Shown piece after piece: positions 1-64,000 of a stretch of DNA of 64,000 nt. The DNA is from Oscillibacter valericigenes (lineage in GTDB: Bacteria > Bacillota > Clostridia > Oscillospirales > Oscillospiraceae): assembly GCF_016902445.1 (NCBI RefSeq), contig NZ_JACSNX010000009.1, forward strand, positions 1-64,000. Reading direction: 5' to 3'. Made by a program: the position numbers and the translations under genes. The notes below the pieces were generated by a model. It was not told the origin of the DNA. It saw only the letters and a program-made list of their open reading frames with translations, and did not search any database. Numbering within the stretch: position 1 is the first letter of the stretch; each line of letters begins with the position of its first letter.

Positions 1-200
1 TCGCGCGCGGAGGGCCACTGCACCGGAGCGCGCTTAGCGCCTTTTTCTCTTCCACCGGGCGCGGCGCATTCTCTTTTTGGGCAAGACCAAAAAGAGAATG
101 GGGGGCGCATCCCACGTGGAAACGGCCCCCGGGGGGAGGTCCCCCCATCTCACCCCCTGCATTTCCCCATTATTTTTCAAATAAAGGAAGGTACACAATC
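1..200. other. Upstream intergenic region with a strong hairpin
   Basis: No gene is seen. A perfect 13-bp inverted repeat (arms at 68-80 and 87-99, ATTCTCTTTTTGG with its complement, 6-nt loop) lies about 100 bp before iolG. A shorter GCGC-TTA-GCGC hairpin followed by CTTTTT near 30-47 may end an upstream gene outside the window. AAAGGAAGG at about 183-191 is the iolG ribosome site. Confidence 0.6.
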
Positions 201-1238
201 ATGGATAAGGTTCTGAAAATCGGCATCATCGGCTGCGGCGCCATCGGCAAGGACCACTGCCGCCGCATCATCGAGACCGTCCCCGGCGCCACCGTGGTGG
301 CTGTCAGCGACTACGTGGCCGCTGCCGCGGACGAGACTGCCGCCAAGTACGGCATCCGCTCCTTCGGCAACGACTGCGACGGCATGATCAAGGACCCTGA
401 GGTGGAGGCCGTGGTCATCACCTCCATCGACCCCACCCACCACGACTATGTCATGAAGACCCTGGCGGAGGAGAAGTGGTGCTTCTGCGAGAAGCCCCTG
501 AGCCAGAACGCCAAGGACTGCGAGGAGATCATCCGGCGGGAGCAGGAGATCGGCAAGCGGCTGGTGCAGGTGGGCTTCATGCGCCACTATGACCGGGGCT
601 ATGCCGAGATGAAGCGCATCATCTCCTCCGGCGAGCTGGGCGCCCCCCTGCTGATCAAGGCCTGCCACCGCAACGTGTCCCAGGGCCCGGGCTTCAAGAC
701 GGAGAACGGCGTCACCAACGTGGCCATCCACGAGCTGGACATCTGCCGCTGGCTGCTGGACGACGAGTATGAGGACGTCCAGTGCGTGAAGGTCCGCCAG
801 AGCGCCAATTCCAACAAGGGCTATGACAACCCTCAGGTGATGCTGATGCGCACCAAGAAGGGCTGCTTCATCGACGTGGAGGTCCAGGTGGCCGACGGCT
901 ACGGCTATGACATCCAGTGCGAGGTGGTCTGCGAGAACGGCACCGTCAAGCTGCCCGACCCCTACGCCGTGGTCTGCCGCTCCCGTCCCGCCGGCTGGGA
1001 CAGCGTGAAGCCCGCCGAGTCCATGCCCATCATGACCGACTGGAAGGAGCGCTTCATCGAGGCCTATGACATCGAGTTCTGCAAGTGGGTGGAGTCCGTC
1101 CACGCCGGCAAGCTCACCGGCCCCTCTTCCTGGGACGGCTACGTGGCCTGCGTGGCAGGCGACGCCCTGAATGCCTCCCGCGGCACCTCTCAGTTCCTGA
1201 AGGTGGAGACCATGGAAAAGCCGGAGATGTACAAGTAA
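201..1238 (+). CDS. iolG: Inositol 2-dehydrogenase-like oxidoreductase (Gfo/Idh/MocA family)
   Basis: 345 aa, the usual length for IolG. The N-terminal Rossmann motif GIIGCGAIGKDH (residues about 8-19) binds NAD(P), and EKPLSQNA near residue 97 is the conserved Gfo/Idh/MocA EKP motif. Strings such as VGFMRHYDRGY, CHRN, YGYDIQCE and SSWDGY correspond to conserved parts of Bacillus IolG, which oxidises myo-inositol to 2-keto-myo-inositol in the cytoplasm. ATG at 201 follows a good ribosome site. No other iol genes are nearby, so the exact polyol substrate is inferred. It is a single-gene unit closed by the terminator at 1258. Confidence 0.85.
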   Translation: MDKVLKIGIIGCGAIGKDHCRRIIETVPGATVVAVSDYVAAAADETAAKYGIRSFGNDCDGMIKDPEVEAVVITSIDPTHHDYVMKTLAEEKWCFCEKPLSQNAKDCEEIIRREQEIGKRLVQVGFMRHYDRGYAEMKRIISSGELGAPLLIKACHRNVSQGPGFKTENGVTNVAIHELDICRWLLDDEYEDVQCVKVRQSANSNKGYDNPQVMLMRTKKGCFIDVEVQVADGYGYDIQCEVVCENGTVKLPDPYAVVCRSRPAGWDSVKPAESMPIMTDWKERFIEAYDIEFCKWVESVHAGKLTGPSSWDGYVACVAGDALNASRGTSQFLKVETMEKPEMYK

Positions 1239-1257
1239 TCACAGCTGATGCAAGCAC

Positions 1258-1289
1258 AAAAAGGGCCGCCCGGGAGGGCGGCCCTTTTT
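1258..1289 (+). terminator. Rho-independent terminator after iolG
   Basis: GGGCCGCCC and GGGCGGCCC arms are flanked by A5 and T5, so it can work on both strands. It starts 19 nt after the iolG stop. Confidence 0.9.
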
Positions 1290-1309
1290 GCGCGGGGAAG
1301 CCGGGTGTC

Positions 1310-1461
1310 AATTAGGAATGAGGAATTAGGAATGAGGAATTAGGAATGAGGAATTAGGAATGAGGAATTGTTGTGTTCCGCCTACGGCGGAACGAAATTC
1401 AAAACGTCCGGCTTTGCCGGACACCAAAATTCCTAACTCCTAATTCCTAACTCCTAATTTC
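1310..1461. repeat. Palindromic heptamer-arm repeat, copy R1 (with 52-bp core)
   Basis: The left arm is about four tandem copies of ATTAGGAATGAGGA (14-nt period, 1311-1366). The right arm is the complementary ATTCCTAACTCCT type (about 1428-1461). Between them, 1373-1424 is a 52-bp core of two hairpins: GTTCCGCC-tac-GGCGGAAC and GTCCGGC-ttt-GCCGGAC. The same core recurs at 26436, 31164 and 43111 with identical length. Confidence 0.85.
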
Positions 1462-1589
1462 TCCGTCCGTCTTGTTTCTATTTGTTTCCAAACGTTCACA
1501 AAAACTCCCTTGTTTTCGCGCGGCAGGCAGAGTACCATGGAAACAGAAGAGAGGACAAGCGTCAGCCTATGGCTGGAAAGGAACGATAG

Positions 1590-2390
1590 ATGAACATCCA
1601 AAAGAATCTGATGCGCTGCGGCGCGCTGCTGGCGGCCGTGCTGGCACTGGCTCCGTCCGCCCTGGCGGCGGATGCGGAGACTGCATCCGTCCCGGCAGTT
1701 CAGCTCATCCCGGCAGTCCGGACCGTCCAGACAGACTGGCGGCTCCTGCTGGTGAATCCGTGGAACACGGTGCCGGAGGGATATGAGATCCAGCTGGCCA
1801 CGCTGTCCAACGGACTGCAGGTGGATGAGCGGATCTATGACGATCTGGACGACATGCTCACCGACTGCCGGGAGGCGGGGCTCTCTCCCATCGTCTGCTC
1901 CGCCTACCGGACAGAGGCTACCCAGACCCGGCTGTACCGGAACAAGGTGGCCCGGGTCCGCGCCTCCGGCGTGCCGGAGGACCAGGTGGAGGCAGAGGCC
2001 GCCCGCTGGGTGGCCAAGCCCGGCACCAGTGAGCACCAGACCGGTCTGGCCCTGGACATCGTGGCCGCCAGCTACCAGATCCTGGACGAGAAGCAGGAGG
2101 ACACGGCGGAGCAGAAGTGGCTGATGGAGAACAGCTGGAAGTACGGCTTCATCCTCCGCTACCCCTCGGAGAAGAGCGACATCACCGGAATCGGCTACGA
2201 GCCCTGGCACTACCGCTACGTGGGCAAGGCGGCGGCTGCGGAGATCTACCGCACCGGCGTCTGCCTGGAGGAGTACCTGGGCAGGGCGGTCCTGCCGGCG
2301 GCAGAGCTGACGCCGGCCCGGCCGGCCCGGGCAGCGGAAGCACCGGCGGTCCGGCCCCTGGAGCCGGTATCTTCGGCGGCATCCGTCTGA
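1590..2390 (+). CDS. D-alanyl-D-alanine carboxypeptidase, VanY/M15 family
   Basis: 266 aa, exported. An N-terminal signal peptide (residues 1-26, hydrophobic AALLAAVLALA-type core ending in a SALA cleavage motif) precedes an M15B zinc peptidase domain. The zinc signatures are visible: SEHQTGLALD (SxHxxGxAxD) and PWHYRY near the C-terminus. Such enzymes trim the terminal D-Ala from peptidoglycan stem peptides outside the membrane. The last 30 residues are Pro/Ala-rich and look unstructured. GGAAAGGAACG precedes ATG 1590. It stands alone between repeat R1 and the terminator at 2413. It lacks van-cluster neighbours, so a cell-wall maintenance role is more likely than glycopeptide resistance. Confidence 0.88.
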   Translation: MNIQKNLMRCGALLAAVLALAPSALAADAETASVPAVQLIPAVRTVQTDWRLLLVNPWNTVPEGYEIQLATLSNGLQVDERIYDDLDDMLTDCREAGLSPIVCSAYRTEATQTRLYRNKVARVRASGVPEDQVEAEAARWVAKPGTSEHQTGLALDIVAASYQILDEKQEDTAEQKWLMENSWKYGFILRYPSEKSDITGIGYEPWHYRYVGKAAAAEIYRTGVCLEEYLGRAVLPAAELTPARPARAAEAPAVRPLEPVSSAASV

Positions 2391-2412
2391 ATGGCGGATC
2401 CATCCCATCCAC

Positions 2413-2438
2413 ACGGCGGGTGCAGCCCGCCGTTTTTT
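2413..2438 (+). terminator. Terminator after the VanY-family gene
   Basis: ACGGCGGG and CCCGCCGT arms with a 5-nt loop, followed by T6. Confidence 0.88.
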
Positions 2439-2453
2439 ACGTCAAATTCCTAC

Positions 2454-2493
2454 TTGACAAATATGAATTTATGTGAGATAACTATACCATAGT
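2454..2493 (+). promoter_or_regulatory. nifSU promoter with a dyad operator
   Basis: TTGACA (2454-2459) and GATAAC (2477-2482) are 17 bp apart. The dyad ACTAT-ACC-ATAGT (2481-2493) overlaps the likely transcription start. Its position suggests a repressor site, for example for an Rrf2/IscR-type regulator. That assignment is inference, since no such regulator is encoded here. Confidence 0.55.
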
Positions 2494-2520
2494 AATTAAC
2501 TGGGAAATGGAGTGAACCAG

Positions 2521-3708
2521 ATGAAGATCTATGCAGATAACGCGGCCACCACCCGCCTCAGCGACACGGCGCTGGCGGCCATGACCCCCTGCTTCCAGGA
2601 GATCTACGGCAACCCCTCCAGCCTCCACACGCCGGGACAGCTGGCGGCGGAGAAGCTGGCGGCGGCCCGGGAGGTCTTTGCCCGGAATCTGCACGCGGAC
2701 CCCCGGGAGATCACTTTCACCTCCGGCGGCAGCGAGGCGGACAACCAGGCCCTCCGCTCTGCCGCGGCCCTGGGGGCAAAGCGCGGAAAGCGGCACATCG
2801 TCTCCACGAAGTTTGAGCACCACGCGGTGCTCCACACCCTCCAGGCTCTGGAGCGGGAGGGATACGAGGTGACCCTGCTGGACATCCCGCCGGACGGCGT
2901 GGTGACGGCGGAGCAGGTGCGAAGCGCCATCCGGCCGGACACCTGCCTGGTGAGCGTCATGTTCGCCAACAATGAGATCGGCACCATCCAGCCCATCGCG
3001 GAGATCGGGGCCGTCTGCCGCCAGGCGGGGGTCCTGTTCCACACGGACGCGGTCCAGGCGGCGGGGCATGTGCCCATTGACGTGGAGGCATTGCAGGTGG
3101 ACCTGCTGTCCCTCTCCGCCCACAAGTTCCACGGCCCCAAGGGGGTGGGGGTCCTGTACGCCCGGCGTGGCGTGGCGCTGACGCCGCTGATCCACGGCGG
3201 CGCCCAGGAGCGGGGCAAGCGGGGCGGCACCGAGGACATCCCCGGTATCTGCGGCGCCGCGGCCGCCTTTGACGAGGCCTGCGCCAATATGGCCCGGAAC
3301 GCCGACTGCCTCACGCCTCTGCGGGACAGGCTGATCGCCGGCCTCACCGCCATCCCCCACACCGTGCTCAACGGCGACGCTGCCCGCCGGCTGCCGGGGA
3401 ACGTGAACGTGTGCTTCGAGGGCATCGAGGGGGAGTCCCTGCTGTTGCTGCTGGACGAAAAGGGCATCGCCGCCTCCTCCGGCAGCGCCTGCACCTCCGG
3501 CTCCCTGGACCCCAGCCATGTGCTGCTGGCCCTGGGGCGGCCCCACGAGGTGGCCCACGGCTCCCTGCGGCTGACCCTCAGCGAAGAGAACCGGCCGGAG
3601 GAGATCGACTATATCCTGGAGGTCCTGCCGGGTATCGTGTCCTATCTGCGGGACATGTCCCCGGTGTGGGACGAGCTGGAGACCGGCCGCCGGCCGCATC
3701 TGATCTGA
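2521..3708 (+). CDS. nifS: Cysteine desulfurase (NifS/IscS class V aminotransferase)
   Basis: 395 aa from ATG 2521, chosen over the in-frame GTG at 2512 because GGAG lies 8 nt upstream of the ATG. It converts L-cysteine to alanine and passes persulfide sulfur to Fe-S cluster assembly. Visible features are the N-terminal YADNAATT, the PLP-binding lysine in SAHKFHGPKG (Lys202) and the catalytic cysteine in SSGSACTSGS (Cys324). The insertion around that cysteine is the NifS/IscS (group I) type, not the SufS type. nifU follows 15 bp later, so the pair forms one Fe-S assembly operon. Confidence 0.95.
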   Translation: MKIYADNAATTRLSDTALAAMTPCFQEIYGNPSSLHTPGQLAAEKLAAAREVFARNLHADPREITFTSGGSEADNQALRSAAALGAKRGKRHIVSTKFEHHAVLHTLQALEREGYEVTLLDIPPDGVVTAEQVRSAIRPDTCLVSVMFANNEIGTIQPIAEIGAVCRQAGVLFHTDAVQAAGHVPIDVEALQVDLLSLSAHKFHGPKGVGVLYARRGVALTPLIHGGAQERGKRGGTEDIPGICGAAAAFDEACANMARNADCLTPLRDRLIAGLTAIPHTVLNGDAARRLPGNVNVCFEGIEGESLLLLLDEKGIAASSGSACTSGSLDPSHVLLALGRPHEVAHGSLRLTLSEENRPEEIDYILEVLPGIVSYLRDMSPVWDELETGRRPHLI

Positions 3709-3723
3709 AAGGAGACAACGACC

Positions 3724-4158
3724 ATGGCATTATACAGTGAGAAGGTAATGGACCACTTCCAGCATCCCCGGAACGTGGGGAAGCTGCCTGACGCCGACGG
3801 CGTGGGGGAGGTGGGCAACGCCAAGTGCGGGGACATCATGCGGATGTACATCCAGGTGGACCCGGAGACCCAGGTGATCACCGATGTGAAGTTCAATACC
3901 TTTGGCTGCGGCAGCGCCATCGCCACCAGCTCCATGGCCACGGAGCTGATCAAAGGCAAGCCCATCGCCGAGGCGCTGAAGCTGACCAACCGGGCGGTGG
4001 TGGAGGCCCTGGACGGCCTGCCCACCCATAAGATCCATTGCTCCGTACTGGCGGAGGAGGCGGTGCGGGCGGCTGTCCGGGACTACTATGACCGCAATCA
4101 CATCCCCTACGGCCCTGAACTGGCGCCGCGGGAGGATGCAGAGGACCACGGGCATTGA
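3724..4158 (+). CDS. nifU: Fe-S cluster scaffold protein, NifU/IscU family
   Basis: 144 aa. This is the U-type scaffold domain only, without the C-terminal Nfu domain of the long nitrogen-fixation NifU. The three conserved cysteines are Cys35 (NAKCGD), Cys62 (FGCGSA) and Cys106 (HKIHCSVLAEEA), with the Asp of CGD that favours cluster transfer. It accepts sulfur from the NifS encoded immediately upstream and builds [2Fe-2S]/[4Fe-4S] clusters. GAAAGGAGA precedes ATG 3724. A terminator begins directly after the stop codon. Confidence 0.95.
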   Translation: MALYSEKVMDHFQHPRNVGKLPDADGVGEVGNAKCGDIMRMYIQVDPETQVITDVKFNTFGCGSAIATSSMATELIKGKPIAEALKLTNRAVVEALDGLPTHKIHCSVLAEEAVRAAVRDYYDRNHIPYGPELAPREDAEDHGH

Positions 4159-4190
4159 AAAAAGCCCCGGAGCAACGCTCCGGGGCTTTT
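4159..4190 (+). terminator. Terminator after nifU
   Basis: AAAAGCCCCGGAGC and GCTCCGGGGCTTTT arms abut the nifU stop codon. The A and T runs on both sides allow bidirectional use with the convergent gene at 4199. Confidence 0.92.
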
Positions 4191-4198
4191 ACGGTCGA

Positions 4199-4600
4199 TC
4201 AGAGATCCGCGTCTTCAAAATCGTCCGCGTCGGGATAGCAGTCTGCAAACATCTTCTCGAACCGCCGCTGATTCCGGCGGTTGTTGGGCGTCATCCGGTT
4301 CAGGCTCTTCAGGAAGGCGAGGATCATGCCGAAAAGATACCCGAAGGTGGCGGCAGAAGCGGTGAGCCGGATCACCAGCACAGAGATCACAGCCACACAC
4401 AGAAAGCCGATGACCGTATGCCGTACGATCCGCCTCAGGGCCAGGGACAGGTCAAAATCCGGGACCTGCTGCTTCCGGCGCCGGGCCAGGGAGATCGAGG
4501 AGCAGAGCGCCACCAGCGCCTGGATGCCGAAAACGCTCATGATGAGGAATCCGACTGCGGCGGCGAACAGGAAACGGAGGGCGATCGAGAATACGTCCAT
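4199..4600 (-). CDS. Small integral membrane protein of unknown function
   Basis: 133 aa from ATG 4600, preceded by GGGAGGAG. I do not recognise a family. It shows a hydrophobic segment near residues 5-30, a basic loop containing ARRRKQQ, two further hydrophobic stretches around 60-100, and a polar tail rich in Arg/Asn and then Asp/Glu (YPDADDFEDADL). That fits two to three membrane helices with a cytosolic tail. A strong promoter lies immediately upstream (TTGTCA and TATAAT, 17 bp apart). The neighbours, phosphodiesterase and Fe-S genes, give no functional hint. Confidence 0.65.
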   Translation of the reverse strand: MDVFSIALRFLFAAAVGFLIMSVFGIQALVALCSSISLARRRKQQVPDFDLSLALRRIVRHTVIGFLCVAVISVLVIRLTASAATFGYLFGMILAFLKSLNRMTPNNRRNQRRFEKMFADCYPDADDFEDADL

Positions 4601-4637
4601 GCCAGGTTTCTCCTCCCGTGTCCGATTAACTTTTCTT

Positions 4638-4666
4638 ATTATACAGGAAAACCGCCGGTTTGACAA
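4638..4666 (-). promoter_or_regulatory. Promoter for the small membrane protein gene
   Basis: On the minus strand, -35 TTGTCA (4661-4666) and a consensus -10 TATAAT (4638-4643) with a 17-bp spacer. Confidence 0.8.
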
Positions 4667-4673
4667 GAGGTGT

Positions 4674-5141
4674 TCACGCCAGCCAAACGGTCCGCCCGTC
4701 CAGCTGTCCGCCCTGGATGGTCACAACGGCATAGGAAGGGCGGGTGGAGTCGCCGATGCTGCCGGGGTTCAGGAACAGCGTCCGGCCCCGCCGGTCCACC
4801 AGGGGCTTGTGGGTATGGCCGAAGAGAAACAGATCCAGCTGCTGTTCCTCTGCCGCAAAACCGGCGGTCACAAGGGACTGCTTCACCCCGTACGTGTGGC
4901 CGTGGCACAGAAGGATCCGCTTGTCCCGCAGCACCAGCAGCCGCTCTGCCGGTTCCGTCGGGCGGAAGTCACAGTTGCCGGGCACCTGTTCCAGCGGGAT
5001 GTCGGGGAAATATGTGTGGAGCCGCTCGCCGTCCCGCCAGCAGTCTCCCAGATGGATGATCAGATTCGGAGCGGTCAGCTCCACGGCGCGGATCATAGGG
5101 GCCACAGCCCCATGGGAATCGGAGAGTACCAGGATATCCAT
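4674..5141 (-). CDS. YfcE/MJ0936-type metallophosphodiesterase
   Basis: 155 aa. The calcineurin-like motifs are all present: VLSDSHG (residues 5-11), HLGDC (DxxxxGD-type), PGNCD (GNxD), the metal His in LLCHGHTYG, and FGHTHKP near residue 118. Short proteins of this family hydrolyse phosphodiesters such as bis-pNPP or cyclic nucleotides with two Mn/Ni ions. The physiological substrate is unknown. ATG 5141 is chosen because GGAAGGAA precedes it and the longer upstream reading has no such site. A TTGCAT-17-TATACT promoter lies at 5172-5200. Confidence 0.85.
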   Translation of the reverse strand: MDILVLSDSHGAVAPMIRAVELTAPNLIIHLGDCWRDGERLHTYFPDIPLEQVPGNCDFRPTEPAERLLVLRDKRILLCHGHTYGVKQSLVTAGFAAEEQQLDLFLFGHTHKPLVDRRGRTLFLNPGSIGDSTRPSYAVVTIQGGQLDGRTVWLA

Positions 5142-5171
5142 AAGCCCATTCCTTCCAGAGATGTTTTTTTC

Positions 5172-5200
5172 AGTATAGCGGAAATAAAGAGAGGATGCAA
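5172..5200 (-). promoter_or_regulatory. Promoter for the phosphodiesterase gene
   Basis: Minus strand: -35 TTGCAT (5195-5200), 17-bp spacer, -10 TATACT (5172-5177). Confidence 0.7.
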
Positions 5201-5311
5201 TTCCTTCTGCGATCGAACTCCGTACCGGACCGCCCGGGATCCTGCCTTCCGCCGGGCGGCCCGCAGGCAGCAGGCTTTCGGCGGGGAAGCGGAAAAATTT
5301 GAAAAAGGGGG

Positions 5312-5425
5312 TTGACAGGAGCGCACATCCATGGTATATTCTGTACATGGTTAGTTAATACTAACTAACGGCGCGGGCCGGGAGCGGCCCATTCTTTTCA
5401 ACCGATAGTTTGTTTAAACTAACTT
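5312..5425 (+). promoter_or_regulatory. Iron-regulated promoter with two iron boxes
   Basis: TTGACA (5312-5317), 17 bp, TATATT (5335-5340). The dyad GTTAGTTAATACTAACTAAC (5350-5369, perfect TTAGTTA/TAACTAA arms) covers the start region. It resembles the DtxR/IdeR box (TTAGGTTAGnCTAACCTAA). A second, weaker dyad TAGTTTGTTTAAACTAACT lies at 5406-5424, just before the gene. A DtxR-like repressor is encoded at 9889. Confidence 0.75.
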
Positions 5426-5451
5426 TCGGGAACAGGAACGGAGGGACTGCC

Positions 5452-6018
5452 TTGGAACGGAGCTTTGAAGCGGTGCTGGTGGAGCAGTGCGCGACCACAT
5501 TGGCAGGTGTGAAGCCGGCCAGCCTGTTCCGGTACCAGGGCGCTGACCGGCGGCAGTCCCGGGAGGCTGCGGCCCGCTGGGCCAAGGAGCTGGCCCCTTA
5601 CGGCATCACCGTCCGGATCCTGAAGGTCTGCCCGCAGACGGGTGCTTGTCTGATCTACCTGTACCGGGCCGGATGGCTCCGGTCGATCCTCTCGGAGCCA
5701 TCCAACCGCGCCTTTCTGGCACGGCAGGGGTATCAGACGGACCAGGGCTGTCCGGGGCTGCTGCGGCAGCTCTCCCGGCGGCTGTGCCTGGAGAGGGAGT
5801 TCCCCCATGAGATCGGCGTGTTTTTGGGCTATCCGCTGGAGGACGTGGTGGGCTTCATCGAAAACCGCGGCAGGAACTACACCTGCTGCGGATGCTGGAA
5901 GGCCTACGGCGATCCGGAGGCGGCCCGGAGACGCTTTGATCAGTACCGCCGCTGCACCGCTGCCTGCAAGGAGCGGTTCCGGCGGGGCGCGCCCATCACA
6001 CAGCTGATTGCGGCGTGA
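5452..6018 (+). CDS. DUF3793 family protein
   Basis: 188 aa from TTG 5452, preceded by GGAGGG with 6-nt spacing. The upstream in-frame TTG at 5410 lies inside an operator and has no ribosome site. The SxE-VL-EQCATTLAG start, an interrupted CPQTGACLIYLY strand, FLGYPLEDVVGFIENRG and the closing YTCCGCWKAYGD...C motif are characteristic of DUF3793. This clostridial family has unknown function and is often found near iron or flavodoxin genes. Several conserved cysteines could bind metal, though that is inference. It is co-transcribed with the flavodoxin 29 bp downstream under an iron-box promoter, so it is probably induced by iron limitation. Confidence 0.85.
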   Translation: MERSFEAVLVEQCATTLAGVKPASLFRYQGADRRQSREAAARWAKELAPYGITVRILKVCPQTGACLIYLYRAGWLRSILSEPSNRAFLARQGYQTDQGCPGLLRQLSRRLCLEREFPHEIGVFLGYPLEDVVGFIENRGRNYTCCGCWKAYGDPEAARRRFDQYRRCTAACKERFRRGAPITQLIAA

Positions 6019-6047
6019 ATCTTATCTGCTGGAAAGGAAGCACCGAT

Positions 6048-6479
6048 ATGAACAAATTAGCCATCGTCTACTGGAGCGGCACCGGCAATACGGAAACCAT
6101 GGCCAACTGCATCGCAGAGGGGGCCAGAGAGGCCGGCGCGGATGTGACCCTGATGGGACCTGCCGAGTTCTCCGCCGCCAAGTTCGCAGAATACAGTGTT
6201 GTTGCCTTCGGCTGTCCCGCCATGGGGGCGGAGCAGCTGGAAGAGGACGAAGTGGAACCCATGTTCGCCGGGCTGGAGGGATCCCTGGGCGGGAAGAAGA
6301 TCGCCTTGTTCGGCTCCTACGGCTGGGGCGACGGCCAGTGGATGCGGGAGTGGTGCAGCCGCTGTGCGGCGGCGGGCGCCAGCCTGTATGACGAAGAGGG
6401 CCTGACAGCCAACGAATCTCCCAGCGAGGAGGCCCGAGAGGCCTGCCGGGAGCTGGGGCGCAAGCTGGCGGCCTGGTAA
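6048..6479 (+). CDS. Flavodoxin
   Basis: 143 aa, a short-chain flavodoxin from ATG 6048 (GGAAAGGAAG upstream). The FMN phosphate loop is YWSGTGNTE (residues about 8-16). FGCPAMG and FGSYGWGDGQW form the isoalloxazine-binding loops, with the Tyr/Trp that stack on FMN. It carries low-potential electrons in place of ferredoxin. Placement behind an iron box fits the classical use of flavodoxin when iron is scarce. Confidence 0.92.
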   Translation: MNKLAIVYWSGTGNTETMANCIAEGAREAGADVTLMGPAEFSAAKFAEYSVVAFGCPAMGAEQLEEDEVEPMFAGLEGSLGGKKIALFGSYGWGDGQWMREWCSRCAAAGASLYDEEGLTANESPSEEAREACRELGRKLAAW

Positions 6480-6488
6480 ACTCTGCTC

Positions 6489-6569
6489 ATCAAAGATCTT
6501 TCTTTGATACTTATCTCCTTTTTTCCCCTCAACATGGCCCTCGCGCGGTGTGCCTGCCGCGCGGGGGCC
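6489..6569 (+). terminator. Two hairpins between flavodoxin and feoA
   Basis: An 8-bp hairpin ATCAAAGA/TCTTTGAT (6489-6508) is followed by CTCCTTTTTT. A longer GC-rich hairpin (arms 6536-6548 and 6557-6569, one mismatch) follows. The first has the better T-run and is the likely terminator. Confidence 0.55.
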
Positions 6570-6620
6570 GACTCCTTTTCCGCTTTGCCGCGATGTTTTC
6601 AAATTTTTCCGGAAAAGGGC

Positions 6621-6684
6621 TTGACAGGCATGGTTAGTCATGGTAAACTACCGAATCGAAAGAAAGGTTAGCAAATGCTAACCT
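6621..6684 (+). promoter_or_regulatory. feoA promoter with iron box
   Basis: TTGACA (6621-6626), 17 bp, TAAACT (6644-6649). The dyad AGGTTAGCA-AA-TGCTAACCT (6665-6684), with 9-bp perfect arms, closely matches the DtxR/IdeR iron box. A weaker GGTTAGT...AACTACC dyad overlaps the -10. Confidence 0.8.
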
Positions 6685-6728
6685 CCGCAGCAAAGAACAG
6701 GAAGCGTCTTGTAGAGGAGGGAGGTCCC

Positions 6729-6941
6729 ATGATGCCTCTGACGATGGCCCGGCCGGGAGAGACGGTCACGATTCGCAAGATCACCGGCAAGGATGAGATC
6801 CGTCAGCATCTGGCGGAGCTTGGCTTTGTGGTGGACAGCGATGTCACCGTGGTCAGCGAGATCGCCGGCAATCTGATCCTGCAGGTGAAGGACAGCCGGG
6901 TGGCATTGGACAAGACCATGGCGAATCGGATCATGATTTGA
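6729..6941 (+). CDS. feoA: Ferrous iron transport protein FeoA (first copy)
   Basis: 70 aa from ATG 6729 (a second ATG follows at once; GGAGGGAGG is just upstream). The longer reading from 6675 begins inside the iron box and is rejected. It is a small SH3-like domain: MARPGETVTIRKITGKDEIRQ, then HLAELGFVVDSDVTVVSEIAG and a LQVKDSRVALDKTMANRIMI end, the classic FeoA pattern. FeoA is a cytosolic accessory factor that modulates the FeoB GTPase/permease. It is the first gene of feoA-feoA-feoB. Confidence 0.92.
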   Translation: MMPLTMARPGETVTIRKITGKDEIRQHLAELGFVVDSDVTVVSEIAGNLILQVKDSRVALDKTMANRIMI

Positions 6942-6969
6942 GTGTTTGCAAGAGTTAGGAGGACGAACG

Positions 6970-7191
6970 ATGAAGACCCTGAAAGATGTCAAGGTGGGAG
7001 AGACTGCCACAGTAGTCAGGCTCTACGGAGAGGGCGCCACCAAGCGCCGGATTATGGACATGGGCATCACCAAAGGCGTGGAGGTCCATGTCCGCAAGGT
7101 CGCGCCGCTGGGTGACCCCATGGAGCTGAATGTGCGGGGCTATGAGCTCAGCGTGCGGAAGGCAGACGCGGAGATGATCGAGGTCTCTTAA
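6970..7191 (+). CDS. feoA: Ferrous iron transport protein FeoA (second copy)
   Basis: 73 aa from ATG 6970, with AGGAGG 8 nt upstream. SH3-like FeoA core: DVKVGETATVVRLYGEGATKR, then RIMDMGITKGVEVHVRKVAPLGDPMELNVRGYELSVRKADAEMIEV. The PLGDPxEhxhxGYxLSLR motif is the FeoA/DtxR-C signature and is better preserved here than in the first copy. The two paralogues are only 28 bp apart. Two FeoA proteins ahead of one FeoB is common in Clostridia, perhaps as distinct subunits of one complex. Confidence 0.93.
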   Translation: MKTLKDVKVGETATVVRLYGEGATKRRIMDMGITKGVEVHVRKVAPLGDPMELNVRGYELSVRKADAEMIEVS

Positions 7192-7474
7192 AGAGGGGAC
7201 TGCGTCCCCCCCTTTAGAGTCCCCCTCACCAGTCTGCGGACTGGTGGACGCCGCCCAAGGCGGCCGGGTCAAAGTATTTTCGCCACGTACATGCCGCGGC
7301 GAAAATAATCCTATTTTCTTCATCTGCCTTTGGCAGATGAACCGGAAAAACCGTAGGTTTTTCCCGGCCCTTTTCCCGGACGGTGCGGGAACAGGAGAGA
7401 CGATAAGGGCGGCTTTGGCCGCTGTTTTTCAGGAAGAAAGTTAGCTTTAACTAACATTTTGGAAGGAGAGAACG
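7192..7474 (+). promoter_or_regulatory. feoA-feoB intergenic region with hairpins and an iron box
   Basis: No gene. Successive hairpins include GGGGAC/GTCCCC (about 7196-7210), CATCTGCC-ttt-GGCAGATG (about 7321-7339) and GGAAAAACC-gta-GGTTTTTCC (about 7343-7363). The dyad GTTAGCTTTAACTAAC (7440-7455) is a third iron box, 19 bp before feoB. It suggests that feoB has its own iron control besides read-through from feoA. Confidence 0.6.
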
Positions 7475-9664
7475 ATGGACATTAAGATCGCACTGGCCGG
7501 CAACCCGAACTGCGGCAAGACCACGCTGTTCAACGATCTGACCGGCTCTAACCAGTACGTGGGCAACTGGCCCGGCGTCACGGTGGAAAAGAAGGAGGGC
7601 CGCCTGAAGGGCCGCAAGGATGTGGTCATCCAGGACCTGCCCGGCATCTACTCCCTGTCTCCCTACACGCTGGAGGAAGTGGTGGCCCGGAACTACCTGG
7701 TGAAGGAAAAGCCCGACGCCATTTTGAACATCGTGGACGGCACCAACATCGAGCGGAACCTCTACCTCACCACCCAGCTGATCGAGCTGGGGCTGCCGGT
7801 GGTGGTGGCCGTCAACATGATGGACCTGGTCCGCAGGAACGGCGACCAGATCGACGCCAAGAAGCTCAGCGACGCCCTGGGTTGCCAGGTGGTGGAGATC
7901 AGCGCCCTGAAGGGCGAGGGCGGCGTGGCCGCTGCGGAGCTGGCTGCCAAGCTGGCCCAGCAGAAGTGCGCCGGCGAGCTGCCCCACGTGTTCACCGGCA
8001 GCGTGGAGCACGCCATCGCCCACATCGAGGAGTCCATCCAGGGCAGGGTGGACGACCGCTACCTCCGCTGGTACGCGGTGAAGGTCTTTGAGCGGGACGA
8101 GAAGGTCCTGGCGGACCTGGACCTGAGCGCCGACCTCCGTGCCCATCTGGAGGACCACATCGTGGACTGCGAGAAGGAGCTGGACGACGACGCCGAGAGC
8201 ATCATCACCAACCAGCGGTATGCGTACATCAACGGCCTGGTCAGCAAGTCCGTCAAGAAACACGGGGAGAAGCACCGCCTCTCCACCTCCGACAAGATCG
8301 ACCAGATCGTCACCAACCGGATCCTGGCCCTGCCCATCTTCGCCGTGGTAATGTTCGCGGTGTACTGGATCGCCATGGGCCCCTTCGGCACCTTCCTGAC
8401 GGACTGGACCAACGACGTGCTGGGCACCGCCTGGCTGGTGGACATCCCCAAGGCCGCCCTGGAGGGCTGGGGCGTCAATGAGGTGCTCGTCGGCCTGATC
8501 TGCGACGGCGCCCTGGCCGGCGTGGGTGCGGTGCTGGGCTTCGTGCCCCAGATGCTGGTGCTGTTCCTCATGCTGGCCGTTCTGGAGGACATCGGCTACA
8601 TGGCCCGGATCGCCTTCATCATGGACCGGATCTTCCGGAAGTTCGGCCTCTCCGGCAAGAGCTTCATCCCCATGCTGGTGGGCACCGGCTGCGGCGTCCC
8701 CGGCGTCATGGCCTCCCGCACCATTGAGAACGAGCGGGACCGGCGTATGACCGTCATGACCACCTGCTTCATCCCCTGCGGCGCCAAGCTGCCCATCATC
8801 GGCATGATCGCCGGCGCCCTGTTCAACGAGTCGGCCCTGGTGGGTGTCTCCGCCTACTTCATCGGCGTGGCGGCCATCGTCATCTCCGGCATCATCCTGA
8901 AGAAGACGAAGCTCTTCGCCGGCGATCCGGCGCCCTTCGTCATGGAGCTGCCCGCCTACCACACCCCCTCCGCCGGCAACGTGCTGCGGGCCACCTGGGA
9001 GCGGGGCTGGTCCTTCATCAAGCGGGCCGGCACCGTGATCCTGGCCTCCTCCATCGTGCTGTGGTTCCTCCAGGGCTTCGGCTGGGAGAACGGCGCCTTC
9101 GGCATGGTGGCGGACATGAACAACTCCGTCCTGGCCGCCATCGGCACCGCCATTGCCTTCGTGTTCGTGCCCCTGGGCTTCGGCTCCTGGCGGCTCACCG
9201 TGGCGGTGTTCACCGGCCTCATTGCCAAGGAGAACGTGGTGGCCACCCTGGCTGTGCTCTACGGCTACGCCGGCGACCTGAGCGACAACGGCGACGAGAT
9301 GTGGGGCCTGCTGGCCGCCTCCGGCGACCTCACCGCCATCTCCGCCTATTCCTTCATGATCTTCAACCTGCTGTGCGCACCCTGCTTCGCGGCCATGGGC
9401 GCCATCAAGCGGGAGATGAACAACCCCAAGTGGACGGCCATCGCCATCGGCTACATGTGCGTGTTCGCCTATGTGGTCTCCCTGATCGTCTATCAGATCG
9501 GCGGCCTCATCACCGGCGAGGTGGCCTTCGGCTTGGGCACCGTCGTGGCTGCAGTGCTGATCGCTGGGATCCTGTACCTGCTGTTCCGCCGGAACAGATA
9601 TGACGATGAGCGGCTGACCATCAGCGCCGTGGAGGCTGCCAGCCGCCGCGCTGCCGCCAAGTAA
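7475..9664 (+). CDS. feoB: Ferrous iron transporter FeoB
   Basis: 729 aa, full length for the family. The N-terminal G domain shows G1 GNPNCGKTT (residues 9-17), the G2-region Thr in WPGVTVEKKEG, G3 DLPGIYSL and G4 NMMD. A helical GDI-like segment follows (about 170-265), then the permease with about eight membrane helices and two Gate repeats, including VGTGCGVPGVMASRT and PCGAKLPI. It imports Fe(II) across the cytoplasmic membrane. The C-terminus ends without a FeoC-like domain. GGAAGGAGAG precedes ATG 7475. Confidence 0.97.
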   Translation: MDIKIALAGNPNCGKTTLFNDLTGSNQYVGNWPGVTVEKKEGRLKGRKDVVIQDLPGIYSLSPYTLEEVVARNYLVKEKPDAILNIVDGTNIERNLYLTTQLIELGLPVVVAVNMMDLVRRNGDQIDAKKLSDALGCQVVEISALKGEGGVAAAELAAKLAQQKCAGELPHVFTGSVEHAIAHIEESIQGRVDDRYLRWYAVKVFERDEKVLADLDLSADLRAHLEDHIVDCEKELDDDAESIITNQRYAYINGLVSKSVKKHGEKHRLSTSDKIDQIVTNRILALPIFAVVMFAVYWIAMGPFGTFLTDWTNDVLGTAWLVDIPKAALEGWGVNEVLVGLICDGALAGVGAVLGFVPQMLVLFLMLAVLEDIGYMARIAFIMDRIFRKFGLSGKSFIPMLVGTGCGVPGVMASRTIENERDRRMTVMTTCFIPCGAKLPIIGMIAGALFNESALVGVSAYFIGVAAIVISGIILKKTKLFAGDPAPFVMELPAYHTPSAGNVLRATWERGWSFIKRAGTVILASSIVLWFLQGFGWENGAFGMVADMNNSVLAAIGTAIAFVFVPLGFGSWRLTVAVFTGLIAKENVVATLAVLYGYAGDLSDNGDEMWGLLAASGDLTAISAYSFMIFNLLCAPCFAAMGAIKREMNNPKWTAIAIGYMCVFAYVVSLIVYQIGGLITGEVAFGLGTVVAAVLIAGILYLLFRRNRYDDERLTISAVEAASRRAAAK

Positions 9665-9678
9665 GAAAGGAAGCATTT

Positions 9679-9849
9679 ATGAACGCACCTACCATCATTG
9701 TCGGTCTGATCGTGCTGGCGGTCTTTGCGGCCATCGTGGGCAAGGGCATCTACAACCGGCGCCACGGCAGGGGCGGCTGCTCCTGCGGCGGCGACTGCGG
9801 GGCCTGCGGAGGCGGATGCCGCTGCGGCGAGACGACCCGCCATTCCTAA
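9679..9849 (+). CDS. FeoB-associated Cys-rich membrane protein
   Basis: 56 aa. A single N-terminal membrane helix (residues 5-22, IIVGLIVLAVFAAIVG) is followed by a short basic stretch and a tail with six cysteines in Cys/Gly-rich repeats. The family is known only by its position after feoB in Firmicutes. A metal-binding partner of the Feo complex is inferred. It starts 14 nt after feoB behind GAAAGGAAG. Confidence 0.85.
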   Translation: MNAPTIIVGLIVLAVFAAIVGKGIYNRRHGRGGCSCGGDCGACGGGCRCGETTRHS

Positions 9850-9888
9850 CAAGGCGGCCCGGCCCCGCCGGGCAGAAGGAGGCGTTCC

Positions 9889-10284
9889 ATGGAACTGAGC
9901 AGTGCGCATCTGCGGTATCTGCTGGCCATCGGCCAGCTGTCTCAGGGAACGGGTGCGGTCAGCTCTGCGCAGGTGGCCCGGGCGCTCCAGGTATCCCGTC
10001 CCTCCGTCACCCGGATGCTGGCCATCCTGGCGGAAAAGGACCTGGTGACCAAGGAGCGGTACGGCAAGATCAATCTGACGGAGACGGGCGCAGCCCTGGC
10101 CCGGCAGCTGCAGGCCGGGCTGCAGGACCTGGAGCGTCGGCTTCCGGCCCTGGGCCTGGAGCTGGATCGGGAGGAGACCGCCGCTGTGGCGGGTGTCCTG
10201 GCAACTGCTCTGCCGGAGCGGTGCTTCCGAAGGCTCTGCACCACTGGCCCTGGCGAGGCAATGGGAAGCGCTCCAACGGAATAA
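9889..10284 (+). CDS. DtxR/MntR-family metal-dependent repressor
   Basis: 131 aa. A winged helix-turn-helix at residues 6-70 (HLRYLLAIGQLSQG, VSSAQVARALQVSRPSVTRML, KDLVTKERYGKINLTETG) matches the DtxR/MntR DNA-binding domain. A short helical dimerisation/metal part follows. The protein is at the short end for the family, with no C-terminal FeoA/SH3 domain. Lying directly downstream of feoB and among three iron boxes, it is the obvious candidate for their regulator. Its stop codon TAA merges into repeat R2, so the last residues may have been set by the repeat insertion. GAAGGAGG precedes ATG 9889. Confidence 0.85.
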   Translation: MELSSAHLRYLLAIGQLSQGTGAVSSAQVARALQVSRPSVTRMLAILAEKDLVTKERYGKINLTETGAALARQLQAGLQDLERRLPALGLELDREETAAVAGVLATALPERCFRRLCTTGPGEAMGSAPTE

Positions 10285-10437
10285 TTAGGAATGAGGAGTT
10301 AGGAATTAGGAATTGAAACGGCAGCAGAGGTTTTCCTCCATGATCGCCTGCCAGACAACAAGGACCCGGCGGCCTGATGGCCCCGGGTCCTTGCTTACGC
10401 GCAGAATTCCTAATTCCTAACTCCTCATTCCTCATCC
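10281..10437. repeat. Palindromic heptamer-arm repeat, copy R2 (terminator inside)
   Basis: Left arm 10281-10316 (TTAGGAATGAGGAGTTAGG type), right arm 10404-10437 (ATTCCTAACTCCTCATTCCT type). The 52-bp core is absent. The insert carries a hairpin AAGGACCCGG/CCGGGTCCTT (10360-10392) that can serve as a terminator between the convergent dtxR and degV genes. The left arm supplies the dtxR stop TAA and the right arm the degV stop TAG. Confidence 0.8.
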
Positions 10438-11301
10438 CTACTCCAGCCTCTGCACCGCGGCCCCCAGCACGCCGTCGCCGATGTAGACGCTCAGCGTGCC
10501 GTCCAGTTCGCCGCTCCAGATGTGGTCATAATTGGGAAGGGCGGCGGTGAGCTTCTCTTTCAGAATCTCCATCTCTGCCGGGGCGCCGCCGTTGGCTACC
10601 GCCAGGTTGTACCGGGCCGCGCCGCTGTGGCGGTCCTCCACCAGCTCGATGAGCTTGCGGATCACCAGGTTCCGGCCCCGGACCTTGGCGATGGACTGGA
10701 GCTGCCCGTCGGCAGCGAAGGTGATGAGAGGCTTGATCTGCAGCATGGTGCCCGCCATGGCGGTCACCTTGCCGATGCGGCCGCCCTTCTGCAGATACTC
10801 CAGCGTATCCACGGAGAAGAAGGGGAAGGTGTTTCGGATCAGCCGGGGCACCCGGCGCTCCGTCAGGGTGTCCCAGTCCATGCCCAGGCGGATGTCCTCC
10901 GCCAGCTGCAGCACCATCATGCCGGTGCCCAGGGACCCGCTGACGGAATCGTACACCCGGATGGTCAGATCCGTCCGCTCCTCCGCCAGCAGGCGCACCA
11001 TGTTGTAGGTGCCGGAGAGCCCGCCGGAGAGCATCAGGGCAATGACGGCGTCATACCCGTCGGCGGCGATGCGGTCAAAGGCACCGGTGATATCCTGGGC
11101 CGCGGGAAGGGAGGTCTGGGGCAGCTCACCGGATCGCAGCCGTGCATAGATATCGGCGGCGTGGATATCCACACTGTCCCGGTATTCCCCATCGGCACAC
11201 AGGATCCGCAGCGGGACTACATAGATCTGATTTTCCTCCGCCATCTGGGGGGAGAGATCTGCGCAGGAGTCCGTCAGCAAAGCGATCTTTTGGGGTGTCA
11301 T
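10438..11301 (-). CDS. DegV family fatty-acid-binding protein
   Basis: 287 aa, full length. The family start (KIALLTDSCADLSPQM), VDIHAADIYARLRSG, TSLPAAQDI, MLSGGLSGTYN and the C-terminal VYIGDGVLGAA are DegV signatures. The EDD fold binds one fatty acid between two lobes. In Firmicutes such FakB-type proteins present fatty acids to the FakA kinase; no fakA is nearby, so the link is by family only. It is divergent from a TetR-type gene, with a TTGATT-17-TATACT promoter at 11440-11468. Confidence 0.9.
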   Translation of the reverse strand: MTPQKIALLTDSCADLSPQMAEENQIYVVPLRILCADGEYRDSVDIHAADIYARLRSGELPQTSLPAAQDITGAFDRIAADGYDAVIALMLSGGLSGTYNMVRLLAEERTDLTIRVYDSVSGSLGTGMMVLQLAEDIRLGMDWDTLTERRVPRLIRNTFPFFSVDTLEYLQKGGRIGKVTAMAGTMLQIKPLITFAADGQLQSIAKVRGRNLVIRKLIELVEDRHSGAARYNLAVANGGAPAEMEILKEKLTAALPNYDHIWSGELDGTLSVYIGDGVLGAAVQRLE

Positions 11302-11422
11302 GGTTCCATCTCCAAACCTTTCTCATAGAGGGCCGCGCCGGAGGACCGGACCGGCCAGAGTGCGGGAAAGCCGGATCGTCTGTTTTACAGACCGGATGAC
11401 ATGGTTTGCTCATTCCGTCTCA

Positions 11423-11558
11423 CCATATCCGTATAACATAGTATATGGAATGGCACCGGAAAAATCAAGAGGGAAATCCCCTGACGCGGCGGCCGGGCGC
11501 CATTGCCCCAAGTTTCCGCATTTTGGGGTTGCAATGGAGGCTGCGTTTCCGGTATGAT
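11423..11558. promoter_or_regulatory. Divergent degV / tetR promoter region
   Basis: Minus strand, for degV: -35 TTGATT (11463-11468), 17 bp, -10 TATACT (11440-11445). Plus strand, for tetR: TTGCAA (11529-11534), 18 bp, TATGAT (11553-11558). The inverted repeat CCATAT...ATATGG (11423-11428/11443-11448) overlaps the degV -10 and could be the TetR operator. Confidence 0.6.
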
Positions 11559-11587
11559 AAAAAAGACGGCCAAAGGAGGGATGTGCG

Positions 11588-12130
11588 ATGCCGGTGGATG
11601 TGAAGGGTGCAGTTGCGGCTGCGTTTTTGGAGATGGCCGCCCGAAAGGACGTGGACAAGATCACGGTGAAGGACCTGGTGGAGGCCTGCGGGATCTCCCG
11701 GCAGACGTTCTACTACCATTTCAGGGATATCGTGGATGTGCTGGAGTGGACGGCCCGCCAGGGAGTGGAGCGCCTTTTGGCCCAGAGCCTGAAGGCGTCC
11801 TCGCCCCGGGAGGCACTGGGCCGCTTCGTGGATTTTGCCGCCGAGTCGCAGCCAATGGTCCGGCGGCTGCTGAATTCCCAGCGGCGGGAGGCCATGGAAC
11901 GGATCATGGTAGAGGCCACCCGCGTCTATCTGGAGAGAAGCGCCCGGGAATGGGGCGTGGAGCCGTCGCTGAACCAGGCAGACTGGCAGGTGACGCTGGA
12001 CTTTTACGCCTGCGGGATGGCGGGACTGCTGCTGGGCAGCGACCGCCGCCGTGTCCAGGACCGGGACCAGCTGGCGGACCAGCTGGCCCGGCTGCTGTCC
12101 GGTGAGATGGTGCATCCAAAGAGAGATTGA
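11588..12130 (+). CDS. TetR/AcrR family transcriptional regulator
   Basis: 180 aa. The N-terminal TetR helix-turn-helix (ITVKDLVEACGISRQTFYYHFRDIVDVLEW, residues about 25-54) is clear. The C-terminal ligand domain resembles the DhaS-like subgroup. AAAGGAGGG stands 5-8 nt before ATG 11588. A divergent neighbour under a shared regulatory region usually means the regulator controls that gene, so control of degV in response to a lipid-like ligand is a reasonable inference. Confidence 0.87.
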   Translation: MPVDVKGAVAAAFLEMAARKDVDKITVKDLVEACGISRQTFYYHFRDIVDVLEWTARQGVERLLAQSLKASSPREALGRFVDFAAESQPMVRRLLNSQRREAMERIMVEATRVYLERSAREWGVEPSLNQADWQVTLDFYACGMAGLLLGSDRRRVQDRDQLADQLARLLSGEMVHPKRD

Positions 12131-12137
12131 CAGATCT

Positions 12138-12175
12138 GCCCCCGTGTCAGAAAGCCTGACACGGGGGCGTTTTTG
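12138..12175 (+). terminator. Terminator after the tetR gene
   Basis: GCCCCCGTGTCAG/CTGACACGGGGGC, 13-bp perfect arms, followed by GTTTTT. Confidence 0.93.
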
Positions 12176-12282
12176 TCAGGACAGAGTCGCTGTATTGGCA
12201 GTGGCGGCGGCAGGCGGGGCCGTGGTATAACAGGAACCGAGAGAAGGACCCACCGTGCTGCGGGCCGGAAAGGAGCACAGGA

Positions 12283-12738
12283 ATGGAACTGAGAGATGGG
12301 ATCTTCGCGGTGAAGCTCTGCGAGCTGGAGCGGCAGTACGGCCTGCTGCAGACCCGCCTGGAACTGTGTCAGGGCGCAGGCCACGAAAAGATCCGGGACA
12401 TTCTTCAGGATGAGCTGAATGACTACCGGGAAAACGCTCTGCTGATGGAAAGGCGGGCGGAGGGCAGCCGGTCCCCGGCGGTGGCGGAGCTGTCGTCCGC
12501 CCAGCGGGACTATGACCGCCGGGTGGAGGAGATCCTGCGGGAGAAGCTGCCCCGCCTGATGCGGGGAGAGGAAGACCCCCAGGAGGAGCAGGCGGAGGCG
12601 GCGGCGCTCTACGCTGAATACGCCATTGACTTTGCCAGCCAGGCCATGCGGGGCGCCCTGCTGGCGGCACTGATTGCCATAGACCGGCAGATGAGCTGTG
12701 AGGAGCAGAAATACGAAGGAAAGGAAGAATACCGATGA
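12283..12738 (+). CDS. Uncharacterised helical protein coupled to ftsH
   Basis: 151 aa, unrecognised. It is highly charged and helical, with heptad-like stretches at residues 10-55 and 70-120, no signal peptide and no clear membrane segment (a mildly hydrophobic MRGALLAALIAI lies near 125-136). GAAAGGAGCACAGG precedes ATG 12283. Its stop overlaps the ftsH start as ATGA (12735-12738), so translation is coupled. That arrangement suggests a partner, adaptor or regulator of FtsH, but nothing in the sequence proves it. Confidence 0.65.
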   Translation: MELRDGIFAVKLCELERQYGLLQTRLELCQGAGHEKIRDILQDELNDYRENALLMERRAEGSRSPAVAELSSAQRDYDRRVEEILREKLPRLMRGEEDPQEEQAEAAALYAEYAIDFASQAMRGALLAALIAIDRQMSCEEQKYEGKEEYR

Positions 12739-14549
12739 AAGAAGTCAGACCCCCGAAACGGCCGCTGATCTTTTACTACTGCGTGGCCGTGCTGATCCTG
12801 CTGCTGTTCAACTTCCTGGCCATGCCCTGGCTGGCCCAGCGGCAGATCCAGGAGGTGGACTACAACACCTTTGTGGAGATGCTGGAGGACGGCCAGGTGG
12901 GCCTGGTCCAGCTTCAGGAGCAGGAGAACCGTGTCCTGTTTACGAATACGGAGGAGACGGCCGTCTATAAGACCGCCCTGGTTGGAGACCCGGACCTGAC
13001 GCAGCGGGTGCTGGATGCCGGGGCATCCCTGACCGGCGAGGAGATCCAGCAGACGGACCCCATCCTCAGCTTTCTTCTGAGCTGGGTGCTGCCCATCGTG
13101 ATCTTCATCGCCCTGGGACAGTATCTCTCCCGGCGGATGATGAAGAACATGGGCGGGCCCAACGCCATGGCCTTCGGCAAGTCCAATGCCAAGATGTACG
13201 TCAAGTCCTCGGAGGGCATCAAATTCTCCGATGTGGCCGGTGAGGACGAGGCCAAGGAGAACCTGAAGGAGATCGTGGAGTACCTCCACGACCCAGGCAG
13301 ATACCGGGAGATCGGCGCCACCATGCCCAAGGGCATCCTGCTGGTGGGCCCTCCCGGCACCGGCAAGACCATGCTGGCCAAGGCCGTGGCCGGCGAGGCC
13401 AATGTCCCCTTCTTCTCCATGTCCGGCTCGGAGTTTGTGGAGATGTTCGTGGGCATGGGCGCCAGCAAGGTGCGGGACCTGTTCAAGCAGGCCAAGGAGA
13501 AGGCCCCCTGCATCGTGTTCATCGACGAGATCGACGCCATCGGCCAGAAGCGGAACTCCGGCACCTACGGCGGCAACGACGAGCGGGAGCAGACCCTGAA
13601 CCAGCTGCTCACCGAGATGGATGGCTTTGAGGAGAACACCGGCGTCATCATCCTGGCGGCCACCAACCGGCCCGAGTCCCTGGATCCGGCCCTGACCCGG
13701 CCCGGCCGGTTTGACCGGCGGGTGCCGGTGGAGCTGCCGGACCTGCAGGGCCGGGAGGACATCCTGAAGGTCCACGCCAAGAAGATCAAGGTGGCGGAGG
13801 ACGTGGACTGGAACAAGATCGCCCGGATGGCCTCCGGCGCCAGCGGCGCGGAACTGGCCAATATCGTCAATGAGGCCGCCCTGCGGGCGGTGCGGGACGG
13901 CCGGCGCTTCGCCACGGAGGCGGATCTGGAGGAGAGCATCGAGGTGGTCATCGCCGGCTACCAGAAGAAGAACGCCATCCTCACCGATGAAGAGAAGAAA
14001 GTGGTGTCCTATCATGAGATCGGCCACGCCCTGGTGGCGGCCAAGCAGACCAATTCCGCCCCGGTGCAGAAGATCACCATCATCCCACGGACCTCCGGCG
14101 CCCTGGGCTACACCATGCAGGTGGACGAGGGCAACCACTACCTGATGAGCCAGGCCGAGCTGGAGAACAAGATCGCCACCCTCACCGGCGGCCGGGCCGC
14201 CGAGGAGCTGGTGTTCCACTCTGCCTCCACCGGCGCCTCCAACGACATCGAGCAGGCCACCAAGCTGGCCCGGGCCATGATCACCCGGTACGGCATGAGT
14301 CCCGACTTCGACATGGTGGCCCTGGAGACGGTGCAGAACCAGTACCTGGGCGGGGATTCATCCCTGGCCTGCTCCGCCGAGACGGCGGCCAAGATCGACC
14401 AGCAGGTGGTGGAGCTGGTGAAGCGCCAGCACGAGAAGGCCAGCCAGATCCTCTCCGAGAACCGGAAGAAGCTGGACGAGCTTGCCCAGTACCTGTACGA
14501 GAAGGAGACCATCACCGGCGACGAGTTCATGGAGATCCTGAACAAATAA
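12735..14549 (+). CDS. ftsH: ATP-dependent zinc metalloprotease FtsH
   Basis: 604 aa. Two N-terminal membrane helices (about residues 9-30 and 110-130) flank an external loop. The AAA+ module has Walker A GPPGTGKT (205-212), Walker B IVFIDEID and the second region of homology [20 protein letters not shown]. The M41 protease domain carries HEIGH at 427-431, where Ile replaces the usual Ala, and a downstream Asp-containing segment. It degrades misfolded or regulatory membrane proteins using ATP. It is closed by a terminator at 14562. Confidence 0.96.
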
Positions 14550-14561
14550 ATCTCAGAAAAA

Positions 14562-14594
14562 GCGGGGAGGCACCCTTGGATGCCTCCCCGTTTT
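14562..14594. terminator. Bidirectional terminator between ftsH and the amidohydrolase
   Basis: GCGGGGAGGCA/TGCCTCCCCG arms with A4 before and T4 after, in the gap between convergent genes. Confidence 0.88.
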
Positions 14595-14598
14595 CCTG

Positions 14599-15411
14599 TC
14601 ACAGCCCCAGACCGTAGATGCGGTTGGCGTTGTCAAAGAACACCGCCTCATGGTACCGCTCCGGCACCAGCCGGGCGATAAAGCCAATATATTCGCCCAA
14701 ATTGACAATGGGCCAGTCGGTTCCGAACATCACTTTGTCCCAGCACTGGATGGCGGTGAGCCAGGACCGCAGCAGGAACACATAGCCCGCCTGCTCCTGA
14801 AAGTAATCGTCCAGGTCCACCCGGCCCTCCAGCAGGCCGGAGAGATCCGCCGCCACGTTGGGGTTCTTCTCCACCACTGCCGCCGCGGCCTCCAGGAAGG
14901 GGTTTCCAAAGTGGCACATGACGAATCGGGTGTCCGGGTGGTCTGCCGCCGCCTCGTCCAGAGCCAGGGGATGGCAGTATTTCAGATGGGCCCGGGAGAA
15001 GGACGTCAGCCCCATGTGGATGGCCACCGGCTTGCCATATCGGGCCGCCAGACGGTAGATGGGCTCGTACATGGGGTCTGACAGAGAGATCCTGTTGTAC
15101 CCCGGGTACAGCTTCACACCGCAGCAGTTGTCCCGCCGCAGGTGCTCCTCCACCCGGTCCGGCAGATCCGGGACCGCTGTTCCGCCGGCGGCGGTGCCGC
15201 TGTCCAGTCCCACGCAGTAGTGGAACAGGTCGGCGGGATAGCGGCCCTGGACGTCCAGGCCGTAATTGCCCATCACCACGCCGTGGACGATGTCCAGCTC
15301 CCCGTAGACCTCCCGCAGGTGGCGGACGGTGCCGTGGTGGCCCACCTGGCGGGCCATTTCCTCGGCGGAGTCCTCTGTAAACAGATGCAGATGGGCGTCA
15401 ATGATCTTCAT
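14599..15411 (-). CDS. Amidohydrolase family protein (metal-dependent TIM barrel)
   Basis: 270 aa. DAHLHLF at residues 5-11 gives the HxH metal motif, AIHMG and CHFGNP the later metal histidines, and FGTDWPIVN near 237 the catalytic Asp. The layout matches the amidohydrolase_2 (ACMSD/decarboxylase-like) group, whose members hydrolyse or decarboxylate small ring or amide compounds; the substrate cannot be read from sequence. AAGGAAGGAG precedes ATG 15411. A promoter with a consensus TATAAT lies at 15471-15498. Confidence 0.82.
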   Translation of the reverse strand: MKIIDAHLHLFTEDSAEEMARQVGHHGTVRHLREVYGELDIVHGVVMGNYGLDVQGRYPADLFHYCVGLDSGTAAGGTAVPDLPDRVEEHLRRDNCCGVKLYPGYNRISLSDPMYEPIYRLAARYGKPVAIHMGLTSFSRAHLKYCHPLALDEAAADHPDTRFVMCHFGNPFLEAAAAVVEKNPNVAADLSGLLEGRVDLDDYFQEQAGYVFLLRSWLTAIQCWDKVMFGTDWPIVNLGEYIGFIARLVPERYHEAVFFDNANRIYGLGL

Positions 15412-15470
15412 GCCTGCAGTTCTCCTTCCTTCTGCCCCGGCAGGCGGGGCGCTGATGGTTTGACAGTGTC

Positions 15471-15498
15471 ATTATAGCAGACTCTGCCGCCTGCGCAA
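15471..15498 (-). promoter_or_regulatory. Promoter for the amidohydrolase gene
   Basis: Minus strand: -35 TTGCGC (15493-15498), 16 bp, -10 TATAAT (15471-15476). Confidence 0.7.
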
Positions 15499-15529
15499 CC
15501 CCCTTGCGGAAGCGCCTGCGGGGCAGAGG

Positions 15530-15559
15530 AAAGCACAGAGGTCAGTGACCTCTGTGCTT
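15530..15559. terminator. Hairpin at the 3' end of yjdF
   Basis: AAAGCACAGAGGTCA/TGACCTCTGTGCTTT is a 15-bp palindrome that overlaps the yjdF stop codon. T-runs are short on both sides. Confidence 0.65.
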
Positions 15560-15955
15560 TTCTTTTCGGCGCTTCTGCCGCAGCTGGAATTTCCGCTCCG
15601 CCTCCGCGTCCCGCTGCTGGCGGGTGCGGGCGAGACGGGCCTGTTTCCCCTGCTCCTGCTGGAGCTTCAGGGCCTGTTGGGCCTTGGTGCCGATGGTCCC
15701 GGTCCGGGTCGCCTGCCGGGCCTCCCGCTGGCGCCGCTTGGGGCTTTTGGGGGCGTCCGGACGGTCGTCCGCCGGCCGGGGCGGGCTGAATCGCAGCGTC
15801 CGCCAGTGCTCCAGGAGATAGGCGTAGACCTCCTGGTCCCGGGGCTCCGCGCCGAAAACGATCCGGCAGACGGCGTACCCCGTGTCGTCCTCCCGCTCGT
15901 ACAGACCGATCCAGAAGGGATCTTCGAACAGGATGGTGAGCCTGCTGGTGCCCAT
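15542..15955 (-). CDS. yjdF: YjdF family protein (DUF2992)
   Basis: 137 aa from ATG 15955, with AAAGGAGGACACC upstream. The N-terminal half (LTILFEDPFWIGLYEREDD, VCRIVFGAEPRDQEVYAYLL, LRFSPP) is the conserved YjdF domain. The C-terminal half is a basic helical tail rich in Lys/Arg/Gln (KRRQREARQ, KAQQALKLQQEQ, QKRRKEKHRGH) that may bind nucleic acid. The biochemical role is unknown. The gene is normally governed by an azaaromatic-sensing riboswitch, and a structured leader fitting that description lies upstream here. Confidence 0.9.
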   Translation of the reverse strand: MGTSRLTILFEDPFWIGLYEREDDTGYAVCRIVFGAEPRDQEVYAYLLEHWRTLRFSPPRPADDRPDAPKSPKRRQREARQATRTGTIGTKAQQALKLQQEQGKQARLARTRQQRDAEAERKFQLRQKRRKEKHRGH

Positions 15956-16066
15956 ATGGTGTCCTCCTTTGAAAAAGCGCTTACAAAGAACGGACAACCA
16001 AGGAGGCAGGTTACTGACGGCCATTCGGCCGCTCCCGGACTACCGACCGGGACGTGTTTTTATCTT
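15956..16066 (-). promoter_or_regulatory. Putative yjdF (azaaromatic) riboswitch
   Basis: On the minus strand the leader begins ATAAAAACACGTCCCGG, forms CCCGG...CCGGG and CGGCC-GAAT-GGCCG hairpins, then GTCAGTAACCTGCCTCCTTGG. The CCTCCTT run can pair with the AAGGAGG ribosome site of yjdF, which gives a translational switch. The layout and the downstream gene fit the yjdF RNA motif. I cannot run a covariance model. Confidence 0.72.
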
Positions 16067-16075
16067 TGCGCCATC

Positions 16076-16104
16076 AGCATACCACAGCGGGATGGGACTG
16101 GCAA
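16076..16104 (-). promoter_or_regulatory. yjdF promoter
   Basis: Minus strand: -35 TTGCCA (16099-16104), 17 bp, -10 TATGCT (16076-16081), about 10 bp before the structured leader. Confidence 0.75.
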
Positions 16105-16108
16105 GGCC

Positions 16109-17335
16109 TCATTCCAGGGCCACATAGCCCGTTTGCTCGATGAGCTGCTGGCCCTGGTCCGACAGGATCAAGTCCAGGAAAGCCGCCACGGTGGAATCCC
16201 GTTCCTGGAGCGGTGGTTCCCCGACGGGGGCGGCGGTGACGGCATAGAAGGTCTCCGTGATGGGATAGGACTCGTCCCGGATGGTCTCCCGGGTGGGCTC
16301 CACCCCATCCAGGGCCAGCAGGCGGATGTCCCCGCTCTCCACCATCTCCGTGGCGTAGAAGCGGAAGGAGAAGCCGATGGCGTTGCGGTAGTTCCGGTAG
16401 CTGGCCACCTCCTGGATGATGCCGCCCATGGTGCCCACCCGGTCCTCCAGCTCCGGCTCCACCAGGGGCAGGCCGTCCATCAGCCGCTCCAGAGCGGACT
16501 GGCTGCCGCTGTCCTCCGCCCGCTGGAAGGGGCGGATGGACTGATCCTCCCCGCCCACCTCCCGCCAGTTGGTGATCTCACCGGTGTAGATGCCCTGGAT
16601 CTCATCCACCGTCAGCTCCGTCACCGGGTTGCGGCTGTTGACGAAGAACACGAAGGCCTCCCGGCCGATGGGGGTCAGGTGGTATTCCATCCCCGCCGCC
16701 GCTGCCGCCTCCAGCTGGGCCTGGGAGGGGGCGGCGGCAAAGGCGATGTCCGTGGTGCCATCCAGCAGCCGCTCATAGGCGGTAATGGTGCCGTCGCACC
16801 GGACGATGCCCTGGGTGCTGTACAGTATGGGGTCATCGCCGGCCGGCCCCGGGTACACCGCCTGGACGAAGGCGGAATAGACCGGATACAAGGCGGTGGC
16901 CCCGTTCAGGGTCAGGTTCCGGGCCTCCTGAGGGTCCAGCCGCAGGGCGGAGGGCTCTTCCAGCCATACAGCTTTGGTATCCTCCCCAAAGGGCTCATAC
17001 TCCCGCAGCAGATCGGCCCGGTCGTCGTCCACCGTGGGGATGCTGTCCCGCCAGGCGCCGAAGCCACACCAGGCGAGGCACAGAGCAAGGACTCCCAGGG
17101 TTCCGAAGCCCAACCACCGCTTGGCCCGCCGGGGCAGCCACCGCCGCCCCGCCAGAGCGATCACCGCCAGGGGGAGGGACACGACTGCCCAGGCCCACAG
17201 GGCGTACTGCGCGTATGGCGGCCAGCCGGTGAGAGAGGTGAACAGGACCGCAAACAGCAGCAGGCCGCCGTAAAAAATCACGACAGCCGCTGCCATGACC
17301 AGGGCGGACAGGAGCTTTTTCCATGGCACCTTCAT
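16109..17335 (-). CDS. Membrane-anchored PstS-like substrate-binding protein
   Basis: 408 aa from ATG 17335 (AAAGGAGGG upstream). Three N-terminal hydrophobic segments (about residues 8-30, 37-58 and 72-93) precede a type-2 periplasmic binding domain. That domain has TDIAFAAAPSQAQLEAA, FVFFVNSRNPVTELTVDEIQGIYTGEITNWREVGG, the PstS-like serine loop RAEDSGSQSALERLM, and a C-terminal AFLDLILSDQGQQLIEQTGY. It may bind phosphate or a similar oxyanion. No pstCAB genes are adjacent, and the multi-helix anchor is unusual for a transporter SBP, so a sensor role is possible. Confidence 0.82.
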   Translation of the reverse strand: MKVPWKKLLSALVMAAAVVIFYGGLLLFAVLFTSLTGWPPYAQYALWAWAVVSLPLAVIALAGRRWLPRRAKRWLGFGTLGVLALCLAWCGFGAWRDSIPTVDDDRADLLREYEPFGEDTKAVWLEEPSALRLDPQEARNLTLNGATALYPVYSAFVQAVYPGPAGDDPILYSTQGIVRCDGTITAYERLLDGTTDIAFAAAPSQAQLEAAAAAGMEYHLTPIGREAFVFFVNSRNPVTELTVDEIQGIYTGEITNWREVGGEDQSIRPFQRAEDSGSQSALERLMDGLPLVEPELEDRVGTMGGIIQEVASYRNYRNAIGFSFRFYATEMVESGDIRLLALDGVEPTRETIRDESYPITETFYAVTAAPVGEPPLQERDSTVAAFLDLILSDQGQQLIEQTGYVALE

Positions 17336-17412
17336 GAGGATCCCTCCTTTGATTTGAGCATACAGGAATTCCGGGAGGTTGTCCAGGCCCAATGTGTTTG
17401 GGAGGACGTATG

Positions 17413-17438
17413 AAAAACGGCCGGGCATCGCCCGGCCG
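17413..17438 (-). terminator. Terminator beyond the guaB 3' repeats
   Basis: Minus strand: CGGCCGGGC/GCCCGGCCG arms followed by T5. It lies past the duplicated guaB tail and could end the guaB transcript. Confidence 0.8.
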
Positions 17439-17469
17439 CTTTGTATCTCCGAATCGGAAAAATTTGACT

Positions 17470-17930
17470 CAGCTCCGCTGGTTGCCGCCGGCGGTGGTGT
17501 CTTTCAGCAGCACATCGTGTGCGCCGCCGCACCCCACGGGACCTGTCCCGTGGGGACCCCGCATTTGATCGTAACCGGCCAGGCGGAGCCCGGCCGGTTC
17601 AAGGTTTTGCTGCGCAAAACGCTTGGACCCGCTGCCGCGGGAGGTCAGGCGGCGAGGAGGTCGAGATTGCCGTCAGCTCCGCTGGTTGCCGCCGGCGGTG
17701 GTGTCCTTCAGCAGCACGTCATGTGCGCCGCCGCACCCCACGGGACCTGCCCCGTGGGGACCCCGCATTTGGTCGCAACCGGCCAGGCGGAGCCCGGCCG
17801 GTTCAAGGTTTTGCTGCGCAAAACGCTTGGACCCGCTGCCGCGGGAGGTCGGGCGGCGAGGAGGTCGAGATTGCCGTCAGCTCCGCTGGTTGCCGCCGGC
17901 GGTGGTGTCCTTCAGCAGCACGTCATGTGC
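17470..17930. repeat. 204-bp tandem duplication of the guaB 3' end
   Basis: Repeats start at 17470, 17674 and 17878 with an exact 204-bp period. The third is partial (53 bp) and lies inside guaB. Each unit holds the last 17 codons plus stop of guaB, then about 150 bp of stacked palindromes (CCCCACGGGAC/GTCCCGTGGGG; ACCGGCC...GGCCGGT; AAGGTTTTG...CAAAACGCTT; CCGCTG-ccg-CGGG). The two full copies differ by only a few substitutions, so the duplication is recent or kept homogeneous. Confidence 0.92.
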
Positions 17931-19391
17931 CCCGCCCTCCACGATGGAGACGGAGGACACCAGCGTCAGCTTAGCCTTCTCCCGCAGCTCCGGGATGGTC
18001 AGCGCTCCGCAGTTGCACATGGTGGATCGCACCTTGGCCAGGGTGGTGGCCATGCCGTCGGAGAGCTTGCCGGCGTAGGGAACATAGGAGTCCACCCCCT
18101 CCTCAAAGGAGAGCTTGGCCGCCCCGCCCAGGTCGTACCGCTGCCAGTTCCGGGCCCGGGCGCTGCCCTCGCCCCAGTACTCCTTCATATAGCTGCCGCC
18201 GATGAGGACCTTGCTGGTGGGGGACTCGTCGAACCGGGAGAAGTACCGGCCCAGCATGCAGAAGTCCGCCCCCATGGCCAGGGCCAGGGTGATGTGGTAG
18301 TCCTGGACGATGCCGCCGTCGGCGCAGATGGGCACGTAGACGCCGGTCTCCTCAAAATACTTGTCCCGCTCTGCCGCCACGTCGATGACTGCCGTGGCCT
18401 GGCCCCGGCCGATGCCCTTGGTCTCCCGGGTGATGCAGATGGAGCCGCCGCCGATGCCCACCTTCACGAAGTCGGCGCCGCAGTCCGCCAGGAAGCGGAA
18501 GCCCTCGCCGTCCACCACGTTGCCGGCGCCCACCTTCACGGTGTCGCCGTACCGGCTGCGGATCCAGGCCAGGGTCCGCTTCTGCCACTCGGAGTAGCCC
18601 TCGGAGGAGTCGATCACCAGCACGTCGGCCCCGGCCTCCACCAGGGCGGGCACCCGGTCCTCGTAGTCCCGGGAGTTGATGCCGGCGCCCACCACATACC
18701 GCTTCTGGCTGTCCAGCAGCTCCAGGGGGTTGCCCTTGTGGGAGTCGTAGTCCTTCCGGAACACGAAGCTCACCAGATGCCCGTCATCGGAGACGATGGG
18801 CAGGGCGTTGAGCTTGTGGTCCCAGATGATGTCGTTGGCGGCCTTCAGGCTGGTGCCCTCCGGGGCGGAGACGATCTTCTCCGCCGGAGTCATGAACTGA
18901 CTGACCGGGGTGGACGGGTCCATGCGGCTCACCCGGTAGTCCCGGCTGGTGACGAGACCCAGCAGCCTGCCGGTGCCGGTGCCGTCGTCCGTGACCGCCA
19001 TGGTGGAGTGGCCGGTCCGCTCCTTCAGGGCCAGTACGTCCGCCAGGGTGTCACCCAGGCGGAGGTTGGAATCGCTGATGACAAAGCCCGCCTTGTAGTT
19101 CTTCACCTTCCGCACCATCTCCGCCTGCTGCTCGATGGGCTGGGAGACGTAGATGAAGGCGATGCCGCCCTCTTTTGCCAGGGCGATGCCCATCTGCTCG
19201 CCGGACACCGCCTGCATGACGGCGGAGACCATGGGCACGTTCATGGTGAGGGCGGGCTCCTCGCCCCGGCGGTACTTCACCACCGGGGTCTTGAGGGAGA
19301 CGTTGGCGGGGATGCACTCCGCAGAGGAGTAGCCGGGCACCAGCAGATACTCACTGAAGGTGCGGGAGGGCTCGGAGAAAAAATATGCCAT
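17877..19391 (-). CDS. guaB: IMP dehydrogenase
   Basis: 504 aa. The (beta/alpha)8 barrel is interrupted by two CBS domains (residues about 100-220: [15 protein letters not shown]...GLVTSRDY and ...[19 protein letters not shown]). The catalytic loop [12 protein letters not shown] places the nucleophile at Cys319, and [10 protein letters not shown] and the MLGRYFS phosphate loop follow. The sequence is the divergent clostridial/Actinobacteria-like form in which VDSYVPYAG replaces the usual EGMVPYKG-type flap. It oxidises IMP to XMP, the committed GMP step, and lies just downstream of the purine operon but has its own promoter. Its last 17 codons are tandemly duplicated downstream. Confidence 0.93.
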
Positions 19392-19659
19392 AGGGCCACC
19401 TCATTTCATCAGATTTCAGATATGGGAACACGCTTACAGATCCAGCTGGAAAAACAGCGTGGTATCCGGGGGACTGTTATTGTAGCAGGGGATCTCGCGG
19501 AATCCCGGCCGCCGCAGGGCGATGCGGCCGGCGGCCTGTCCGTCCCCGGATGTCCGCGAGGGCGTCACAGGCCGGCAGGAGCGTGATATGGGAGCTGATG
19601 GCCGACACCTCCCGTCGGGTATTTCAGATTATGATACCCGCTTCCGGCGGGCCTGTCAA
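19392..19659 (-). promoter_or_regulatory. guaB promoter and long GC-rich leader
   Basis: Minus strand: -35 TTGACA (19654-19659), 17 bp, -10 TATCAT (19631-19636). The leader before ATG 19391 is about 230 nt long and can fold around repeated CCGGCCGC/GCGGCCGG stretches (about 19505-19545). I see no recognised riboswitch motif and no convincing small gene. GAGGTGGCCCT precedes the start codon. Confidence 0.55.
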
Positions 19660-19662
19660 CCG

Positions 19663-22600
19663 TCAGATGGAAAAATACGCCCTGGCTGCCTGGAACAGAC
19701 CCAGGTCATAGTTGCCGGGGACATTTTTGTACAGGCAGGGGCCGACCCGTTCGCTGTGGCCCATCTTGCCCAGGACCCGGCCGTCGGGGGAGGTGATGCC
19801 CTCCACCGCCCAGACGGAGCCGTTGGGGTTGCCGGCGATGTCCATGGTGGGCGCGCCGCCGTCGTCCACGTACTGGGTGGCGATCTGCCCGTTTTCCGCC
19901 AGCTGCGCCAGGAGGTCCGGCGGGCAGAGGAACCGCCCCTCCCCGTGGGAGATGGGCACGCTGACGACGTCACCCACCCGCACCCGGGAGAGCCAGGGGG
20001 ACCGGTTGGAGGCCACTCTCGTCCGGACGATCCGGGACTGGTGGCGGCCGATGACGTTATACGTCAGGGTGGGGCAGGAGGCGTCCGTGTCCCGGATCTC
20101 CCCGAAGGGCACCAGCCCCAGCTTGATGAGGGCCTGGAAGCCGTTGCAGATGCCAAGGATCAGGCCGTCCCGGTTTTTCAGCAGGTCCATCACCGCGTCG
20201 GCAGTCTGGGGAGACCGGAGGAAGGCGGTGATGAACTTGCCGGAGCCGTCCGGCTCGTCGCCGCCGGAGAAGCCGCCGGGCAGGAACAGGATCTGGCTCT
20301 CCCGGGCGGCCCGGGCGAACCGGGCGGCGGACTCCGCCACCTTGGCGGGGGTCTGGTTGTTCAGCACCAGGATCTCCGGCGTGAGACCCGCCCGCAGGCA
20401 GGCCCGGGCGCTGTCGTACTCGCAGTTGGTGCCGGGGAACACGGGGATCAGCACTCTGGGCTTCGCCGCGCTGGCCCTGGGGGCGGCACGGGTGAAGGCC
20501 GGGGCCTCCGGCACCGGCACCGGCGCGGGATCGGCAGGCGTGCGGTTGGGGTACACATCCTCCAGCGCGCCCTCGTTGAGGTTCAGCAGCTCCTCGATGG
20601 AGGCGCTGTCCTTGCCAATGGTGATGGTGGGCTCCGCGGTGGTGAAGCCGATGCGGTTGGCGCAGGGCAGGTCCACCTCCTCGGTGAGCTCGGCCACGAT
20701 CATGCCGGGATAGGGTCCCCACCAGGGGGCGCCCGCCTGGGGATCGTTCACAAAGCCGATGGAGTTGCCGAAGGACATCTTCATCACGGCCTCCGCAGCG
20801 CCGTTCTCCACCGCCCAGGCGGCCTTCACCTTGCCCTGCCGGTGCAGGTCGTGGAAGGCCTCCCAGGTCTCCTTCAGGTGCTCTGCGCTGGAGGAGCCGC
20901 CGAAGGCATACACCGGGTGGCCCGCCTCCTTGAACTCGGGGGACAGGACCTCGCCGGCCTTGACGGGGGCGATGGCGAAGGAGATCAGGGTGGGGGGCAC
21001 GTCCAGGTCGTTGAAGGTGCCGGACATGGAGTCCTTGCCGCCGATGGCCGCCCGGCCAAAGGCCAGCTGGGCGGCCAACGCCCCCAGCAGGGCGGCGAAG
21101 GGCTTGCCCCAGCGCTCCGGCTCGCTGCGCAGCTTCTCGAAGAACTCCTGGAAGGTGAGGTAGGCCTTCCGGTAGTCCGCGCCGGCGGCCACCAGCTTGG
21201 CCAGGGACACACCCACCGAGGTATAGGCCCCGAAGAAGGGATCCTCCATCATCTGGTCCGGGTCAAAGCCCCAGGCCATGACGCTGGCCTGGTCGGTCTC
21301 CTGCCCCGGCAGGACAGGCAGCAGGGCGGCCATCACCTGAGTCGGCGTCCGCTGGAACCTGCCGCCGAAAGGCATCAGCACGCTGCCGCACCCGATGGTG
21401 GAATCGAACCGCTCCGCCAGCCCCCGGCGGGAGGCGGATCTCAAACTGGCGGCCATCTCACGCAGAGAGCCGCTGAAAGATACTCCAAATTTGGCGCCTT
21501 TTACCGTTTTGGTCTCCCCGTTTCCGACAGGAATGGAAACTTCCACGCTGCTCCGGTCGGGGACGGAGACGCTGGTGTGCTTCACCGCGCCGTTGGTATT
21601 GAGAAAGTCCCGGCTCAGGTCCACGATGGTCCGGCCCCGCCAGCGCATCACCATCCGGGGGCTCTCCGTCACCACGGCAACGGGATAGGCCTCCAGGTTC
21701 TCGGCGTCCGCGGCGGCGATGAATTTCTCGGCGTTTTCCGGAGCCACCACCACCGCCATCCGCTCCTGGGACTCGGAGATGGCCAGCTCTGTGCCGTCCA
21801 GGCCGTCGTACTTCTTCCGCACCGCGTCCAGGTCGATGGAGAGGCCGTCAGCCAGCTCGCCCACGGCCACGGATACGCCGCCGGCGCCGAAGTCGTTGCA
21901 CCGCTTGATGAGGCGGGTGACGTTCCCGTCCCGGAACAGCCGCTGGATCTTCCGCTCCTCCGGGGCGTTGCCCTTCTGGACCTCGCTGGCCATGGTGGCC
22001 AGGGAGTGGCTGTCATGGCTCTTGGAGGAGCCGGTGGCGCCGCCGATGCCGTCCCGGCCGGTACGCCCGCCCAGCAGGATCACGATGTCGCCCGGCTGGG
22101 GCTCCTCCCGGACCACGTTGGCCGCCGGGGCGGCGGCCACCACCACGCCGCACTCCAGGTGCTTGGCGATGTAGCCGGGGTGGTACACCTCGCTGACCAG
22201 CCCCGTGGCCAGGCCGATCTGGTTGCCGTAGGAGGAGTAGCCGGCGGCGGCGGTCTGGGCGATCTTCCGCTGGGGCAGCTTGCCGGGGACTGTCTCGCCC
22301 ACCGGCGTCCGGGGATCGCCGCAGCCGGTGAGCCGCATGGCCTGGTGGACATAGGCACGGCCGGACAGGGGATCCCGGATGCACCCGCCGATGCAGGTGG
22401 CCGCGCCGCCGAAGGGCTCGATCTCCGTGGGGTGGTTGTGGGTCTCGTTCTTGAACATCAGCAGCCAGTCCTGCTGGCTGCCGTCCACCTGGGCGGTGAC
22501 ATGGATGGAACAGGCGTTGATCTCCTCGCTCTCATCCAGCTCGGGGAGCAGGCCCTGCTTCTTCAGGACCTTGGCACCGATGGTGGCGATGTCCATGAGG

Positions 22601-23403
22601 GTCTGGGGCCGCTTGGCCGCCTTCTCCGCTCCATAGACCTCCACCCGGGCGGCCAGATAGTCCTCATAGGCCGCCTGGACGTTCAGGTCGTCGATCTGGA
22701 TATTGTCCAGATGGGTGGAGAAGGTGGTGTGGCGGCAGTGGTCGGACCAGTAGGTGTCCACCACCCGGACCTCCGTCACGGTGGGGTCCCGCCGCTCTGT
22801 GTCCCGGAACCAGGCCTGGAGGAACGCCAGGTCCTCCAGGTCCATGGCAAGACCCAGCTTTTCCAGCAGGGCGGAAAGACCTGCCCGGTCCAGGGCCGTG
22901 AAGCCGGTGAGAACGGCCACGTCCGCCGGGACGGCGGCCGTCAGGGTCAGGCTCTCCGGCACCTCCAGGGACGCCTCCCGGCACTCCACCGGGTTGATGA
23001 CGTACCGCTTTACCGCCTCCGCGTCCGCCGCCGTCAGGGGGCCGAACAGCAGATAGACCTTGGCGGTGCGGACCGTGGGCCGCTCCCCCTGGGTCATCAG
23101 CTGGATGCACTGGGCGGCGGAGTCCGCCCGCTGGTCGAACTGCCCCGGCAGGGGCTCCACGCCGAAGGCGATGCAGTCCCCGGCGGGCAGGGCCGCGGTG
23201 ACATCGTCCACCTGGGGCTCGGAGAACACCGTCCCCACCGCCCGGCGGAAGGCGGCCTCGTCCAGCCCCTCCGCGTCGTAGCGGTTCAGCAGGCGCAGGC
23301 CCTCCAGGGCGGAGACGCCCACCACGGTCCGCAGCTCCCGCAGCAGGCTTTGGGCCTCCTGCCGGAGTCCCGGCTTCTTTTCCACATAGATCCGTCTTAC
23401 CAT
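19663..23403 (-). CDS. purL: Phosphoribosylformylglycinamidine synthase, large fused PurL type
   Basis: 1246 aa. This is the long single-chain enzyme (synthetase plus glutaminase), not the three-part PurSQL. The N-terminal PurS-like region comes first, then the synthetase domains with TYWSDHCRHTTF (about residues 230-241), the ATP/FGAR motif FKNETHNHPTEIEPFGGAATCIGG, and GGKDSMSGTF in the second half. The C-terminal class I glutaminase starts at about 985 with VLIPVFPGTNCEYDSA and has the nucleophile in LGICNGFQALIKLGL and HGEGRF. It converts FGAR, glutamine and ATP to FGAM. Last gene of the purine operon; no terminator is obvious before the guaB promoter. Confidence 0.96.
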   Translation of the reverse strand: MVRRIYVEKKPGLRQEAQSLLRELRTVVGVSALEGLRLLNRYDAEGLDEAAFRRAVGTVFSEPQVDDVTAALPAGDCIAFGVEPLPGQFDQRADSAAQCIQLMTQGERPTVRTAKVYLLFGPLTAADAEAVKRYVINPVECREASLEVPESLTLTAAVPADVAVLTGFTALDRAGLSALLEKLGLAMDLEDLAFLQAWFRDTERRDPTVTEVRVVDTYWSDHCRHTTFSTHLDNIQIDDLNVQAAYEDYLAARVEVYGAEKAAKRPQTLMDIATIGAKVLKKQGLLPELDESEEINACSIHVTAQVDGSQQDWLLMFKNETHNHPTEIEPFGGAATCIGGCIRDPLSGRAYVHQAMRLTGCGDPRTPVGETVPGKLPQRKIAQTAAAGYSSYGNQIGLATGLVSEVYHPGYIAKHLECGVVVAAAPAANVVREEPQPGDIVILLGGRTGRDGIGGATGSSKSHDSHSLATMASEVQKGNAPEERKIQRLFRDGNVTRLIKRCNDFGAGGVSVAVGELADGLSIDLDAVRKKYDGLDGTELAISESQERMAVVVAPENAEKFIAAADAENLEAYPVAVVTESPRMVMRWRGRTIVDLSRDFLNTNGAVKHTSVSVPDRSSVEVSIPVGNGETKTVKGAKFGVSFSGSLREMAASLRSASRRGLAERFDSTIGCGSVLMPFGGRFQRTPTQVMAALLPVLPGQETDQASVMAWGFDPDQMMEDPFFGAYTSVGVSLAKLVAAGADYRKAYLTFQEFFEKLRSEPERWGKPFAALLGALAAQLAFGRAAIGGKDSMSGTFNDLDVPPTLISFAIAPVKAGEVLSPEFKEAGHPVYAFGGSSSAEHLKETWEAFHDLHRQGKVKAAWAVENGAAEAVMKMSFGNSIGFVNDPQAGAPWWGPYPGMIVAELTEEVDLPCANRIGFTTAEPTITIGKDSASIEELLNLNEGALEDVYPNRTPADPAPVPVPEAPAFTRAAPRASAAKPRVLIPVFPGTNCEYDSARACLRAGLTPEILVLNNQTPAKVAESAARFARAARESQILFLPGGFSGGDEPDGSGKFITAFLRSPQTADAVMDLLKNRDGLILGICNGFQALIKLGLVPFGEIRDTDASCPTLTYNVIGRHQSRIVRTRVASNRSPWLSRVRVGDVVSVPISHGEGRFLCPPDLLAQLAENGQIATQYVDDGGAPTMDIAGNPNGSVWAVEGITSPDGRVLGKMGHSERVGPCLYKNVPGNYDLGLFQAARAYFSI

Positions 23404-23447
23404 CGTATGACCTCCCGGCGCCGGTCAGGCGCTTGATAAAATGAGAT

Positions 23448-24728
23448 TCAGTCTGCCAGGGCCGCCAGCGCCCGCCGGCCGATGTCGTGGCGCAGGTATT
23501 TGCCGTCAAAGTCCACCGTCTCCGCGGCGGCGTAGGCGTCGGCAAGCGCCTGCCGCAGGGTGGGGCCGGTGGCAGTGATACCCAGCACCCGGCCGCCGCT
23601 GGTGACCAGCCGGCCGCTCTCGTCCAGCCTGTCTCCGGCGTGGTAGATGGTCACGTTCCCCGGCAGGGAAGCGGGCAGGGAGATGGCCTTGCCCTTCTCA
23701 TAGTGGCCCGGATACCCGCCGGAGGCCAGGATGACGCAGGCGGCGGAGGCGTGCCGCCACTCCACGGTGAGTTCTCCCAGGGTCTCGTTCTCCACCGCCT
23801 GCATGACGGTCAGCAGGTCCGTTTTCAGCAGGGGCAGCACCACCTGGGTCTCCGGGTCCCCGAAGCGGCAGTTGTACTCGATGACCTTGGGCCCGTCCGG
23901 GGTCAGCATCAGCCCGAAGTACAGGCAGCCCTTGAAGGGGCAGCCCTCCGCCCGCATGGCGGCCAGGGTCGGCAGGAAGATGGTGTCCATGCATACCTGG
24001 GCGATGTCCTCCGTGTAGCAGGGGTTGGGGGCCACGGTGCCCATGCCGCCGGTGTTGAGGCCGGTGTCCCCGTCCCCCGCCCGCTTGTGGTCCATGGAGG
24101 ACACCATGGGGGCGATGGCAGTGCCGTCGGTAAAGGCCAGGACGCTGACCTCCGGCCCGGTCAAGAACTCTTCGATGACCACCCGGCTGCCGGAGTCCCC
24201 AAAGGCCCGGTCCTCCATGATGGTCCTGACCGCCGCCTCCGCCTCTTCATAGGACCGGGGGATCAGCACCCCCTTGCCCAGTGCCAGGCCGTCCGCCTTG
24301 ATGACGATGGGGAAGGAGGCGGTCCGCAGGAAAGCCAGGGCCTCCGCCGGGGAGGTGAACACCTCATACCGGGCGGTGGGGATGTGGTGTTTCTGCATCA
24401 GGTCCTTGGCAAAGACCTTGCTGGACTCGATCCGGGCGGCCTTGGCGTCCGGGCCGAAGCAGGGGATGCCCGCGGCGTGGAGGGCGTCCACGCACCCCAG
24501 GGCCAGGGGGTCGTCCGGCGCCACCACGGCGAAGTCCGCGGCGTGGCTCCGGGCGAAGGCCACGATGCCGCCGATGTCCGTGGCCCCGATCTCCGGCACG
24601 CAGACGGCGTCCGCCGCGATGCCGCCGTTGCCCGGCAGGGCGTAGATGGTCTCCACATTCGGGTTCTCTTTCAGTTTTTTGATGATGGCGTGCTCCCGGC
24701 CGCCGCCGCCCACTACGAGGAGCGTCAT
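23448..24728 (-). CDS. purD: Phosphoribosylamine-glycine ligase (GAR synthetase)
   Basis: 426 aa, typical length. The ATP-grasp architecture is visible: N-terminal VVGGGGREHAI, the ATP loop KADGLALGKGVLIP (about residues 145-158), TGGMGTVAPNP, and the metal ligands in EYNCRFGDPETQ. It joins glycine to phosphoribosylamine, step two of de novo purine synthesis. AAAGGCTGTGACAAC precedes ATG 24728, a modest ribosome site. The four-helix-bundle repeat cassette begins 22 bp upstream and sits between this gene and purH. Confidence 0.95.
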   Translation of the reverse strand: MTLLVVGGGGREHAIIKKLKENPNVETIYALPGNGGIAADAVCVPEIGATDIGGIVAFARSHAADFAVVAPDDPLALGCVDALHAAGIPCFGPDAKAARIESSKVFAKDLMQKHHIPTARYEVFTSPAEALAFLRTASFPIVIKADGLALGKGVLIPRSYEEAEAAVRTIMEDRAFGDSGSRVVIEEFLTGPEVSVLAFTDGTAIAPMVSSMDHKRAGDGDTGLNTGGMGTVAPNPCYTEDIAQVCMDTIFLPTLAAMRAEGCPFKGCLYFGLMLTPDGPKVIEYNCRFGDPETQVVLPLLKTDLLTVMQAVENETLGELTVEWRHASAACVILASGGYPGHYEKGKAISLPASLPGNVTIYHAGDRLDESGRLVTSGGRVLGITATGPTLRQALADAYAAAETVDFDGKYLRHDIGRRALAALAD

Positions 24729-24750
24729 GTTGTCACAGCCTTTCTGTCAA

Positions 24751-25161
24751 TGAGGAATTAGGAGTTAGGAATTAGGAATTTTCCCGTCTCGGATGGATTT
24801 GGTGATGGAGGAGAGGAGCTTGCGAAGTTCCTCACAGTCCTGATAGAGAGATTTGTACTCCGGGGAAGATACGTAATCGCACGAGTATAGCAGTTCCAGC
24901 CAGTACAAGGTCTCGGCGGATTCCTTCAAGGCAATATAGAGCTTGTTGAGAAAATCCTTTCGGCTGCTTGCATACTGCGCCTCGGAAATGTCGGCGCCGA
25001 TGCTGGTACCGCTGCGGAGAAGCTGCTTGGAAAGCACATATTCCCTTTTCTCCTCACAGAGGTATTGATAAAGCATGACGATGCGTCTGGCAAACAACAG
25101 GCTTTTGCACCTGACCTCGTTCTCCTTCAATTCCTAACTCCTCATTCCTAATTCCTAATTT
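24751..25161 (-). mobile_element. Four-helix-bundle cassette flanked by heptamer arms (copy R3)
   Basis: About 410 bp inserted between purH and purD. The outer arms are the R-family heptamer repeats: ATGAGGAATTAGGAGTTAGG (24751-24770) on one side and its complement type (25130-25159) on the other. In place of the 52-bp hairpin core found in other copies it holds one gene. On the coding strand the upstream arm supplies GAGGAG 7 nt before the TTG start, and the downstream arm supplies the final codons and stop TAA. No transposase and no clear target duplication are visible. Mobility is inferred from the dispersed relatives. Confidence 0.7.
24765..25130 (-). CDS. Four-helix-bundle protein (23S rRNA IVP/S23 family)
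   Basis: 121 aa from TTG 25130. The pattern KSLLFARRIVMLYQYL, VLSKQLLRSGTSIGADISEAQYA, DFLNKLYIALKESAETLYWLELL, then EELRKLLSSITKSI is the 23S_rRNA_IVP/TIGR02436 four-helix bundle. Members encoded in 23S intervening sequences form small pentameric bundles, and a relative is the accessory protein of diversity-generating retroelements. The molecular role is unresolved and nucleic-acid binding is suspected. Here the gene is free-standing in an operon of unrelated function, and its start, ribosome site and stop are made by flanking repeat arms. It is clearly AT-richer than purD and purH, which points to transfer. Confidence 0.88.
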   Translation of the reverse strand: MKENEVRCKSLLFARRIVMLYQYLCEEKREYVLSKQLLRSGTSIGADISEAQYASSRKDFLNKLYIALKESAETLYWLELLYSCDYVSSPEYKSLYQDCEELRKLLSSITKSIRDGKIPNS

Positions 25162-26340
25162 TTAGTGGTGGAACAGCCGCATCCCGGTGAACGCCATCAC
25201 GATGCCGTACTTATTCGCCGTCTCGATGACATTGTCGTCCCGAATGCTGCCGCCGGGCTCGGCGATATATTGGACGCCGGATTTTCTGGCCCGCTCCACG
25301 TTGTCGCCGAAGGGGAAGAAGGCGTCGGAGCCGCAGGTGACGCCGGTGAGGGTGGAGATCCAGGCCTTTTTCTCCTCCGCCGTCAGGGGTTCCGGCTTCA
25401 CGGCGAAGGTCTGCTGCCAGACGCCCTCCGCCAGCACGTCCTCGTACTCGTCGGAGAGGTACACGTCGATGGCGTTGTCCCGGTCCGGGCGGCGGATGTG
25501 CTCCACGAACTGCAATCCCAGCACCTTGGGGTGGTGCCGCAGCCACCAGGTGTCCGCCTTGGTGCCCGCCAGCCGGGTGCAGTGGATGCGGCTCTGCTGG
25601 CCCGCCCCCACGCCGATGGCCTGGCCGTCCTTCACATAGCACACGGAGTTGGACTGGGTGTATTTCAGGGTGATGAGAGCCACGATCATGTCCCGCCTGG
25701 CATCCTCCGGCAGGTCGCGGTTCTCGGTCACGATGTTGGTCAGCAGGTCCTCGCTGATGGTAAAATCGTTCCGGCCCTGCTGGAAGGTGATGCCGAACAC
25801 GTCCTTGTACTCCTGGGGGGCGGGGACATAGTCCGGGTCGATCTGCACGATGTTGTAGTTGCCCTTCTTTTTGGCTTTCAGGATCTCCAGGGCTTCCTCG
25901 GTGTAGCCGGGGGCGATGATGCCGTCGGACACCTCCAGCTTCAGATACCGGGCGGTATCGCCGTCGCACACGTCGGAGAGGGCCGCCCAGTCCCCGTAGG
26001 AGCACAGCCGGTCCGCCCCTCTTGCCCGGATGTAGGCGCAGGCCAGGGGGGACAGGTCTCCCGCCTGCTCCACGAAGTACATCTGACGCTCCACGTCGGA
26101 GAGGGGCAGCCCCACGGCGGCCCCGGCGGGGGAGACGTGCTTGAAGGACGCGGCGGCGGGCAGGCCGGTGGCGTCTTTCAGCTCCCGCACCAGCTGCCAG
26201 GAGTTCAGGGCGTCCAGGAAGTTGATGTACCCCGGCCTGCCGTTCAGCACGGTGAGGGGCAAATCGGTCCCATCCCGCATGAAGATGCGGGCGGGCTTCT
26301 GGTTGGGGTTGCAGCCGTATTTCAGTTCCAGTTCGTTCAT
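25162..26340 (-). CDS. purH: AICAR formyltransferase (stand-alone PurH C-terminal domain)
   Basis: 392 aa. Only the transformylase half of PurH is present; the N-terminal IMP cyclohydrolase (MGS-like) domain is missing. Conserved parts are LKYGCNPNQKPA at the start, the catalytic KHVSPAGAA (Lys-His), YTQSNSVCYVKDGQAIGVGAGQQSR and SDAFFPFGDNVERA. It transfers formyl from 10-formyl-THF to AICAR, giving FAICAR. The missing ring closure is supplied by the PurO-type protein at 26528. Its stop TAA abuts the repeat arm at 25160. The ribosome site is weak (GGGAGGTTTGCC). Confidence 0.93.
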   Translation of the reverse strand: MNELELKYGCNPNQKPARIFMRDGTDLPLTVLNGRPGYINFLDALNSWQLVRELKDATGLPAAASFKHVSPAGAAVGLPLSDVERQMYFVEQAGDLSPLACAYIRARGADRLCSYGDWAALSDVCDGDTARYLKLEVSDGIIAPGYTEEALEILKAKKKGNYNIVQIDPDYVPAPQEYKDVFGITFQQGRNDFTISEDLLTNIVTENRDLPEDARRDMIVALITLKYTQSNSVCYVKDGQAIGVGAGQQSRIHCTRLAGTKADTWWLRHHPKVLGLQFVEHIRRPDRDNAIDVYLSDEYEDVLAEGVWQQTFAVKPEPLTAEEKKAWISTLTGVTCGSDAFFPFGDNVERARKSGVQYIAEPGGSIRDDNVIETANKYGIVMAFTGMRLFHH

Positions 26341-26356
26341 GGCAAACCTCCCGATA

Positions 26357-26537
26357 CAATTAGGAATTAGGAGTTAGGAATTCGGAATTTTTGAGAGTGA
26401 AGATAGGAGATAAAAGATAAGAGATAGGAGTTGCGGTGTTCCGCCGGAGGCGGAACGATTGAAATTCGTCCGGCTTTGCCGGACACCACAATTCCTAATT
26501 CCTAACTCCTCATTCCTCATTCAGCTTCTATCTCCTC
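26357..26537. repeat. Palindromic heptamer-arm repeat, copy R4 (mixed arms, 52-bp core)
   Basis: Core 26436-26487, same 52-bp double hairpin as R1, R5 and R6. The left side carries both arm types in series: TTAGGAATTAGGAGTTAGG, then AGATAGGAGATAAAAGATAA. The right side has ATTCCTAATTCCTAACTCC and then CTATCTCCTCACTCC. The right end supplies the purO stop codon TAG. Confidence 0.88.
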
Positions 26538-27244
26538 ACTCCTAACGGTTGGTACTTGTTGACGATGCGCTGCTGGAAGGTGTGGGTCTCCAGGTCCGTG
26601 AAGCGGACGAAGAGGGAGATCTTGTTATCGTCGTTCAAGCTTTCCCACACGGCGGCGGTGAGGGCGTCCAGCTCCCCCTCGATGGCCACCGGCTCCGGCT
26701 CCCCGGCGAAGGAGGGGAGGGGGCTGCCGTCCCCGGCGTAGGTGTGGAGGAAGTGGCCCAGCCCCGGCTGGCCCGGGTACTCGAAGGTCTGCCGCAGGCA
26801 GCGCCTGCCGGTCTCGTCGGCGGCCTTCAGGATGGACAGCTTGTAGCTGCCGTTGGGCCCCAGCAGGCCGGAGATCCGGGGGGTCCAGTTGGGGCCGTCC
26901 GGCTCGAACGCCCGGGTGCGGAGGGCCTGCTCCATGGGAAGGCCCTGTTTCAAAAACTCCAGGATGGTGTCCGTCTGATCCCCGTTGGTGACGATGAGCC
27001 CCCGGCCCATCTGCCGCACGGGATGGTAGATAATGAGGCTGGGGTCCTCCATTTTGGCGGGGTCCGCCGCCTGGGTGCGGATGCCGTCCGGCTCCTCGGC
27101 GAAGATGCGGTTGCGGCTGTTGGCGCTGCGGCCCATGATGAAGTAGACGGCCACGGACGACTTGCCGTCCGCCGCCCTTCCCAGCACGATCCCCCGGCCG
27201 GGATAGGGGTTGCCCCGCAGCAGGGCGCACAGATCCTGTTTCAC
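26528..27244 (-). CDS. purO: IMP cyclohydrolase, PurO family
   Basis: 238 aa from GTG 27244 (AAAGGAGG upstream), overlapping the purN stop as GTGA. The start DLCALLRGNPYPGRGIVLGR, VYFIMGRSANSRNRIF, DPSLIIYHPVRQM, TNGDQTDTI and the NDDNKISLFVRFTD end match the archaeal-type PurO (IMP_cyclohyd) fold. It closes the ring of FAICAR to give IMP, the last step of the pathway, and so complements the cyclohydrolase-less PurH encoded next. The terminal stop is formed by the repeat arm. Confidence 0.88.
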   Translation of the reverse strand: MKQDLCALLRGNPYPGRGIVLGRAADGKSSVAVYFIMGRSANSRNRIFAEEPDGIRTQAADPAKMEDPSLIIYHPVRQMGRGLIVTNGDQTDTILEFLKQGLPMEQALRTRAFEPDGPNWTPRISGLLGPNGSYKLSILKAADETGRRCLRQTFEYPGQPGLGHFLHTYAGDGSPLPSFAGEPEPVAIEGELDALTAAVWESLNDDNKISLFVRFTDLETHTFQQRIVNKYQPLGVRR

Positions 27245-27861
27245 AGATGATCCTCCTTTTCCATGGCGATGTGAGCGGACAGCTGCTCCACGGCCTGGGG
27301 CAGCAGCACCCACTCCGCCTGTTCCATGACTCTGCGCTGCAAGACCTCCGGCGTGTCGCCGGGCTGCACCTCCACTGCCTTCTGCAGCAGGATGCGGCCG
27401 CCGTCGGGGATCTCATTCACCAGGTGGACCGTGGCGCCGGTGACCCTCACGCCCCGCTCCAGCGCCGCCTGGTGGACCCGCAGTCCGTAGTACCCCTTCC
27501 CGCAGAAGGCGGGGATCAGGGAGGGATGGACGTTGACGATCCGGTCCGGCCACCGCCGGACGAAGTCCGCAGACAGAATGGACAGGAACCCGGCCAGGAC
27601 GATCAGATCCGCCCGGCATTCTCTCAGCTTCTGCGTCAGCGCCGCCTCGAAGGCCTCCTGCCCCAACTGCTTCCGGGGCAGGGCATAGGCCGGCACCCCG
27701 CGGCGTCTGGCCCGCTCCAGGGCAAAGGCGTCGGGGTTGCTGGAGACGACCGCCACGATCTCCCCGTGGGGCAGGGCTCCCGCCGCCTGGGCATTGAACA
27801 GCGCCTCCAGATTGGTGCCTCCGCCGGAGACCAGCACCGCGATGCGGGCCTTGTTCAGCAT
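27241..27861 (-). CDS. purN: Phosphoribosylglycinamide formyltransferase (10-formyl-THF-dependent)
   Basis: 206 aa. The N-terminal nucleotide motif VLVSGGGTNLEAL (residues 9-21) and the catalytic region VLAGFLSILSADFV...NVHPSLIPAF...GVRVTGATVHLVNEIPDGG are present, with the catalytic Asn/His/Asp triad (N-x-HPSLIP, ATVH, D in IPDGG). It converts GAR to formyl-GAR using 10-formyl-THF. ATG overlaps the purM 3' end by 7 nt, and the stop overlaps the purO start, so translation is tightly coupled. Confidence 0.95.
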   Translation of the reverse strand: MLNKARIAVLVSGGGTNLEALFNAQAAGALPHGEIVAVVSSNPDAFALERARRRGVPAYALPRKQLGQEAFEAALTQKLRECRADLIVLAGFLSILSADFVRRWPDRIVNVHPSLIPAFCGKGYYGLRVHQAALERGVRVTGATVHLVNEIPDGGRILLQKAVEVQPGDTPEVLQRRVMEQAEWVLLPQAVEQLSAHIAMEKEDHL

Positions 27862-28889
27862 AGGACCACCCGCTCCTCTCCAGGGACGATCTCCCCCATC
27901 ACATAGCCGGGGCAGCCGTGGTCCGCCAGGGCGGAGAGGGCCTTGTCCGCCGTCTCCCTGGAGACGATCACCGCCATGCCCACCCCCATGTTGAAGGTGT
28001 TGAACATGTCCCGCTCCGGAATGCGGCCCGTCTCCTGGAGCAGCTTGAAGATGGGCGGCGTCCGGAGGGACGCCTTTTCAATCCTGACCGTCAGGCCCTC
28101 CGGCAGGCACCGGGGGAGGTTCTCGTAAAAGCCGCCGCCGGTGATGTGGCTGATACCGTGGACCTCTGCGGCGCCGATGGCTGCCAGCACCGGCTTCACA
28201 TAGATGCGGGTGGGGGTCAGCAGGGCGTCTCCCAGGCTCTCCCCCAGGTCCTCGCAGTGGGCCCGCAGGTCCGCGTGCTCCACGTGAAAGACCTTCCGCA
28301 CCAGGGAGAAGCCGTTGGAGTGGAGACCGGAGGAGGGCAGGGCCAGCACCACGTCACCGGGCCGGACCCGGCTGGGATCGATGATGTCGCCCCTGTCCAC
28401 GATGCCCACGGAAAAGCCTGCCAGGTCGTAGTCCTCGGCATCCATGACGCCGGGGTGCTCGGCGGTCTCCCCGCCGATGAGGGCGCAGCCTGCCTGGACA
28501 CAGCCCTCCGCCACGCCGGAGACGAGGGCGGCCACCTTCTCCGGCACATTTTTGCCGATGGCGATGTAGTCCAGGAAGAACAGGGGCTTTGCCCCGCAGC
28601 AGATGATGTCGTTGACGCACATGGCCACACAGTCCACGCCCACGGTGTCGTGCCGGTCCAGCAGCTGGGCGATGCGGATCTTGGTGCCCACCCCGTCGGT
28701 GCCGGACACCAGCACCGGCTCGCGCATGCCGGAAAGATCCGGGGCGAACAGCCCGCCAAATCCCCCGATGCCGGACACCACACCGGGGATCATCGTCCGC
28801 TCCACGTGGGGGGCCATCAATTTCACGCCCTGGTATCCGGCGGTGATGTCCACCCCCGCCTTCCGATAGCTCTCCGAATAGCTCTCCAT
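27855..28889 (-). CDS. purM: Phosphoribosylformylglycinamidine cyclo-ligase (AIR synthetase)
   Basis: 344 aa from ATG 28889, one base after the purF stop, with GAGAGGGGG upstream. Signatures: GIGGFGGLFAPD, GTDGVGTKIRIA (about residue 62), DCVAMCVNDIICCGAKPLFFLDYIA, ALIGGETAEHPGVM and HITGGGFYENLPR. ATP-dependent dimeric PurM family; it closes FGAM to AIR. Confidence 0.96.
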   Translation of the reverse strand: MESYSESYRKAGVDITAGYQGVKLMAPHVERTMIPGVVSGIGGFGGLFAPDLSGMREPVLVSGTDGVGTKIRIAQLLDRHDTVGVDCVAMCVNDIICCGAKPLFFLDYIAIGKNVPEKVAALVSGVAEGCVQAGCALIGGETAEHPGVMDAEDYDLAGFSVGIVDRGDIIDPSRVRPGDVVLALPSSGLHSNGFSLVRKVFHVEHADLRAHCEDLGESLGDALLTPTRIYVKPVLAAIGAAEVHGISHITGGGFYENLPRCLPEGLTVRIEKASLRTPPIFKLLQETGRIPERDMFNTFNMGVGMAVIVSRETADKALSALADHGCPGYVMGEIVPGEERVVLC

Positions 28890-28890
28890 G

Positions 28891-30357
28891 TCAGCATTTC
28901 CCCCTCTCACTGATCTTGCACTCAAAGCGGTCCTTGCCGCCGTCCCGGGGCACGGCGGTGGGATAGCCGCCGCCGAAGCAGGCGGTGCAGAAGCCGCACT
29001 CCGTGTTGTCCGCCAGCTTCACCACGTCCTGCAGGCTCAAATACCCCAGGGAGTCCACGCCGATGATTTTTGCGATCTCCTCCACGGAGTGATTGTTGGC
29101 GATGAGCTTGGTGGGATCGTCGATGTCCGTGCCGTAGTAGCAGGCGGCCACAAAGGGCGGCGCGCTGACCCGCATGTGGATCTCCTTTGCCCCGGCTTTG
29201 CGCAGCAGGTCGATGGTCCGGCGGCAGGTGGTGCCCCGGACGATGGAGTCGTCGATCAGCACCACCCGCTTGCCCTCCACCACGGAGCGGATGGGGTTCA
29301 GCTTGATGTTGACCTCATTCTCCCGCATGGCCTGGGTGGGGGAGATGAAGGTGCGGCCGATGTATTTGTTCTTGATGAAGCCGATGCCGTATGGGATGCC
29401 GCTCTGCCGGGCATAGCCCAGGGCGGCGTCCAGGCCGGAGTCCGGCACGCCGATGACGATGTCCGCCTGGACCGGGTGCTCCAGGGCCAGGAAGGCCCCG
29501 GCACGCTGCCGGGCCACGTGGACGCTGGACCCGTCGATGACGGAGTCCGGCCGGGCGAAGTAGATGAACTCGAACACGCACAGGCGCTTTTCCGCCTGGC
29601 CGCACCGGCGGGTGTCGGACTTGACGCCGTGCTTGTCCGCCACCACGATCTCCCCGGGCAGCAGGTCCCGCTCGAACCGGGCGCCGATGGCGTCCAGGGC
29701 GCAGGACTCGGAGGCGAACACCACGCCCCCGTCCTTCAGGCGGCCCATGCACAGCGGCCGGAAGCCGTGGGGGTCCCGGACGGCGATGAGCTTGGTGGGA
29801 GAGGAGATCACCAGGGAATAGGCCCCCTCGATCCGGCCCATGGCGGCGGCGACGGCATCCTCGATGGAGGGGGCCTTCAGCCGCTCCTGGACGATGATGT
29901 AGGCGATGACCTCCGAATCCGTGGTGGTCTGGAAAATGGAGCCCCGGCTCTCCAGCTCCTGCCGCAGCTGGTGGGAGTTGGTCAGGTTGCCGTTGTGGGC
30001 CAGGGCCATGCGGCCCTTGTAGTGGTTCACCAGGATGGGTTGGACGTTGCGCTTGTTGTCGGACCCGGTGGTGCCGTAGCGCACATGGCCCACGGCGATG
30101 GTCCCCGTGCCCAAAGAGCGGAGCCGCTCTGCCGGGAACACGTCGTTCACCAGCCCCACGTCCCGGTAGGCGGTGAAGACCCCGTCGTCGTTCACCGCGA
30201 TGCCGGCGCTCTCCTGCCCCCGGTGCTGGAGGGCATACAGGGCGTAGTAGGCCAGGGAGGCCACATCGGCAGTCTCCGGCGTGTACACGCCGAACACGCC
30301 GCACTCCTCGTGGATGTGGCGGGCCGGGAGCACGGCGCTGATTTCACTCCGCGTCAT
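28891..30357 (-). CDS. purF: Amidophosphoribosyltransferase
   Basis: 488 aa. A short propeptide (residues 1-18) precedes Cys19 in EECGVFGVY, the N-terminal nucleophile of the glutaminase domain. [12 protein letters not shown] and HNGNLTN complete that domain. The PRPP site is [13 protein letters not shown] in the C-terminal half. Cysteines near the end ([10 protein letters not shown]) and at the start of the PRTase domain suggest the Bacillus-type 4Fe-4S enzyme. It catalyses the first committed purine step, PRPP to phosphoribosylamine. ATG overlaps the purC 3' end by 14 nt. Confidence 0.96.
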
Positions 30358-31063
30358 GGTCCAGCAGCCTCTTCATGATCTCGGCGTAGGCATCCTCCAC
30401 GCCGCCCAGATCCCGGCGGAAGCGGTCCTTGTCCAGCTTCTCGTGGGTCTTTTCGTCCCAGAGACGGCAGGTGTCGGGGCTGATCTCGTCCGCCAGAACG
30501 ATCGTGCCGTCGGTCAGCCGGCCGAACTCCAGCTTGAAGTCCACCAGAATGACGCCGCATTCCTTCCAGAAGGCCTTCAGAATGTCATTGACGGCAAAGG
30601 CATACTTCTTGATGGTCTCGATCTCCTCCGCCGTGGCCAGCTTCAGCGCCAGAGCGTGATAGCTGTTGAGCAGGGGATCGCCCAGCTCGTCGTTCTTGTA
30701 GGAGAACTCGATGGTGGGGGCGTCGAACACGATGCCCTCCTCCACGCCGTACCGCTTGGCGAAGGACCCGGCGGAGAGATTGCGGATGATGACCTCCAGG
30801 GGCACGATGGAGACCCTCTTCACCAGCGTCTCCCGCTCGCTCAGTTCCTTCACGAAGTGGGTGGGGATGCCGGCCTTCTCCAGCCGCCGCATCAGGGCAT
30901 TGGTCATCTGATTGTTGATGACGCCCTTGCCCGCAATGGTACCTTTTTTCAGGCCATTGAAGGCAGTGGCGTCATCCTTGTAGTCCACGATATACAGCTC
31001 CGGGTCATCGGTGCGGAAGACCTTTTTGGCCTTTCCCTCATAGATCTGTTCCAGCTTCTGCAT
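30344..31063 (-). CDS. purC: SAICAR synthetase
   Basis: 239 aa, the usual bacterial length. [57 protein letters not shown] and LVDFKLEFG...[14 protein letters not shown] are the PurC signatures (ATP and CAIR binding). It joins aspartate to CAIR. AAGGAGGATTTTCC precedes ATG 31063. About 320 bp separate it from purE, occupied by repeat R5. Confidence 0.96.
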
Positions 31064-31384
31064 TGGAAAATCCTCCTTGTTTTTTAGTTAAGAGATAAAA
31101 GTGAAAAGATAAAAGGTATTGAGAGTGAAGAGTGGAGAGTGGAGAGTGGAGATAGGAGTTGATGGGTTCCGCCGCAGGCGGAACGATTTGAAATCGCCCG
31201 GCTCCGCCGGACACCAAATCTCTTATCTTTTATCTCTTCCCTCTTATCTGTTCTGTGTCGGCCCGGCTCTATGCCATTAGGAAATGTGAATACATCTATT
31301 AGACCGATTAGAAAAACTGAACGGTTTGGGACGGAAAATCCGGAAGCGGGGGCCGCTGGCGCAGCTCCGCGTTCCGGAGGGGCG
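31064..31384. repeat. purE-purC gap holding palindromic repeat R5
   Basis: No gene seen. Core 31164-31215 is the 52-bp double hairpin. The arms (31083-31163, 31216-31250) are of the second type, GAGATAAAAG/AGATAAGAG and GAGAGTGGAGA, instead of TTAGGAAT. The remaining stretch to 31384 is AT-rich without a clear promoter or terminator, so read-through from purE to purC is expected. Confidence 0.82.
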
Positions 31385-31879
31385 CTATGTCAGGAGTTCA
31401 CCCTGGAGCTTGGCATCCTTGGCGGCGATCTGCTCCGCCATCTTCCGGCGTTCTGCATCCAGGCGCGCCGCCAGGGCGCCGTCCTCCACCGCCAGGATCT
31501 GTGCGGCCAGGACAGCGGCGTTTTTGGCTCCGTTCAGGGCCACGGCAGCCACCGGGATGCCGCTGGGCATCTGAACGGTGGACAGCAGGGCATCCAGCCC
31601 GTCCAGGGCGCCGCCTTTCATGGGAATGCCGATGACCGGCAGGGTGGTGTTGGCGGCAAAGGCCCCCGCCAGATGCGCCGCCATGCCGGCGGCACAGATC
31701 AGCACCCCGAAGCCGTTGGCCCGGGCATTGGCGGCGAAGTCTGCCGCTTGGGCGGGGGTCCGGTGGGCGCTGAGGATATGTGCCTCATAGGGGATCTCCA
31801 GGGCGGCCAGCTGTGCGCAGGCCCCCTGGACCACGGGCCAGTCGGAATCCGACCCCATGATGACAGCGACTTTTTTCAT
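31385..31879 (-). CDS. purE: N5-carboxyaminoimidazole ribonucleotide mutase (PurE class I)
   Basis: 164 aa. IMGSDSDWPVV (residues 7-17), SAHRTP (the catalytic His region), AAGMAAHLAGAFAANTTLPVIGIPMKGG and LLSTVQMPSGIPVAAV are PurE class I hallmarks. It moves the carboxylate from N5-CAIR to give CAIR. No purK is seen in the window. GGAAAGGAG precedes ATG 31879, which lies only 20 bp after the gntR stop. Confidence 0.94.
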   Translation of the reverse strand: MKKVAVIMGSDSDWPVVQGACAQLAALEIPYEAHILSAHRTPAQAADFAANARANGFGVLICAAGMAAHLAGAFAANTTLPVIGIPMKGGALDGLDALLSTVQMPSGIPVAAVALNGAKNAAVLAAQILAVEDGALAARLDAERRKMAEQIAAKDAKLQGELLT

Positions 31880-31899
31880 ACAGGACGCTCCTTTCCGGC

Positions 31900-32625
31900 T
31901 CAGAGTTTCTTCCGCATCACCGTGTGGCGGAAGATGCCGTCCACGAAGTACTCGTTGGAGCAGAATACCGGCCGGCCGTCAATGTCATAGTCCACCTCAT
32001 CCATGTTCAGCAGAGGCGTACCCATGGGGACCTGAAAGATCTCCGCCAGGGATGCGTCCGCAGCAGCGGGCCGTACGTCCGTCAGGTCCAGATAGGGATA
32101 GATGCCGCAGAATCGCTGGAGGAAGTGGAAGATGGGCAGCTTGAAGTCCTGGATGGTATAGTTCCCCTTGGCCAGGGCCTTCTCCACCACGTCCTCGCAA
32201 TAGATGGCGGGCCTGCCGTCGGCAGTGCACAGCCGGGCGATGCGGATGATGGGCGTACCTTCCGGAATGCGGAGCTGGGCGGCGATCTTGGCGTCCGCCG
32301 TGCCGTCCGCCACCCGGACAAAGGCCACCGCCGGCTCGTGGCCGCTCTGGCGGATCATGTCCAGGAACTCCACCTCGATATCCATGCGGGTCTGGACGTT
32401 CAGCACGTGGCGGTTGATGATGGTGCCCACCCCGTGGCGGCGGGTGATGAAGCCCTCCCGCTCCAGAGAGGCCAGGATGTCCCGCAGCTGGGTGCGGCTG
32501 ATGCCCAGCTTTTCCGCCAGAACGCTCTCCCGGGGCAGGCGTTCGCAGGCGGCGTAGGGACCGTCCTTCATGTCGGCAAGGAGCTGGGAGCGGATCGTCT
32601 TGGTCTGTGTCGGCTGACCGCTCAT
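31900..32625 (-). CDS. GntR-family regulator with UTRA domain (HutC subfamily)
   Basis: 241 aa from ATG 32625 (AGAGGTG upstream). The N-terminal winged helix (TIRSQLLADMKDGPYAACERLPRESVLAEKLGISRTQLRDILASLEREGFITRRHGVGTI is the region, residues about 9-67) carries the GntR helix-turn-helix. The C-terminal UTRA ligand domain ends NMDEVDYDIDGRPVFCSNEYFVDGIFRHTV. It lies 20 bp upstream of purE on the same strand and divergent from a hydroxyacid dehydrogenase. Targets could be itself, the purine operon or the divergent gene. A GGTAATACC dyad lies just after its promoter. Confidence 0.88.
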   Translation of the reverse strand: MSGQPTQTKTIRSQLLADMKDGPYAACERLPRESVLAEKLGISRTQLRDILASLEREGFITRRHGVGTIINRHVLNVQTRMDIEVEFLDMIRQSGHEPAVAFVRVADGTADAKIAAQLRIPEGTPIIRIARLCTADGRPAIYCEDVVEKALAKGNYTIQDFKLPIFHFLQRFCGIYPYLDLTDVRPAAADASLAEIFQVPMGTPLLNMDEVDYDIDGRPVFCSNEYFVDGIFRHTVMRKKL

Positions 32626-32652
32626 AGTGACACCTCTTTCTGAGAGAAAATA

Positions 32653-32705
32653 GGTAATACCACAAAAGTCATACCCATTGTAGCGAATTTTGCCTCCAGC
32701 CGCAA
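32653..32705 (-). promoter_or_regulatory. gntR promoter with candidate operator
   Basis: Minus strand: -35 TTGCGG (32700-32705), 17 bp, -10 TACAAT (32677-32682). The dyad GGTATTACC (32653-32661) lies about 16 bp past the -10, where a GntR/HutC autorepressor would bind. Confidence 0.55.
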
Positions 32706-32824
32706 CTGGCAGATTTGACAGATTCCGCCCGGCTTTTTTCCCTCTGCATATCCAGTCTGCCGTCGATGGCGGGAAGCACGGGAGCAGGCCGTCCGGGCCG
32801 GCAGTTTTTCGTGGGATTTCACCG

Positions 32825-32852
32825 TGGACAACCGGCTGGGGGATGTTATAAT
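32825..32852 (+). promoter_or_regulatory. Promoter for the hydroxyacid dehydrogenase gene
   Basis: -35 TGGACA (32825-32830), 16 bp, -10 TATAAT (32847-32852). Confidence 0.65.
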
Positions 32853-32881
32853 GGATGCAAATGAGAAAAGGAGGCACGCCT

Positions 32882-33874
32882 GTGAAGATCCTGATCCTGG
32901 GCACGGAGGCCCGTTACCGGGCCTATCAGCCCGACATGCCGTTTATCGGCCGGCAGGAGCTGGTGTTTTTGGACAAGGACAGCACGGAGGACACGATCCT
33001 TGCCGCCGGCGGCGGCGCGGAGGTGCTGTTCGTAGACGCCATCACGCCGGTGTCCGGTGCCCTGATGGAGCGGATGCCCAGCCTGCGGATGGTCCATTCG
33101 GAGGGTGTCGCCTTTGACCGCATCGATCTGGCAGCCGCCAGAGACCGGGGCATCTATGTTTGCAACAACAAGGGCTGCAACGCCGGTGCCGTGGCAGAGC
33201 AGGCCATCCTGCTGATGCTGATGCTCCTGCGCCGTGCGCTGGAGGGGGACCGGGCCGTCCGGGAGGGGCGGCAGATGGAGATGAAGGAGCGGTGCATGGT
33301 GGAGGGACTCACGGAGCTCTCCGCCTGCAAGGTCGGCCTGGTGGGCTTCGGCGACATCGCCCGGGCCGCGGCGGAGCGGCTGGCCCCCTTCGGCTGTGAG
33401 CTGTACTACTACACCAAGCACCGCCGGACGCCGGAGGAGGAGCGGAAGTACGGCATCACCTACCTGCCCCTGGAGGAGCTGGCGGAGAGGAGCGACATCG
33501 TCAGCCTCCACTGCGCTGTCAATGATGAGACCCGGGGCATGGTGGACGACGCCCTGCTGAGGCGGATGAAGCCCACAGCGTACCTCATCAACACCGCCCG
33601 GGGGGACCTGGTGGACAACGACGCCCTGCGGCGGGCCCTGACGGAGGGCCGCATCGCCGGCGCGGGGCTGGACACCCTGGCCCCGGAGCCGGTGCCGGCG
33701 GACCATCCCCTGGTGACCCTGCCGCCGGAGATCCAGCGGAGGGTGGTCCTGGCGCCCCATCTGGGCGGCATCACCGAGGCGTCCTTCCGCCGGGCCCATG
33801 CCCACATGTGGCGCAATGCCCAGCGCCTGGCGGCAGGGGAGCGGCCGGACAGCGTCGTCAACGGCCTGGCGTGA
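32882..33874 (+). CDS. D-isomer-specific 2-hydroxyacid dehydrogenase
   Basis: 330 aa from GTG 32882 (AAAAGGAGG upstream). The NAD-binding motif KVGLVGFGDIARAAAERL (about residues 140-157), the arginine/glutamate catalytic region LINTARGDLVDNDAL and GAGLDTLAPEP, and the histidine in LAPHLGGITEASF are those of the SerA/LdhA superfamily. It reduces a 2-oxo acid to a D-2-hydroxy acid or the reverse; substrate unassigned. Divergent from the gntR gene, which may regulate it. Confidence 0.88.
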   Translation: MKILILGTEARYRAYQPDMPFIGRQELVFLDKDSTEDTILAAGGGAEVLFVDAITPVSGALMERMPSLRMVHSEGVAFDRIDLAAARDRGIYVCNNKGCNAGAVAEQAILLMLMLLRRALEGDRAVREGRQMEMKERCMVEGLTELSACKVGLVGFGDIARAAAERLAPFGCELYYYTKHRRTPEEERKYGITYLPLEELAERSDIVSLHCAVNDETRGMVDDALLRRMKPTAYLINTARGDLVDNDALRRALTEGRIAGAGLDTLAPEPVPADHPLVTLPPEIQRRVVLAPHLGGITEASFRRAHAHMWRNAQRLAAGERPDSVVNGLA

Positions 33875-33974
33875 ATGCACCGGAGAAAAAAATCCCGCCG
33901 GCATGAAACAAAACCGGCAGAAAAACCGTCATATAGACAGATCGGAAAAATCATCAAGGGGGAGTGTGACGCCA

Positions 33975-34883
33975 ATGGGACGTCGGATCTTGAACAGTTG
34001 GATCATGTGCCTGTGTGCCTGCCTGCTGCTGGCAAGCACTGCGGGAGCGGTGGAACCATCCGCCGGGACAGCAGAGGTGAGCCGCGGCGCATTCGTGGAC
34101 GCGCTGTATGATGCCCATGTGGCCAACGGCGGCACGCCGGTGGTCAGCGAGGGCAGCGCCGCGCCCTTCCGGGACGTGGGCTCCTGGTCCCCGTATTTTG
34201 AGGCGCTGTGCTGGGCCAAGGCCAGCGGGATCGCCGGCGGCTATGCCGGAGGAGCCTTCCGCCCCTCTGCCCCGGTGACCCGGCAGCAGGCGGCGGTGAT
34301 GCTGTACCGCTATGCCCAGACCACGGACCTGCCGCTGGAGGGCGGATCCAGCCGGGACCTTTCCGGCTATCGGGACGCAGATACGGTCCCGGGCTGGAGC
34401 CGGGAGGCGGTCTGCTGGGCGGTCCACAACGGCCTGTGGTACTCCGGCAGCGCCGTGGAGCTGCGGCCGGATGCGGCCGTTTCCCAGGAGGAACTGGGGG
34501 TTTTGACAGAGTGCCTGTTCCAAAGCGGGATGGCGGCGGTCTCCCTGCCGGCGGCACCGGAGGGCCTGACGCTGGAATTGCGGCAGTGCTCCACCACCGG
34601 GGCCACGCTCCTGCTGAAAAACGAGACGGAGGCGGCGTTTTCCTATGGTGCGGCATACGGCCTCTACCGGCAGGTGAACGGGGGCTGGTATGAGATGAAC
34701 GAAGAGGCGGCGTCCATCGCCATCCTCTACACACTGGGGCCCGGAGAGAGCCGGGAGCTCACGCTCCACTGGGGAGATATGGAGTGGGCCGGTGTTTTGC
34801 CGCAGGGGACATACTGCGTCAGCAAAAGCGGCACGCTGGGCGATCAGCCCGCCACAGTCTCCGCCACGTTCGCCATCAGATAG
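33975..34883 (+). CDS. Secreted S-layer-homology-domain protein with C-terminal Ig-like domain
   Basis: 302 aa from ATG 33975, with AAGGGGGAG upstream. Signal peptide at residues 1-26 (ILNSWIMCLCACLLLAS core). Two SLH-like repeats follow: PFRDVGSWSPYFEALCWAKASGIAGGYAGGAFRP is one region (about 58-91), with VTRQQAAVMLYRYA between, then YRDADTVPGWSREAVCWAVHNGLW. The C-terminal 100 residues (GLTLELRQ, ATLLLKNETEAAFSYGAAYGLYRQ, GPGESRELTLHW) resemble a bacterial Ig-like immunoglobulin domain. SLH modules bind secondary cell-wall polymers, so the protein is probably wall-attached. Function unknown. Confidence 0.82.
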   Translation: MGRRILNSWIMCLCACLLLASTAGAVEPSAGTAEVSRGAFVDALYDAHVANGGTPVVSEGSAAPFRDVGSWSPYFEALCWAKASGIAGGYAGGAFRPSAPVTRQQAAVMLYRYAQTTDLPLEGGSSRDLSGYRDADTVPGWSREAVCWAVHNGLWYSGSAVELRPDAAVSQEELGVLTECLFQSGMAAVSLPAAPEGLTLELRQCSTTGATLLLKNETEAAFSYGAAYGLYRQVNGGWYEMNEEAASIAILYTLGPGESRELTLHWGDMEWAGVLPQGTYCVSKSGTLGDQPATVSATFAIR

Positions 34884-34892
34884 ATCTCCAAA

Positions 34893-34931
34893 GAGAGACG
34901 GCCGCCGGAACTCCGGCGGCCGTCTCTTTTT
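34893..34931. terminator. Terminator between SLH gene and trxB
   Basis: GAGACGGCCGCCGG/CCGGCGGCCGTCTC, 14-bp arms, then T5. It serves convergent genes. Confidence 0.92.
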
Positions 34932-34941
34932 GGATCGGAAC

Positions 34942-35859
34942 TCAGGCCCGCTGGCTGCAGATCCGGCAGGCGGCCAGGGCCGCCACAGCGCCGTCGGCGC
35001 AGGCGGTGGTCAGCTGGCGGACGCCTTTGGCCCGGATGTCTCCGGCCGCGAACACGCCGGGCACTGGCGTGGCGCAGTTCTCCCCGGCGGCGATGAAGCC
35101 TGCCCCGTCCACGGGGATCCCCAGGGACTGGGCCAGCCGGCTCTCCGGCAGCTGGCCCACTGCCTGGAACAGAGCGGAGACCGGCAGATGGGACGCTTCC
35201 CCGGTCTCGGTGTTCCGCAGCATCAGACCGGAGAGGCGCCCCCCTGCGCTCTCCAGCCCCTCCACCACGGTGGAGGGAAGCAGGGTGAGGTTCCCCCGCT
35301 CCGCCGCCTGCGCCACCAGGATGGGATCCGCCCGGAAGGAATCCCGCCGGTGGATCAGCGTCACATGGCGGCAGATGTCCGCCAGATACAGGGCGTCCTG
35401 AAAGGCGGTGTTGCCGCCGCCGGCCACGGCCGCGTCCTGTCCGGCGTAAAAGGCCCCGTCGCACACCGCACAGTAGGAGATCCCCGCCAGACCATCCTCA
35501 CCGGGAAGGCCCAGCGTCCGGCGGCGCATCCCAACGGCCAGGATCACGGCGCCCGCGCCGTAGGCTCCATAGTCCGTGACCACCCGTTTGGGCGTGCCGT
35601 CCCGGATCTCCAGCACCTCCTCCAGTTCGATCCGGGCCCCCAGGGACTCCGCCTGGCCGTACAGGCGGTCCGCCAGCTCTGCACCGGAGACAGCGGGCAG
35701 GCCCGGAAAATTCTCCACCTTGGGGGCAGAGGCGATCTGCCCGCCGAAGCTCTCCTTTTCCAGCAGCAGCACGGACTTTCCGGCCCGGCGGGCATAGATG
35801 GCGGCGGTGAGCCCGGCCGGGCCGCCGCCCACGATGACGATGTCGAAATAGGGTTCCAT
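34942..35859 (-). CDS. trxB: Thioredoxin reductase
   Basis: 305 aa. FAD site VIVGGGPAGLTAAIYARR (residues 8-25), redox-active CAVC (Cys130/Cys133) within SYCAVCDGAF, NADPH site AVAGGGNTAFQDAL, and the closing VFAAGDIRAKGVRQLTTACADGAVAA. GAGGTCATCACC precedes ATG 35859. It lies downstream of nrdD, which carries its own thioredoxin-like domain. The reductase could keep that domain, or a separate thioredoxin, reduced. Confidence 0.94.
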   Translation of the reverse strand: MEPYFDIVIVGGGPAGLTAAIYARRAGKSVLLLEKESFGGQIASAPKVENFPGLPAVSGAELADRLYGQAESLGARIELEEVLEIRDGTPKRVVTDYGAYGAGAVILAVGMRRRTLGLPGEDGLAGISYCAVCDGAFYAGQDAAVAGGGNTAFQDALYLADICRHVTLIHRRDSFRADPILVAQAAERGNLTLLPSTVVEGLESAGGRLSGLMLRNTETGEASHLPVSALFQAVGQLPESRLAQSLGIPVDGAGFIAAGENCATPVPGVFAAGDIRAKGVRQLTTACADGAVAALAACRICSQRA

Positions 35860-35894
35860 GGTGATGACCTCACTTGTATAGGATGAGTGGGATG

Positions 35895-35925
35895 AAAAAG
35901 GAGGGACTTGGAGTCCCTCCTTTTT
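35895..35925 (-). terminator. Terminator after nrdD
   Basis: AAAAAGGAGGGACT and AGTCCCTCCTTTTT arms, bidirectional in form, between nrdD and trxB. trxB probably needs its own promoter. Confidence 0.88.
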
Positions 35926-35943
35926 GGTTGTTTGTTCCGGTGC

Positions 35944-38337
35944 TTACTTGCTCTGGCTGGCGAACTTCTTGATGGTGGAGGCGTTCACCAGCTTTTCCAC
36001 CTGATCCCCGTGGCGGACGATCAGAGTGGGGGCCTGCTGGATGCCGTATTGGCTCACCAGGTCCATGTGCTCGCTGACGTCCATCACCTGGTAGGTGAGA
36101 CCCGCCTTCTCCAGCTCGCTCCTGGCGATCTTGCAGTTGGGGCAGGTCTTGGTGGTGAAGAGGAACAGCCCGTCCTGCCCGCTCTCTGCCGGGGAGGTGG
36201 GGGCGGTGCCTGCGGCGGGCTCCGTCACGGACTCCCGGTCGCAGAGACGGCGGCCCTCCAGGCGGGAGTTCTCCACCTCGTACTCTCTCCGGTCCTTGAA
36301 CTCCTGGACCTTGCCGTCGTTCCAGTTCTGCACCGGGCGGTAATAGCCGGTGATACGGCTCCACACCTCGCATTTCTGTCCGCATTTGGGACAGGTGAAG
36401 TGCTCGCCGGAGAGGTAGCCGTGGTCCGGGCAGATGGAGTAGGTGGGGGACATGGTGTAGTAGGGGAGCTTGAAGTTCTCCGCGATCTTCCGCACCAGGT
36501 TGGCGGCGGCCTTCCAGTCCGGCAGCTTCTCGCCCAGGAAGGCATGGAACACGGTGCCGGAGGTGTACAGAGTCTGCAGGTCGTCCTGGATGGCCAGGGC
36601 CTCGAAGATGTCGTTGGTGTAGCCCACCGGCAGATGGGAGGAGTTGGTGTAGTAGGGCGTGTCGCCGGGATTCTTGGCGGCGGTGATGATATCGGGATAC
36701 AGCGCCACGTCGTGCTTGGCCAGCCGGTAGGTGGTGGACTCCGCCGGGGTGGCCTCCAGATTGTACAGGTCGCCGTACTCCTCCTGATAGTCCCGCAGCC
36801 GCTCCCGCATGTGGTTCAGCACGTCTTTCGCGAACTGCTGGGTCTCCGGATGGGTCAGGTCCTTCCGCAGCCACTTGGCATTCAGGCCCACCTCGTTCAT
36901 GCCGATGAGGCCGATGGTGGAGAAGTGGTTGTCAAAGGTGCCCAGGTAGTATTTCGTATAGGGGTACAGGCCCGCGTCCATCAGCTTGGTGATGACGGTC
37001 CGCTTCACCTTCAGGCTCCGGGCGGCAATGTCCATCATGTGGTCCAGCCGCTGATAGAATTCCTCCGGCGTCTGGCTCAGATAGGCGATCCGGGGCAGAT
37101 TGATGGTCACCACGCCCACGGACCCGGTGGACTCGCCGGAGCCGAAGTAGCCGCCGGACTTCTTCCGCAGCTCCCGCAGGTCCAGCCGCAGGCGGCAGCA
37201 CATACTGCGCACGTCACTGGGCTCCATGTCGGAGTTGATGTAGTTGGAGAAGTAGGGGGTGCCGTACTTGGCGGTCATCTCGAACAGCAGCCGGTTGTTC
37301 TCCGTGTCGGACCAGTCGAAGTCCCGGGTGATGGAGTAGGTAGGGATGGGGTACTGGAAGCCCCGGCCGTCGGCGTCGCCCTCGGTCATGATCTCGATGA
37401 ACGCCTTGTTCACCATGTCCATTTCCTTCTTGCAGTCGCCGTAGGTGAAGTCCTGCTCCCTGCCGCCCACGATGGCCGGCAGGTTCTCCAGGTCCTTGGG
37501 CACCGTCCAGTCCAGGGTGATGTTGGAGAACGGCGCCTGGGTGCCCCAGCGGCTGGGGGTGTTCACGCCGAACACAAAGGACTGGATGCACTGCTTGACC
37601 TCTTTCTGGGAGAGGTTGTCCACCTTGACGAAGGGGGCCAGGTAGGTGTCAAAGGAAGAAAACGCCTGGGCGCCGGCCCACTCGTTCTGCATGATGCCCA
37701 GGAAGTTCACCATCTGGTTGCAGAGGGTGGACAGGTGGCTGGCCGGGGTGGAGTTGATCTTGCCGGGGATGCCCAGGCCCTGCTGGATCAGCTGCTTCAA
37801 GCTCCACCCGGCGCAGTAGCCGGTGAGCATGGACAGGTCGTGGAGATGGAGGTCGCCGCTCTTGTGGGCGTCGGCGATCTCCTGGTCATAGATCTCGCTG
37901 AGCCAGTAGTTGGCAGTGATGGCGCCGGAGTTGGACAGGATCAGTCCGCCCACGGAGTAGGTGACGGTGGAGTTCTCCTTCACCCGCCAGTCGTTGATCT
38001 GCAGGTAGTTGTCCACCAGCTCCTTGTAGTCCAGCATGGTGGAGTGGAGATTGCGGATCTTCTCCCGCTGCTTGCGGTAGAGGATGTAGGCCTTGGCCAC
38101 GTCCTCATAGCCGGCCCGGCCCAGCACGCTCTCCACGCTGTCCTGGATGTCCTCCACGGTGATCTTGCCGTCGCGGATCTTGTCCTGGTAGTCTGCCGTG
38201 ACCTTCAGGGCAAGGAAATCGATGATGTCCGGGTTGTACTCCTTCCCGGTGGCCTCGAAGGCCTTGGTGATGGCGGTGCTGATCTTGGAGATGTCGAAAG
38301 AGGCGATCTTCCCATCCCGCTTGACGACCTGATACAT
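35944..38337 (-). CDS. nrdD: Anaerobic ribonucleoside-triphosphate reductase with C-terminal thioredoxin-like domain
   Basis: 797 aa. An N-terminal ATP-cone (MYQVVKRDGKIASFD, residues 1-90) gives dATP feedback. The glycyl-radical barrel follows, with MNEVGLNAKWLR and the zinc ribbon CPDHG...CPKCGQKC. The radical glycine is Gly664 in RITGYYRP. Instead of ending about 30 residues later, the protein continues with a linker (residues about 690-722) and an 80-residue thioredoxin/glutaredoxin-like domain with CPNC at 732-735 and a cis-Pro in QQAPTLIVRHG. It reduces NTPs to dNTPs without oxygen. The fused domain may deliver electrons in cis, an inference supported by trxB next door. Confidence 0.95.
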   Translation of the reverse strand: MYQVVKRDGKIASFDISKISTAITKAFEATGKEYNPDIIDFLALKVTADYQDKIRDGKITVEDIQDSVESVLGRAGYEDVAKAYILYRKQREKIRNLHSTMLDYKELVDNYLQINDWRVKENSTVTYSVGGLILSNSGAITANYWLSEIYDQEIADAHKSGDLHLHDLSMLTGYCAGWSLKQLIQQGLGIPGKINSTPASHLSTLCNQMVNFLGIMQNEWAGAQAFSSFDTYLAPFVKVDNLSQKEVKQCIQSFVFGVNTPSRWGTQAPFSNITLDWTVPKDLENLPAIVGGREQDFTYGDCKKEMDMVNKAFIEIMTEGDADGRGFQYPIPTYSITRDFDWSDTENNRLLFEMTAKYGTPYFSNYINSDMEPSDVRSMCCRLRLDLRELRKKSGGYFGSGESTGSVGVVTINLPRIAYLSQTPEEFYQRLDHMMDIAARSLKVKRTVITKLMDAGLYPYTKYYLGTFDNHFSTIGLIGMNEVGLNAKWLRKDLTHPETQQFAKDVLNHMRERLRDYQEEYGDLYNLEATPAESTTYRLAKHDVALYPDIITAAKNPGDTPYYTNSSHLPVGYTNDIFEALAIQDDLQTLYTSGTVFHAFLGEKLPDWKAAANLVRKIAENFKLPYYTMSPTYSICPDHGYLSGEHFTCPKCGQKCEVWSRITGYYRPVQNWNDGKVQEFKDRREYEVENSRLEGRRLCDRESVTEPAAGTAPTSPAESGQDGLFLFTTKTCPNCKIARSELEKAGLTYQVMDVSEHMDLVSQYGIQQAPTLIVRHGDQVEKLVNASTIKKFASQSK

Positions 38338-38426
38338 GAAACCCCTGCTTTCTCTATAAAAAATCGAATGCGACCGATCCCGATCCGCGTACAGACGAAT
38401 GGGCGCCCGCGCGCCCTGTACCTACC

Positions 38427-38479
38427 ATTTTACCACTTCCTGTGGTGGTGTCAATTAGGAGAACCACTATATCTTGGGT
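38427..38479 (-). promoter_or_regulatory. nrdD promoter with two NrdR boxes
   Basis: Minus strand: -35 TTGACA (38449-38454), 16 bp, -10 TAAAAT (38427-38432). CCACTATATCTTGGGT (38464-38479) fits 14 of 16 positions of the NrdR consensus ACACWAYATMTWGTGT. A weaker second box starts at 38433, exactly 31 bp away, in the promoter spacer. Paired boxes about three helical turns apart are the NrdR norm. Confidence 0.82.
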
Positions 38480-38514
38480 AAAAAATCTGTGAAAACGCTG
38501 AAAATCGCAGAGAG

Positions 38515-39210
38515 CTACTCCACGCCCCGCAGCGCCACGCAGCCGAAATGGGGCCTTACCCGGTCAGCGAACGCCCGCAGTTCCTCCGGGGAAAAGCCGT
38601 GGTATCCCCGGCCGATGAGGTTGCCGGAATCCACGAAATTCTGCAGGAAGTATTTGGGCGCCCCCTCCAGCCAGACCGCGATGTCGTCCAGATCCTCCGG
38701 CCGGTGGAGCTCCCGCACCAGGGTGGTGCGGAATTCGCAGTCCACGCCGCTCTCCCGCAGCAGCCGGACGCTCTCCTCCACCGGCGAGAGGTCGAAGCCC
38801 GGCACCCCCACGGTCTCGGCGTACCGCGCCCGGCTGTTCTTCACGTCCATGGCCACATAGTCCGCCAGGCCCGCCTCCAGGATCTCCGCCAGGGCCGCCG
38901 GGTGGCAGCCGTTGGTGTCCAGCTTTACGGCAAAGCCCAGTTCCCGGACAGCTTGCAGGAACTCTGCCGCGTCCGGCTGGAGCAGCGGCTCCCCTCCGGT
39001 GAGGACCACCCCGTCCAAAAGCCCCTTCCGGGAGGACAGAAAGTCCAGCACCTCCCGCTCCGGGATCTCCGGCGTCTCCGCCAGCCGGGTCACCAGCAGG
39101 GCGTTGTGGCAGAAGGGGCACCGCAGGTCACACCCGCCGGTGAACACCGTGGCCGCCAGCTTTCCGGGATAGTCCACCATGGCCAGCTTCTGAAGTCCGT
39201 GAATGTGCAT
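38515..39210 (-). CDS. nrdG: Anaerobic ribonucleotide reductase-activating protein (radical SAM)
   Basis: 231 aa from ATG 39210 (GGAGGGAA upstream). The radical-SAM cluster motif is CDLRCPFCHN (CxxxCxxC, within residues 25-35), and VLTGGEPLLQ is the SAM-binding GGE motif. KLDTNGCHPAALAEIL and VAMDVKNSRARY follow, as in the NrdG2/PflA-like group. It generates the glycyl radical on NrdD. It lies upstream of nrdD but is separated from it by the NrdR-box promoter. Confidence 0.92.
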   Translation of the reverse strand: MHIHGLQKLAMVDYPGKLAATVFTGGCDLRCPFCHNALLVTRLAETPEIPEREVLDFLSSRKGLLDGVVLTGGEPLLQPDAAEFLQAVRELGFAVKLDTNGCHPAALAEILEAGLADYVAMDVKNSRARYAETVGVPGFDLSPVEESVRLLRESGVDCEFRTTLVRELHRPEDLDDIAVWLEGAPKYFLQNFVDSGNLIGRGYHGFSPEELRAFADRVRPHFGCVALRGVE

Positions 39211-39301
39211 GCGTTGTTCCCTCCAGACACAAGATATTGTTATTGTAGGCGAATTTTCCCACAAGAACAAGTGGTAGACGCAACATCCCGGAAAAAACCG
39301 C

Positions 39302-39335
39302 AAAAAAAGTTCCCGGAGGCAGCGCCTCCGGGAAC
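39302..39335 (-). terminator. Terminator of the lysine ABC operon
   Basis: Minus strand: GTTCCCGGAGGC/GCCTCCGGGAAC followed by T7, nine bases after the ATPase stop codon. Confidence 0.92.
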
Positions 39336-39343
39336 CGGCGGAT

Positions 39344-40084
39344 TCAGTTCTTGCGGAACCGGGAGAGAAAGTCCTTCGTCTCCTGCCGCTGGGGGTCGCC
39401 GAAGATCTGCTCCGGCGTGCCCTCCTCACAGATGATACCCTGGTTCATATACACCACATGGCTGCTGACATCCCGGGCAAAGGCCATCTCGTGGGTCACC
39501 ACCAGCATGGTCATGCCGGCCCGTGCCAGATCCTGCATGACGGAGAGGACCTCACCCACCATCTCCGGGTCCAGGGCGGAGGTGGGCTCGTCGAACAGCA
39601 GCACCTCCGGCTCCATGGCCAGGGCCCGGGCGATGGCCACCCGCTGCTTCTGGCCGCCGGAGATCTGCCGGGGCTTGGCGTTGATGTAGGGGGCCATGCC
39701 CACCTGCTCCAGATACTGCATGGCATTTTTCCGGGCAGTCTCCCGGTCCTTTTTCAGTACCTTCACCTGGCCCACCACGCAGTTTTCCAGCACGGTCATA
39801 TTGTTGAACAGGTTGAAGGACTGGAACACCATGCCCACGTGAGAGCGGTACTCCGGTGCGTTGACCTTGGGGCCGGTGACGCTCTGCCCGTGGTACAGGA
39901 TCTCGCCGCTGGTGGGCGTCTCCAGCAGATTGATGCACCGCAGCAGGGTGCTCTTGCCGGAGCCGGAAGAGCCGATGATGCTGGTGACGTCGCCCTTGTT
40001 CACAGTGAAGTCGATGTCCCGCAGCACCTCATGGCTGCCGAAGGACTTGCTCAGATGCCGGATCTCCAAAATCATATCGTCCAT
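39344..40084 (-). CDS. Amino-acid (probable lysine) ABC transporter ATP-binding protein
   Basis: 246 aa, GlnQ/HisP type. Walker [10 protein letters not shown] (about residues 38-46), Q-loop VFQSFNLF, signature ISGGQKQR, Walker [15 protein letters not shown]-loop VTHEM. It powers the importer formed with the permease (1 bp away) and the lipoprotein at 41148. Lysine specificity is inferred from the riboswitch that controls the operon. Confidence 0.93.
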
Positions 40085-40085
40085 G

Positions 40086-40961
40086 TCAGCGATCTCCTCT
40101 CGTACGGCCGTGCTTCAGTTCCTGGCGGATCCGATCCCGTTCCTCCGGGCTCCGCTCGTCGAAGGGCGTGCCCCGGTCAGGATGGCTGTAGGTGCCGGCG
40201 GCCATCACCAGGGGGTCCCCCGTCACCAGCTCGTAGTCGCCGCTGCCGTCCATCCGCTTCTCCACCCAGCGCAGGATAAAGGAGGCGATCAGGGTCATGG
40301 TCAGGTAGCCTGCCATCTCGATGGTGGCGGAGGGGAAGTAGAGGTAGGTGGCTCCCACCGCGCCCCGGTGGGCAGCGAAGAACTCCGTGAAGGAGATGAT
40401 GAACATGACCGAGGAGTCCTTGATGTTGATAATCAGGTTGTTGCCGATCTGGGGCATGATGTTGCGCAGGGCCTGGGGCAGGATGACGCTGGTCATGGTC
40501 TGCACATGGGTCATGCCGATGGCCTTGGCGCCCTCCGTCTGGCCGGGGTCGATGGAGATGATGCCGCCCCGGACGGACTCGGCCATATAGGCGCCGGTGT
40601 TGATGGAGACCACCAGGATGGCCGCCATCCAGACGCTGGGCCACTGGACCGTGTTATTGGTGAAGTAGGGCAGGCCGTAGTAAATGAACACGGCCTGGAG
40701 CATCATGGGTGTGCCCCGGAAGACCTCCACATAGACCCGCACGATCACCCGGATCAGCTTGACGAGAAAGCGCTTGACGAGGGGATCCGATTTGGCGCAG
40801 GGGATGGTGTTGAGGACGCCGCATACAAAGCCGATGATGCAGCCGATGATGGTGGCCACGATGGCCAGGATCAGGGTGTTCTGAATGCCGTTGAGATAGT
40901 CGCCGCCGCTTCGCTCCCAGAGCTTTACGATGTCGGCGCCCAGCTGTGCGAATCGTTCCAT
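40086..40961 (-). CDS. Amino-acid (probable lysine) ABC transporter permease
   Basis: 291 aa, HisM/GlnP family. About five membrane helices. The family EAA loop appears as [29 protein letters not shown], where [10 protein letters not shown] is the ATPase-contact helix. N-terminal [20 protein letters not shown] opens the membrane domain. The last 45 residues (from ELVTGDP) are a polar tail not usual in the family. Second gene of the riboswitch-controlled operon. Confidence 0.92.
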
Positions 40962-41032
40962 GGGGGAGGACTCCCTTCCTTATATAAATAATAGATTTCA
41001 TAGATTGCAGTAAAAATCCCGCTGTTCCGGGG

Positions 41033-41114
41033 CGCATCGGAAGGGGGGCGTGACCTGACGTCCGCCTTCCGATGCGTCCCGGAGCGGAAGGCGCGCCGGC
41101 ACCTTCCGCTCCGG
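41033..41114 (-). promoter_or_regulatory. Tandem hairpins between SBP and permease genes
   Basis: Two perfect stems: CCGGAGCGGAAGG/CCTTCCGCTCCGG (41079-41091/41102-41114) and CGCATCGGAAGG/CCTTCCGATGCG (41033-41044/41065-41076). There is no long T-run. Such structures often stabilise the upstream mRNA so that binding protein exceeds permease. Confidence 0.65.
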
Positions 41115-41147
41115 GGAAAAGTCAGACTGTGATTGCCGGGATCAGCC

Positions 41148-42035
41148 TCAGCCCTCGCTCAGGGGCTGGATGGCAATGGCCTCGTCCATCATGGCGTTGA
41201 AGTCGTCCGCGGTCATGGTGGAGAGCACGCTGTCGATGGCGTCCTTCAGCTCGGTGTTGCCCTTCATGACGGACACGCCGATGTTGATGTCGCCCTCGTC
41301 GGCCACGAAGTTGTCGTCGCTGTCGGAGAAGTCCAGGATGGTCATGTCGGGATAGGCGGCCACGGCACCCATGGCGGTGGGCATGTCGGTGCAGATGAAG
41401 TCCACGGTGCCGGTCTCCAGGGCCATCAGCATGGCGGGCGCGGTCTCGGCGGCGGGCTGGATCTGGGCACCTTCGATCTGGGGCAGCATGGAGTCATACC
41501 AGATGGTGGCGATCTGGGCGGTGCAGGAGCCGCCGGACAGGTCGCTGATGCCGGTGGCGGAGGCGTAGGGGCTGTCGGCCTTGGTGACGCAGACGATGGA
41601 GGCGTAGTAGTAGGGGCCCGCGAAGTCCACCTGCTCCATGCGGTCGGCGGTCATGGACTGGCCGGCGATGACGGCGTCATAGACGCCGGACTGGACGCCG
41701 GGCACCAGGGAGTCCCAGTCGGTGCGGACGATCTCCAGCTCCCAGCCGTTGGCCTCGCAGATCTTCTTGGCCATCATCACGTCGTAGCCGTTGGCGTACT
41801 CGGTGGAGTCCTTGATGGGCACGGCGCCGTTGGAATCGTCGCTCTGGGTCCAGTTGTAGGGGGCGTAGGCGCACTCCATGGCGATGGTCAGCACGCCGTC
41901 CTCCACGCCGGAGGACACAGCCGTGGTCTCGTCGGAGGACGCGCCGTCCTCGGTGTCAGTGCTGCCGCCGCAGGCGGCCAGGGATGCGGTCATGGCCAGG
42001 GCCATCAGCAGGGTCAGAAGTCTCTTCATGTTCAT
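41148..42035 (-). CDS. Amino-acid (probable lysine) ABC transporter substrate-binding lipoprotein
   Basis: 295 aa. Lipoprotein signal peptide with lipobox LAAC (Cys about 22), then a Ser/Thr/Asp-rich linker and an SBP_bac_3 domain: LTIAMECAYAPYNW, GYDVMMAKKICEANGWELEIV, YDAVIAGQSMTADRMEQVDFAGPYY. Anchored outside the membrane, it delivers the amino acid to the permease. ATG 42035 or the second ATG at 42029 could be used, and the latter has better spacing from AAAGGTGA. First gene after a lysine riboswitch. Confidence 0.92.
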   Translation of the reverse strand: MNMKRLLTLLMALAMTASLAACGGSTDTEDGASSDETTAVSSGVEDGVLTIAMECAYAPYNWTQSDDSNGAVPIKDSTEYANGYDVMMAKKICEANGWELEIVRTDWDSLVPGVQSGVYDAVIAGQSMTADRMEQVDFAGPYYYASIVCVTKADSPYASATGISDLSGGSCTAQIATIWYDSMLPQIEGAQIQPAAETAPAMLMALETGTVDFICTDMPTAMGAVAAYPDMTILDFSDSDDNFVADEGDINIGVSVMKGNTELKDAIDSVLSTMTADDFNAMMDEAIAIQPLSEG

Positions 42036-42105
42036 TCACCTTTCCAAAAAATCTCCGCGGCGTTTCCGGTGTCCGCCCCACGCCCGCCGCTGGCAGAGGA
42101 GTGAA

Positions 42106-42137
42106 CAAAAAATGGACCGCTTTGTCAAGCGGTCCAT
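42106..42137 (-). terminator. Riboswitch expression-platform terminator
   Basis: Minus strand: ATGGACCGCTT-gaca-AAGCGGTCCAT followed by T6, between the lysine aptamer and the lipoprotein gene. It is positioned for lysine-dependent premature termination. Confidence 0.92.
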
Positions 42138-42179
42138 GGAAAATACGGAAAGAAGCCCCGGAGGGACACTCCCGAACAG

Positions 42180-42360
42180 CCATCGATAGCGCTTCACAAA
42201 GGTTTGTGACAGTCCGGCAGGTATTCCCTGACGACCCAGCGCCGGAAGGACAGGCATCGTCCCGGCACTTCGGCGGCGGACCCTTTCCCACCCGGCGGCT
42301 GCCTGGCCTTGCCGGAGCGGTACTGATGAACGCCGCGCCTCTATCTGAGCGATCCAATTT
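42180..42360 (-). promoter_or_regulatory. Lysine riboswitch (L-box)
   Basis: Minus-strand leader with the hallmark lysine aptamer strings in order: GATAGAGGCGCGG (ending near 42333), CAGTACC, GGGAAAGGG, CGCCGCCGAAGTGCC, GGGTCGTCAGGG and CTGTCAC (about 42206-42212). These match conserved junction segments of the B. subtilis lysC leader (GATAGAGGTGCG, GAAAGGGG, CGCCGAAGC, GCTGTCA). A promoter precedes it and a terminator follows. Lysine binding should repress the transporter. Confidence 0.9.
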
Positions 42361-42368
42361 TGATTGGT

Positions 42369-42397
42369 ATCCTATCACGTTCCCCCGGAGATGTCAA
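42369..42397 (-). promoter_or_regulatory. Promoter of the lysine transporter operon
   Basis: Minus strand: -35 TTGACA (42392-42397), 17 bp, -10 TAGGAT (42369-42374). Confidence 0.75.
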
Positions 42398-42548
42398 CGC
42401 CTGTTTCCAAAAAAATGGAAGCAGTCCCGCAGATTTGTGCAGATCGGAGAAGAAAATGGCGAAAGGCATTGCGCACTGTGGGAATATTATGGTATGATGC
42501 CCCAAGTGACATCCGGCGGAGCTGCCGGAGGAAGGAGTGTGAGGTGCC

Positions 42549-43088
42549 ATGCAGACGGCGGAGCTGGCGGTGCTGGACTGGATCCAGACCCATCTGCGGT
42601 GCGGCTTTCTGGATGCGGTGCTGCCGGTCATCAGCTGGACCTGCGACCACGGGGAGATCTGGATCCTGCTGGCGGCGGTGCTGCTGTTCTGGAAAAAACA
42701 CCGGTGGACGGGGGTGTCGGTGTCCTTCGCCCTGATCCTGGACCTGATCTGCTGCAACATGATCCTGAAGCCCCTGGTGGGCCGCATCCGGCCCTTTGCG
42801 GTGAACACGGCGGTGGAGCTGCTGACTGCGCCCCCCGCAGACGCCTCGTTCCCCTCGGGCCACACGGCGGCGTCCTTCGCGGCGGTGTTCGCCCTGTGGG
42901 CCTCCGGCAGCCCCCTGTGGAAGCCGGCGGCGGTGCTGGCGTCGGTCATCGCCTTCTCCCGGCTGTACCTGTACGTCCACTGGCCCACCGACGTGCTGGG
43001 AGGCATCGTGGTAGGGGCCGTTGTCGGCACGGCGGGTGCCTGGATCGCCAAGAGACTGCGGAAGAAGCTGGGGGAAATTAGGAGTTAG
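42549..43088 (+). CDS. PAP2-family membrane phosphatase
   Basis: 179 aa with five to six membrane helices. The phosphatase motifs are complete: KPLVGRIRP (KxxxxxxRP, residues 75-83), ASFPSGHTA (PSGH) and SRLYLYVHWPTD (SRxxxxxHxxxD). Such enzymes dephosphorylate undecaprenyl pyrophosphate (BcrC-like) or phospholipid phosphates. GGAAGGAGTGTGAGG precedes ATG 42549, and a TATGAT -10 lies about 45 bp upstream. The last codons and the TAG stop (EIRS-stop) are written by repeat R6, so the native C-terminus may have been longer. Confidence 0.9.
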   Translation: MQTAELAVLDWIQTHLRCGFLDAVLPVISWTCDHGEIWILLAAVLLFWKKHRWTGVSVSFALILDLICCNMILKPLVGRIRPFAVNTAVELLTAPPADASFPSGHTAASFAAVFALWASGSPLWKPAAVLASVIAFSRLYLYVHWPTDVLGGIVVGAVVGTAGAWIAKRLRKKLGEIRS

Positions 43089-43194
43089 GAATTAGGAGTT
43101 AGGAATTGATGTGTTCCGCCGCAGGCGGAACGATTTCAATTTGTCCGGCTCCGCCGGACGCCAAAATTCCTCATTCCTAATTCCTAACTCATTC
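43076..43194. repeat. Palindromic heptamer-arm repeat, copy R6 (52-bp core)
   Basis: Arms AATTAGGAGTTAGGAATTAG (43076-43095 and on to 43107) and ATTCCTCATTCCTAATTCCTA (from about 43166), core 43111-43162. It separates the convergent PAP2 and PsiE-like genes and provides the in-frame stop of PAP2 while abutting the stop of the other. No T-run: a spacer, not an obvious terminator. Confidence 0.88.
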
Positions 43195-43572
43195 CGTGTC
43201 TTCCCTGGTCTGCAGAAACTTCTTGATGGCAAAGATCCCCGCCACGGCGGCCACGCCCAGCAGGGTCTCCACCGCGTCGGTGTGGTTGACGATCATCTGC
43301 CGGACGATGGTGAACAGCAGCACGTCCACCACCGCGTCAGCGGTGTGGAGAGCCAGCATCTTCACGAACTCGATGCCCATCACCAGCAGCAGCGTGCCGG
43401 AGAGGAAGTCCCCCAGAGCGAAGTCCGCCGGTGAGAGGACCAGGGTCCGGGCAGTTTCCCACAGGAGCAGTCCGGCAGCGCAGACGATCACCACCAGAAT
43501 GACGGCGGCGATGAGGAGCTCCAGGGCCCGGGCGGCCTTTAACAGCAGGGTGTGAGAGGGACGGTGATCCAT
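43189..43572 (-). CDS. PsiE-like phosphate-starvation-inducible membrane protein
   Basis: 127 aa with four hydrophobic helices (about residues 12-38, 50-72, 78-95 and 100-117). The segment GIEFVKMLALHTADAVVDVLLFTIVRQMIVNHTDAVETLLGV is the conserved heart of the PsiE family. Function unknown beyond phosphate-starvation induction in E. coli; no Pho box was recognised here. The stop codon TGA abuts repeat R6. Confidence 0.78.
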   Translation of the reverse strand: MDHRPSHTLLLKAARALELLIAAVILVVIVCAAGLLLWETARTLVLSPADFALGDFLSGTLLLVMGIEFVKMLALHTADAVVDVLLFTIVRQMIVNHTDAVETLLGVAAVAGIFAIKKFLQTREDTE

Positions 43573-43607
43573 AGTGCCTCCTTGTGCCGCAAACGGCAGA
43601 GAAAATC

Positions 43608-43786
43608 AATGAGGAATGAGGAGTTAGGAATGAGGAATGAAAAGCCGTAGGGGCCGACCTGTGTGTCGGCCCGTTGCTCGATGCTGGAGCGGCCCCTTCT
43701 GTGCCGTAGGGGCGGCAAGTTGCCGCCCGGGGGGAACCGGCAGGGGGATGGCGGACGGGCGGACACATAGGTCCGCCCCTACAGGG
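43608..43786. repeat. Single heptamer arm (R7) plus TAGGGGC-type palindromes
   Basis: AATGAGGAATGAGGAGTTAGG (about 43608-43638) is one arm without a partner. It is followed by GTAGGGGCCGACCTGTGTGTCGGCC and, inverted further on, GGCGGACACATAGGTCCGCC-CCTAC, with CCGTAGGGGCGGCAAGTTGCCGCCC between. This is a cluster of dispersed palindromes in the gap upstream of the PsiE-like gene. No gene seen. Confidence 0.7.
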
Positions 43787-44314
43787 TCATGCTTCCCACT
43801 CCCCCTTGTGTTCCTCCCACCAGGCCGGGAAGGCCGGGTCCTTCGGGGAGAGGGTGGGGGTGACTGCTTTGCAAAGCGGGGTCTCCTGGTACTTGGCAAT
43901 AAATTTGTTGATAATCTTAATATCGTTTGCCGCTGACAAATAAATCAGCTGCATAATGGATGCTCTCTCGACCGTCCAGCTCTTTCCTGAATAAGAGAGA
44001 GAAAAATCTCCCTCTTTGAGTTGCAGTTGGCCGTGATGTACCGCCCCAAGCTGACCAAACAGATATTCGATATTCCTCCGGTTCTCCAGTATGATTTTTC
44101 TGTCAAAGGCGATCCCAGTATCTTCCCGCTCATATCCCAATTCTTTGAGGTAGAGATGGCTATATGAGGTTTCTGCACAGCCTTTTTTCGCCAAGCACCG
44201 ATCAAAGATGGCCTGGACATTGGCCTCGGTCAGTTCCGCAACGCAGGGCGGATATTTCTTGACTGCGTCAAGCAGTTCATCCAGTTCCAAATCGTCATCG
44301 TCAAACAAACCCAT
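43787..44314 (-). CDS. Hypothetical protein, AT-rich relative to neighbours
   Basis: 175 aa from ATG 44314 (GGAGGGGGG upstream). Upstream in-frame ATGs are excluded because the -10 element lies at 44364-44369. I do not recognise a family. It starts with an acidic stretch (GLFDDDDLELDELLDAVKKYP) and continues as a soluble alpha/beta-looking protein with one C-terminal WWEEHKGEWEA. Codon use from about 43900 to 44220 is visibly more AT-rich than polA or PAP2, hinting at recent acquisition. A good TTGCAA-17-TATGAT promoter drives it. Confidence 0.68.
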   Translation of the reverse strand: MGLFDDDDLELDELLDAVKKYPPCVAELTEANVQAIFDRCLAKKGCAETSYSHLYLKELGYEREDTGIAFDRKIILENRRNIEYLFGQLGAVHHGQLQLKEGDFSLSYSGKSWTVERASIMQLIYLSAANDIKIINKFIAKYQETPLCKAVTPTLSPKDPAFPAWWEEHKGEWEA

Positions 44315-44363
44315 AACACAAGCCCCCCTCCGGCGCCGGAACGGCGCCGTTTTATTCGCTTCT

Positions 44364-44392
44364 ATCATACAATATCCGCCCGCCCTTTGCAA
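44364..44392 (-). promoter_or_regulatory. Promoter for the hypothetical gene
   Basis: Minus strand: -35 TTGCAA (44387-44392), 17 bp, -10 TATGAT (44364-44369). Confidence 0.75.
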
Positions 44393-44464
44393 GGCCGGCG
44401 GGGCGGGGTTTCCGGCTTTGCCGGACGGGGGGCGTCCGGGCCGGCCCGGCGGCGCAAACCCGCC

Positions 44465-44493
44465 TTGCGAAAACGTTGGATTTGGGATATACT
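44465..44493 (+). promoter_or_regulatory. polA promoter
   Basis: -35 TTGCGA (44465-44470), 17 bp, -10 TATACT (44488-44493). Confidence 0.75.
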
Positions 44494-44537
44494 ATATCTC
44501 TATGGAAAAATCAGCCTGCGGGCAGGAGGGACTTCCC

Positions 44538-47186
44538 ATGAAGCTCATGGTCATCGACGGCAACAGCATCCTGAATCGGGCCTACTACGGCATCCGCCCC
44601 CTCACCACACGGGACGGGCTCTACACCCACGCCATCTTCGGCTTCCTCACTACCCTCCTCCGGCTGGAGGGGGAGGAAGCGCCGGACGCCCTGTGCGTCA
44701 CCTTTGACGTCCACGCCCCCACCTTCCGCCACCAGGCGTCGGAGGCCTACAAGGCCACCCGCAAGCCCATGCCGGAGGAGCTGCGGATGCAGGTGCCGGT
44801 GCTGAAGGAGGTGCTGGACGCCCTGCGCATCCCCCGGTACGAGCTGGAGGGCTGGGAGGCCGACGACCTCATCGGCACCATCTCCCGACGGTGTGAGGCG
44901 GACGGCTGGGACTGCGTGGTGGTCACCGGCGACAAGGACAGTCTGCAGCTCATCACAGACCGAACCATGGTGAAGCTGGTGTCCACCCGCATGGGGCAGA
45001 CCGTAACCCGTGACATGACGGAGGCCGCCTTCCGGGAGCAGTACGGCTTCGCTCCCATCCACATGATCGACCTGAAGGCCCTGATGGGGGACAGCTCCGA
45101 CAACATCCCCGGCGTCCCCGGCATCGGGGAGAAGACCGCCATGGCCCTGATCCAGCAGTACGAGAGCATCGACAACCTGTACGCCCGGATGCCGGACATC
45201 GATGCCAAGCCCGCCGCTGTCCGCAAGCTGGCGGAGGGGGAGAAAAGCGCCCGGGAGTCCTATTGGCTGGCCACCATCGTCACCGACGCTCCCCTGGAGT
45301 TCCGGCCGGAGGACAACCTGCGGCAGCAGCCTGGCCCGGACGCCTACCCGCTGTTTTTGAAGCTGGAGTTCACCAAGCTCATCGAGAAGTTCGGCCTGGC
45401 CCCGGCGGAGGCCGTGACCGCAGAGAAGCCCAGCTGTGACATGACCGTGGAGCAGGTGACGGACCCGGCTCAGGTGGAGCGCCTGCTGGCCCAGTGGCGG
45501 CAGGCGGACCACGTGGCGGTGCTGGCATTGCCGGATCTGACAGGCCTGTCCGTGGTCTGCTGGACCGGGGAGAACACCGGCGTCACGGCGGAGCTGTTCT
45601 TCGAGAAGTACCAGGGGGACTGGAACGCATTGCTGACCGCCCTGTTCTCGGCGGACATCCGCAAGGTCTCCCACAACGTAAAGGACCTGATGCGGACCCT
45701 GCTGGAGAACCACCTCCCGGCGGAGGGGTTCGTGTTCGACACGGCCCTGGCCGCCTACCTGCTGGACGCCACGGCGGGGAGCTATGACCTCGCCCGTCTG
45801 TTCGTCTCCTATTTCAACGAGGAGCTGCCAAAGCCCCTGTATTTGGAGAAGGACGCCTTCTCCCTGCTGGGGGACGCCGCGGCGGCGGAGGCCAGCTTCG
45901 ACAGCTACGCCGCCGCCGTGGACGCCCTGTACGGCGCCCTGGCCCCTAGGCTGCGGGAGGAGCAGATGTGGGACCTCTATGAGACGGCGGAGCTGCCCCT
46001 GTGCCGGGTGCTGGCGGAGATGGAGATCGCCGGCTGCCGGGTGGACGCCAAAGCCCTAGCGGCTTTCGGGGACCTGCTGGCCGCCCGGAGCGCGGAGCTG
46101 GAACAGCAGATCTATGATTTAGCGGGGGAGGAGTTCAACATCAACTCCCCCAAGCAGCTGGGCGAGATTTTGTTCGGCAAGCTGGGGCTGCCTCACGGCA
46201 AAAAGACGAAAACCGGCTGGTCCACCAACGCCGACGTGCTGGAAAAGCTCCGGTACGAGGCTCCCATTGTGGGGGCGGTGCTGGAGTACCGGCAGTACGC
46301 CAAGCTGAAATCCACCTATGCCGATGGGCTGCTGAAGGCCATGGACCCGGACGGCCGGGTGCGGACTTCCTTCCAGATGACGGTGACGGCCACGGGCCGC
46401 CTGAGCTCCACGGAGCCCAATCTCCAGAACATCCCCACCCGTACGGACCTGGGCAGCGAGATCCGAAAAATGTTCATCCCGGCGGAGGGCTGCGTCCTGG
46501 TGGACGCGGACTACTCCCAGATCGAGCTGCGGCTGCTGGCCCACATCTCCGGGGACCGGGACATGCAGGCGGCCTTCCTCTCCGGCGGGGACTTCCACGC
46601 GGAGACGGCGGCCAAGGTGTTCCACGTGGCGCCGGACCAGGTGACCCACGAGATGCGCCGCCAGGCCAAGGCGGTGAACTTCGGCATCGTCTACGGCATC
46701 TCCGCCTTCTCCCTGAGCCAGGACATCGGCGTCAGCGTGGCGGAGGCCAAGGCGTATATGGAGGCGTACTTCGCCACCTTCCCCGGCGTCCGGACCTACA
46801 TGGACGCCATTGTGGAGCGGGCCAGGGAGCAGGGGTATGTGGAGACCCTGTTCCACCGCCGGCGGGACCTGCCGGAGCTGAAGTCCTCCAACTTCAACCT
46901 TCGCTCCTTCGGCGAGCGGGTGGCGCTGAACATGCCCATCCAGGGCACGGCGGCGGACATCATGAAGCTGGCCATGGTGGCGGTGTGGAAGCGGCTGCGC
47001 GCCGAGCTGCCGGAGGCCCGGCTGGTGCTCCAGGTCCACGACGAACTGATCGTGGAGTGCCCGGAGCCACAGGCGGAGCGGGCGGCGGCGCTTTTGAAGG
47101 CGGAGATGGAAAACGTGGTGGGCCTGACCGTCCCCCTGACGGCGGACGCCCACTGGGGCAAAAACTGGCTGGAGGCCAAGGGCTGA
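44538..47186 (+). CDS. polA: DNA polymerase I
   Basis: 882 aa from ATG 44538 (CAGGAGGG upstream; an in-frame ATG at 44502 has no such site). The 5' nuclease domain (residues 1-290) shows VIDGNSILNRAYYG, VTGDKDSLQL and GDSSDNIPGVPGIGEKTA. In the 3'-5' exonuclease fold the DxE motif is replaced (VAVLALPDLTGL), so proofreading is probably lost, as in Bacillus Pol I. The polymerase motifs are intact: A DYSQIELR from Asp658, B RRQAKAVNFGIVYG, C QVHDEL at 832-837. It acts in Okazaki fragment processing and repair. The stop overlaps the next start (TGATG). Confidence 0.96.
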   Translation: MKLMVIDGNSILNRAYYGIRPLTTRDGLYTHAIFGFLTTLLRLEGEEAPDALCVTFDVHAPTFRHQASEAYKATRKPMPEELRMQVPVLKEVLDALRIPRYELEGWEADDLIGTISRRCEADGWDCVVVTGDKDSLQLITDRTMVKLVSTRMGQTVTRDMTEAAFREQYGFAPIHMIDLKALMGDSSDNIPGVPGIGEKTAMALIQQYESIDNLYARMPDIDAKPAAVRKLAEGEKSARESYWLATIVTDAPLEFRPEDNLRQQPGPDAYPLFLKLEFTKLIEKFGLAPAEAVTAEKPSCDMTVEQVTDPAQVERLLAQWRQADHVAVLALPDLTGLSVVCWTGENTGVTAELFFEKYQGDWNALLTALFSADIRKVSHNVKDLMRTLLENHLPAEGFVFDTALAAYLLDATAGSYDLARLFVSYFNEELPKPLYLEKDAFSLLGDAAAAEASFDSYAAAVDALYGALAPRLREEQMWDLYETAELPLCRVLAEMEIAGCRVDAKALAAFGDLLAARSAELEQQIYDLAGEEFNINSPKQLGEILFGKLGLPHGKKTKTGWSTNADVLEKLRYEAPIVGAVLEYRQYAKLKSTYADGLLKAMDPDGRVRTSFQMTVTATGRLSSTEPNLQNIPTRTDLGSEIRKMFIPAEGCVLVDADYSQIELRLLAHISGDRDMQAAFLSGGDFHAETAAKVFHVAPDQVTHEMRRQAKAVNFGIVYGISAFSLSQDIGVSVAEAKAYMEAYFATFPGVRTYMDAIVERAREQGYVETLFHRRRDLPELKSSNFNLRSFGERVALNMPIQGTAADIMKLAMVAVWKRLRAELPEARLVLQVHDELIVECPEPQAERAAALLKAEMENVVGLTVPLTADAHWGKNWLEAKG

Positions 47187-47413
47187 TGGGATTTTGCAGG
47201 ATCGACTACGACGCCTGGCCCCGCCGCTCGTATTTTGAGCACTACCACCGGGACGTGCCCTGCTGGTACAGCATGACGGCGGATGTGGACATCACCGCCC
47301 TGCTGCCCCTGGCTGGGCAGGTCCACCACGGCGTCACGGACGGCTTCCATGTGGGGCGGTTTTTCTCCCGCCTCCAGGCCTGGGCGGACGGCGCGGCGGA
47401 GGCGGGCACATGA
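47186..47413 (+). pseudogene. Internally deleted chloramphenicol acetyltransferase (CAT) remnant
   Basis: 75 codons. Residues 1-40 match the CatA N-terminus (RIDYDAWPRRSYFEHY, VPCWYSMTADVDIT). Residues 41-75 match its extreme C-terminus with the catalytic histidine motif (LPLAGQVHHGVTDGFHVGRF, as in CatA QVHHAVCDGFHVGR). The roughly 130-140 central residues of a normal ~215-aa CAT are missing, yet the frame is kept. Trimeric CAT could not fold from this, so it is most likely an inactivated relic. It is still translated in the polA operon, overlapping both neighbours (TGATG and ATGA). Confidence 0.8.
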
Positions 47414-47931
47414 AGCGCCTGTATGTGATCGGCGGCCCCATGGGCGTGGGCAAGACCGCCGCCTGCCGCCAGCTGCAGCAGCTGCTGGACCGCAGCGTGT
47501 TCCTGGACGGGGACTGGTGCTGGGACGCCCATCCCTTTCAGGCGACGGAGGAGACCCGGGAGATGGTGCTGGAGAACATCTCCTTTCTTCTGGATAATTT
47601 CCTCCGCTGCTCTGCCTATGACCATGTGATCTTCTGCTGGGTCCTGCACCGGCGGGAGATCTGGGCAGATCTGCTCCGCCGCCTGACGGAGCCGTATGCC
47701 CTGCGGGCCGTCTTCCTGGTCTGTACGCCGGAGGCCCTGCGGTCCCGGCTGGAGGGAGACATCCGGGCCGGGAAGCGGACGCCGGATGTGCTGGATCGGA
47801 GCCTTGCCTATCTGCCGCTGTACGAGGCCCTGGACGTCCGCCGGCTGGATGTGACAGACCTGACGCCCCGGGAGACGGCGGAGCAGATCCTGAAACAGGC
47901 GGCGGCCACAGAAAAGGAGAGAGAACCATGA
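47410..47931 (+). CDS. P-loop ATPase / nucleotide kinase-like protein
   Basis: 173 aa. Walker A GGPMGVGKT at residues 8-16, a following LDGDWCWDAHPF acidic/aromatic segment, VIFCWVLHRREIW and VFLVCTPEALRSRLEGDIRAGKR (a lid-like Arg region) resemble small AAA/shikimate- or adenylate-kinase-like P-loop proteins. Substrate unknown. It starts as ATGA overlap with the CAT remnant and ends overlapping rimI, so it is in the polA-rimI-tsaD string. It is not TsaE, whose usual motifs are absent. Confidence 0.8.
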   Translation: MKRLYVIGGPMGVGKTAACRQLQQLLDRSVFLDGDWCWDAHPFQATEETREMVLENISFLLDNFLRCSAYDHVIFCWVLHRREIWADLLRRLTEPYALRAVFLVCTPEALRSRLEGDIRAGKRTPDVLDRSLAYLPLYEALDVRRLDVTDLTPRETAEQILKQAAATEKEREP

Positions 47932-48431
47932 GAGAACAGATGCACGTGCGCATCGTCCCCATGACCGGGGACCACGTGGACGAGGTGGCGGAGCTGGAGC
48001 GGATCTGCTTCACCACCCCCTGGTCCCGGAACATGCTGGTGGAGGAACTGCAGAACGACTGCGCCGCCTTCCTGGTGGCCCTGGATGATGAGGACCACGT
48101 GGTGGGCTACGCCGGGCTGCTGGTGGTGCTGGACGAGGGATACATCACCAATGTGGCCGTGCGGCCGGAGTGCCGCCGCAACGGCATCGCCCAGAAGCTG
48201 CTGCAGGTGTTCCTGGACTTTGCCCAGGCCCACCGTCTTGCGTTTCTGACGCTGGAGGTCCGGGCGTCCAACTACGGGGCCATCGCCCTGTACGGCAGCC
48301 GGGGCTTCCGCAGCATGGGCCGGCGGAAAAACTATTACGAGCATCCGAAAGAGGATGCCATCATCATGACGAAGGAGTTTGCAAATGGAACTGAGGATCC
48401 CGACACTGGAGCAGCTGCGGACGGTCTATGA
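47928..48431 (+). CDS. rimI: Ribosomal protein S18-alanine N-acetyltransferase RimI
   Basis: 167 aa GNAT fold. ERICFTTPWSRNMLVEEL near the start is the RimI signature. The acetyl-CoA loop is VRPECRRNGIAQKLLQ (motif A), and LEVRASNYGAIALYGSRGFRSMGRRKNYYEHPKEDAIIM is the typical C-terminal half. It acetylates the N-terminus of S18. It precedes tsaD, the frequent rimI-tsaD pairing. The last 20 residues run past the usual end and overlap the next gene. Confidence 0.93.
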   Translation: MREQMHVRIVPMTGDHVDEVAELERICFTTPWSRNMLVEELQNDCAAFLVALDDEDHVVGYAGLLVVLDEGYITNVAVRPECRRNGIAQKLLQVFLDFAQAHRLAFLTLEVRASNYGAIALYGSRGFRSMGRRKNYYEHPKEDAIIMTKEFANGTEDPDTGAAADGL

Positions 48432-48978
48432 CCGGGACCTGCGGGCGTCGTTTCCCGCCGCGGAGCTGAAGCCCCTGCGGAATATCGAGGAGATGTGGGC
48501 CGCCGGGCGGTACCGCCCCTGGTGCCTGTTTGACGGAGACGACATCGCCGGCGAGGCGTTTTTGTGGCTGGGACACCCCGGCTGGGCCCTGCTGGACTAC
48601 CTGTGCGTGGCCTCCGACCGCCGGAACGGCGGCCTGGGCTCTGTGATTTTGGAGAAGCTCCGGGAGACGGAGGGGGACACCGTGATCTTCGGGGAGAGCG
48701 AGATCCCCCGGTACGCCCCGGATCCCGCCATGGCGGAGCGGCGGCTGGGCTTCTACGCCCGCAGCGGCGCCCGGACCGCCGGGTACGACACGGAGATGTT
48801 CGGCGTGCCCTACAAGACCCTGTACTGGGCGGCGGGAGACGTGGACGAGGCGGCCCTGATGGAGGAGCACCGCTTCGTCTACGCCAGTACCTTTGCCCCG
48901 GACAAGTTCGCCAGATACGTCCGCATCCCCTTTGACCCCCAGGCCGGCCTTGGGGCAAAGGTGGAGTGGCAGCAGTGA
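48385..48978 (+). CDS. GNAT-family N-acetyltransferase
   Basis: 197 aa from ATG 48385 (GAAGGAG, 7 nt before), beginning inside the end of rimI in another frame. The acetyl-CoA loop CVASDRRNGGLGSVILEKL and a C-terminal LGFYARSGARTAGYDTEMFGVPY fit the GNAT fold. Substrate unknown. Insertion between rimI and tsaD suggests co-transcription. Confidence 0.82.
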   Translation: MELRIPTLEQLRTVYDRDLRASFPAAELKPLRNIEEMWAAGRYRPWCLFDGDDIAGEAFLWLGHPGWALLDYLCVASDRRNGGLGSVILEKLRETEGDTVIFGESEIPRYAPDPAMAERRLGFYARSGARTAGYDTEMFGVPYKTLYWAAGDVDEAALMEEHRFVYASTFAPDKFARYVRIPFDPQAGLGAKVEWQQ

Positions 48979-48997
48979 GAGAAAGAAGCGTGAACAC

Positions 48998-50005
48998 ATG
49001 AAGATCCTGGCCTTTGAGTCCTCCTGCGACGAGACGGCGGTGGCCGTGGTGGAGGACGGCCGCACCGTTTTGTCGGATGCCATCGCCTCCCAGGCAGACC
49101 TCCACGCCCTGTACGGCGGCGTGGTGCCGGAGATCGCCTCCCGCAAGCATGTGGAGGCCATCGCCGCCCTGACGGAGCAGGCGCTCCGGGAGGCGGGCTG
49201 CACCAAACAAGACATCGACGCGGTGGCGGTGACCTACGCCCCGGGCCTTATCGGCGCGGTGCTGGTGGGCCTCAGCTTTGCCAAGTCCGTGGCTTTCGCC
49301 CTGGGGGTGCCCCTGATCCCGGTGCACCACATCCGGGGCCACATCGCCGCCAACTACCTGGCCTTTCCGGACTTAGAGCCGCCCTTCCTGGCCCTGGCCA
49401 TCTCCGGCGGCAACACGCTAATCGTGGACGTCCGGGACTACACGGACATGGTGATCCTGGGCGCCACCCGGGATGACGCCGCTGGAGAGTGCTTCGACAA
49501 GGCGGCCCGGGTGCTGGGCCTGCCCTATCCCGGCGGCGCCCCCCTGGACGCTTTGGCACAGCAGTCCCCCGGCGGGGTCTACACCCTGCCTCATGCCCAC
49601 GTGGATGGGGCAGAGCTGGACATGAGCTTCTCCGGCCTGAAGACGGCGGTGGTGAACCTGGCCCACCACGCACAGCAGGTGGGGGAGCCCCTGGACCGGG
49701 CGGCCCTGGCCCGGGACTTCGCCCAGGCGGTCAGCGACACGCTGGTGCCCCGGGCCATGGAGGCGGCCAGACAGACCGGGCGGAAGATCCTCTGTGCCGC
49801 CGGCGGCGTAGCGGCCAACTCCATCATCCGGGGAGACCTGCAGCGCGCCTGCGACCAGGCGGGCGTCCGGCTGTACCTGCCGCCGCTGAAGCTGTGCGGC
49901 GACAACGGCGCCATGATCGGCGCCCAGGGCTACTATGAGTATCTGGCTGGGCACACAGCAGGGATGGACCTGAATGCCTATGCCACAAGGGACATTGCAG
50001 ATTGA
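48998..50005 (+). CDS. tsaD: tRNA N6-threonylcarbamoyladenosine transferase TsaD
   Basis: 335 aa from ATG 48998. ESSCDETAVAVVEDG at the start, the metal-binding HHIRGHIAANYL (His pair about residue 109-113), SGGNTLI, DDAAGECFDKAARVLGLPYPGG and CGDNGAMIGAQGY are Kae1/TsaD hallmarks. It installs t6A at position 37 of ANN-decoding tRNAs with TsaB and TsaE, which are not in the window. The ribosome site is weak (GAAAGAAGCG). Last gene of the string begun by polA. Confidence 0.95.
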   Translation: MKILAFESSCDETAVAVVEDGRTVLSDAIASQADLHALYGGVVPEIASRKHVEAIAALTEQALREAGCTKQDIDAVAVTYAPGLIGAVLVGLSFAKSVAFALGVPLIPVHHIRGHIAANYLAFPDLEPPFLALAISGGNTLIVDVRDYTDMVILGATRDDAAGECFDKAARVLGLPYPGGAPLDALAQQSPGGVYTLPHAHVDGAELDMSFSGLKTAVVNLAHHAQQVGEPLDRAALARDFAQAVSDTLVPRAMEAARQTGRKILCAAGGVAANSIIRGDLQRACDQAGVRLYLPPLKLCGDNGAMIGAQGYYEYLAGHTAGMDLNAYATRDIAD

Positions 50006-50040
50006 ACAGGCGGCCGCGTCAGCGGCCGCCTGTTCTCTTT
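50004..50040 (+). terminator. Terminator after tsaD
   Basis: GAACAGGCGGCCGC/GCGGCCGCCTGTTC, 14-bp perfect arms with a 4-nt loop, then TCTTT. It starts within the stop codon. Confidence 0.9.
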
Positions 50041-50600
50041 GCCGGAATGAATGAAAAGGCTATGCAAGCTGCATCTGTAAAGGGGGGCAGCTTACTTTTT
50101 TGAAGGCATGCCAAAAAAACTTTTCAAATACGTCCGAACCCGGAAAAAACGGTCACATCTGTGAGGAGGTTTTTGAATTTGATATATTATGTAAAATATA
50201 AGCGCAGCTTCCAAAGCCCTCAAACGGCGGATAGAAAAATTGGGAAATTAATACAATTATAAATAAGATTATTGAAATATAAGGAAAATGTAGATGTTGA
50301 AAACCATGTGGAAAATGTGAATAACTCTTTGTAAAAGAGAATTATCGAAAAAATTATGTAAATGAAAAACGAGGGGGAGGAGAGGGAGAAACAGGAAGTC
50401 AACAGAAAATAATGACAGAAATTGTCGAAATTTCTTGGGTAAATCCCAACAGGTTTTCTTGGCAGAATCCGATGCATTCCAGCGAATGCTCAGAGAACAG
50501 AGCGAACGGCAGTGAAAAATTTTGCAGGACTTCCTGCAAAATACAGATCGTATTATACAGAAAGCGGCGAATATAGACCGCCTGCGGAAATTGAAAATAA
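50041..50600. other. AT-rich intergenic tract with DnaA-box-like 9-mers
   Basis: No credible gene in about 560 bp. The sequence is much more AT-rich than the surroundings. TGTGGAAAA (50307-50315) and TGTGAATAA (50316-50324) are contiguous, and both match the DnaA consensus TTWTNCACA on the other strand. TGTTGAAAA (50295-50303) is a near match. The function is unclear: origin-like element, DnaA-titration site or foreign DNA. Confidence 0.4.
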
Positions 50601-50604
50601 CCAG

Positions 50605-50633
50605 TTGACGGCAGAAGGAAACTGTGATAAAAT
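50605..50633 (+). promoter_or_regulatory. tRNA-Thr promoter
   Basis: -35 TTGACG (50605-50610), 17 bp, -10 TAAAAT (50628-50633), about 40 bp before the tRNA. Confidence 0.75.
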
Positions 50634-50674
50634 AATTCTCGCTCTGGAGAGATCCAGGCAGATCACAGAGATAA

Positions 50675-50750
50675 GCTAATGTAGCTCAGTCGGTAGAGCA
50701 GCTGATTCGTAATCAGCAGGTCGTGTGTTCGAGTCACATCATTAGCTCCA
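50675..50750 (+). tRNA. tRNA-Thr (anticodon CGT)
   Basis: 76 nt including encoded CCA. It folds as acceptor GCTAATG/CATTAGC, D-arm GCTC-AGTCGGTA-GAGC, anticodon stem GCTGA/TCAGC with loop TTCGTAA (CGT, reads ACG) and T-arm GTGTG-TTCGAGT-CACAT. A terminator follows at once. Confidence 0.95.
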
Positions 50751-50751
50751 C

Positions 50752-50786
50752 AAAAAAGGACATCTGCAAAGCAGATGTCCTTTTTT
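50752..50786 (+). terminator. Terminator after tRNA-Thr
   Basis: AAAAAAGGACATCTGC/GCAGATGTCCTTTTTT, perfect 16-bp palindrome arms. Confidence 0.93.
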
Positions 50787-51204
50787 GTGGGTTCCGCCGC
50801 CGCAGGGCGGCTCCACCCTTCGGGATTTCAATGCTCGGGGCGGCGGAGCCACCCCTGCGCCAAGGTTTTGGCCTACGGCCAAAACGCTTGTGCGGCGCAC
50901 TCGCGCCGCGGCCCAGAAGGGCCGTTTAGCAGTTCTTCTGCAGCGGTTCCGCCCATCCAAAATATCGATTTCAACCGTCCCTTCCACAAAAGAAACCTGC
51001 TTTTGATTGAGTTCAAAAGCGGGTTTCTTTCTGTTTTGAGGCAATTCTTTTTCCAGAAACAGTAAAATCGGGGGATTATAACAGGAACAGCTTCCGGCGC
51101 CCTCTGGCAAGTTTATAATTCACATATCCCTGACTTCTCCATGATGCCTTAGGGAAAACTTCCAAATATGTAACATTCAAAATTCGGAGAGGAGTATCTT
51201 CGCC
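50787..51204. repeat. Palindrome cluster and non-coding stretch downstream of the tRNA
   Basis: 50787-50930 is a chain of GC-rich hairpins. One is AAGGTTTTGGCC-tac-GGCCAAAACGCTT, the same class as the AAGGTTTTG...CAAAACGCTT hairpins beside guaB. A terminator-like stem GAAACCTGCTTTTGA/TTCAAAAGCGGGTTTC lies at about 50992-51027. Short readings on either strand across this stretch have no convincing start sites. No gene seen. Confidence 0.6.
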
Positions 51205-51324
51205 ATGGGCGCCCTATACGGATATTATCTCGCGTCAAATGGACATGTGGCCATCGATCGGGAAAAGGCAAACGTGTTGCGATGTTCCAGCTGGGCGCAA
51301 GCGATATTTCGCTTGCGCCCAGCT
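51205..51324 (+). pseudogene. Possible serine-recombinase fragment
   Basis: After GGAGAGGAG, ATG 51205 opens a short reading. Its first 26 residues (ALYGYYLASNGHVAIDREKANVLR) resemble the recombinase-domain segment of serine recombinases (PYGYxxxxxGxxxIdxeEAxxVR). It then runs straight into a strong terminator palindrome, so any protein would be cut off at about 30-40 residues. Probably a relic of an older element at this site. The match is by eye only. Confidence 0.35.
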
Positions 51325-51330
51325 TTTTTT
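51289..51330. terminator. Strong bidirectional terminator left of the mobile element
   Basis: AGCTGGGCGCAAGCGA/TCGCTTGCGCCCAGCT, 16-bp perfect arms with T7 after and usable in reverse. In the uninterrupted locus it would follow the sigma-like gene now at 59025-59500. Confidence 0.85.
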
Positions 51331-51410
51331 AAGGCCCAAAATCGCTGCCAGGCAGAATGCCCAGGCCTCACAGTTCTGTATCGAATAGATACTTAATTCT
51401 TAGTTTAGGT

Positions 51411-51430
51411 CAGTTTACAAGGAACTACAC
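51411..51430 (+). repeat. Left terminal inverted repeat of the IME
   Basis: Differs from the right end at one of 20 positions (A versus G) when the right end is inverted. The sequence just outside is TTTAGGT. Confidence 0.85.
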
Positions 51431-51454
51431 GCAGACCGTGAAACGGGCTGCTGA

Positions 51455-51503
51455 CAACAAACGGCGCTATGCTCCCGGCTGGGTGCATAGCACCTGTTTG
51501 TTG
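51455..51503. other. Long imperfect hairpin near the IME left end
   Basis: CAACAAAC...GTTTGTTG outer arms (51455-51462/51496-51503) and GCTATGC...GCATAGC inner arms. It may be a terminator shielding the element from host transcription or a single-strand hairpin active in transfer. Confidence 0.5.
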
Positions 51504-51543
51504 CGGGGGTTTCCAAAGGGGGCAGCGCCCCATTTGGCACACG

Positions 51544-51574
51544 ACTTTGCGGAGCAAAGTGTAGTGTGTTATAC
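51544..51574. other. oriT of the pMV158/MobV type
   Basis: ACTTTGC-gga-GCAAAGT hairpin followed by GTAGTGTGTTATAC. The pMV158 nic region is AAAGTATAGTG/TGTTATAC; here it reads AAAGTGTAGTG/TGTTATAC, putting the nick between 51566 and 51567. A MobV relaxase is encoded in the same element. Confidence 0.85.
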
Positions 51575-52153
51575 GCTCTGTCGGCGTTGCCCTGAAAATA
51601 CCGTTGCCGCCGGGGAGGGCAAGGGCATTTGACGCGGCAGGAAAGCAGGGCTTTGTTTGGGGCTGGTAAGCCGGAAACAAAGGGCTGATTTCAGCAGCAG
51701 ACAGGGCGTATTATGAAAGCCCCCGTCCCTCGTCCTCCGCCCCCGGCCTATGGGACAAAAAGTCCCAAAGCTCTGGACACCGTGACCAGATGTGTGGCCA
51801 CACTCCGGGAAAAGTAGCAGGACGGCAGGAAACCGTCAAGGCTGAAATGAATGGGCTGACGCCCGGCCTTGACCGTTCCCCGCCGCCCCGCTGGATGGGT
51901 GGACAAGGTGGCCAATCCCTAAAAGTGTTTGGCCGCACTCGTTCATTTTGGGGCCTTTCTTCTCCCAAAATTGAAATGGGCGGGAAAGCCCTAAAATGGC
52001 TTTCCCGCCTTGATTACCCATTAGCAAAGACGGGCGAGACTGTCAACGGCGGCGCTGAAAGCGCCGTTCATCTTGACCGTTGACTGGCTCGCCTGGCTTT
52101 GCTACTGCCCGTAAGAGATGGAAAAACAAGATGGAAAACAAGGTTAAAAATGG
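51575..52153. other. IME region without recognised genes
   Basis: Short readings exist (for example from ATG 51713, 34 codons) but none has both a ribosome site and a recognisable product. A 12-bp hairpin GGCGGGAAAGCC/GGCTTTCCCGCC (51979-52009) and GGCGGCGCT/AGCGCCGTT at about 52047-52067 may be transcription stops ahead of the efflux promoter. Confidence 0.55.
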
Positions 52154-52458
52154 TTGACAAGTCTATCGGATGTGTGTTATACTGTGCGACAGTTTGAGAT
52201 TGGAAGGAGGCTTACGTGTGTTAATTTGTGTACGCTAATAAGCAATAAAAAGTAGAAGTACCTTTCCACATGATGGTGGGCTTTTTTTGCGTGCGTATGC
52301 AAAGGAACACGTAGGTTTGACACGAGCAGTCTTTGAACTGTATCGTGGTGTTTTTTCGTGCTTTGTTGTTATGCAGGCGTCTGCCCTCTCTGTGGGACAA
52401 CGCCTGCTTTTTATTGCAGAAACAAAGGAACAATGCAATAAAAAAGGAGGTTCGCATT
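52154..52458 (+). promoter_or_regulatory. Promoter and attenuator leader of the efflux gene
   Basis: -35 TTGACA (52154-52159), 18 bp, -10 TATACT (52178-52183). The 270-nt leader has a ribosome site GGAAGGAGG near 52202 with tiny readings after it. One is TTG-TGT-ACG-CTA, nine codons ending TAG. A CCACATGATGGTGGGC-T7 stem lies at about 52268-52290, and a stronger terminator GCAGGCG...CGCCTGC-TTTTT at about 52374-52413. Leader peptide plus terminators before a Mef-type gene suggests induction by ribosome stalling. Confidence 0.65.
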
Positions 52459-53679
52459 ATGACCCAAAACAACAATTCATGGAGAAAAACTTATTTTACA
52501 CTTCTTGCCGGACAAGCAATATCCTTTATTAGCAGCGGTATTTTGCAAATGGCCATTATCTTTTATTTGGTTGCGAAAACTAATTCTGCAATCATATTGA
52601 CGGCGGCAACACTGATTGGATTTTTGCCGCAAGCCTGTTTAGGCCCGTTTGCAGGTGCTTTTGTTGACCGGCACAGCCGTAAAAGCGTAATGATTGGTGC
52701 GGATTTGATAATTGCCGCCGCTGGCGGTATTCTGGCGCTGGTGGCGTTTTACATGGAATTGCCCGTATGGTCTATTATGGTTGTCCTGTTAATCCGAAGT
52801 GCGGGAACTGCTTTTCATTCTCCAGCATTCAGCGCAGCAACACCTATGATTGTGCCAAAAGAGGAACTTACAAAATGCGCTGGTTACACGCAGACCATGC
52901 AAGCAGTAAGTGCGATTATCAGTCCAGCTGCCGCAGCGTTTTTATATGCTGTTTGGCCTCTTAATGCAATTATATTGTTAGATATTGTGGGTGCAATCCT
53001 TGCCTGTGTGACTGTTGCGATTTCGTCCATACCAACGCCTGAACTATGTCCAGAAACGAAAAGACAACAGTTTTTACAGGATATGAAAGAGGGGTATGTG
53101 GTATTAAAGCAAAACAGGGGCCTCTTTGCTCTGCTCTGGATTGGTGTAATTTATATGTTCTTTTATATGCCAATCAGTACGCTTTTTCCTCTCATCTGTA
53201 TGTCATACTTCAAAGGAACACCGGCCCATGCCTCTGCCGCTGAAATTGCTTTTGCGGTTGGTATGCTGCTTGGCGGAGTCATTCTGAGCATTTGGGGCGG
53301 TTTTAAGAAACGGCGGTACACCATCGGTCTTTCCGTTCTCCTGATGGGCGTTAGCAATATGCTCTCCGGGCTTTTGCCGCCAGACGCATTTCTTGTCTTT
53401 GTTGTGTGCTGTACTGTTATGGGAATTTCCGCTCCATTTTACGGTGTGCAAAATGCGATTTTTCAAGAAACGGTCAAACCAGAATATCTGGGGAGAGTTT
53501 TTTCTCTACTGACAAGCGCCGCTTCCCTCGCCATGCCGTTTGGCCTTGTCATTTCCGGGCCTCTGGCGGAGCGGCTGGGAGTTGAGAAATGGTTTGTCAT
53601 TTGCGGAATTGGCATTATCATCGTTGCGCTTGCCGTATTTTTACTACCCGGTTTGAGAGAGATTGACAATACGCAATAA
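52459..53679 (+). CDS. mef: MFS macrolide efflux transporter, Mef(A)-like
   Basis: 406 aa from ATG 52459 (AAAAAGGAGG upstream), the same length as Mef(A). Twelve membrane helices. Strings shared with Mef(A) as I recall it: ILQMAIIFYL, GADLIIAAAG, FYMELPVW, LTKCAGY, QNRGLFALL, YMFFYMPI, FVVCCTVMG and FQETVKPEYLGRVFSLL. It exports 14- and 15-membered macrolides by proton antiport, often with an Msr(D) ABC-F partner, which is absent here. Whether this divergent variant confers resistance is untested. It is the main cargo of the IME, controlled by an upstream attenuator. Confidence 0.87.
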   Translation: MTQNNNSWRKTYFTLLAGQAISFISSGILQMAIIFYLVAKTNSAIILTAATLIGFLPQACLGPFAGAFVDRHSRKSVMIGADLIIAAAGGILALVAFYMELPVWSIMVVLLIRSAGTAFHSPAFSAATPMIVPKEELTKCAGYTQTMQAVSAIISPAAAAFLYAVWPLNAIILLDIVGAILACVTVAISSIPTPELCPETKRQQFLQDMKEGYVVLKQNRGLFALLWIGVIYMFFYMPISTLFPLICMSYFKGTPAHASAAEIAFAVGMLLGGVILSIWGGFKKRRYTIGLSVLLMGVSNMLSGLLPPDAFLVFVVCCTVMGISAPFYGVQNAIFQETVKPEYLGRVFSLLTSAASLAMPFGLVISGPLAERLGVEKWFVICGIGIIIVALAVFLLPGLREIDNTQ

Positions 53680-53707
53680 TCAACTGCACCTTTTTCTATT
53701 ACTAAAC

Positions 53708-53761
53708 AAAATGCCTGGATGGTGGTTCTGAAAAACCAGAACCGCCGTTCAGGCATTTTTT
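53708..53761. terminator. Bidirectional terminator between mef and the XRE gene
   Basis: AAAATGCCTG...CAGGCATTTTTT outer arms and GGTGGTTCTG/CAGAACCGCC inner arms with an A5 loop. Confidence 0.9.
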
Positions 53762-54560
53762 ATCTTCGTCCTCTCTGCGGTTTTGGATTCTTCAGCAAGT
53801 CGGATTTTTCCGCAATCTTTTTCAGCCACTTCCGTTCTTCTACTGACAGCTTCCTAAAATTCAGCTTGAGCCGTTTGCAGATAAACGCCAAGTACGCTTG
53901 TTCCGTGTCGCTGTCCTGGCTGACGATTTCACCAGCAGTTTCCAGCATTTCTTTTAGCGGGTTATCCTCTGGGACGCTGAAAAAATCGTCCTTGTGTGTT
54001 TCCCGCAGAGCAAGGGCAATCCCGTTTATGTCCCGTTGTATCACATAGCGGCAAAACTCGTCCTCATCAATATGGGCGGTGATAAGCTGTCTTAACTGCG
54101 TATCACTCATGCCAGGATTATGCTTTTTTATAACAGTTGCGCTCATCGTGTCCACTATGGCGTTTGCACCCTGCGCCTGTTTCAGTGCCGTTCCGTTCAC
54201 ATAGATTTCAAGGTCAGCCATCAGCCGGGGGAAATCCGGGTGCGCCGCCAGCTCACACAGCAGGGTATTGTCTATCCTCCCGCTTTTCAGCAGGTCAATC
54301 ATTTCATCACTCAAACGCAGGTCTGCAAGATCGGCGTTTGGGTGATTTTTCATTTCAGACAGCCCCAGCAGATAATCAGCGGTCACACCGTAAAACTTCG
54401 CCAGCCGGATAAGGGCATAGTGGCTGATGTCCTTGAAGTCTTCCGTTTCGTAACTGCCCAGCGCAGACTTGGAAAGCCCGGTCTGCTCCGCAAGCTGCCC
54501 CAGCGTCAAGCCACGCTCCACACGTAGGTCTTTTAATCGCTCTTGTATGGATAAAGACAT
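53760..54560 (-). CDS. XRE-family helix-turn-helix regulator
   Basis: 266 aa from ATG 54560 (AAGGAGGGTGAAT upstream). The N-terminal HTH_3 domain (residues 5-65: IQERLKDLRVERGLTLGQLAEQTGLSKSALGSYE, LIRLAKFYGVTADYLLGL) is followed by a long uncharacterised C-terminal region with charged helices. The architecture is typical of regulators carried on clostridial mobile elements. Targets may be element genes. A 14-bp perfect inverted repeat lies 34 bp upstream. Confidence 0.88.
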   Translation of the reverse strand: MSLSIQERLKDLRVERGLTLGQLAEQTGLSKSALGSYETEDFKDISHYALIRLAKFYGVTADYLLGLSEMKNHPNADLADLRLSDEMIDLLKSGRIDNTLLCELAAHPDFPRLMADLEIYVNGTALKQAQGANAIVDTMSATVIKKHNPGMSDTQLRQLITAHIDEDEFCRYVIQRDINGIALALRETHKDDFFSVPEDNPLKEMLETAGEIVSQDSDTEQAYLAFICKRLKLNFRKLSVEERKWLKKIAEKSDLLKNPKPQRGRR

Positions 54561-54593
54561 ATTCACCCTCCTTGCTAGCTCAACGAAAGAGAA

Positions 54594-54630
54594 GCCGTTA
54601 TGCTATGTACTATGCTCATAGCATAACGGC
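54594..54630. promoter_or_regulatory. 14-bp perfect inverted repeat upstream of the XRE gene
   Basis: GCCGTTATGCTATG/CATAGCATAACGGC with a 9-nt centre, between the XRE gene and the small gene at 54639. It has no T-run in either direction, so an operator for the XRE protein is more likely than a terminator. Confidence 0.5.
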
Positions 54631-54638
54631 ATAGGCAT

Positions 54639-54902
54639 TTACAGTTTTATTTTACCATTTGCTACATCTTCACGAAATTTATCAACAAGCTTCGCTGTCA
54701 GCTTGGATTTACCGTAGTGTTCAAGTACAAAAGTACGATAACTTTTTCCATCTACAAGCACATCACTTTTTCTGGTCAACAACCAATTTCCGTTACCTCC
54801 TCCCTGTTCTCTAATATTCCAGTCTTTCCCATATCTTTTATAGATTTCATCTTTTTTACCTTGAACAGACATTGATTCGCTTGGAATATAAACAATTTGC
54901 AT
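54639..54902 (-). CDS. Small hypothetical protein of the IME
   Basis: 87 aa, AAAGGAGGAGC upstream of ATG 54902. Unrecognised, basic, soluble: it opens IVYIPSESMSVQGKKDEIYKRYG and contains GNWLLTRKSDVLVDGKSYRTFVLEHYG. Strongly AT-rich. Its place next to the XRE gene suggests a co-regulated accessory protein. No toxin or antitoxin motif was recognised. Confidence 0.6.
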   Translation of the reverse strand: MQIVYIPSESMSVQGKKDEIYKRYGKDWNIREQGGGNGNWLLTRKSDVLVDGKSYRTFVLEHYGKSKLTAKLVDKFREDVANGKIKL

Positions 54903-55130
54903 AATAGCTCCTCCTTTATTTTGTGCAAGAAGACCAGAAACCTGAATTTGTCTTTTATCTTTTTTTGATTATATCACAAATCCGAGAGCGTGGAAATAGG
55001 GAGTTTTTCAGGCTGATTTCCTACCTCTTGGATATACGGCACAGGCGGTCAAAAAGGTGTAGACTTGGGATAGTTCATCGATGGACAAGCACCTTGGAAA
55101 CAGAACACGCCAAAGAAAACGGAGGGACGC
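54903..55130. other. Intergenic region of the IME
   Basis: No gene. AT-rich sequence holding the divergent start regions of the gene at 54639 (minus) and the Cys-rich gene at 55131 (plus). No clear -35/-10 pair was chosen. Confidence 0.4.
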
Positions 55131-55544
55131 ATGAGCAAAAGACCCTATCAACACCTGCCGCCGCTGGAACACAGGCCGGACGGCTCCCCCTACCGCATAA
55201 CCCCGCCCCAGAAGAGACGAGCCAGCGGCCTGATACGCCGGGAGTGCTGCAACTGCGAGGACGGAAACTGCCTTGCGCTGGACGATGGCGACACCTGCGC
55301 CTGTCCGCAGATGATTTCGTTCTCCGTCTGCTGCAAGTGGTTCCGCTGGGCGGTCTTGCCGCTGGACAGGACGCTGGAAGCGGAGATTTACCGGGACAGG
55401 GACTTGAAACGCTGTGCGGAGTGCGGCGGTGTGTTCGTCCCGAAGTCCAACCGGGGCAAATACTGCCCGGACTGCGCCGCCAGAGTTCACAGGCGGCAGA
55501 AAACAGAAAGTGAACGGAAAAGGAGGTCTGCTGTGGACAGTTAA
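55131..55544 (+). CDS. Cysteine-rich VLP domain protein
   Basis: 137 aa, ACGGAGGG upstream of ATG 55131. Clustered cysteines: RRECCNCEDGNCLALDDGDTC, CPQMISFSVCCKWFRWAVLPLD, and a C-terminal zinc ribbon CAECGGVFVPKSNRGKYCPDC. The SVCCKWFRWAVLPLD core gives the Cys_rich_VLP family its name. Common next to repA and mob genes on Firmicute integrative elements; probably zinc-binding, role unknown. Confidence 0.85.
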   Translation: MSKRPYQHLPPLEHRPDGSPYRITPPQKRRASGLIRRECCNCEDGNCLALDDGDTCACPQMISFSVCCKWFRWAVLPLDRTLEAEIYRDRDLKRCAECGGVFVPKSNRGKYCPDCAARVHRRQKTESERKRRSAVDS

Positions 55545-55655
55545 GAGCGGGAAAAGCCTTGATTTGCAAGGCTCCGCAAGCCCTCAACCGGGGCGGCTGG
55601 TATCATTTATCATTCGCCCCGGAAAACGGGCCTCTAACCGTCCACAAAACACGCT

Positions 55656-56051
55656 ATGACAAACACGATTTATATTCACCAGCCGGAAAAGGCGTTCAGT
55701 TTCACCCGGCTCCCCAATTTCCTTTTTGAAGCACCCACATTCCAGCCCTTGAGCAACGAAGCGAAGGTGCTGTATGCCTTTGTCCTGCGCCGGGCGGAGT
55801 TGTCCCGGAAGAACGGCTGGGCGGACGAGTACGGGCGGGTCTACCTGTACTACCCCATCTGCGAGGTGGTCGCTTTGCTCCGCTGCGGGCGGCAGAAAGC
55901 GGTCAACACCCTGCGGGAGTTGCAGTATGCGGGGCTGGTGGAAATCCAGAAACAGGGCTGTGGAAAACCCAACCGCATTTACCCGAAATCCTATGAAGCG
56001 GTTCCAAACACCGACTTCAAGAAATCCGGTTATGGTACGCCGGAGGGCTGA
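55656..56051 (+). CDS. RepA_N-type replication initiator, N-terminal domain only
   Basis: 131 aa. FTRLPNFLFEAPTFQPLSNEAKVLYAFVLRRAELSRKNGW, VYLYYPICEVVALLRCGRQKAVNTLRELQYAGLVEI and GKPNRIYPKSYE are the RepA_N winged-helix domain. Longer relatives carry a C-terminal DUF6017 domain. Here reading ends after GYGTPEG, and degenerate repA-like codons (EVRKSDGI then a stop) continue in the gap to 56224, suggesting loss of the tail. It may drive element copy during transfer. No strong ribosome site precedes ATG 55656. Confidence 0.82.
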   Translation: MTNTIYIHQPEKAFSFTRLPNFLFEAPTFQPLSNEAKVLYAFVLRRAELSRKNGWADEYGRVYLYYPICEVVALLRCGRQKAVNTLRELQYAGLVEIQKQGCGKPNRIYPKSYEAVPNTDFKKSGYGTPEG

Positions 56052-56224
56052 AAACCGTACTTGGCGAGTACGAAAATCAATCCTCTTGAAGTACGGAAAT
56101 CTGACGGTATATAGAAATACAGAGATTAAAACCATCTATTTACATTCATTCCATTCCAATCCTATCAGAGATATTTTCGGCGGGAAAACCCGCCGGAAAG
56201 GAATGGAATGGGGAAAGGAGTTCA

Positions 56225-57169
56225 ATGGCACAACACGCAATTTTGCGATTTGAGAAGCACAAGGGCCACCCGGCGGGGCCGCTGGAAGCCCACCATGAAC
56301 GGAAAAAGGAGCAGTACGCCAGCAACCCGGACATTGACACCAGCCGGAGCAAGTACAATTTCCACATCGTCAAGCCGGATGGCCGCTACTACCATTTCAT
56401 TCAGAGCCGCATCGAGCAGGCCAGATGCCGCACCCGCAAGGACAGCACTCGGTTTGTGGACACGCTGATTACCGCCAGCCCGGAGTTTTTCAAGGGCAAG
56501 TCCCCAAAGGAGATAGCGGCCTACTTCCAGAGGGCGGCGGACTTCCTCATTGACCGGGTGGGCCGGGAGAACATCGTTTCGGCTATGGTACACATGGATG
56601 AAAAAACGCCCCATCTGCACTTGGTCTTTGTGCCGCTGACAAAGGACAACCGCCTGTGCGCCAAAGAAATTATCGGCAACCGGGCCAATCTGACGAAGTG
56701 GCAGGACGATTTTCACGCCTGTATGGTGGAGCAGTACCCCGACCTGGAGCGTGGGGAAAGCGCCAGCAAGACGGGCCGGAAGCATATCCCCACCCGGCTG
56801 TTCAAACAGGCGGTCAACCTCTCCAAACAGGCGAGGGCCATTGAAGCGGTTCTCTCCGGCATTACCCCGCTGAACGCCGGAAAGAAGAAAGAGGAAGCCC
56901 TCTCCATGCTGAAAAAGTGGTTTCCGCAGATGGAGAACTTCTCCGGGCAACTGAAAAAATACAAGGTCACAATCAATGACTTGTTAGCGGAAAATGAAAA
57001 GCTGGAAGTCAGGGCAAAGGCCAGCGAAAAAGGCAAGATGAATGACACGATGGAACGGGCGAAGTTAAAAAGCGAACTGGACGATATGCGGCGGCTGGTT
57101 GACCGTATCCCGCCGGAGATTTTAGCGGAACTGAAACGGCAACAGCGGCAGCATGGAAAGGAAAGGTGA
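56225..57169 (+). CDS. mobV: MobV-family relaxase (Mob/Pre)
   Basis: 314 aa, GGAAAGGAG upstream of ATG 56225. N-terminal AILRFEKHKG, and the metal/catalytic motif HMDEKTPHLHLVF with His123, Asp125, Glu126, His130 and His132 (HxDE...PHxH of MobV). A coiled C-terminal third starts at about residue 240 (LKKYKVTINDLLAENEKLEVRAKAS). It should nick the oriT found at 51566/51567 and lead transfer with a helper conjugation system. Confidence 0.92.
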   Translation: MAQHAILRFEKHKGHPAGPLEAHHERKKEQYASNPDIDTSRSKYNFHIVKPDGRYYHFIQSRIEQARCRTRKDSTRFVDTLITASPEFFKGKSPKEIAAYFQRAADFLIDRVGRENIVSAMVHMDEKTPHLHLVFVPLTKDNRLCAKEIIGNRANLTKWQDDFHACMVEQYPDLERGESASKTGRKHIPTRLFKQAVNLSKQARAIEAVLSGITPLNAGKKKEEALSMLKKWFPQMENFSGQLKKYKVTINDLLAENEKLEVRAKASEKGKMNDTMERAKLKSELDDMRRLVDRIPPEILAELKRQQRQHGKER

Positions 57170-57365
57170 TCTTATAAGTAATATCAGATACAAAAAGGAA
57201 ATCGAAATCGTGACTTTTCAGGGAAAGGAAATCACACTGGAAAATCTCTCCCCGGTGTTCACGCCGGAACAGGAAGCAGCCAAACGCCGGGAACTGGAAC
57301 AGCAGCTTTATGAGGTGTTCCGCAAGTACGCCGACAAGCGGGAGAGTGAGGAAGCCGGGACATAA
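57153..57365 (+). CDS. Small IME protein overlapping mobV
   Basis: 70 codons from ATG 57153, or shorter from GTG 57210 (VTFQGKEITLENLSPVF), which has AAAGGAAA upstream. Highly charged and helical at the C-terminus (EQEAAKRRELEQQLYEVFRKYADKRESEE). Unrecognised; the position between mobV and the recombinase suggests a transfer or excision accessory. Confidence 0.6.
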   Translation: MERKGDLISNIRYKKEIEIVTFQGKEITLENLSPVFTPEQEAAKRRELEQQLYEVFRKYADKRESEEAGT

Positions 57366-57459
57366 GGTTTTCCAAACCCATCATTGATTTGCGGGGCTGC
57401 TGGCGGTATAATAGAACTGTCAGCAGCTCCGTTTCTTTTTTAAGAAAAGGAGCGACAAT

Positions 57460-58971
57460 ATGAACAATCGGATAGACGCAATCTATGCAAGACAATCGGT
57501 AGACAAAAAGGACAGCATTTCCATTGAAAGCCAGATTGAATTTTGCAAATACGAGTTGAAAGGCGGTAACTGCAAGGAATACACAGACAAAGGGTACAGC
57601 GGCAAGAACACAGACCGTCCGAAGTTTCAAGAACTGGTGCGGGACATCAAGCGGGGCTTGATTGCAAAGGTCGTGGTTTACAAGCTCGACCGTATCAGCC
57701 GTTCCATTCTGGACTTTGCCAACATGATGGAGCTGTTCCAGCAGTACAATGTGGAGTTTGTGTCCTCTACGGAAAAGTTTGATACCTCCACGCCGATGGG
57801 ACGGGCCATGCTGAATATCTGTATCGTGTTCGCCCAGCTTGAACGGGAAACGATACAGAAGCGGGTAACGGACGCTTACTACTCCCGCAGTCAGCGGGGC
57901 TTTAAGATGGGCGGGAAAGCCCCTTACGGCTTCCATACGGAGCCTATCAAGATGGACGGTATCAACACAAAGAAGCTGGTGGTAAACCCGGAGGAAGCGG
58001 CCAATATCCGGCTGATGTTTGAGATGTACGCCCAGCCCACAACTTCCTACGGGGACATTACCCGGTACTTTGCCGAACAGGGGATTTTGTTCCATGGCAA
58101 AGAGCTGATACGCCCCACGCTGGCGCAGATGTTACGCAATCCTGTCTATGTGCAGGCAGACCTTGATGTGTACGAATTTTTCAAAAGTCAAGGTACAGTC
58201 ATTGTCAATGACGTTGCCGATTTTACGGGCATGAACGGCTGCTATCTGTATCAAGGGCGAGATGTAAAGGCCAGCAAGAAAAACGACTTAAAAGACCAAA
58301 TGCTGGTACTGGCTCCCCATGAGGGTATCGTCCCCTCCGACACCTGGCTGACCTGCCGCAAGAAGCTGATGAACAACATGAAAATCCAGTCTGCCCGGAA
58401 AGCCACCCACACATGGCTGGCAGGAAAAATCAAGTGCGGGAATTGCGGGTATGCTCTTATGAGTATCTACAATCCCTCCGGCAAACAGTATCTCCGCTGC
58501 ACGAAACGGCTGGACAATAAAAGCTGTCCTGGCTGTGGGAAAATCATCACTTCGGAACTGGAAGCGGTTGTTTATCAGCAGATGGTAAAGAAGCTGGCAA
58601 GCTACAAGACGCTGACAGGAAAAAAGAAAGCGGCAAAGGCAAACCCGAAAATCACCGCCCTGCAAGTGGAACTTGCCCATGTAGACAGCGAGATTGAAAA
58701 GCTGGTGGACAGTCTGACGGGGGCAAACAATGTCCTGTTCTCCTATGTGAATGTGAAGATAGCGGAACTGGACGGGCGCAAGCAGGAACTTCTGGCAAGG
58801 ATAGCGGAGTTGACTGTGGAGGCCATCAGCCCGGAACAGGTCAGCCAGATTTCCGGCTACCTCGATACCTGGGAGAATGTATCTTTTGATGACAAGCGGC
58901 GTGTGGTGGATTTGATGATCACCACCATAGCCGCCACAAGCGACAGCTTGAACATCACATGGAAAATCTGA
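57460..58971 (+). CDS. Large serine recombinase (integrase of the IME)
   Basis: 503 aa, AAAAGGAGCGAC before ATG 57460. The resolvase catalytic domain has the nucleophile Ser13 in YARQSVDKKDS, YSGKNTDRPKF, VYKLDRISRSILDF and the E-helix region GRAMLNICIVFAQLERETI. The recombinase domain starts GKAPYGFHTE (about residue 150). The zinc ribbon CGNCGYALM...CTKR...CPGC (about 327-360) and a coiled-coil motif follow, ending ITWKI. It integrates and excises the element at attP/attB through the 20-bp dyad ends. It ends 33 bp inside the right terminal repeat, the usual location. Confidence 0.93.
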   Translation: MNNRIDAIYARQSVDKKDSISIESQIEFCKYELKGGNCKEYTDKGYSGKNTDRPKFQELVRDIKRGLIAKVVVYKLDRISRSILDFANMMELFQQYNVEFVSSTEKFDTSTPMGRAMLNICIVFAQLERETIQKRVTDAYYSRSQRGFKMGGKAPYGFHTEPIKMDGINTKKLVVNPEEAANIRLMFEMYAQPTTSYGDITRYFAEQGILFHGKELIRPTLAQMLRNPVYVQADLDVYEFFKSQGTVIVNDVADFTGMNGCYLYQGRDVKASKKNDLKDQMLVLAPHEGIVPSDTWLTCRKKLMNNMKIQSARKATHTWLAGKIKCGNCGYALMSIYNPSGKQYLRCTKRLDNKSCPGCGKIITSELEAVVYQQMVKKLASYKTLTGKKKAAKANPKITALQVELAHVDSEIEKLVDSLTGANNVLFSYVNVKIAELDGRKQELLARIAELTVEAISPEQVSQISGYLDTWENVSFDDKRRVVDLMITTIAATSDSLNITWKI

Positions 58972-59500
58972 CTGGCGGCACCCCTCCCGTCAGATACCTA
59001 CCCTGTGTAGTCCCTTGTAAACTGTACTTTACGTCGTAAAACGCTTTTCGCTTCCGGCCGATTTCGCTTCCCATTGCAGTGATCTCATCCTCCGTCAGGT
59101 TCAGCTCCTCGGCAATACTTGACAGCAGGCACCCCTCCTGAAGCATATGAACAAGCCTTCTTTCCTGGCGGGAAAGGCTGTCCAGAAATTGCTCCGCCAT
59201 GATCCGGGCCTCCACCGCCGCGACCCCATCAAAGGAGGCATCCGCAAGAGTATCATAGAGGCAGAAATCATCCTCTCCGTCGCTGGTAAGCGGCTGATCC
59301 AGCGACAGGTGGGAATAGGCAGCGACATGTTGCTTGTTTTCCAGCAGGAGCTCTCGCTGGATCTGCTCTTGCAGATATGTTTCTAAATCTCCACAAGCCG
59401 GACAATATCTCTGCACGGCGGTATAAAACGCCTCCGCGGCACAGGCCCGGCGTTCCGAAAGCGGTGTACTCTTGGCCAGCTGACTTACCATCTGATCCAC
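58955..59500 (-). pseudogene. Sigma-70-like factor gene with its 3' end replaced by the IME
   Basis: 181 codons from GTG 59500. Residues about 100-158 (ARIMAEQFLDSLSRQERRLVHMLQEGCLLSSIAEELNLTEDEITAMGSEIGRKRKAFYDV) look like sigma region 4 with its helix-turn-helix. From 59024 onward the reading is element DNA, giving a foreign tail (SLQGTTQGRYLTGG...). Joining the flanks outside the two terminal repeats restores ...FYDVKYLN-stop followed by the terminator at 51289, a natural ending. The altered protein may still work, because only the last few residues changed. Confidence 0.7.
59005..59024 (-). repeat. Right terminal inverted repeat of the IME
   Basis: Inverted copy of the left end, 19 of 20 identical. 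Read inward from the right flank: AAAGTA then CAGTTTACAAGGGACTACAC. Confidence 0.85.
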
Positions 59501-59506
59501 AAGGTG

Positions 59507-59905
59507 CTAGTAGAGAATGAGAAGCTGCTCCGGATCATACTGCGGCTGCGCAGAATTCTTATCCAGGCGTCGTCTTGGAATGATCCTTCCCAGGAAATAG
59601 CCGGTACGCTCGTCGCGGCTCAGACGAAAAGAGAGGGGGAAGCGCAGGCCGGTAGAGGCAATTTGAGCAGAGAGGGCTTGCGCCGACATAATCCCGCAGT
59701 GTGGCCGGCCAATCCCGGTTCCATGGCCGTCGGCAATGGCCAAAATCTTGAGCTTTGAATCAAACCCGACCCGGATATACGGGGGAAGCACATTACACAG
59801 CGGCTTCCCCAGACGAAGCTTGCCGTCCGTGCTGATCGAGGCACGGAGCGCCCTGCGATTATCCTCCTTCTCAAACCATTTAAAATTGTATTTTGTATGT
59901 ACCAT
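59507..59905 (-). CDS. Hypothetical protein upstream of the sigma-like gene
   Basis: 132 aa. Unrecognised. FKWFEKEDNRRALRASISTDGKLRLGKPLCNVLPPYIRVGFD looks like a beta-rich domain, and GTGIGRPHCGIMSAQALSAQIASTGLRFP and DERTGYFLGRI follow. GAGAGGTCTTTCAT precedes ATG 59905. Its TAG stop lies 6 bp before the GTG of the sigma-like gene, so the two form an operon, perhaps a remnant of an older element with the recombinase-like fragment at 51205. Confidence 0.62.
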   Translation of the reverse strand: MVHTKYNFKWFEKEDNRRALRASISTDGKLRLGKPLCNVLPPYIRVGFDSKLKILAIADGHGTGIGRPHCGIMSAQALSAQIASTGLRFPLSFRLSRDERTGYFLGRIIPRRRLDKNSAQPQYDPEQLLILY

Positions 59906-60014
59906 ATGAAAGACCTCTCTTCATATAAAATGAGGTCTTATTTTATACGATTCTGTTGAAAAAAGAAAGCTGTTTGGACAGCGAGGCGCAGGGACGATCC
60001 CCTTTTGAGCTGTT
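59906..60014 (-). promoter_or_regulatory. Leader region with hairpin for the hypothetical/sigma pair
   Basis: AAGACCTC/GAGGTCTT inverted repeat (about 59911-59938) overlaps the ribosome-site region, with GTATAAAAT just upstream as a possible -10. A CCCCTTTTGAGC/GCTCAAAAGGGG hairpin (about 60000-60027) lies further up, a possible terminator. Confidence 0.5.
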
Positions 60015-60341
60015 TTGCTCAAAAGGGGGGCTGAGAGGATGGCCCCTGATAAACGAAGTGGTTTCTTAGATTTTATCAAAATAATTAAATGGCACTTGTC
60101 CTTCTGCAGTCAAGAAATGTGGTTTTCAGCAAGTAGCTGTGATCCTGGTAAGTTGACAGCCGCACCGCCGGCCTATCGGGAATTTCCACACTACCTGAAG
60201 ACCCTGGCACAAATCGTTTGCAGAGCCATTGGAGACAGCTGCCCGCTGTGTTTCGTGAGGAAATCCCGCGGACATGGAATGGACTGGATGCCCTCTATAT
60301 GGTATGGTGACATCAATGGCAGAAAATGGAGGCGGGACTGG

Positions 60342-60625
60342 ATGGCAGATGGGCAGGCAAAACGAATCAGGGAACTGACGCTTATGCTGATGTACCTGAC
60401 CTCTTGGGAGGAGCATGACACGCCGGGACTCAGGGCGGTATAAAAGAAAGAACTGGGGCAGTACCCCTTGTCCGCCGGTGCTGGAAAGGATGCGATTTCC
60501 AAATCCTGAATGAACTGGCAGAGGATGGGCCGATTTGTGACAGCGGATGCACCCGGCCCGCTCAAATCACCCCCGCAGGTGAGGCTGAGGCGCAGAGGTT
60601 GTTGGAGCAATATGGAATCAGATTG
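60342..60625 (+). pseudogene. Frameshifted DUF6429-like gene
   Basis: One frame reads AKRIRELTLMLMYLTSWEEHDTPGLRAV (60357-60443). A different frame then continues RCWKGCDFQILNELAEDGPI...PAGEAEAQRLLEQYGI (about 60478-60620). Together they match the pattern of a small family (ELTLMLLYLTSW...AWKGYDFxxLNxLxEEG...EEGxxxAxxLLxxYGI). The frame break near 60445-60478 inactivates it. The stretch 60015-60341 upstream holds an open reading without recognised content. Confidence 0.6.
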
Positions 60626-60649
60626 GAAGAAGGAGGGGGTGACAGTGCC

Positions 60650-61685
60650 AGACCACATGTACCAAAGCATCCGATCCGCTCCAGCGCGGCGGAATACCTG
60701 GCCTTCGCCGCCACCACCGGCAATGGCGCGGAAAGCATGGAGATGCGCTACGAGGACGAAAATATCTGGTTGACGCAGAAGATGATGGCAGCTCTTTGTG
60801 ATGTCTCTGTAGCGGCCGTCAATCAGCTTCTGAAAACCATTTTTGAAGATGGGGAACTGAACAAGGAGGCAGTTATTAAGTATTTCTTAGTAACTGCCTC
60901 AGCTGGGAAACAGTACAACACGAACCACTCTAATCTGCAGGCCATCATCGCTGTGGGCTTCAAAGTCAACAACGACTGGGCGGTTCAGTTCCGCAAGTGG
61001 GCCAACGGTATCGTCAAGGACGATACGATCCAGGGCTGGGCTATAGACAGTGACTGCCTGAAAAACGGCGGCAGCGTACTCACCAAAGAATACTTCGACC
61101 ACCTGCTGGAACAGATCCGGGAATTCGGATGTCTGAGCGCAGGTTCTACCAGAAGATCACAGATATCTATGCCACCGCGTTGGATTACGACAAGTCAGCC
61201 AAGACAACGCGCCTGTTCTTCGCGGAGGTGCAGAACAAGCTCCACTGGGCCATCCACCGCCACACAGCGGCGGAACTGATCATGGAACGGGCCAACGCGG
61301 AAAAGCCCCACATGGGGCTGACCTCCTGGGAGCGGTATCCGGATGAGAAGATCCAGAAGTACGGTGTATCTATTGCCAAGAACGACCTCTCCAAAGAGGA
61401 ACTGCAGGCGCCGGAGCGTATCGTCACCATGTATTTGGACTATGCGGAATATCAGGCCAGCCGCCACATCCCTATGGCCATGCAGGACTGGCCTCAAAGA
61501 TTGAACCGCTTTCTGGAATCCAATGAGCACGAGATCCTCCACGACACTGGCCGGATGGCCCATGAGATCGCCAAAGTGTTTGTGGAGAGTGAGTTCGAAA
61601 AATACGGGATCGTGCAGGATCAGTTGTTTGAAAGTGACTTTTATCGTTTCCTTGCTTTAGAGGAGGAAAGGCGTGCCCGGTCTTT
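60650..61685 (+). pseudogene. Frameshifted RhuM-family gene
   Basis: First frame (to about 61125): RSSAAEYLAFAATTGNGAE, MEMRYEDENIWLTQKMMAALCDVS, YNTNHSNLQAIIAVGFKVNN, AVQFRKWANGIVKDDTIQGWAID, EYFDHLLEQIREF. Second frame from ATG 61129: MSERRFYQKITDIYATALDYD, FFAEVQNKLHWAIHRHTAAELI, MGLTSWERYPDEKI, YLDYAEYQASRHIPM. These are consecutive parts of one RhuM-type protein split by a frameshift near 61125. There is no stop before the terminator at 61688, so the 3' end is also lost. RhuM proteins are common in mobile and defence islands. Confidence 0.78.
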
Positions 61686-61687
61686 CC

Positions 61688-61724
61688 AAAAGCGGCGGAC
61701 ATCCACAGGATGTCCGCCGCTTTT
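61688..61724. terminator. Bidirectional terminator between RhuM relic and M20 genes
   Basis: AAAAGCGGCGGACATCC-aca-GGATGTCCGCCGCTTTT, 17-bp perfect arms. Confidence 0.92.
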
Positions 61725-61809
61725 GCGTTTTGCATCTGCAAGTCTCAAAAGCCCGGGGCAGAGGGCACACATTCCCGGAAGACTGCCTGCGGCCGCCGGG
61801 GAGCGGGGC

Positions 61810-62979
61810 TCACGCGCCCTGCAGCCGGCCCCGCACCAGGCGGCAGAGATACTCCACGCCGTACTTCAGCGCCGCCTCGTCCATCAGATAGCGGCTGTTG
61901 TGGTGGGGGACCGTACAGCCGGTGGCCTCGTTCCGGGCGCCCAGCTCCACAAAGAAGCCCGGACAGTTCTCCTGCAGGGCGGAGAAGTCCTCTCCCGGCA
62001 TCAGGGGCTCGATCTCCAGGGCCGCCTCCCTGCCGAAGGTGTCCTGGACCAGCTGACGGCCGAATTGGGTCAGATCCGGGTCGTTGATGACCGAGGCGTA
62101 GCCCAGGGAGAACCGGAAGGTGTAAGAGGCGCCGGCGGCGTCGCAGACGCCCCTGACGATCTGCTCCAGCGTCTGGGGCAGTGTCCGGCGGGTCTCCCGG
62201 TCAAAGGTGCGGGTGGAGCCGGTGATGGTGACCTCGCCGGGGATGATGTTGTAGGCCTGCCCGCCCTGGACCATGCAGACGGACACCACGGCGGGCTCCA
62301 CCGCCCGGACCCGGCGGGCCACCACGGTCTGCAGGGCCGTGATGATCTGGGCCGCCGTCACGATGGGGTCCACGCAGGTCTCCGGAAAGGCAGAGTGTCC
62401 GCCCTTGCCGATGACCTGGATATCGAACCGGTCCGTGGCGCTGGTGAGGGCGCCCGACCGGATGCCGAAGGTGCCGGTGGGGAAGCTGGAGCTCAGGTGC
62501 ATGCCGTAGACCTCGGAGACGCCCTCCATCACGCCGGCCCGCAGCATCTCCGCGGCGCCGCCGGGAGGCAGCTCCTCCGCATGCTGAAAAAGGAAGCGCA
62601 CTTCGCCGTGGAGCTGTTCCCGCTGTCCGGCCAGGATCTGTGCCGCCGCCAGCTGCATGGCGGCGTGGCCGTCATGGCCGCAGGCGTGCATGACGCCCGG
62701 CGTCTTGGAGGCGAAGGGCAGTCCTGTCTCCTCGGTGATGGGCAGGGCGTCGATATCCGCCCGCAGGGCGATGGCGGGGCCGGGGTAGGCGCCCCGCAGC
62801 ACTGCCACCACGCCGGTCTTGGTGGGGCGCTGGAGCTCCAGGCCGGGAATGGCCCGCAGATGCTCCAGCAGGAAATCCGTGGTGCGGAACTCCTGGAAAG
62901 ACAGCTCCGGCGCCGCGTGCAGCTCCCGCCGCCAGGCGATGAACTGGGGCTCCAGAGCCAGGACCTCTTGTGAAAACAT
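61810..62979 (-). CDS. M20 family metallopeptidase / amidohydrolase
   Basis: 389 aa from ATG 62979 (AAGGAGG 6 nt upstream, with a second ATG at 62985 too close to it). Metal-binding motifs of the M20D group: ALRADIDALPI, MHACGHDGHAAM (Cys-Gly-His-Asp), QHAEELPPGGA (catalytic Glu) and MHLSSSFPTG. C-terminal MPGEDFSALQENCPGFFVELG and VPHHNSRYL complete the domain. It hydrolyses N-acyl or amide bonds of amino-acid derivatives (IAA-amino-acid hydrolase/hippuricase type). It follows another M20 gene by 14 bp. Confidence 0.92.
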   Translation of the reverse strand: MFSQEVLALEPQFIAWRRELHAAPELSFQEFRTTDFLLEHLRAIPGLELQRPTKTGVVAVLRGAYPGPAIALRADIDALPITEETGLPFASKTPGVMHACGHDGHAAMQLAAAQILAGQREQLHGEVRFLFQHAEELPPGGAAEMLRAGVMEGVSEVYGMHLSSSFPTGTFGIRSGALTSATDRFDIQVIGKGGHSAFPETCVDPIVTAAQIITALQTVVARRVRAVEPAVVSVCMVQGGQAYNIIPGEVTITGSTRTFDRETRRTLPQTLEQIVRGVCDAAGASYTFRFSLGYASVINDPDLTQFGRQLVQDTFGREAALEIEPLMPGEDFSALQENCPGFFVELGARNEATGCTVPHHNSRYLMDEAALKYGVEYLCRLVRGRLQGA

Positions 62980-62993
62980 ACGCATCCTCCTTG

Positions 62994-64000
62994 TCAAAAG
63001 CTGCTGCGGTCCACGGTCCCGGCGCAGAAGCGGTCCCAGAACTGCAGATACGTCTCCCGGGTGAATTTCGGCCGGAAGGACTCCCGGATGGCCCGGGCCT
63101 TGGCGGCGCCGTCCCAAAGCAGGTCGATGACCGTCATGGCCATGGCCCTGGCAGGCATCACATAGGCCATCTCCGGATCGCAGATGGTGAAGTCCTTGCT
63201 GTGGGCATCTCCGTCGTAGCCGCCGGTGGAGATGTGGATGAAGGGCATGAGGGAGCTGACATCGCCGGCGTCCGTGGCGCCCATCAGCTCCTGGCCGTAG
63301 ATGTTGGTGCCGGCGCCCAGCAGGGTCTCGGCATTGGCGGCGAACAGGGCGGACAGGTCCGGGTCTTGGATCAGGGGGAGATAGCCGGGCATCTCCTGGA
63401 TGTCCACCTGGGCCCCGATGGCATAGGCGCAGCCCCGCAGGGACCGGTTCACCTTTTCGGAGGCGTCCAGGATGGCCTCCAGATTGGTGCCCCGGACATA
63501 GGTCTCCATCCGCACGTCCGCCGGGACGATGTTCACCAGATCCCCGCCCTTGGTGATGATGGGGTGGACCCGGATGCGGTCCTTCTCCCGGAAGGTCTCC
63601 CGCTGGGAGTTGATGGCCAGCAGGGAGAGGGCGGCGGCGTTCAGGGCGTTGATGCCGTCAAAGGGCCGGGCGCCCGCGTGGGCCTCCCGCCCGGTGAAGC
63701 GGATCAGCTTGCCCAGAAAGCCGGAGCTGTCGCAGCCGATGAGGAAGCGGCGGTCCCGGACGCCGGCATGGGAGTGGATCATCATGCCCATGTCGATGTC
63801 GTCCAGGATGCCCTGCCGCAGGAGCTCCTGCTTGCCGCCGAAGAAGCGAATCTGCCCCTCCTGCTGCAGCCGCTCCCGGTACTCCAGCTCCACGTATTCC
63901 TCCGCCGGCACGGCCACGAAGGCCACGTCCCCGTCCAGCTGGTCCGCCAGGGGTGCCAGGCCCATGGCGGCGCCCAGCATGGCGGCGATCTGGGCGTTGT
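62994..64000 (-). CDS. M20 family peptidase, AbgB-like (5' end beyond the window)
   Basis: Partial: the frame is open to the window edge (NAQIAAMLGAAMGLAPLADQLDG). The C-terminal 330 or so residues include VAVPAEEYVELEYRE (catalytic Glu region), DDIDMGMMIHSHAGV, GREAHAGARPFDGINALNAA (dimerisation domain), TKGGDLVNIVPADVRMETYVRG, and GATDAGDVSSLMPFIHISTGGYDGDAHSKDF. The order resembles AbgB/aminobenzoyl-glutamate utilisation proteins. The adjacent M20 gene suggests a two-subunit or paired amidohydrolase system. Confidence 0.88.
   Translation of the reverse strand, partial: NAQIAAMLGAAMGLAPLADQLDGDVAFVAVPAEEYVELEYRERLQQEGQIRFFGGKQELLRQGILDDIDMGMMIHSHAGVRDRRFLIGCDSSGFLGKLIRFTGREAHAGARPFDGINALNAAALSLLAINSQRETFREKDRIRVHPIITKGGDLVNIVPADVRMETYVRGTNLEAILDASEKVNRSLRGCAYAIGAQVDIQEMPGYLPLIQDPDLSALFAANAETLLGAGTNIYGQELMGATDAGDVSSLMPFIHISTGGYDGDAHSKDFTICDPEMAYVMPARAMAMTVIDLLWDGAAKARAIRESFRPKFTRETYLQFWDRFCAGTVDRSSF

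Follow-up and report, generated by a model that had tools for sequence, protein, structure and literature searches.

An IVP-family gene between purH and purD of Oscillibacter valericigenes lies within heptamer arms shared with dispersed hairpin-only elements

The window analysed here is a stretch of 64,000 nt from the genome of Oscillibacter valericigenes (G000; 2.84 Mb, 96.5% complete). Between two ORFs that we take to be purH and purD, as in an earlier sequence-only reading, it carries a gene of the IVP (four helix bundle) family. All three genes lie on the minus strand, in the order purH (25162..26340), IVP (24765..25130; 121 aa, TTG start), and purD (23448..24728) along the coding strand. 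The IVP gene is bracketed by two arms: one on its 5' side (25129..25160), which fills the gap to purH and whose coding-strand sequence is AATTAGGAATTAGGAATGAGGAGTTAGGAATTG, and one on its 3' side (24749..24780), which contains the last codons and the TAA. Inverted-repeat comparison shows that these arms are an inverted pair, 32 nt each and 88% complementary, made of the 7-nt units TTAGGAA, TTAGGAG, and TGAGGAA (TTAGGAR heptamers). The ORF, the profile matches, and the arms bear out what the sequence-only reading had described at this place. As it had also stated, the gene is richer in AT than its neighbours, with a GC content of 49.5% versus 64.7% in purH and 69.1% in purD.

The same reading had proposed that the arms supply the expression signals of the gene. 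Here, GAGGAG lies in the upstream arm, 7 nt before the TTG, whose first two bases are the last two of the arm, and the downstream arm encodes the end of the gene, ATT CCT AAT TCC TAA. This overlap of arms with ribosome site, start, and stop holds for the TTAGGA lineage (G000, G018, and G025), but not for the five intact cassettes of the genus with other heptamers, where, as read by eye, an ATG start stands at or just inside the arm end and the stop codon precedes the downstream arm. In 8/8 intact genus cassettes, read by eye, the upstream arm has a GGAG-type word inside it or on its border, at a short spacing from the start in some of them.

The protein matches PF05635 with 99.9 bits (cut-off 33.8; E 1.1e-28) and TIGR02436 with 106 bits (cut-off 24; E 1.1e-30) in profile searches, and its gene is the single PF05635 gene of the genome. 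Its AlphaFold model (pLDDT 94) has the four-helix-bundle fold of the solved IVP entries 2rld (best match; Z 21.2, 1.1 Å across 111 residues) and 2gsc (second; Z 17.0), followed by the Avd chains of diversity-generating retroelement (DGR) complexes (Z 13.5-14.1), slightly above a designed bundle (Z 13.1). The matches under the Avd rows (designed bundles at Z 13.1, copper storage proteins at about 11) were set aside as common four-helix arrangements. Both 2rld and 2gsc contain five chains, and the IVP of X. campestris is described as a toroidal homopentamer in the available part of PMC4990558. By analogy with the five chains of its solved relatives, the window protein would be ring-shaped (pentameric). 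The IVP genes of relatives are under purifying selection, with more synonymous than amino-acid changes (dN/dS 0.011/0.094 for G000-G018 and 0.047/1.23 for G040-G004; two more pairs are near saturation).

The arms are not restricted to the gene. Arm-like 12-mers occur 28 times within the window, against 0.09 expected and with 0/100 shuffles reaching 28, and a 16-mer arm word with at most one mismatch has 57 + 50 = 107 matches in the genome, the reversed-pattern control having 0. The genome thus contains dispersed, paired hairpin elements whose ends match the flanks of the gene, as had been noted from the sequence, and the presence of an IVP gene within heptamer arms shared with hairpin-only elements is confirmed. 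At the sites read, the purine arm comes first and the pyrimidine arm second, one of them being missing or degraded at some sites. By eye, 28 of 38 segments share a core of two GC-rich hairpins and a GATTTGAAATCG-like linker; in the remaining ones, the interior is a terminator-like hairpin, a different repeat, arms made of other heptamers, or part of the core. Arm length is narrowly distributed, with a median of 32 nt (middle half 26-37) in 21 of the genome's own elements, and 31-33 nt in seven and 38 nt in one of eight genus cassettes.

Within the window, hairpin-only elements with TTAGGAR arms and the two-hairpin core lie at 1312..1457 and 43078..43187, TTAGGAR arms surround a terminator-like hairpin at 10285..10434, and the hairpin-only element at 26360..26519 is flanked on one of its sides by additional heptamer families. 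The element at 31122..31240 has an AGAGTG-type left arm and an AGATAAR-type right arm, and a single TTAGGAR arm on the plus strand (43610..43635) is followed by another dispersed repeat. A further repeat, GTAGGGGCCGACCTGTGTGTCGGCCCG, adjoins heptamer arms both in the window (43610-43730) and at locus L081. No Rfam family matches the hairpin-only elements of the window at gathering thresholds. A lysine riboswitch (42179-42351) and an azaaromatic (yjdF) riboswitch (15974-16073) lie on the minus strand of the window. An RNAalifold alignment of 20 elements gives 16 pairs, two with changes on both sides; both of these reflect two cores swapping order, and the alignment is therefore weak evidence for RNA structure. 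The idea that hairpin-only members are deleted gene copies found no support, their interior being mostly a different two-hairpin unit, unlike the gene.

Site by site, the elements vary between relatives. G018 has the 1312 element at the corresponding position, with a left arm of fewer heptamers, and its site in G024 and G056 has AGATAAR-like arms around another interior. The interior of 10285-10434 is inverted in G018 and G056 (99-100% identity over 153 nt; flanks about 90%), which looks as if the element can flip, and at this site G024 and G038 have a similar terminator between other, partly degraded heptamers. The 26360-26519 element is present in G000, G018, G024, and G058, and is absent, with a 60-65-nt spacer instead, from G004, G025, G038, and G056 (four of seven relatives compared). 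Other versions occupy the 31122-31240 site in relatives; the 43078 site has an AGAGTG-armed version in G018 and none in G024 and G038. The TTAGGA elements read comprise 27 in G018 (17 common to G000, 3 not, 7 unplaceable), 7 in G056 (3 common, 3 not, 1 unplaceable), and 4 in G024 (2 common, 0 not, 2 unplaceable). Three intergenic sites of G000 hold an AGATAAR element where G018 or G056 has a TTAGGA element with another interior, so that different heptamer families re-use the same gaps; G056 has two TTAGGA elements at places that are occupied by another heptamer family in G000. By eye, comparison with the empty sister sites, whose gaps have diverged, shows no target duplication at purH/purD or at 26360, and no transposition event was seen in the comparisons made.

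The arms might be a by-product of replication, with period-7 slippage and template switching at inverted repeats making matched arms anywhere and IVP genes being merely tolerated. The higher number of heptamers in the left 1312 arm of G000 than in that of G018, the inverted interior of the 10285 element, and the slippage explanation for bacterial heptamers that is cited in the available part of PMC4692102 all agree with such an origin, which nevertheless leaves unexplained the core common to 28/38 segments (by eye) as well as the co-distribution of heptamers with IVP and the joint travel of gene and arms described below. We consider it very improbable.

In a sample of 61 congeneric genomes, PF05635 is present in 11 and in its strong type in 9. 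All nine strong genes sit between purH and purD, the copy of G008 being frameshifted, and their arms are of the TTAGGAR (G000, G018, G025), AGAGTGR (G034, G058), GATAGGA (G004, G040), or AGATAAR (G013) type or a GAGATTG-like mixture (G008). The strong genes thus share one site but use at least four heptamer types. PurH was found in 52/61 genomes, and junctions were read in the 30 best of these, plus G034. Eight of the 30 purH-purD junctions have a cassette and 22 do not, so the gene is not a fixture that all sisters carry within ordinary flanks. The clean absence that the sequence-only reading had proposed to look for is found in the sister G056, whose junction runs TAA-GAAAGG-purD, with 37 nt up to the purD glycine motif; those of G024 and G038 have other spacers and no gene. 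In several genomes that lack IVP (L046, L056-L059), the gap between purH and purD is taken up by a different, dispersed-looking repeat, which centres on CACCAGTGACATCGGTCACTGGTG and has variants.

Within the genus, presence of the gene goes along with a load of heptamers. Of four patterns counted in the 61 genomes, all with reversed controls of 0, TTAGGAR occurs in 17 genomes, AGAGTGR in 12, GATAGRA in 6, and AGATAAR in 12. Summed matches, own arms included, reach at least 14 in 9/9 IVP-positive versus 5/52 IVP-negative genomes, with identical counts at thresholds of 5 (Fisher 1.2e-7) and 10, and at least one match is found in 9/9 versus 11/52 (Fisher 1e-5). Among the exceptions, G024, G056, and G048 have intact cassette-free junctions, yet 29, 27, and 14 heptamer matches, which argues against a strict need for the gene; their elements may predate gene loss, or the gene may not be needed. 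The cassette is not judgeable in G002, because this genome is 56% complete and has no PurH match, or in G042, because its contig breaks off some 85 nt past purH, just beyond an AGAGTG arm. G030, which has two Avd-like genes, shows 0 matches of the four heptamers. This correlation might reflect a need of the hairpin-only members for the IVP gene in trans.

The type of heptamer also tends to agree. The cassette's own heptamer is the commonest of the four counted in 6/8 genomes (permutation 1/1680; 2/1680 after removing the four own-arm matches), the two GATAGGA cassettes (G004, G040) lying in genomes where another heptamer is commoner. G013 has 75 AGATAAR matches versus 1 of TTAGGAR, the AGATAAR pattern having been taken from its cassette and set before its genome was counted. 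Set against phylogeny, the association of IVP and heptamers can be followed in 3 supported independent pairs, of which an average of 2.5-2.7 agree and 0 oppose; since there are only three, a sign test on them cannot reach significance, and the independence of the association from phylogeny is weakly shown.

In a PurH tree of 26 genomes (25 of the 30 junction genomes, without G012, G032, G043, G045, and G052, together with G034), IVP presence is scattered (7 changes versus 7.7 in shuffles), and the association is therefore not that of one clade. G000, G018, and G058 form a clade in this tree (support 100/99). The IVP of G058 is 64% identical to that of G000 and 75% to that of G034, a more distant host, and AGAGTG arms are found in both G058 and G034. 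The IVP tree groups by arm type instead (supports 96/97, 92/90, and 77/84; as few changes in 6/200 shuffles), and the host clade G000+G018+G058, chosen after the identities had been seen, is rejected for IVP (p-AU 4e-5). Strictly vertical inheritance of the cassette is ruled out by this tree. At the level of sequence, gene and arms evidently travel and get replaced together, also between species. Of the mobile family with gene-bearing and hairpin-only members that the sequence-only reading had suggested, the shared arms, the patchy cassette, the empty sister site, and the coming and going of elements stand, which upholds the suggestion in part.

The pairing of gene and arms extends well beyond the genus. 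Among the best 80 of at least 576 confirmed IVP relatives, a 24-nt inverted repeat matching at 19/24 or better lies near the IVP gene at 64/80 loci, versus 0/670 controls (windows shifted by 1-3 kb), and 16/80 are without clear arms. At these best 80 loci, self-similarity at a lag of 7 is high upstream of 30 genes and downstream of 44 (controls 0.4% and 0.9%), and at some other lag between 4 and 12 it is high in one upstream and one downstream flank. By record title, the hosts include Clostridia, Bacteroidota, Okeania, Proteobacteria, and Kiritimatiellota. Arms, searched both with and without the gene in this genome and its relatives and found in both forms, also enclose IVP genes of other phyla. 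Three further sets, with near-duplicates kept in, give armed loci at 12/16 (plasmid/phage; 16 of 27 matching records read, 15/25 plasmid and 1/2 phage), 7/11 (viral contigs), and 18/30 (genomes of the phylum), with controls of 0/96, 1/60, and 1/177, respectively; these sets amount to 37/57 and all sets to 101/137.

Similarity of IVP proteins goes along with similarity of heptamers. Mantel tests on the 64 loci at 19/24 or better, with phylum labels assigned by hand from record titles and 5 of the 80 unlabelled, give rho 0.34 overall and 0.295 between phyla (p 0.0005), the latter becoming 0.289 after control for locus GC and 0.214 for locus and heptamer GC (p 0.001). In 39/60 cases, heptamer similarity to the closest IVP from a different phylum is above the median; of the twelve cross-phylum pairs with the most similar IVPs, the majority lie at about the median, several sharing no heptamer. 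The cross-phylum correlation is thus modest. In 36 genomes reached through IVP loci, at least five matches of the pattern AATTGAK occur in 6/15 with AATTGA-type arms, as classed by hand, and in 2/21 others (67 and 18 matches); the reversed control is not empty, with 16 matches in the L155 genome, where it equals the L155 arm unit, and 23 and 12 in those of L112 and L140, whose arms are of other types. Arm length, taken at 60 of the 80 loci in a count that leaves out five scoring 19/24 and keeps one scoring 18, has a median of 30 nt (middle half 25-33).

Rings that bind repeated short words in RNA have a precedent in TRAP, whose rings bind triplet repeats. The IVP ring might accordingly be a post-transcriptional regulator that binds purine-rich, ribosome-site-like heptamers in mRNA and controls its own cassette together with the mRNAs holding hairpin-only copies, which would have spread by recombination and slippage. 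The narrow arm length of about 4.5 units would suit such a role, as would the position of Avd, the nearest fold relative, in an RNA-protein complex (according to structure entry titles). In favour of the RNA reading, upstream arms of the genus also hold ribosome-site-like words, the GGAG-type words of 8/8 intact cassettes; but the AT-rich heptamers of other hosts (AATTGAT) are unlike ribosome sites, and neither the downstream arm nor the gain and loss of whole elements is explained, which makes this role quite unlikely in our view.

The search for partner enzymes covered two families, reverse transcriptases (RT, PF00078) and Y1 transposases (PF01797), and found neither in G000 at E 1e-3 (96.5% complete genome). 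In 33 genomes searched, RT was not found in 8 of 14 heptamer-loaded ones (G000, G002, G004, G018, G024, G040, G042, and G058, of which G000, G018, G024, and G042 are at least 90% complete), and Y1 was not found in 6/14 (G000, G002, G008, G040, G048, and G058) and is weak in some others. Both were rejected as constant partners. The weak PF05635 matches, two in G030, one in G048, and a second one in G013, each have an RT gene no more than about 1.5 kb away, as Avd does.

The IVP gene might instead be a passenger, that is, captured cargo of MITE-like, heptamer-armed elements moved by an unrelated transposase. Like MITEs, these elements are short, dispersed, and bounded by terminal inverted repeats; terminator-like hairpins and other repeats are likewise found between the arms, and IVP-negative sisters keep their elements. 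Unlike the case of MITEs, no parent transposase with the same ends was found (RT and Y1 families searched), no target duplication is visible by eye in the diverged gaps, and the arms consist of tandem heptamers, which at one and the same site can vary from species to species. In addition, arms accompany IVP at 101/137 loci of many phyla, a constancy that cargo would not show, the IVP clade matches the arm type, and G000 has no Y1 transposase (this being the one transposase family looked for). Altogether, we regard the passenger explanation as unlikely.

IVP genes are best known from 23S rRNA intervening sequences (IVS). An rRNA insert was considered and rejected as the origin of the window copy: the gene lies between purH and purD, the Rfam matches in the window include no rRNA, and its placement in an mRNA operon outside 23S rRNA, as first read, is upheld. 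A 23S motif was found in none of 215 loci including flanks. The IVS with an S23p/IVP ORF (Coxiella, Leptospira) resemble the cassette in having an IVP-family ORF between stem-forming inverted repeats; the cassette differs from them by its place in an mRNA operon, by the purifying selection on its gene, and by the scattered hairpin-only elements that carry its arms. A literature search, mostly outside subscription journals, revealed no paper linking IVP-family genes in general with heptamer arms; heptamers at one rRNA-borne copy have already been published. In the available part of PMC4990558, the C. burnetii 23S IVS is described with tandem heptamers (GACAGAT) in variable number before the ORF, and older proposals are cited of IVS as mobile or as remnants of transposition.

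Heptamers are likewise on record without the gene. X. campestris has 186 GGGAATC arrays (ATCC 33913) and 70 convergent inverted pairs (Rehm et al., PMC4692102), and dispersed intergenic heptamers comprise TAACTGA in Beggiatoaceae and others and the Calothrix heptanucleotides (PMC4679880, PMC4692102). Like those described here, they are dispersed and intergenic; the available parts of both papers give no IVP partner. X. campestris, host of the GGGAATC arrays, also has the IVP of solved structure (XCC0516, 2gsc). Avd of the diversity-generating retroelements shares the fold (Z 13.5-14.1) and PF05635 membership with the window protein, and differs in that no RT lies beside the cassette or elsewhere in G000.

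A close parallel would be REPIN/RAYT. RAYTs are a family of Y1 HUH transposases, and G000 has no Y1 domain gene by the PF01797 search (E 1e-3); we know of no catalytic site in IVP. As in the available part of PMC8049555, one chromosomal gene is accompanied by many short hairpin elements with matching ends, which are commoner where the RAYT gene is present. RAYTs are described there as vertically inherited and unseen on plasmids, unlike IVP cassettes, which switch between hosts and occur on plasmids. The best reading of our data is that the system would work like REPIN/RAYT without a recognised transposase.

We therefore favour, as fairly probable, a single horizontally moving repeat system of gene and arms, whose heptamers would be recognised in trans by a ring-shaped, Avd-like IVP protein. 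The pairing of gene and arms across phyla, the co-occurrence of IVP and heptamers in the genus, the agreement of IVP clade with arm type against the host tree, and the empty sister site are established at the sequence level; the binding of heptamers by IVP, mobilisation, and chemistry are what we infer from them. The cassette would be the gene-bearing member of the repeat family, with IVP encoded inside a pair of inverted arms, each about 4.5 heptamers long. Throughout the genome, identical or related arms that lack the gene enclose small structured units. The protein would recognise its cognate heptamers, single-stranded or as a hairpin, and perhaps one per subunit, an idea derived from the about 4.5 heptamers per arm and the five subunits. 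Such recognition could spread, repair, or homogenise arms in trans, the strand chemistry being provided by host replication or repair enzymes.

A wider version would cast transposase-free repeats as a widespread bacterial class with IVP, acting in trans, at its core: a toroidal pentamer would read tandem heptamers on displaced or hairpin single strands, about one per subunit, and host polymerases would copy the arms and their contents to new sites. On this view, reverse-transcribing Avd systems, rRNA IVS, and the orphan heptamer arrays known from Xanthomonas, cyanobacteria, and Beggiatoaceae would all belong to one family as its branches. We put this forward tentatively, as a possibility with the chances rather against it.

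IVP/S23 proteins have long been known without a function, and abundant heptamers have been described in several phyla without a partner. The data presented here tie the two together and give each a testable partner, which fits the heptamers of the Coxiella rRNA insert and would point to a repeat system that behaves like REPINs but is operated by an Avd-like protein, no nuclease being recognised in it.

The surroundings of IVP genes elsewhere are varied. On plasmids, they were seen inside operon-like clusters, between hsdS and hsdR (L236) and between cas2 and cas1 (L246, L247), and adjoining helicase, methylase, or DUF1156 genes (L244, L248, L249, L250). Several IVP genes stand in a row in contig C150 of G337 (4002-8790), and IVP pairs of equal score lie far apart in contig C1 of G112 and contig C1 of G168.
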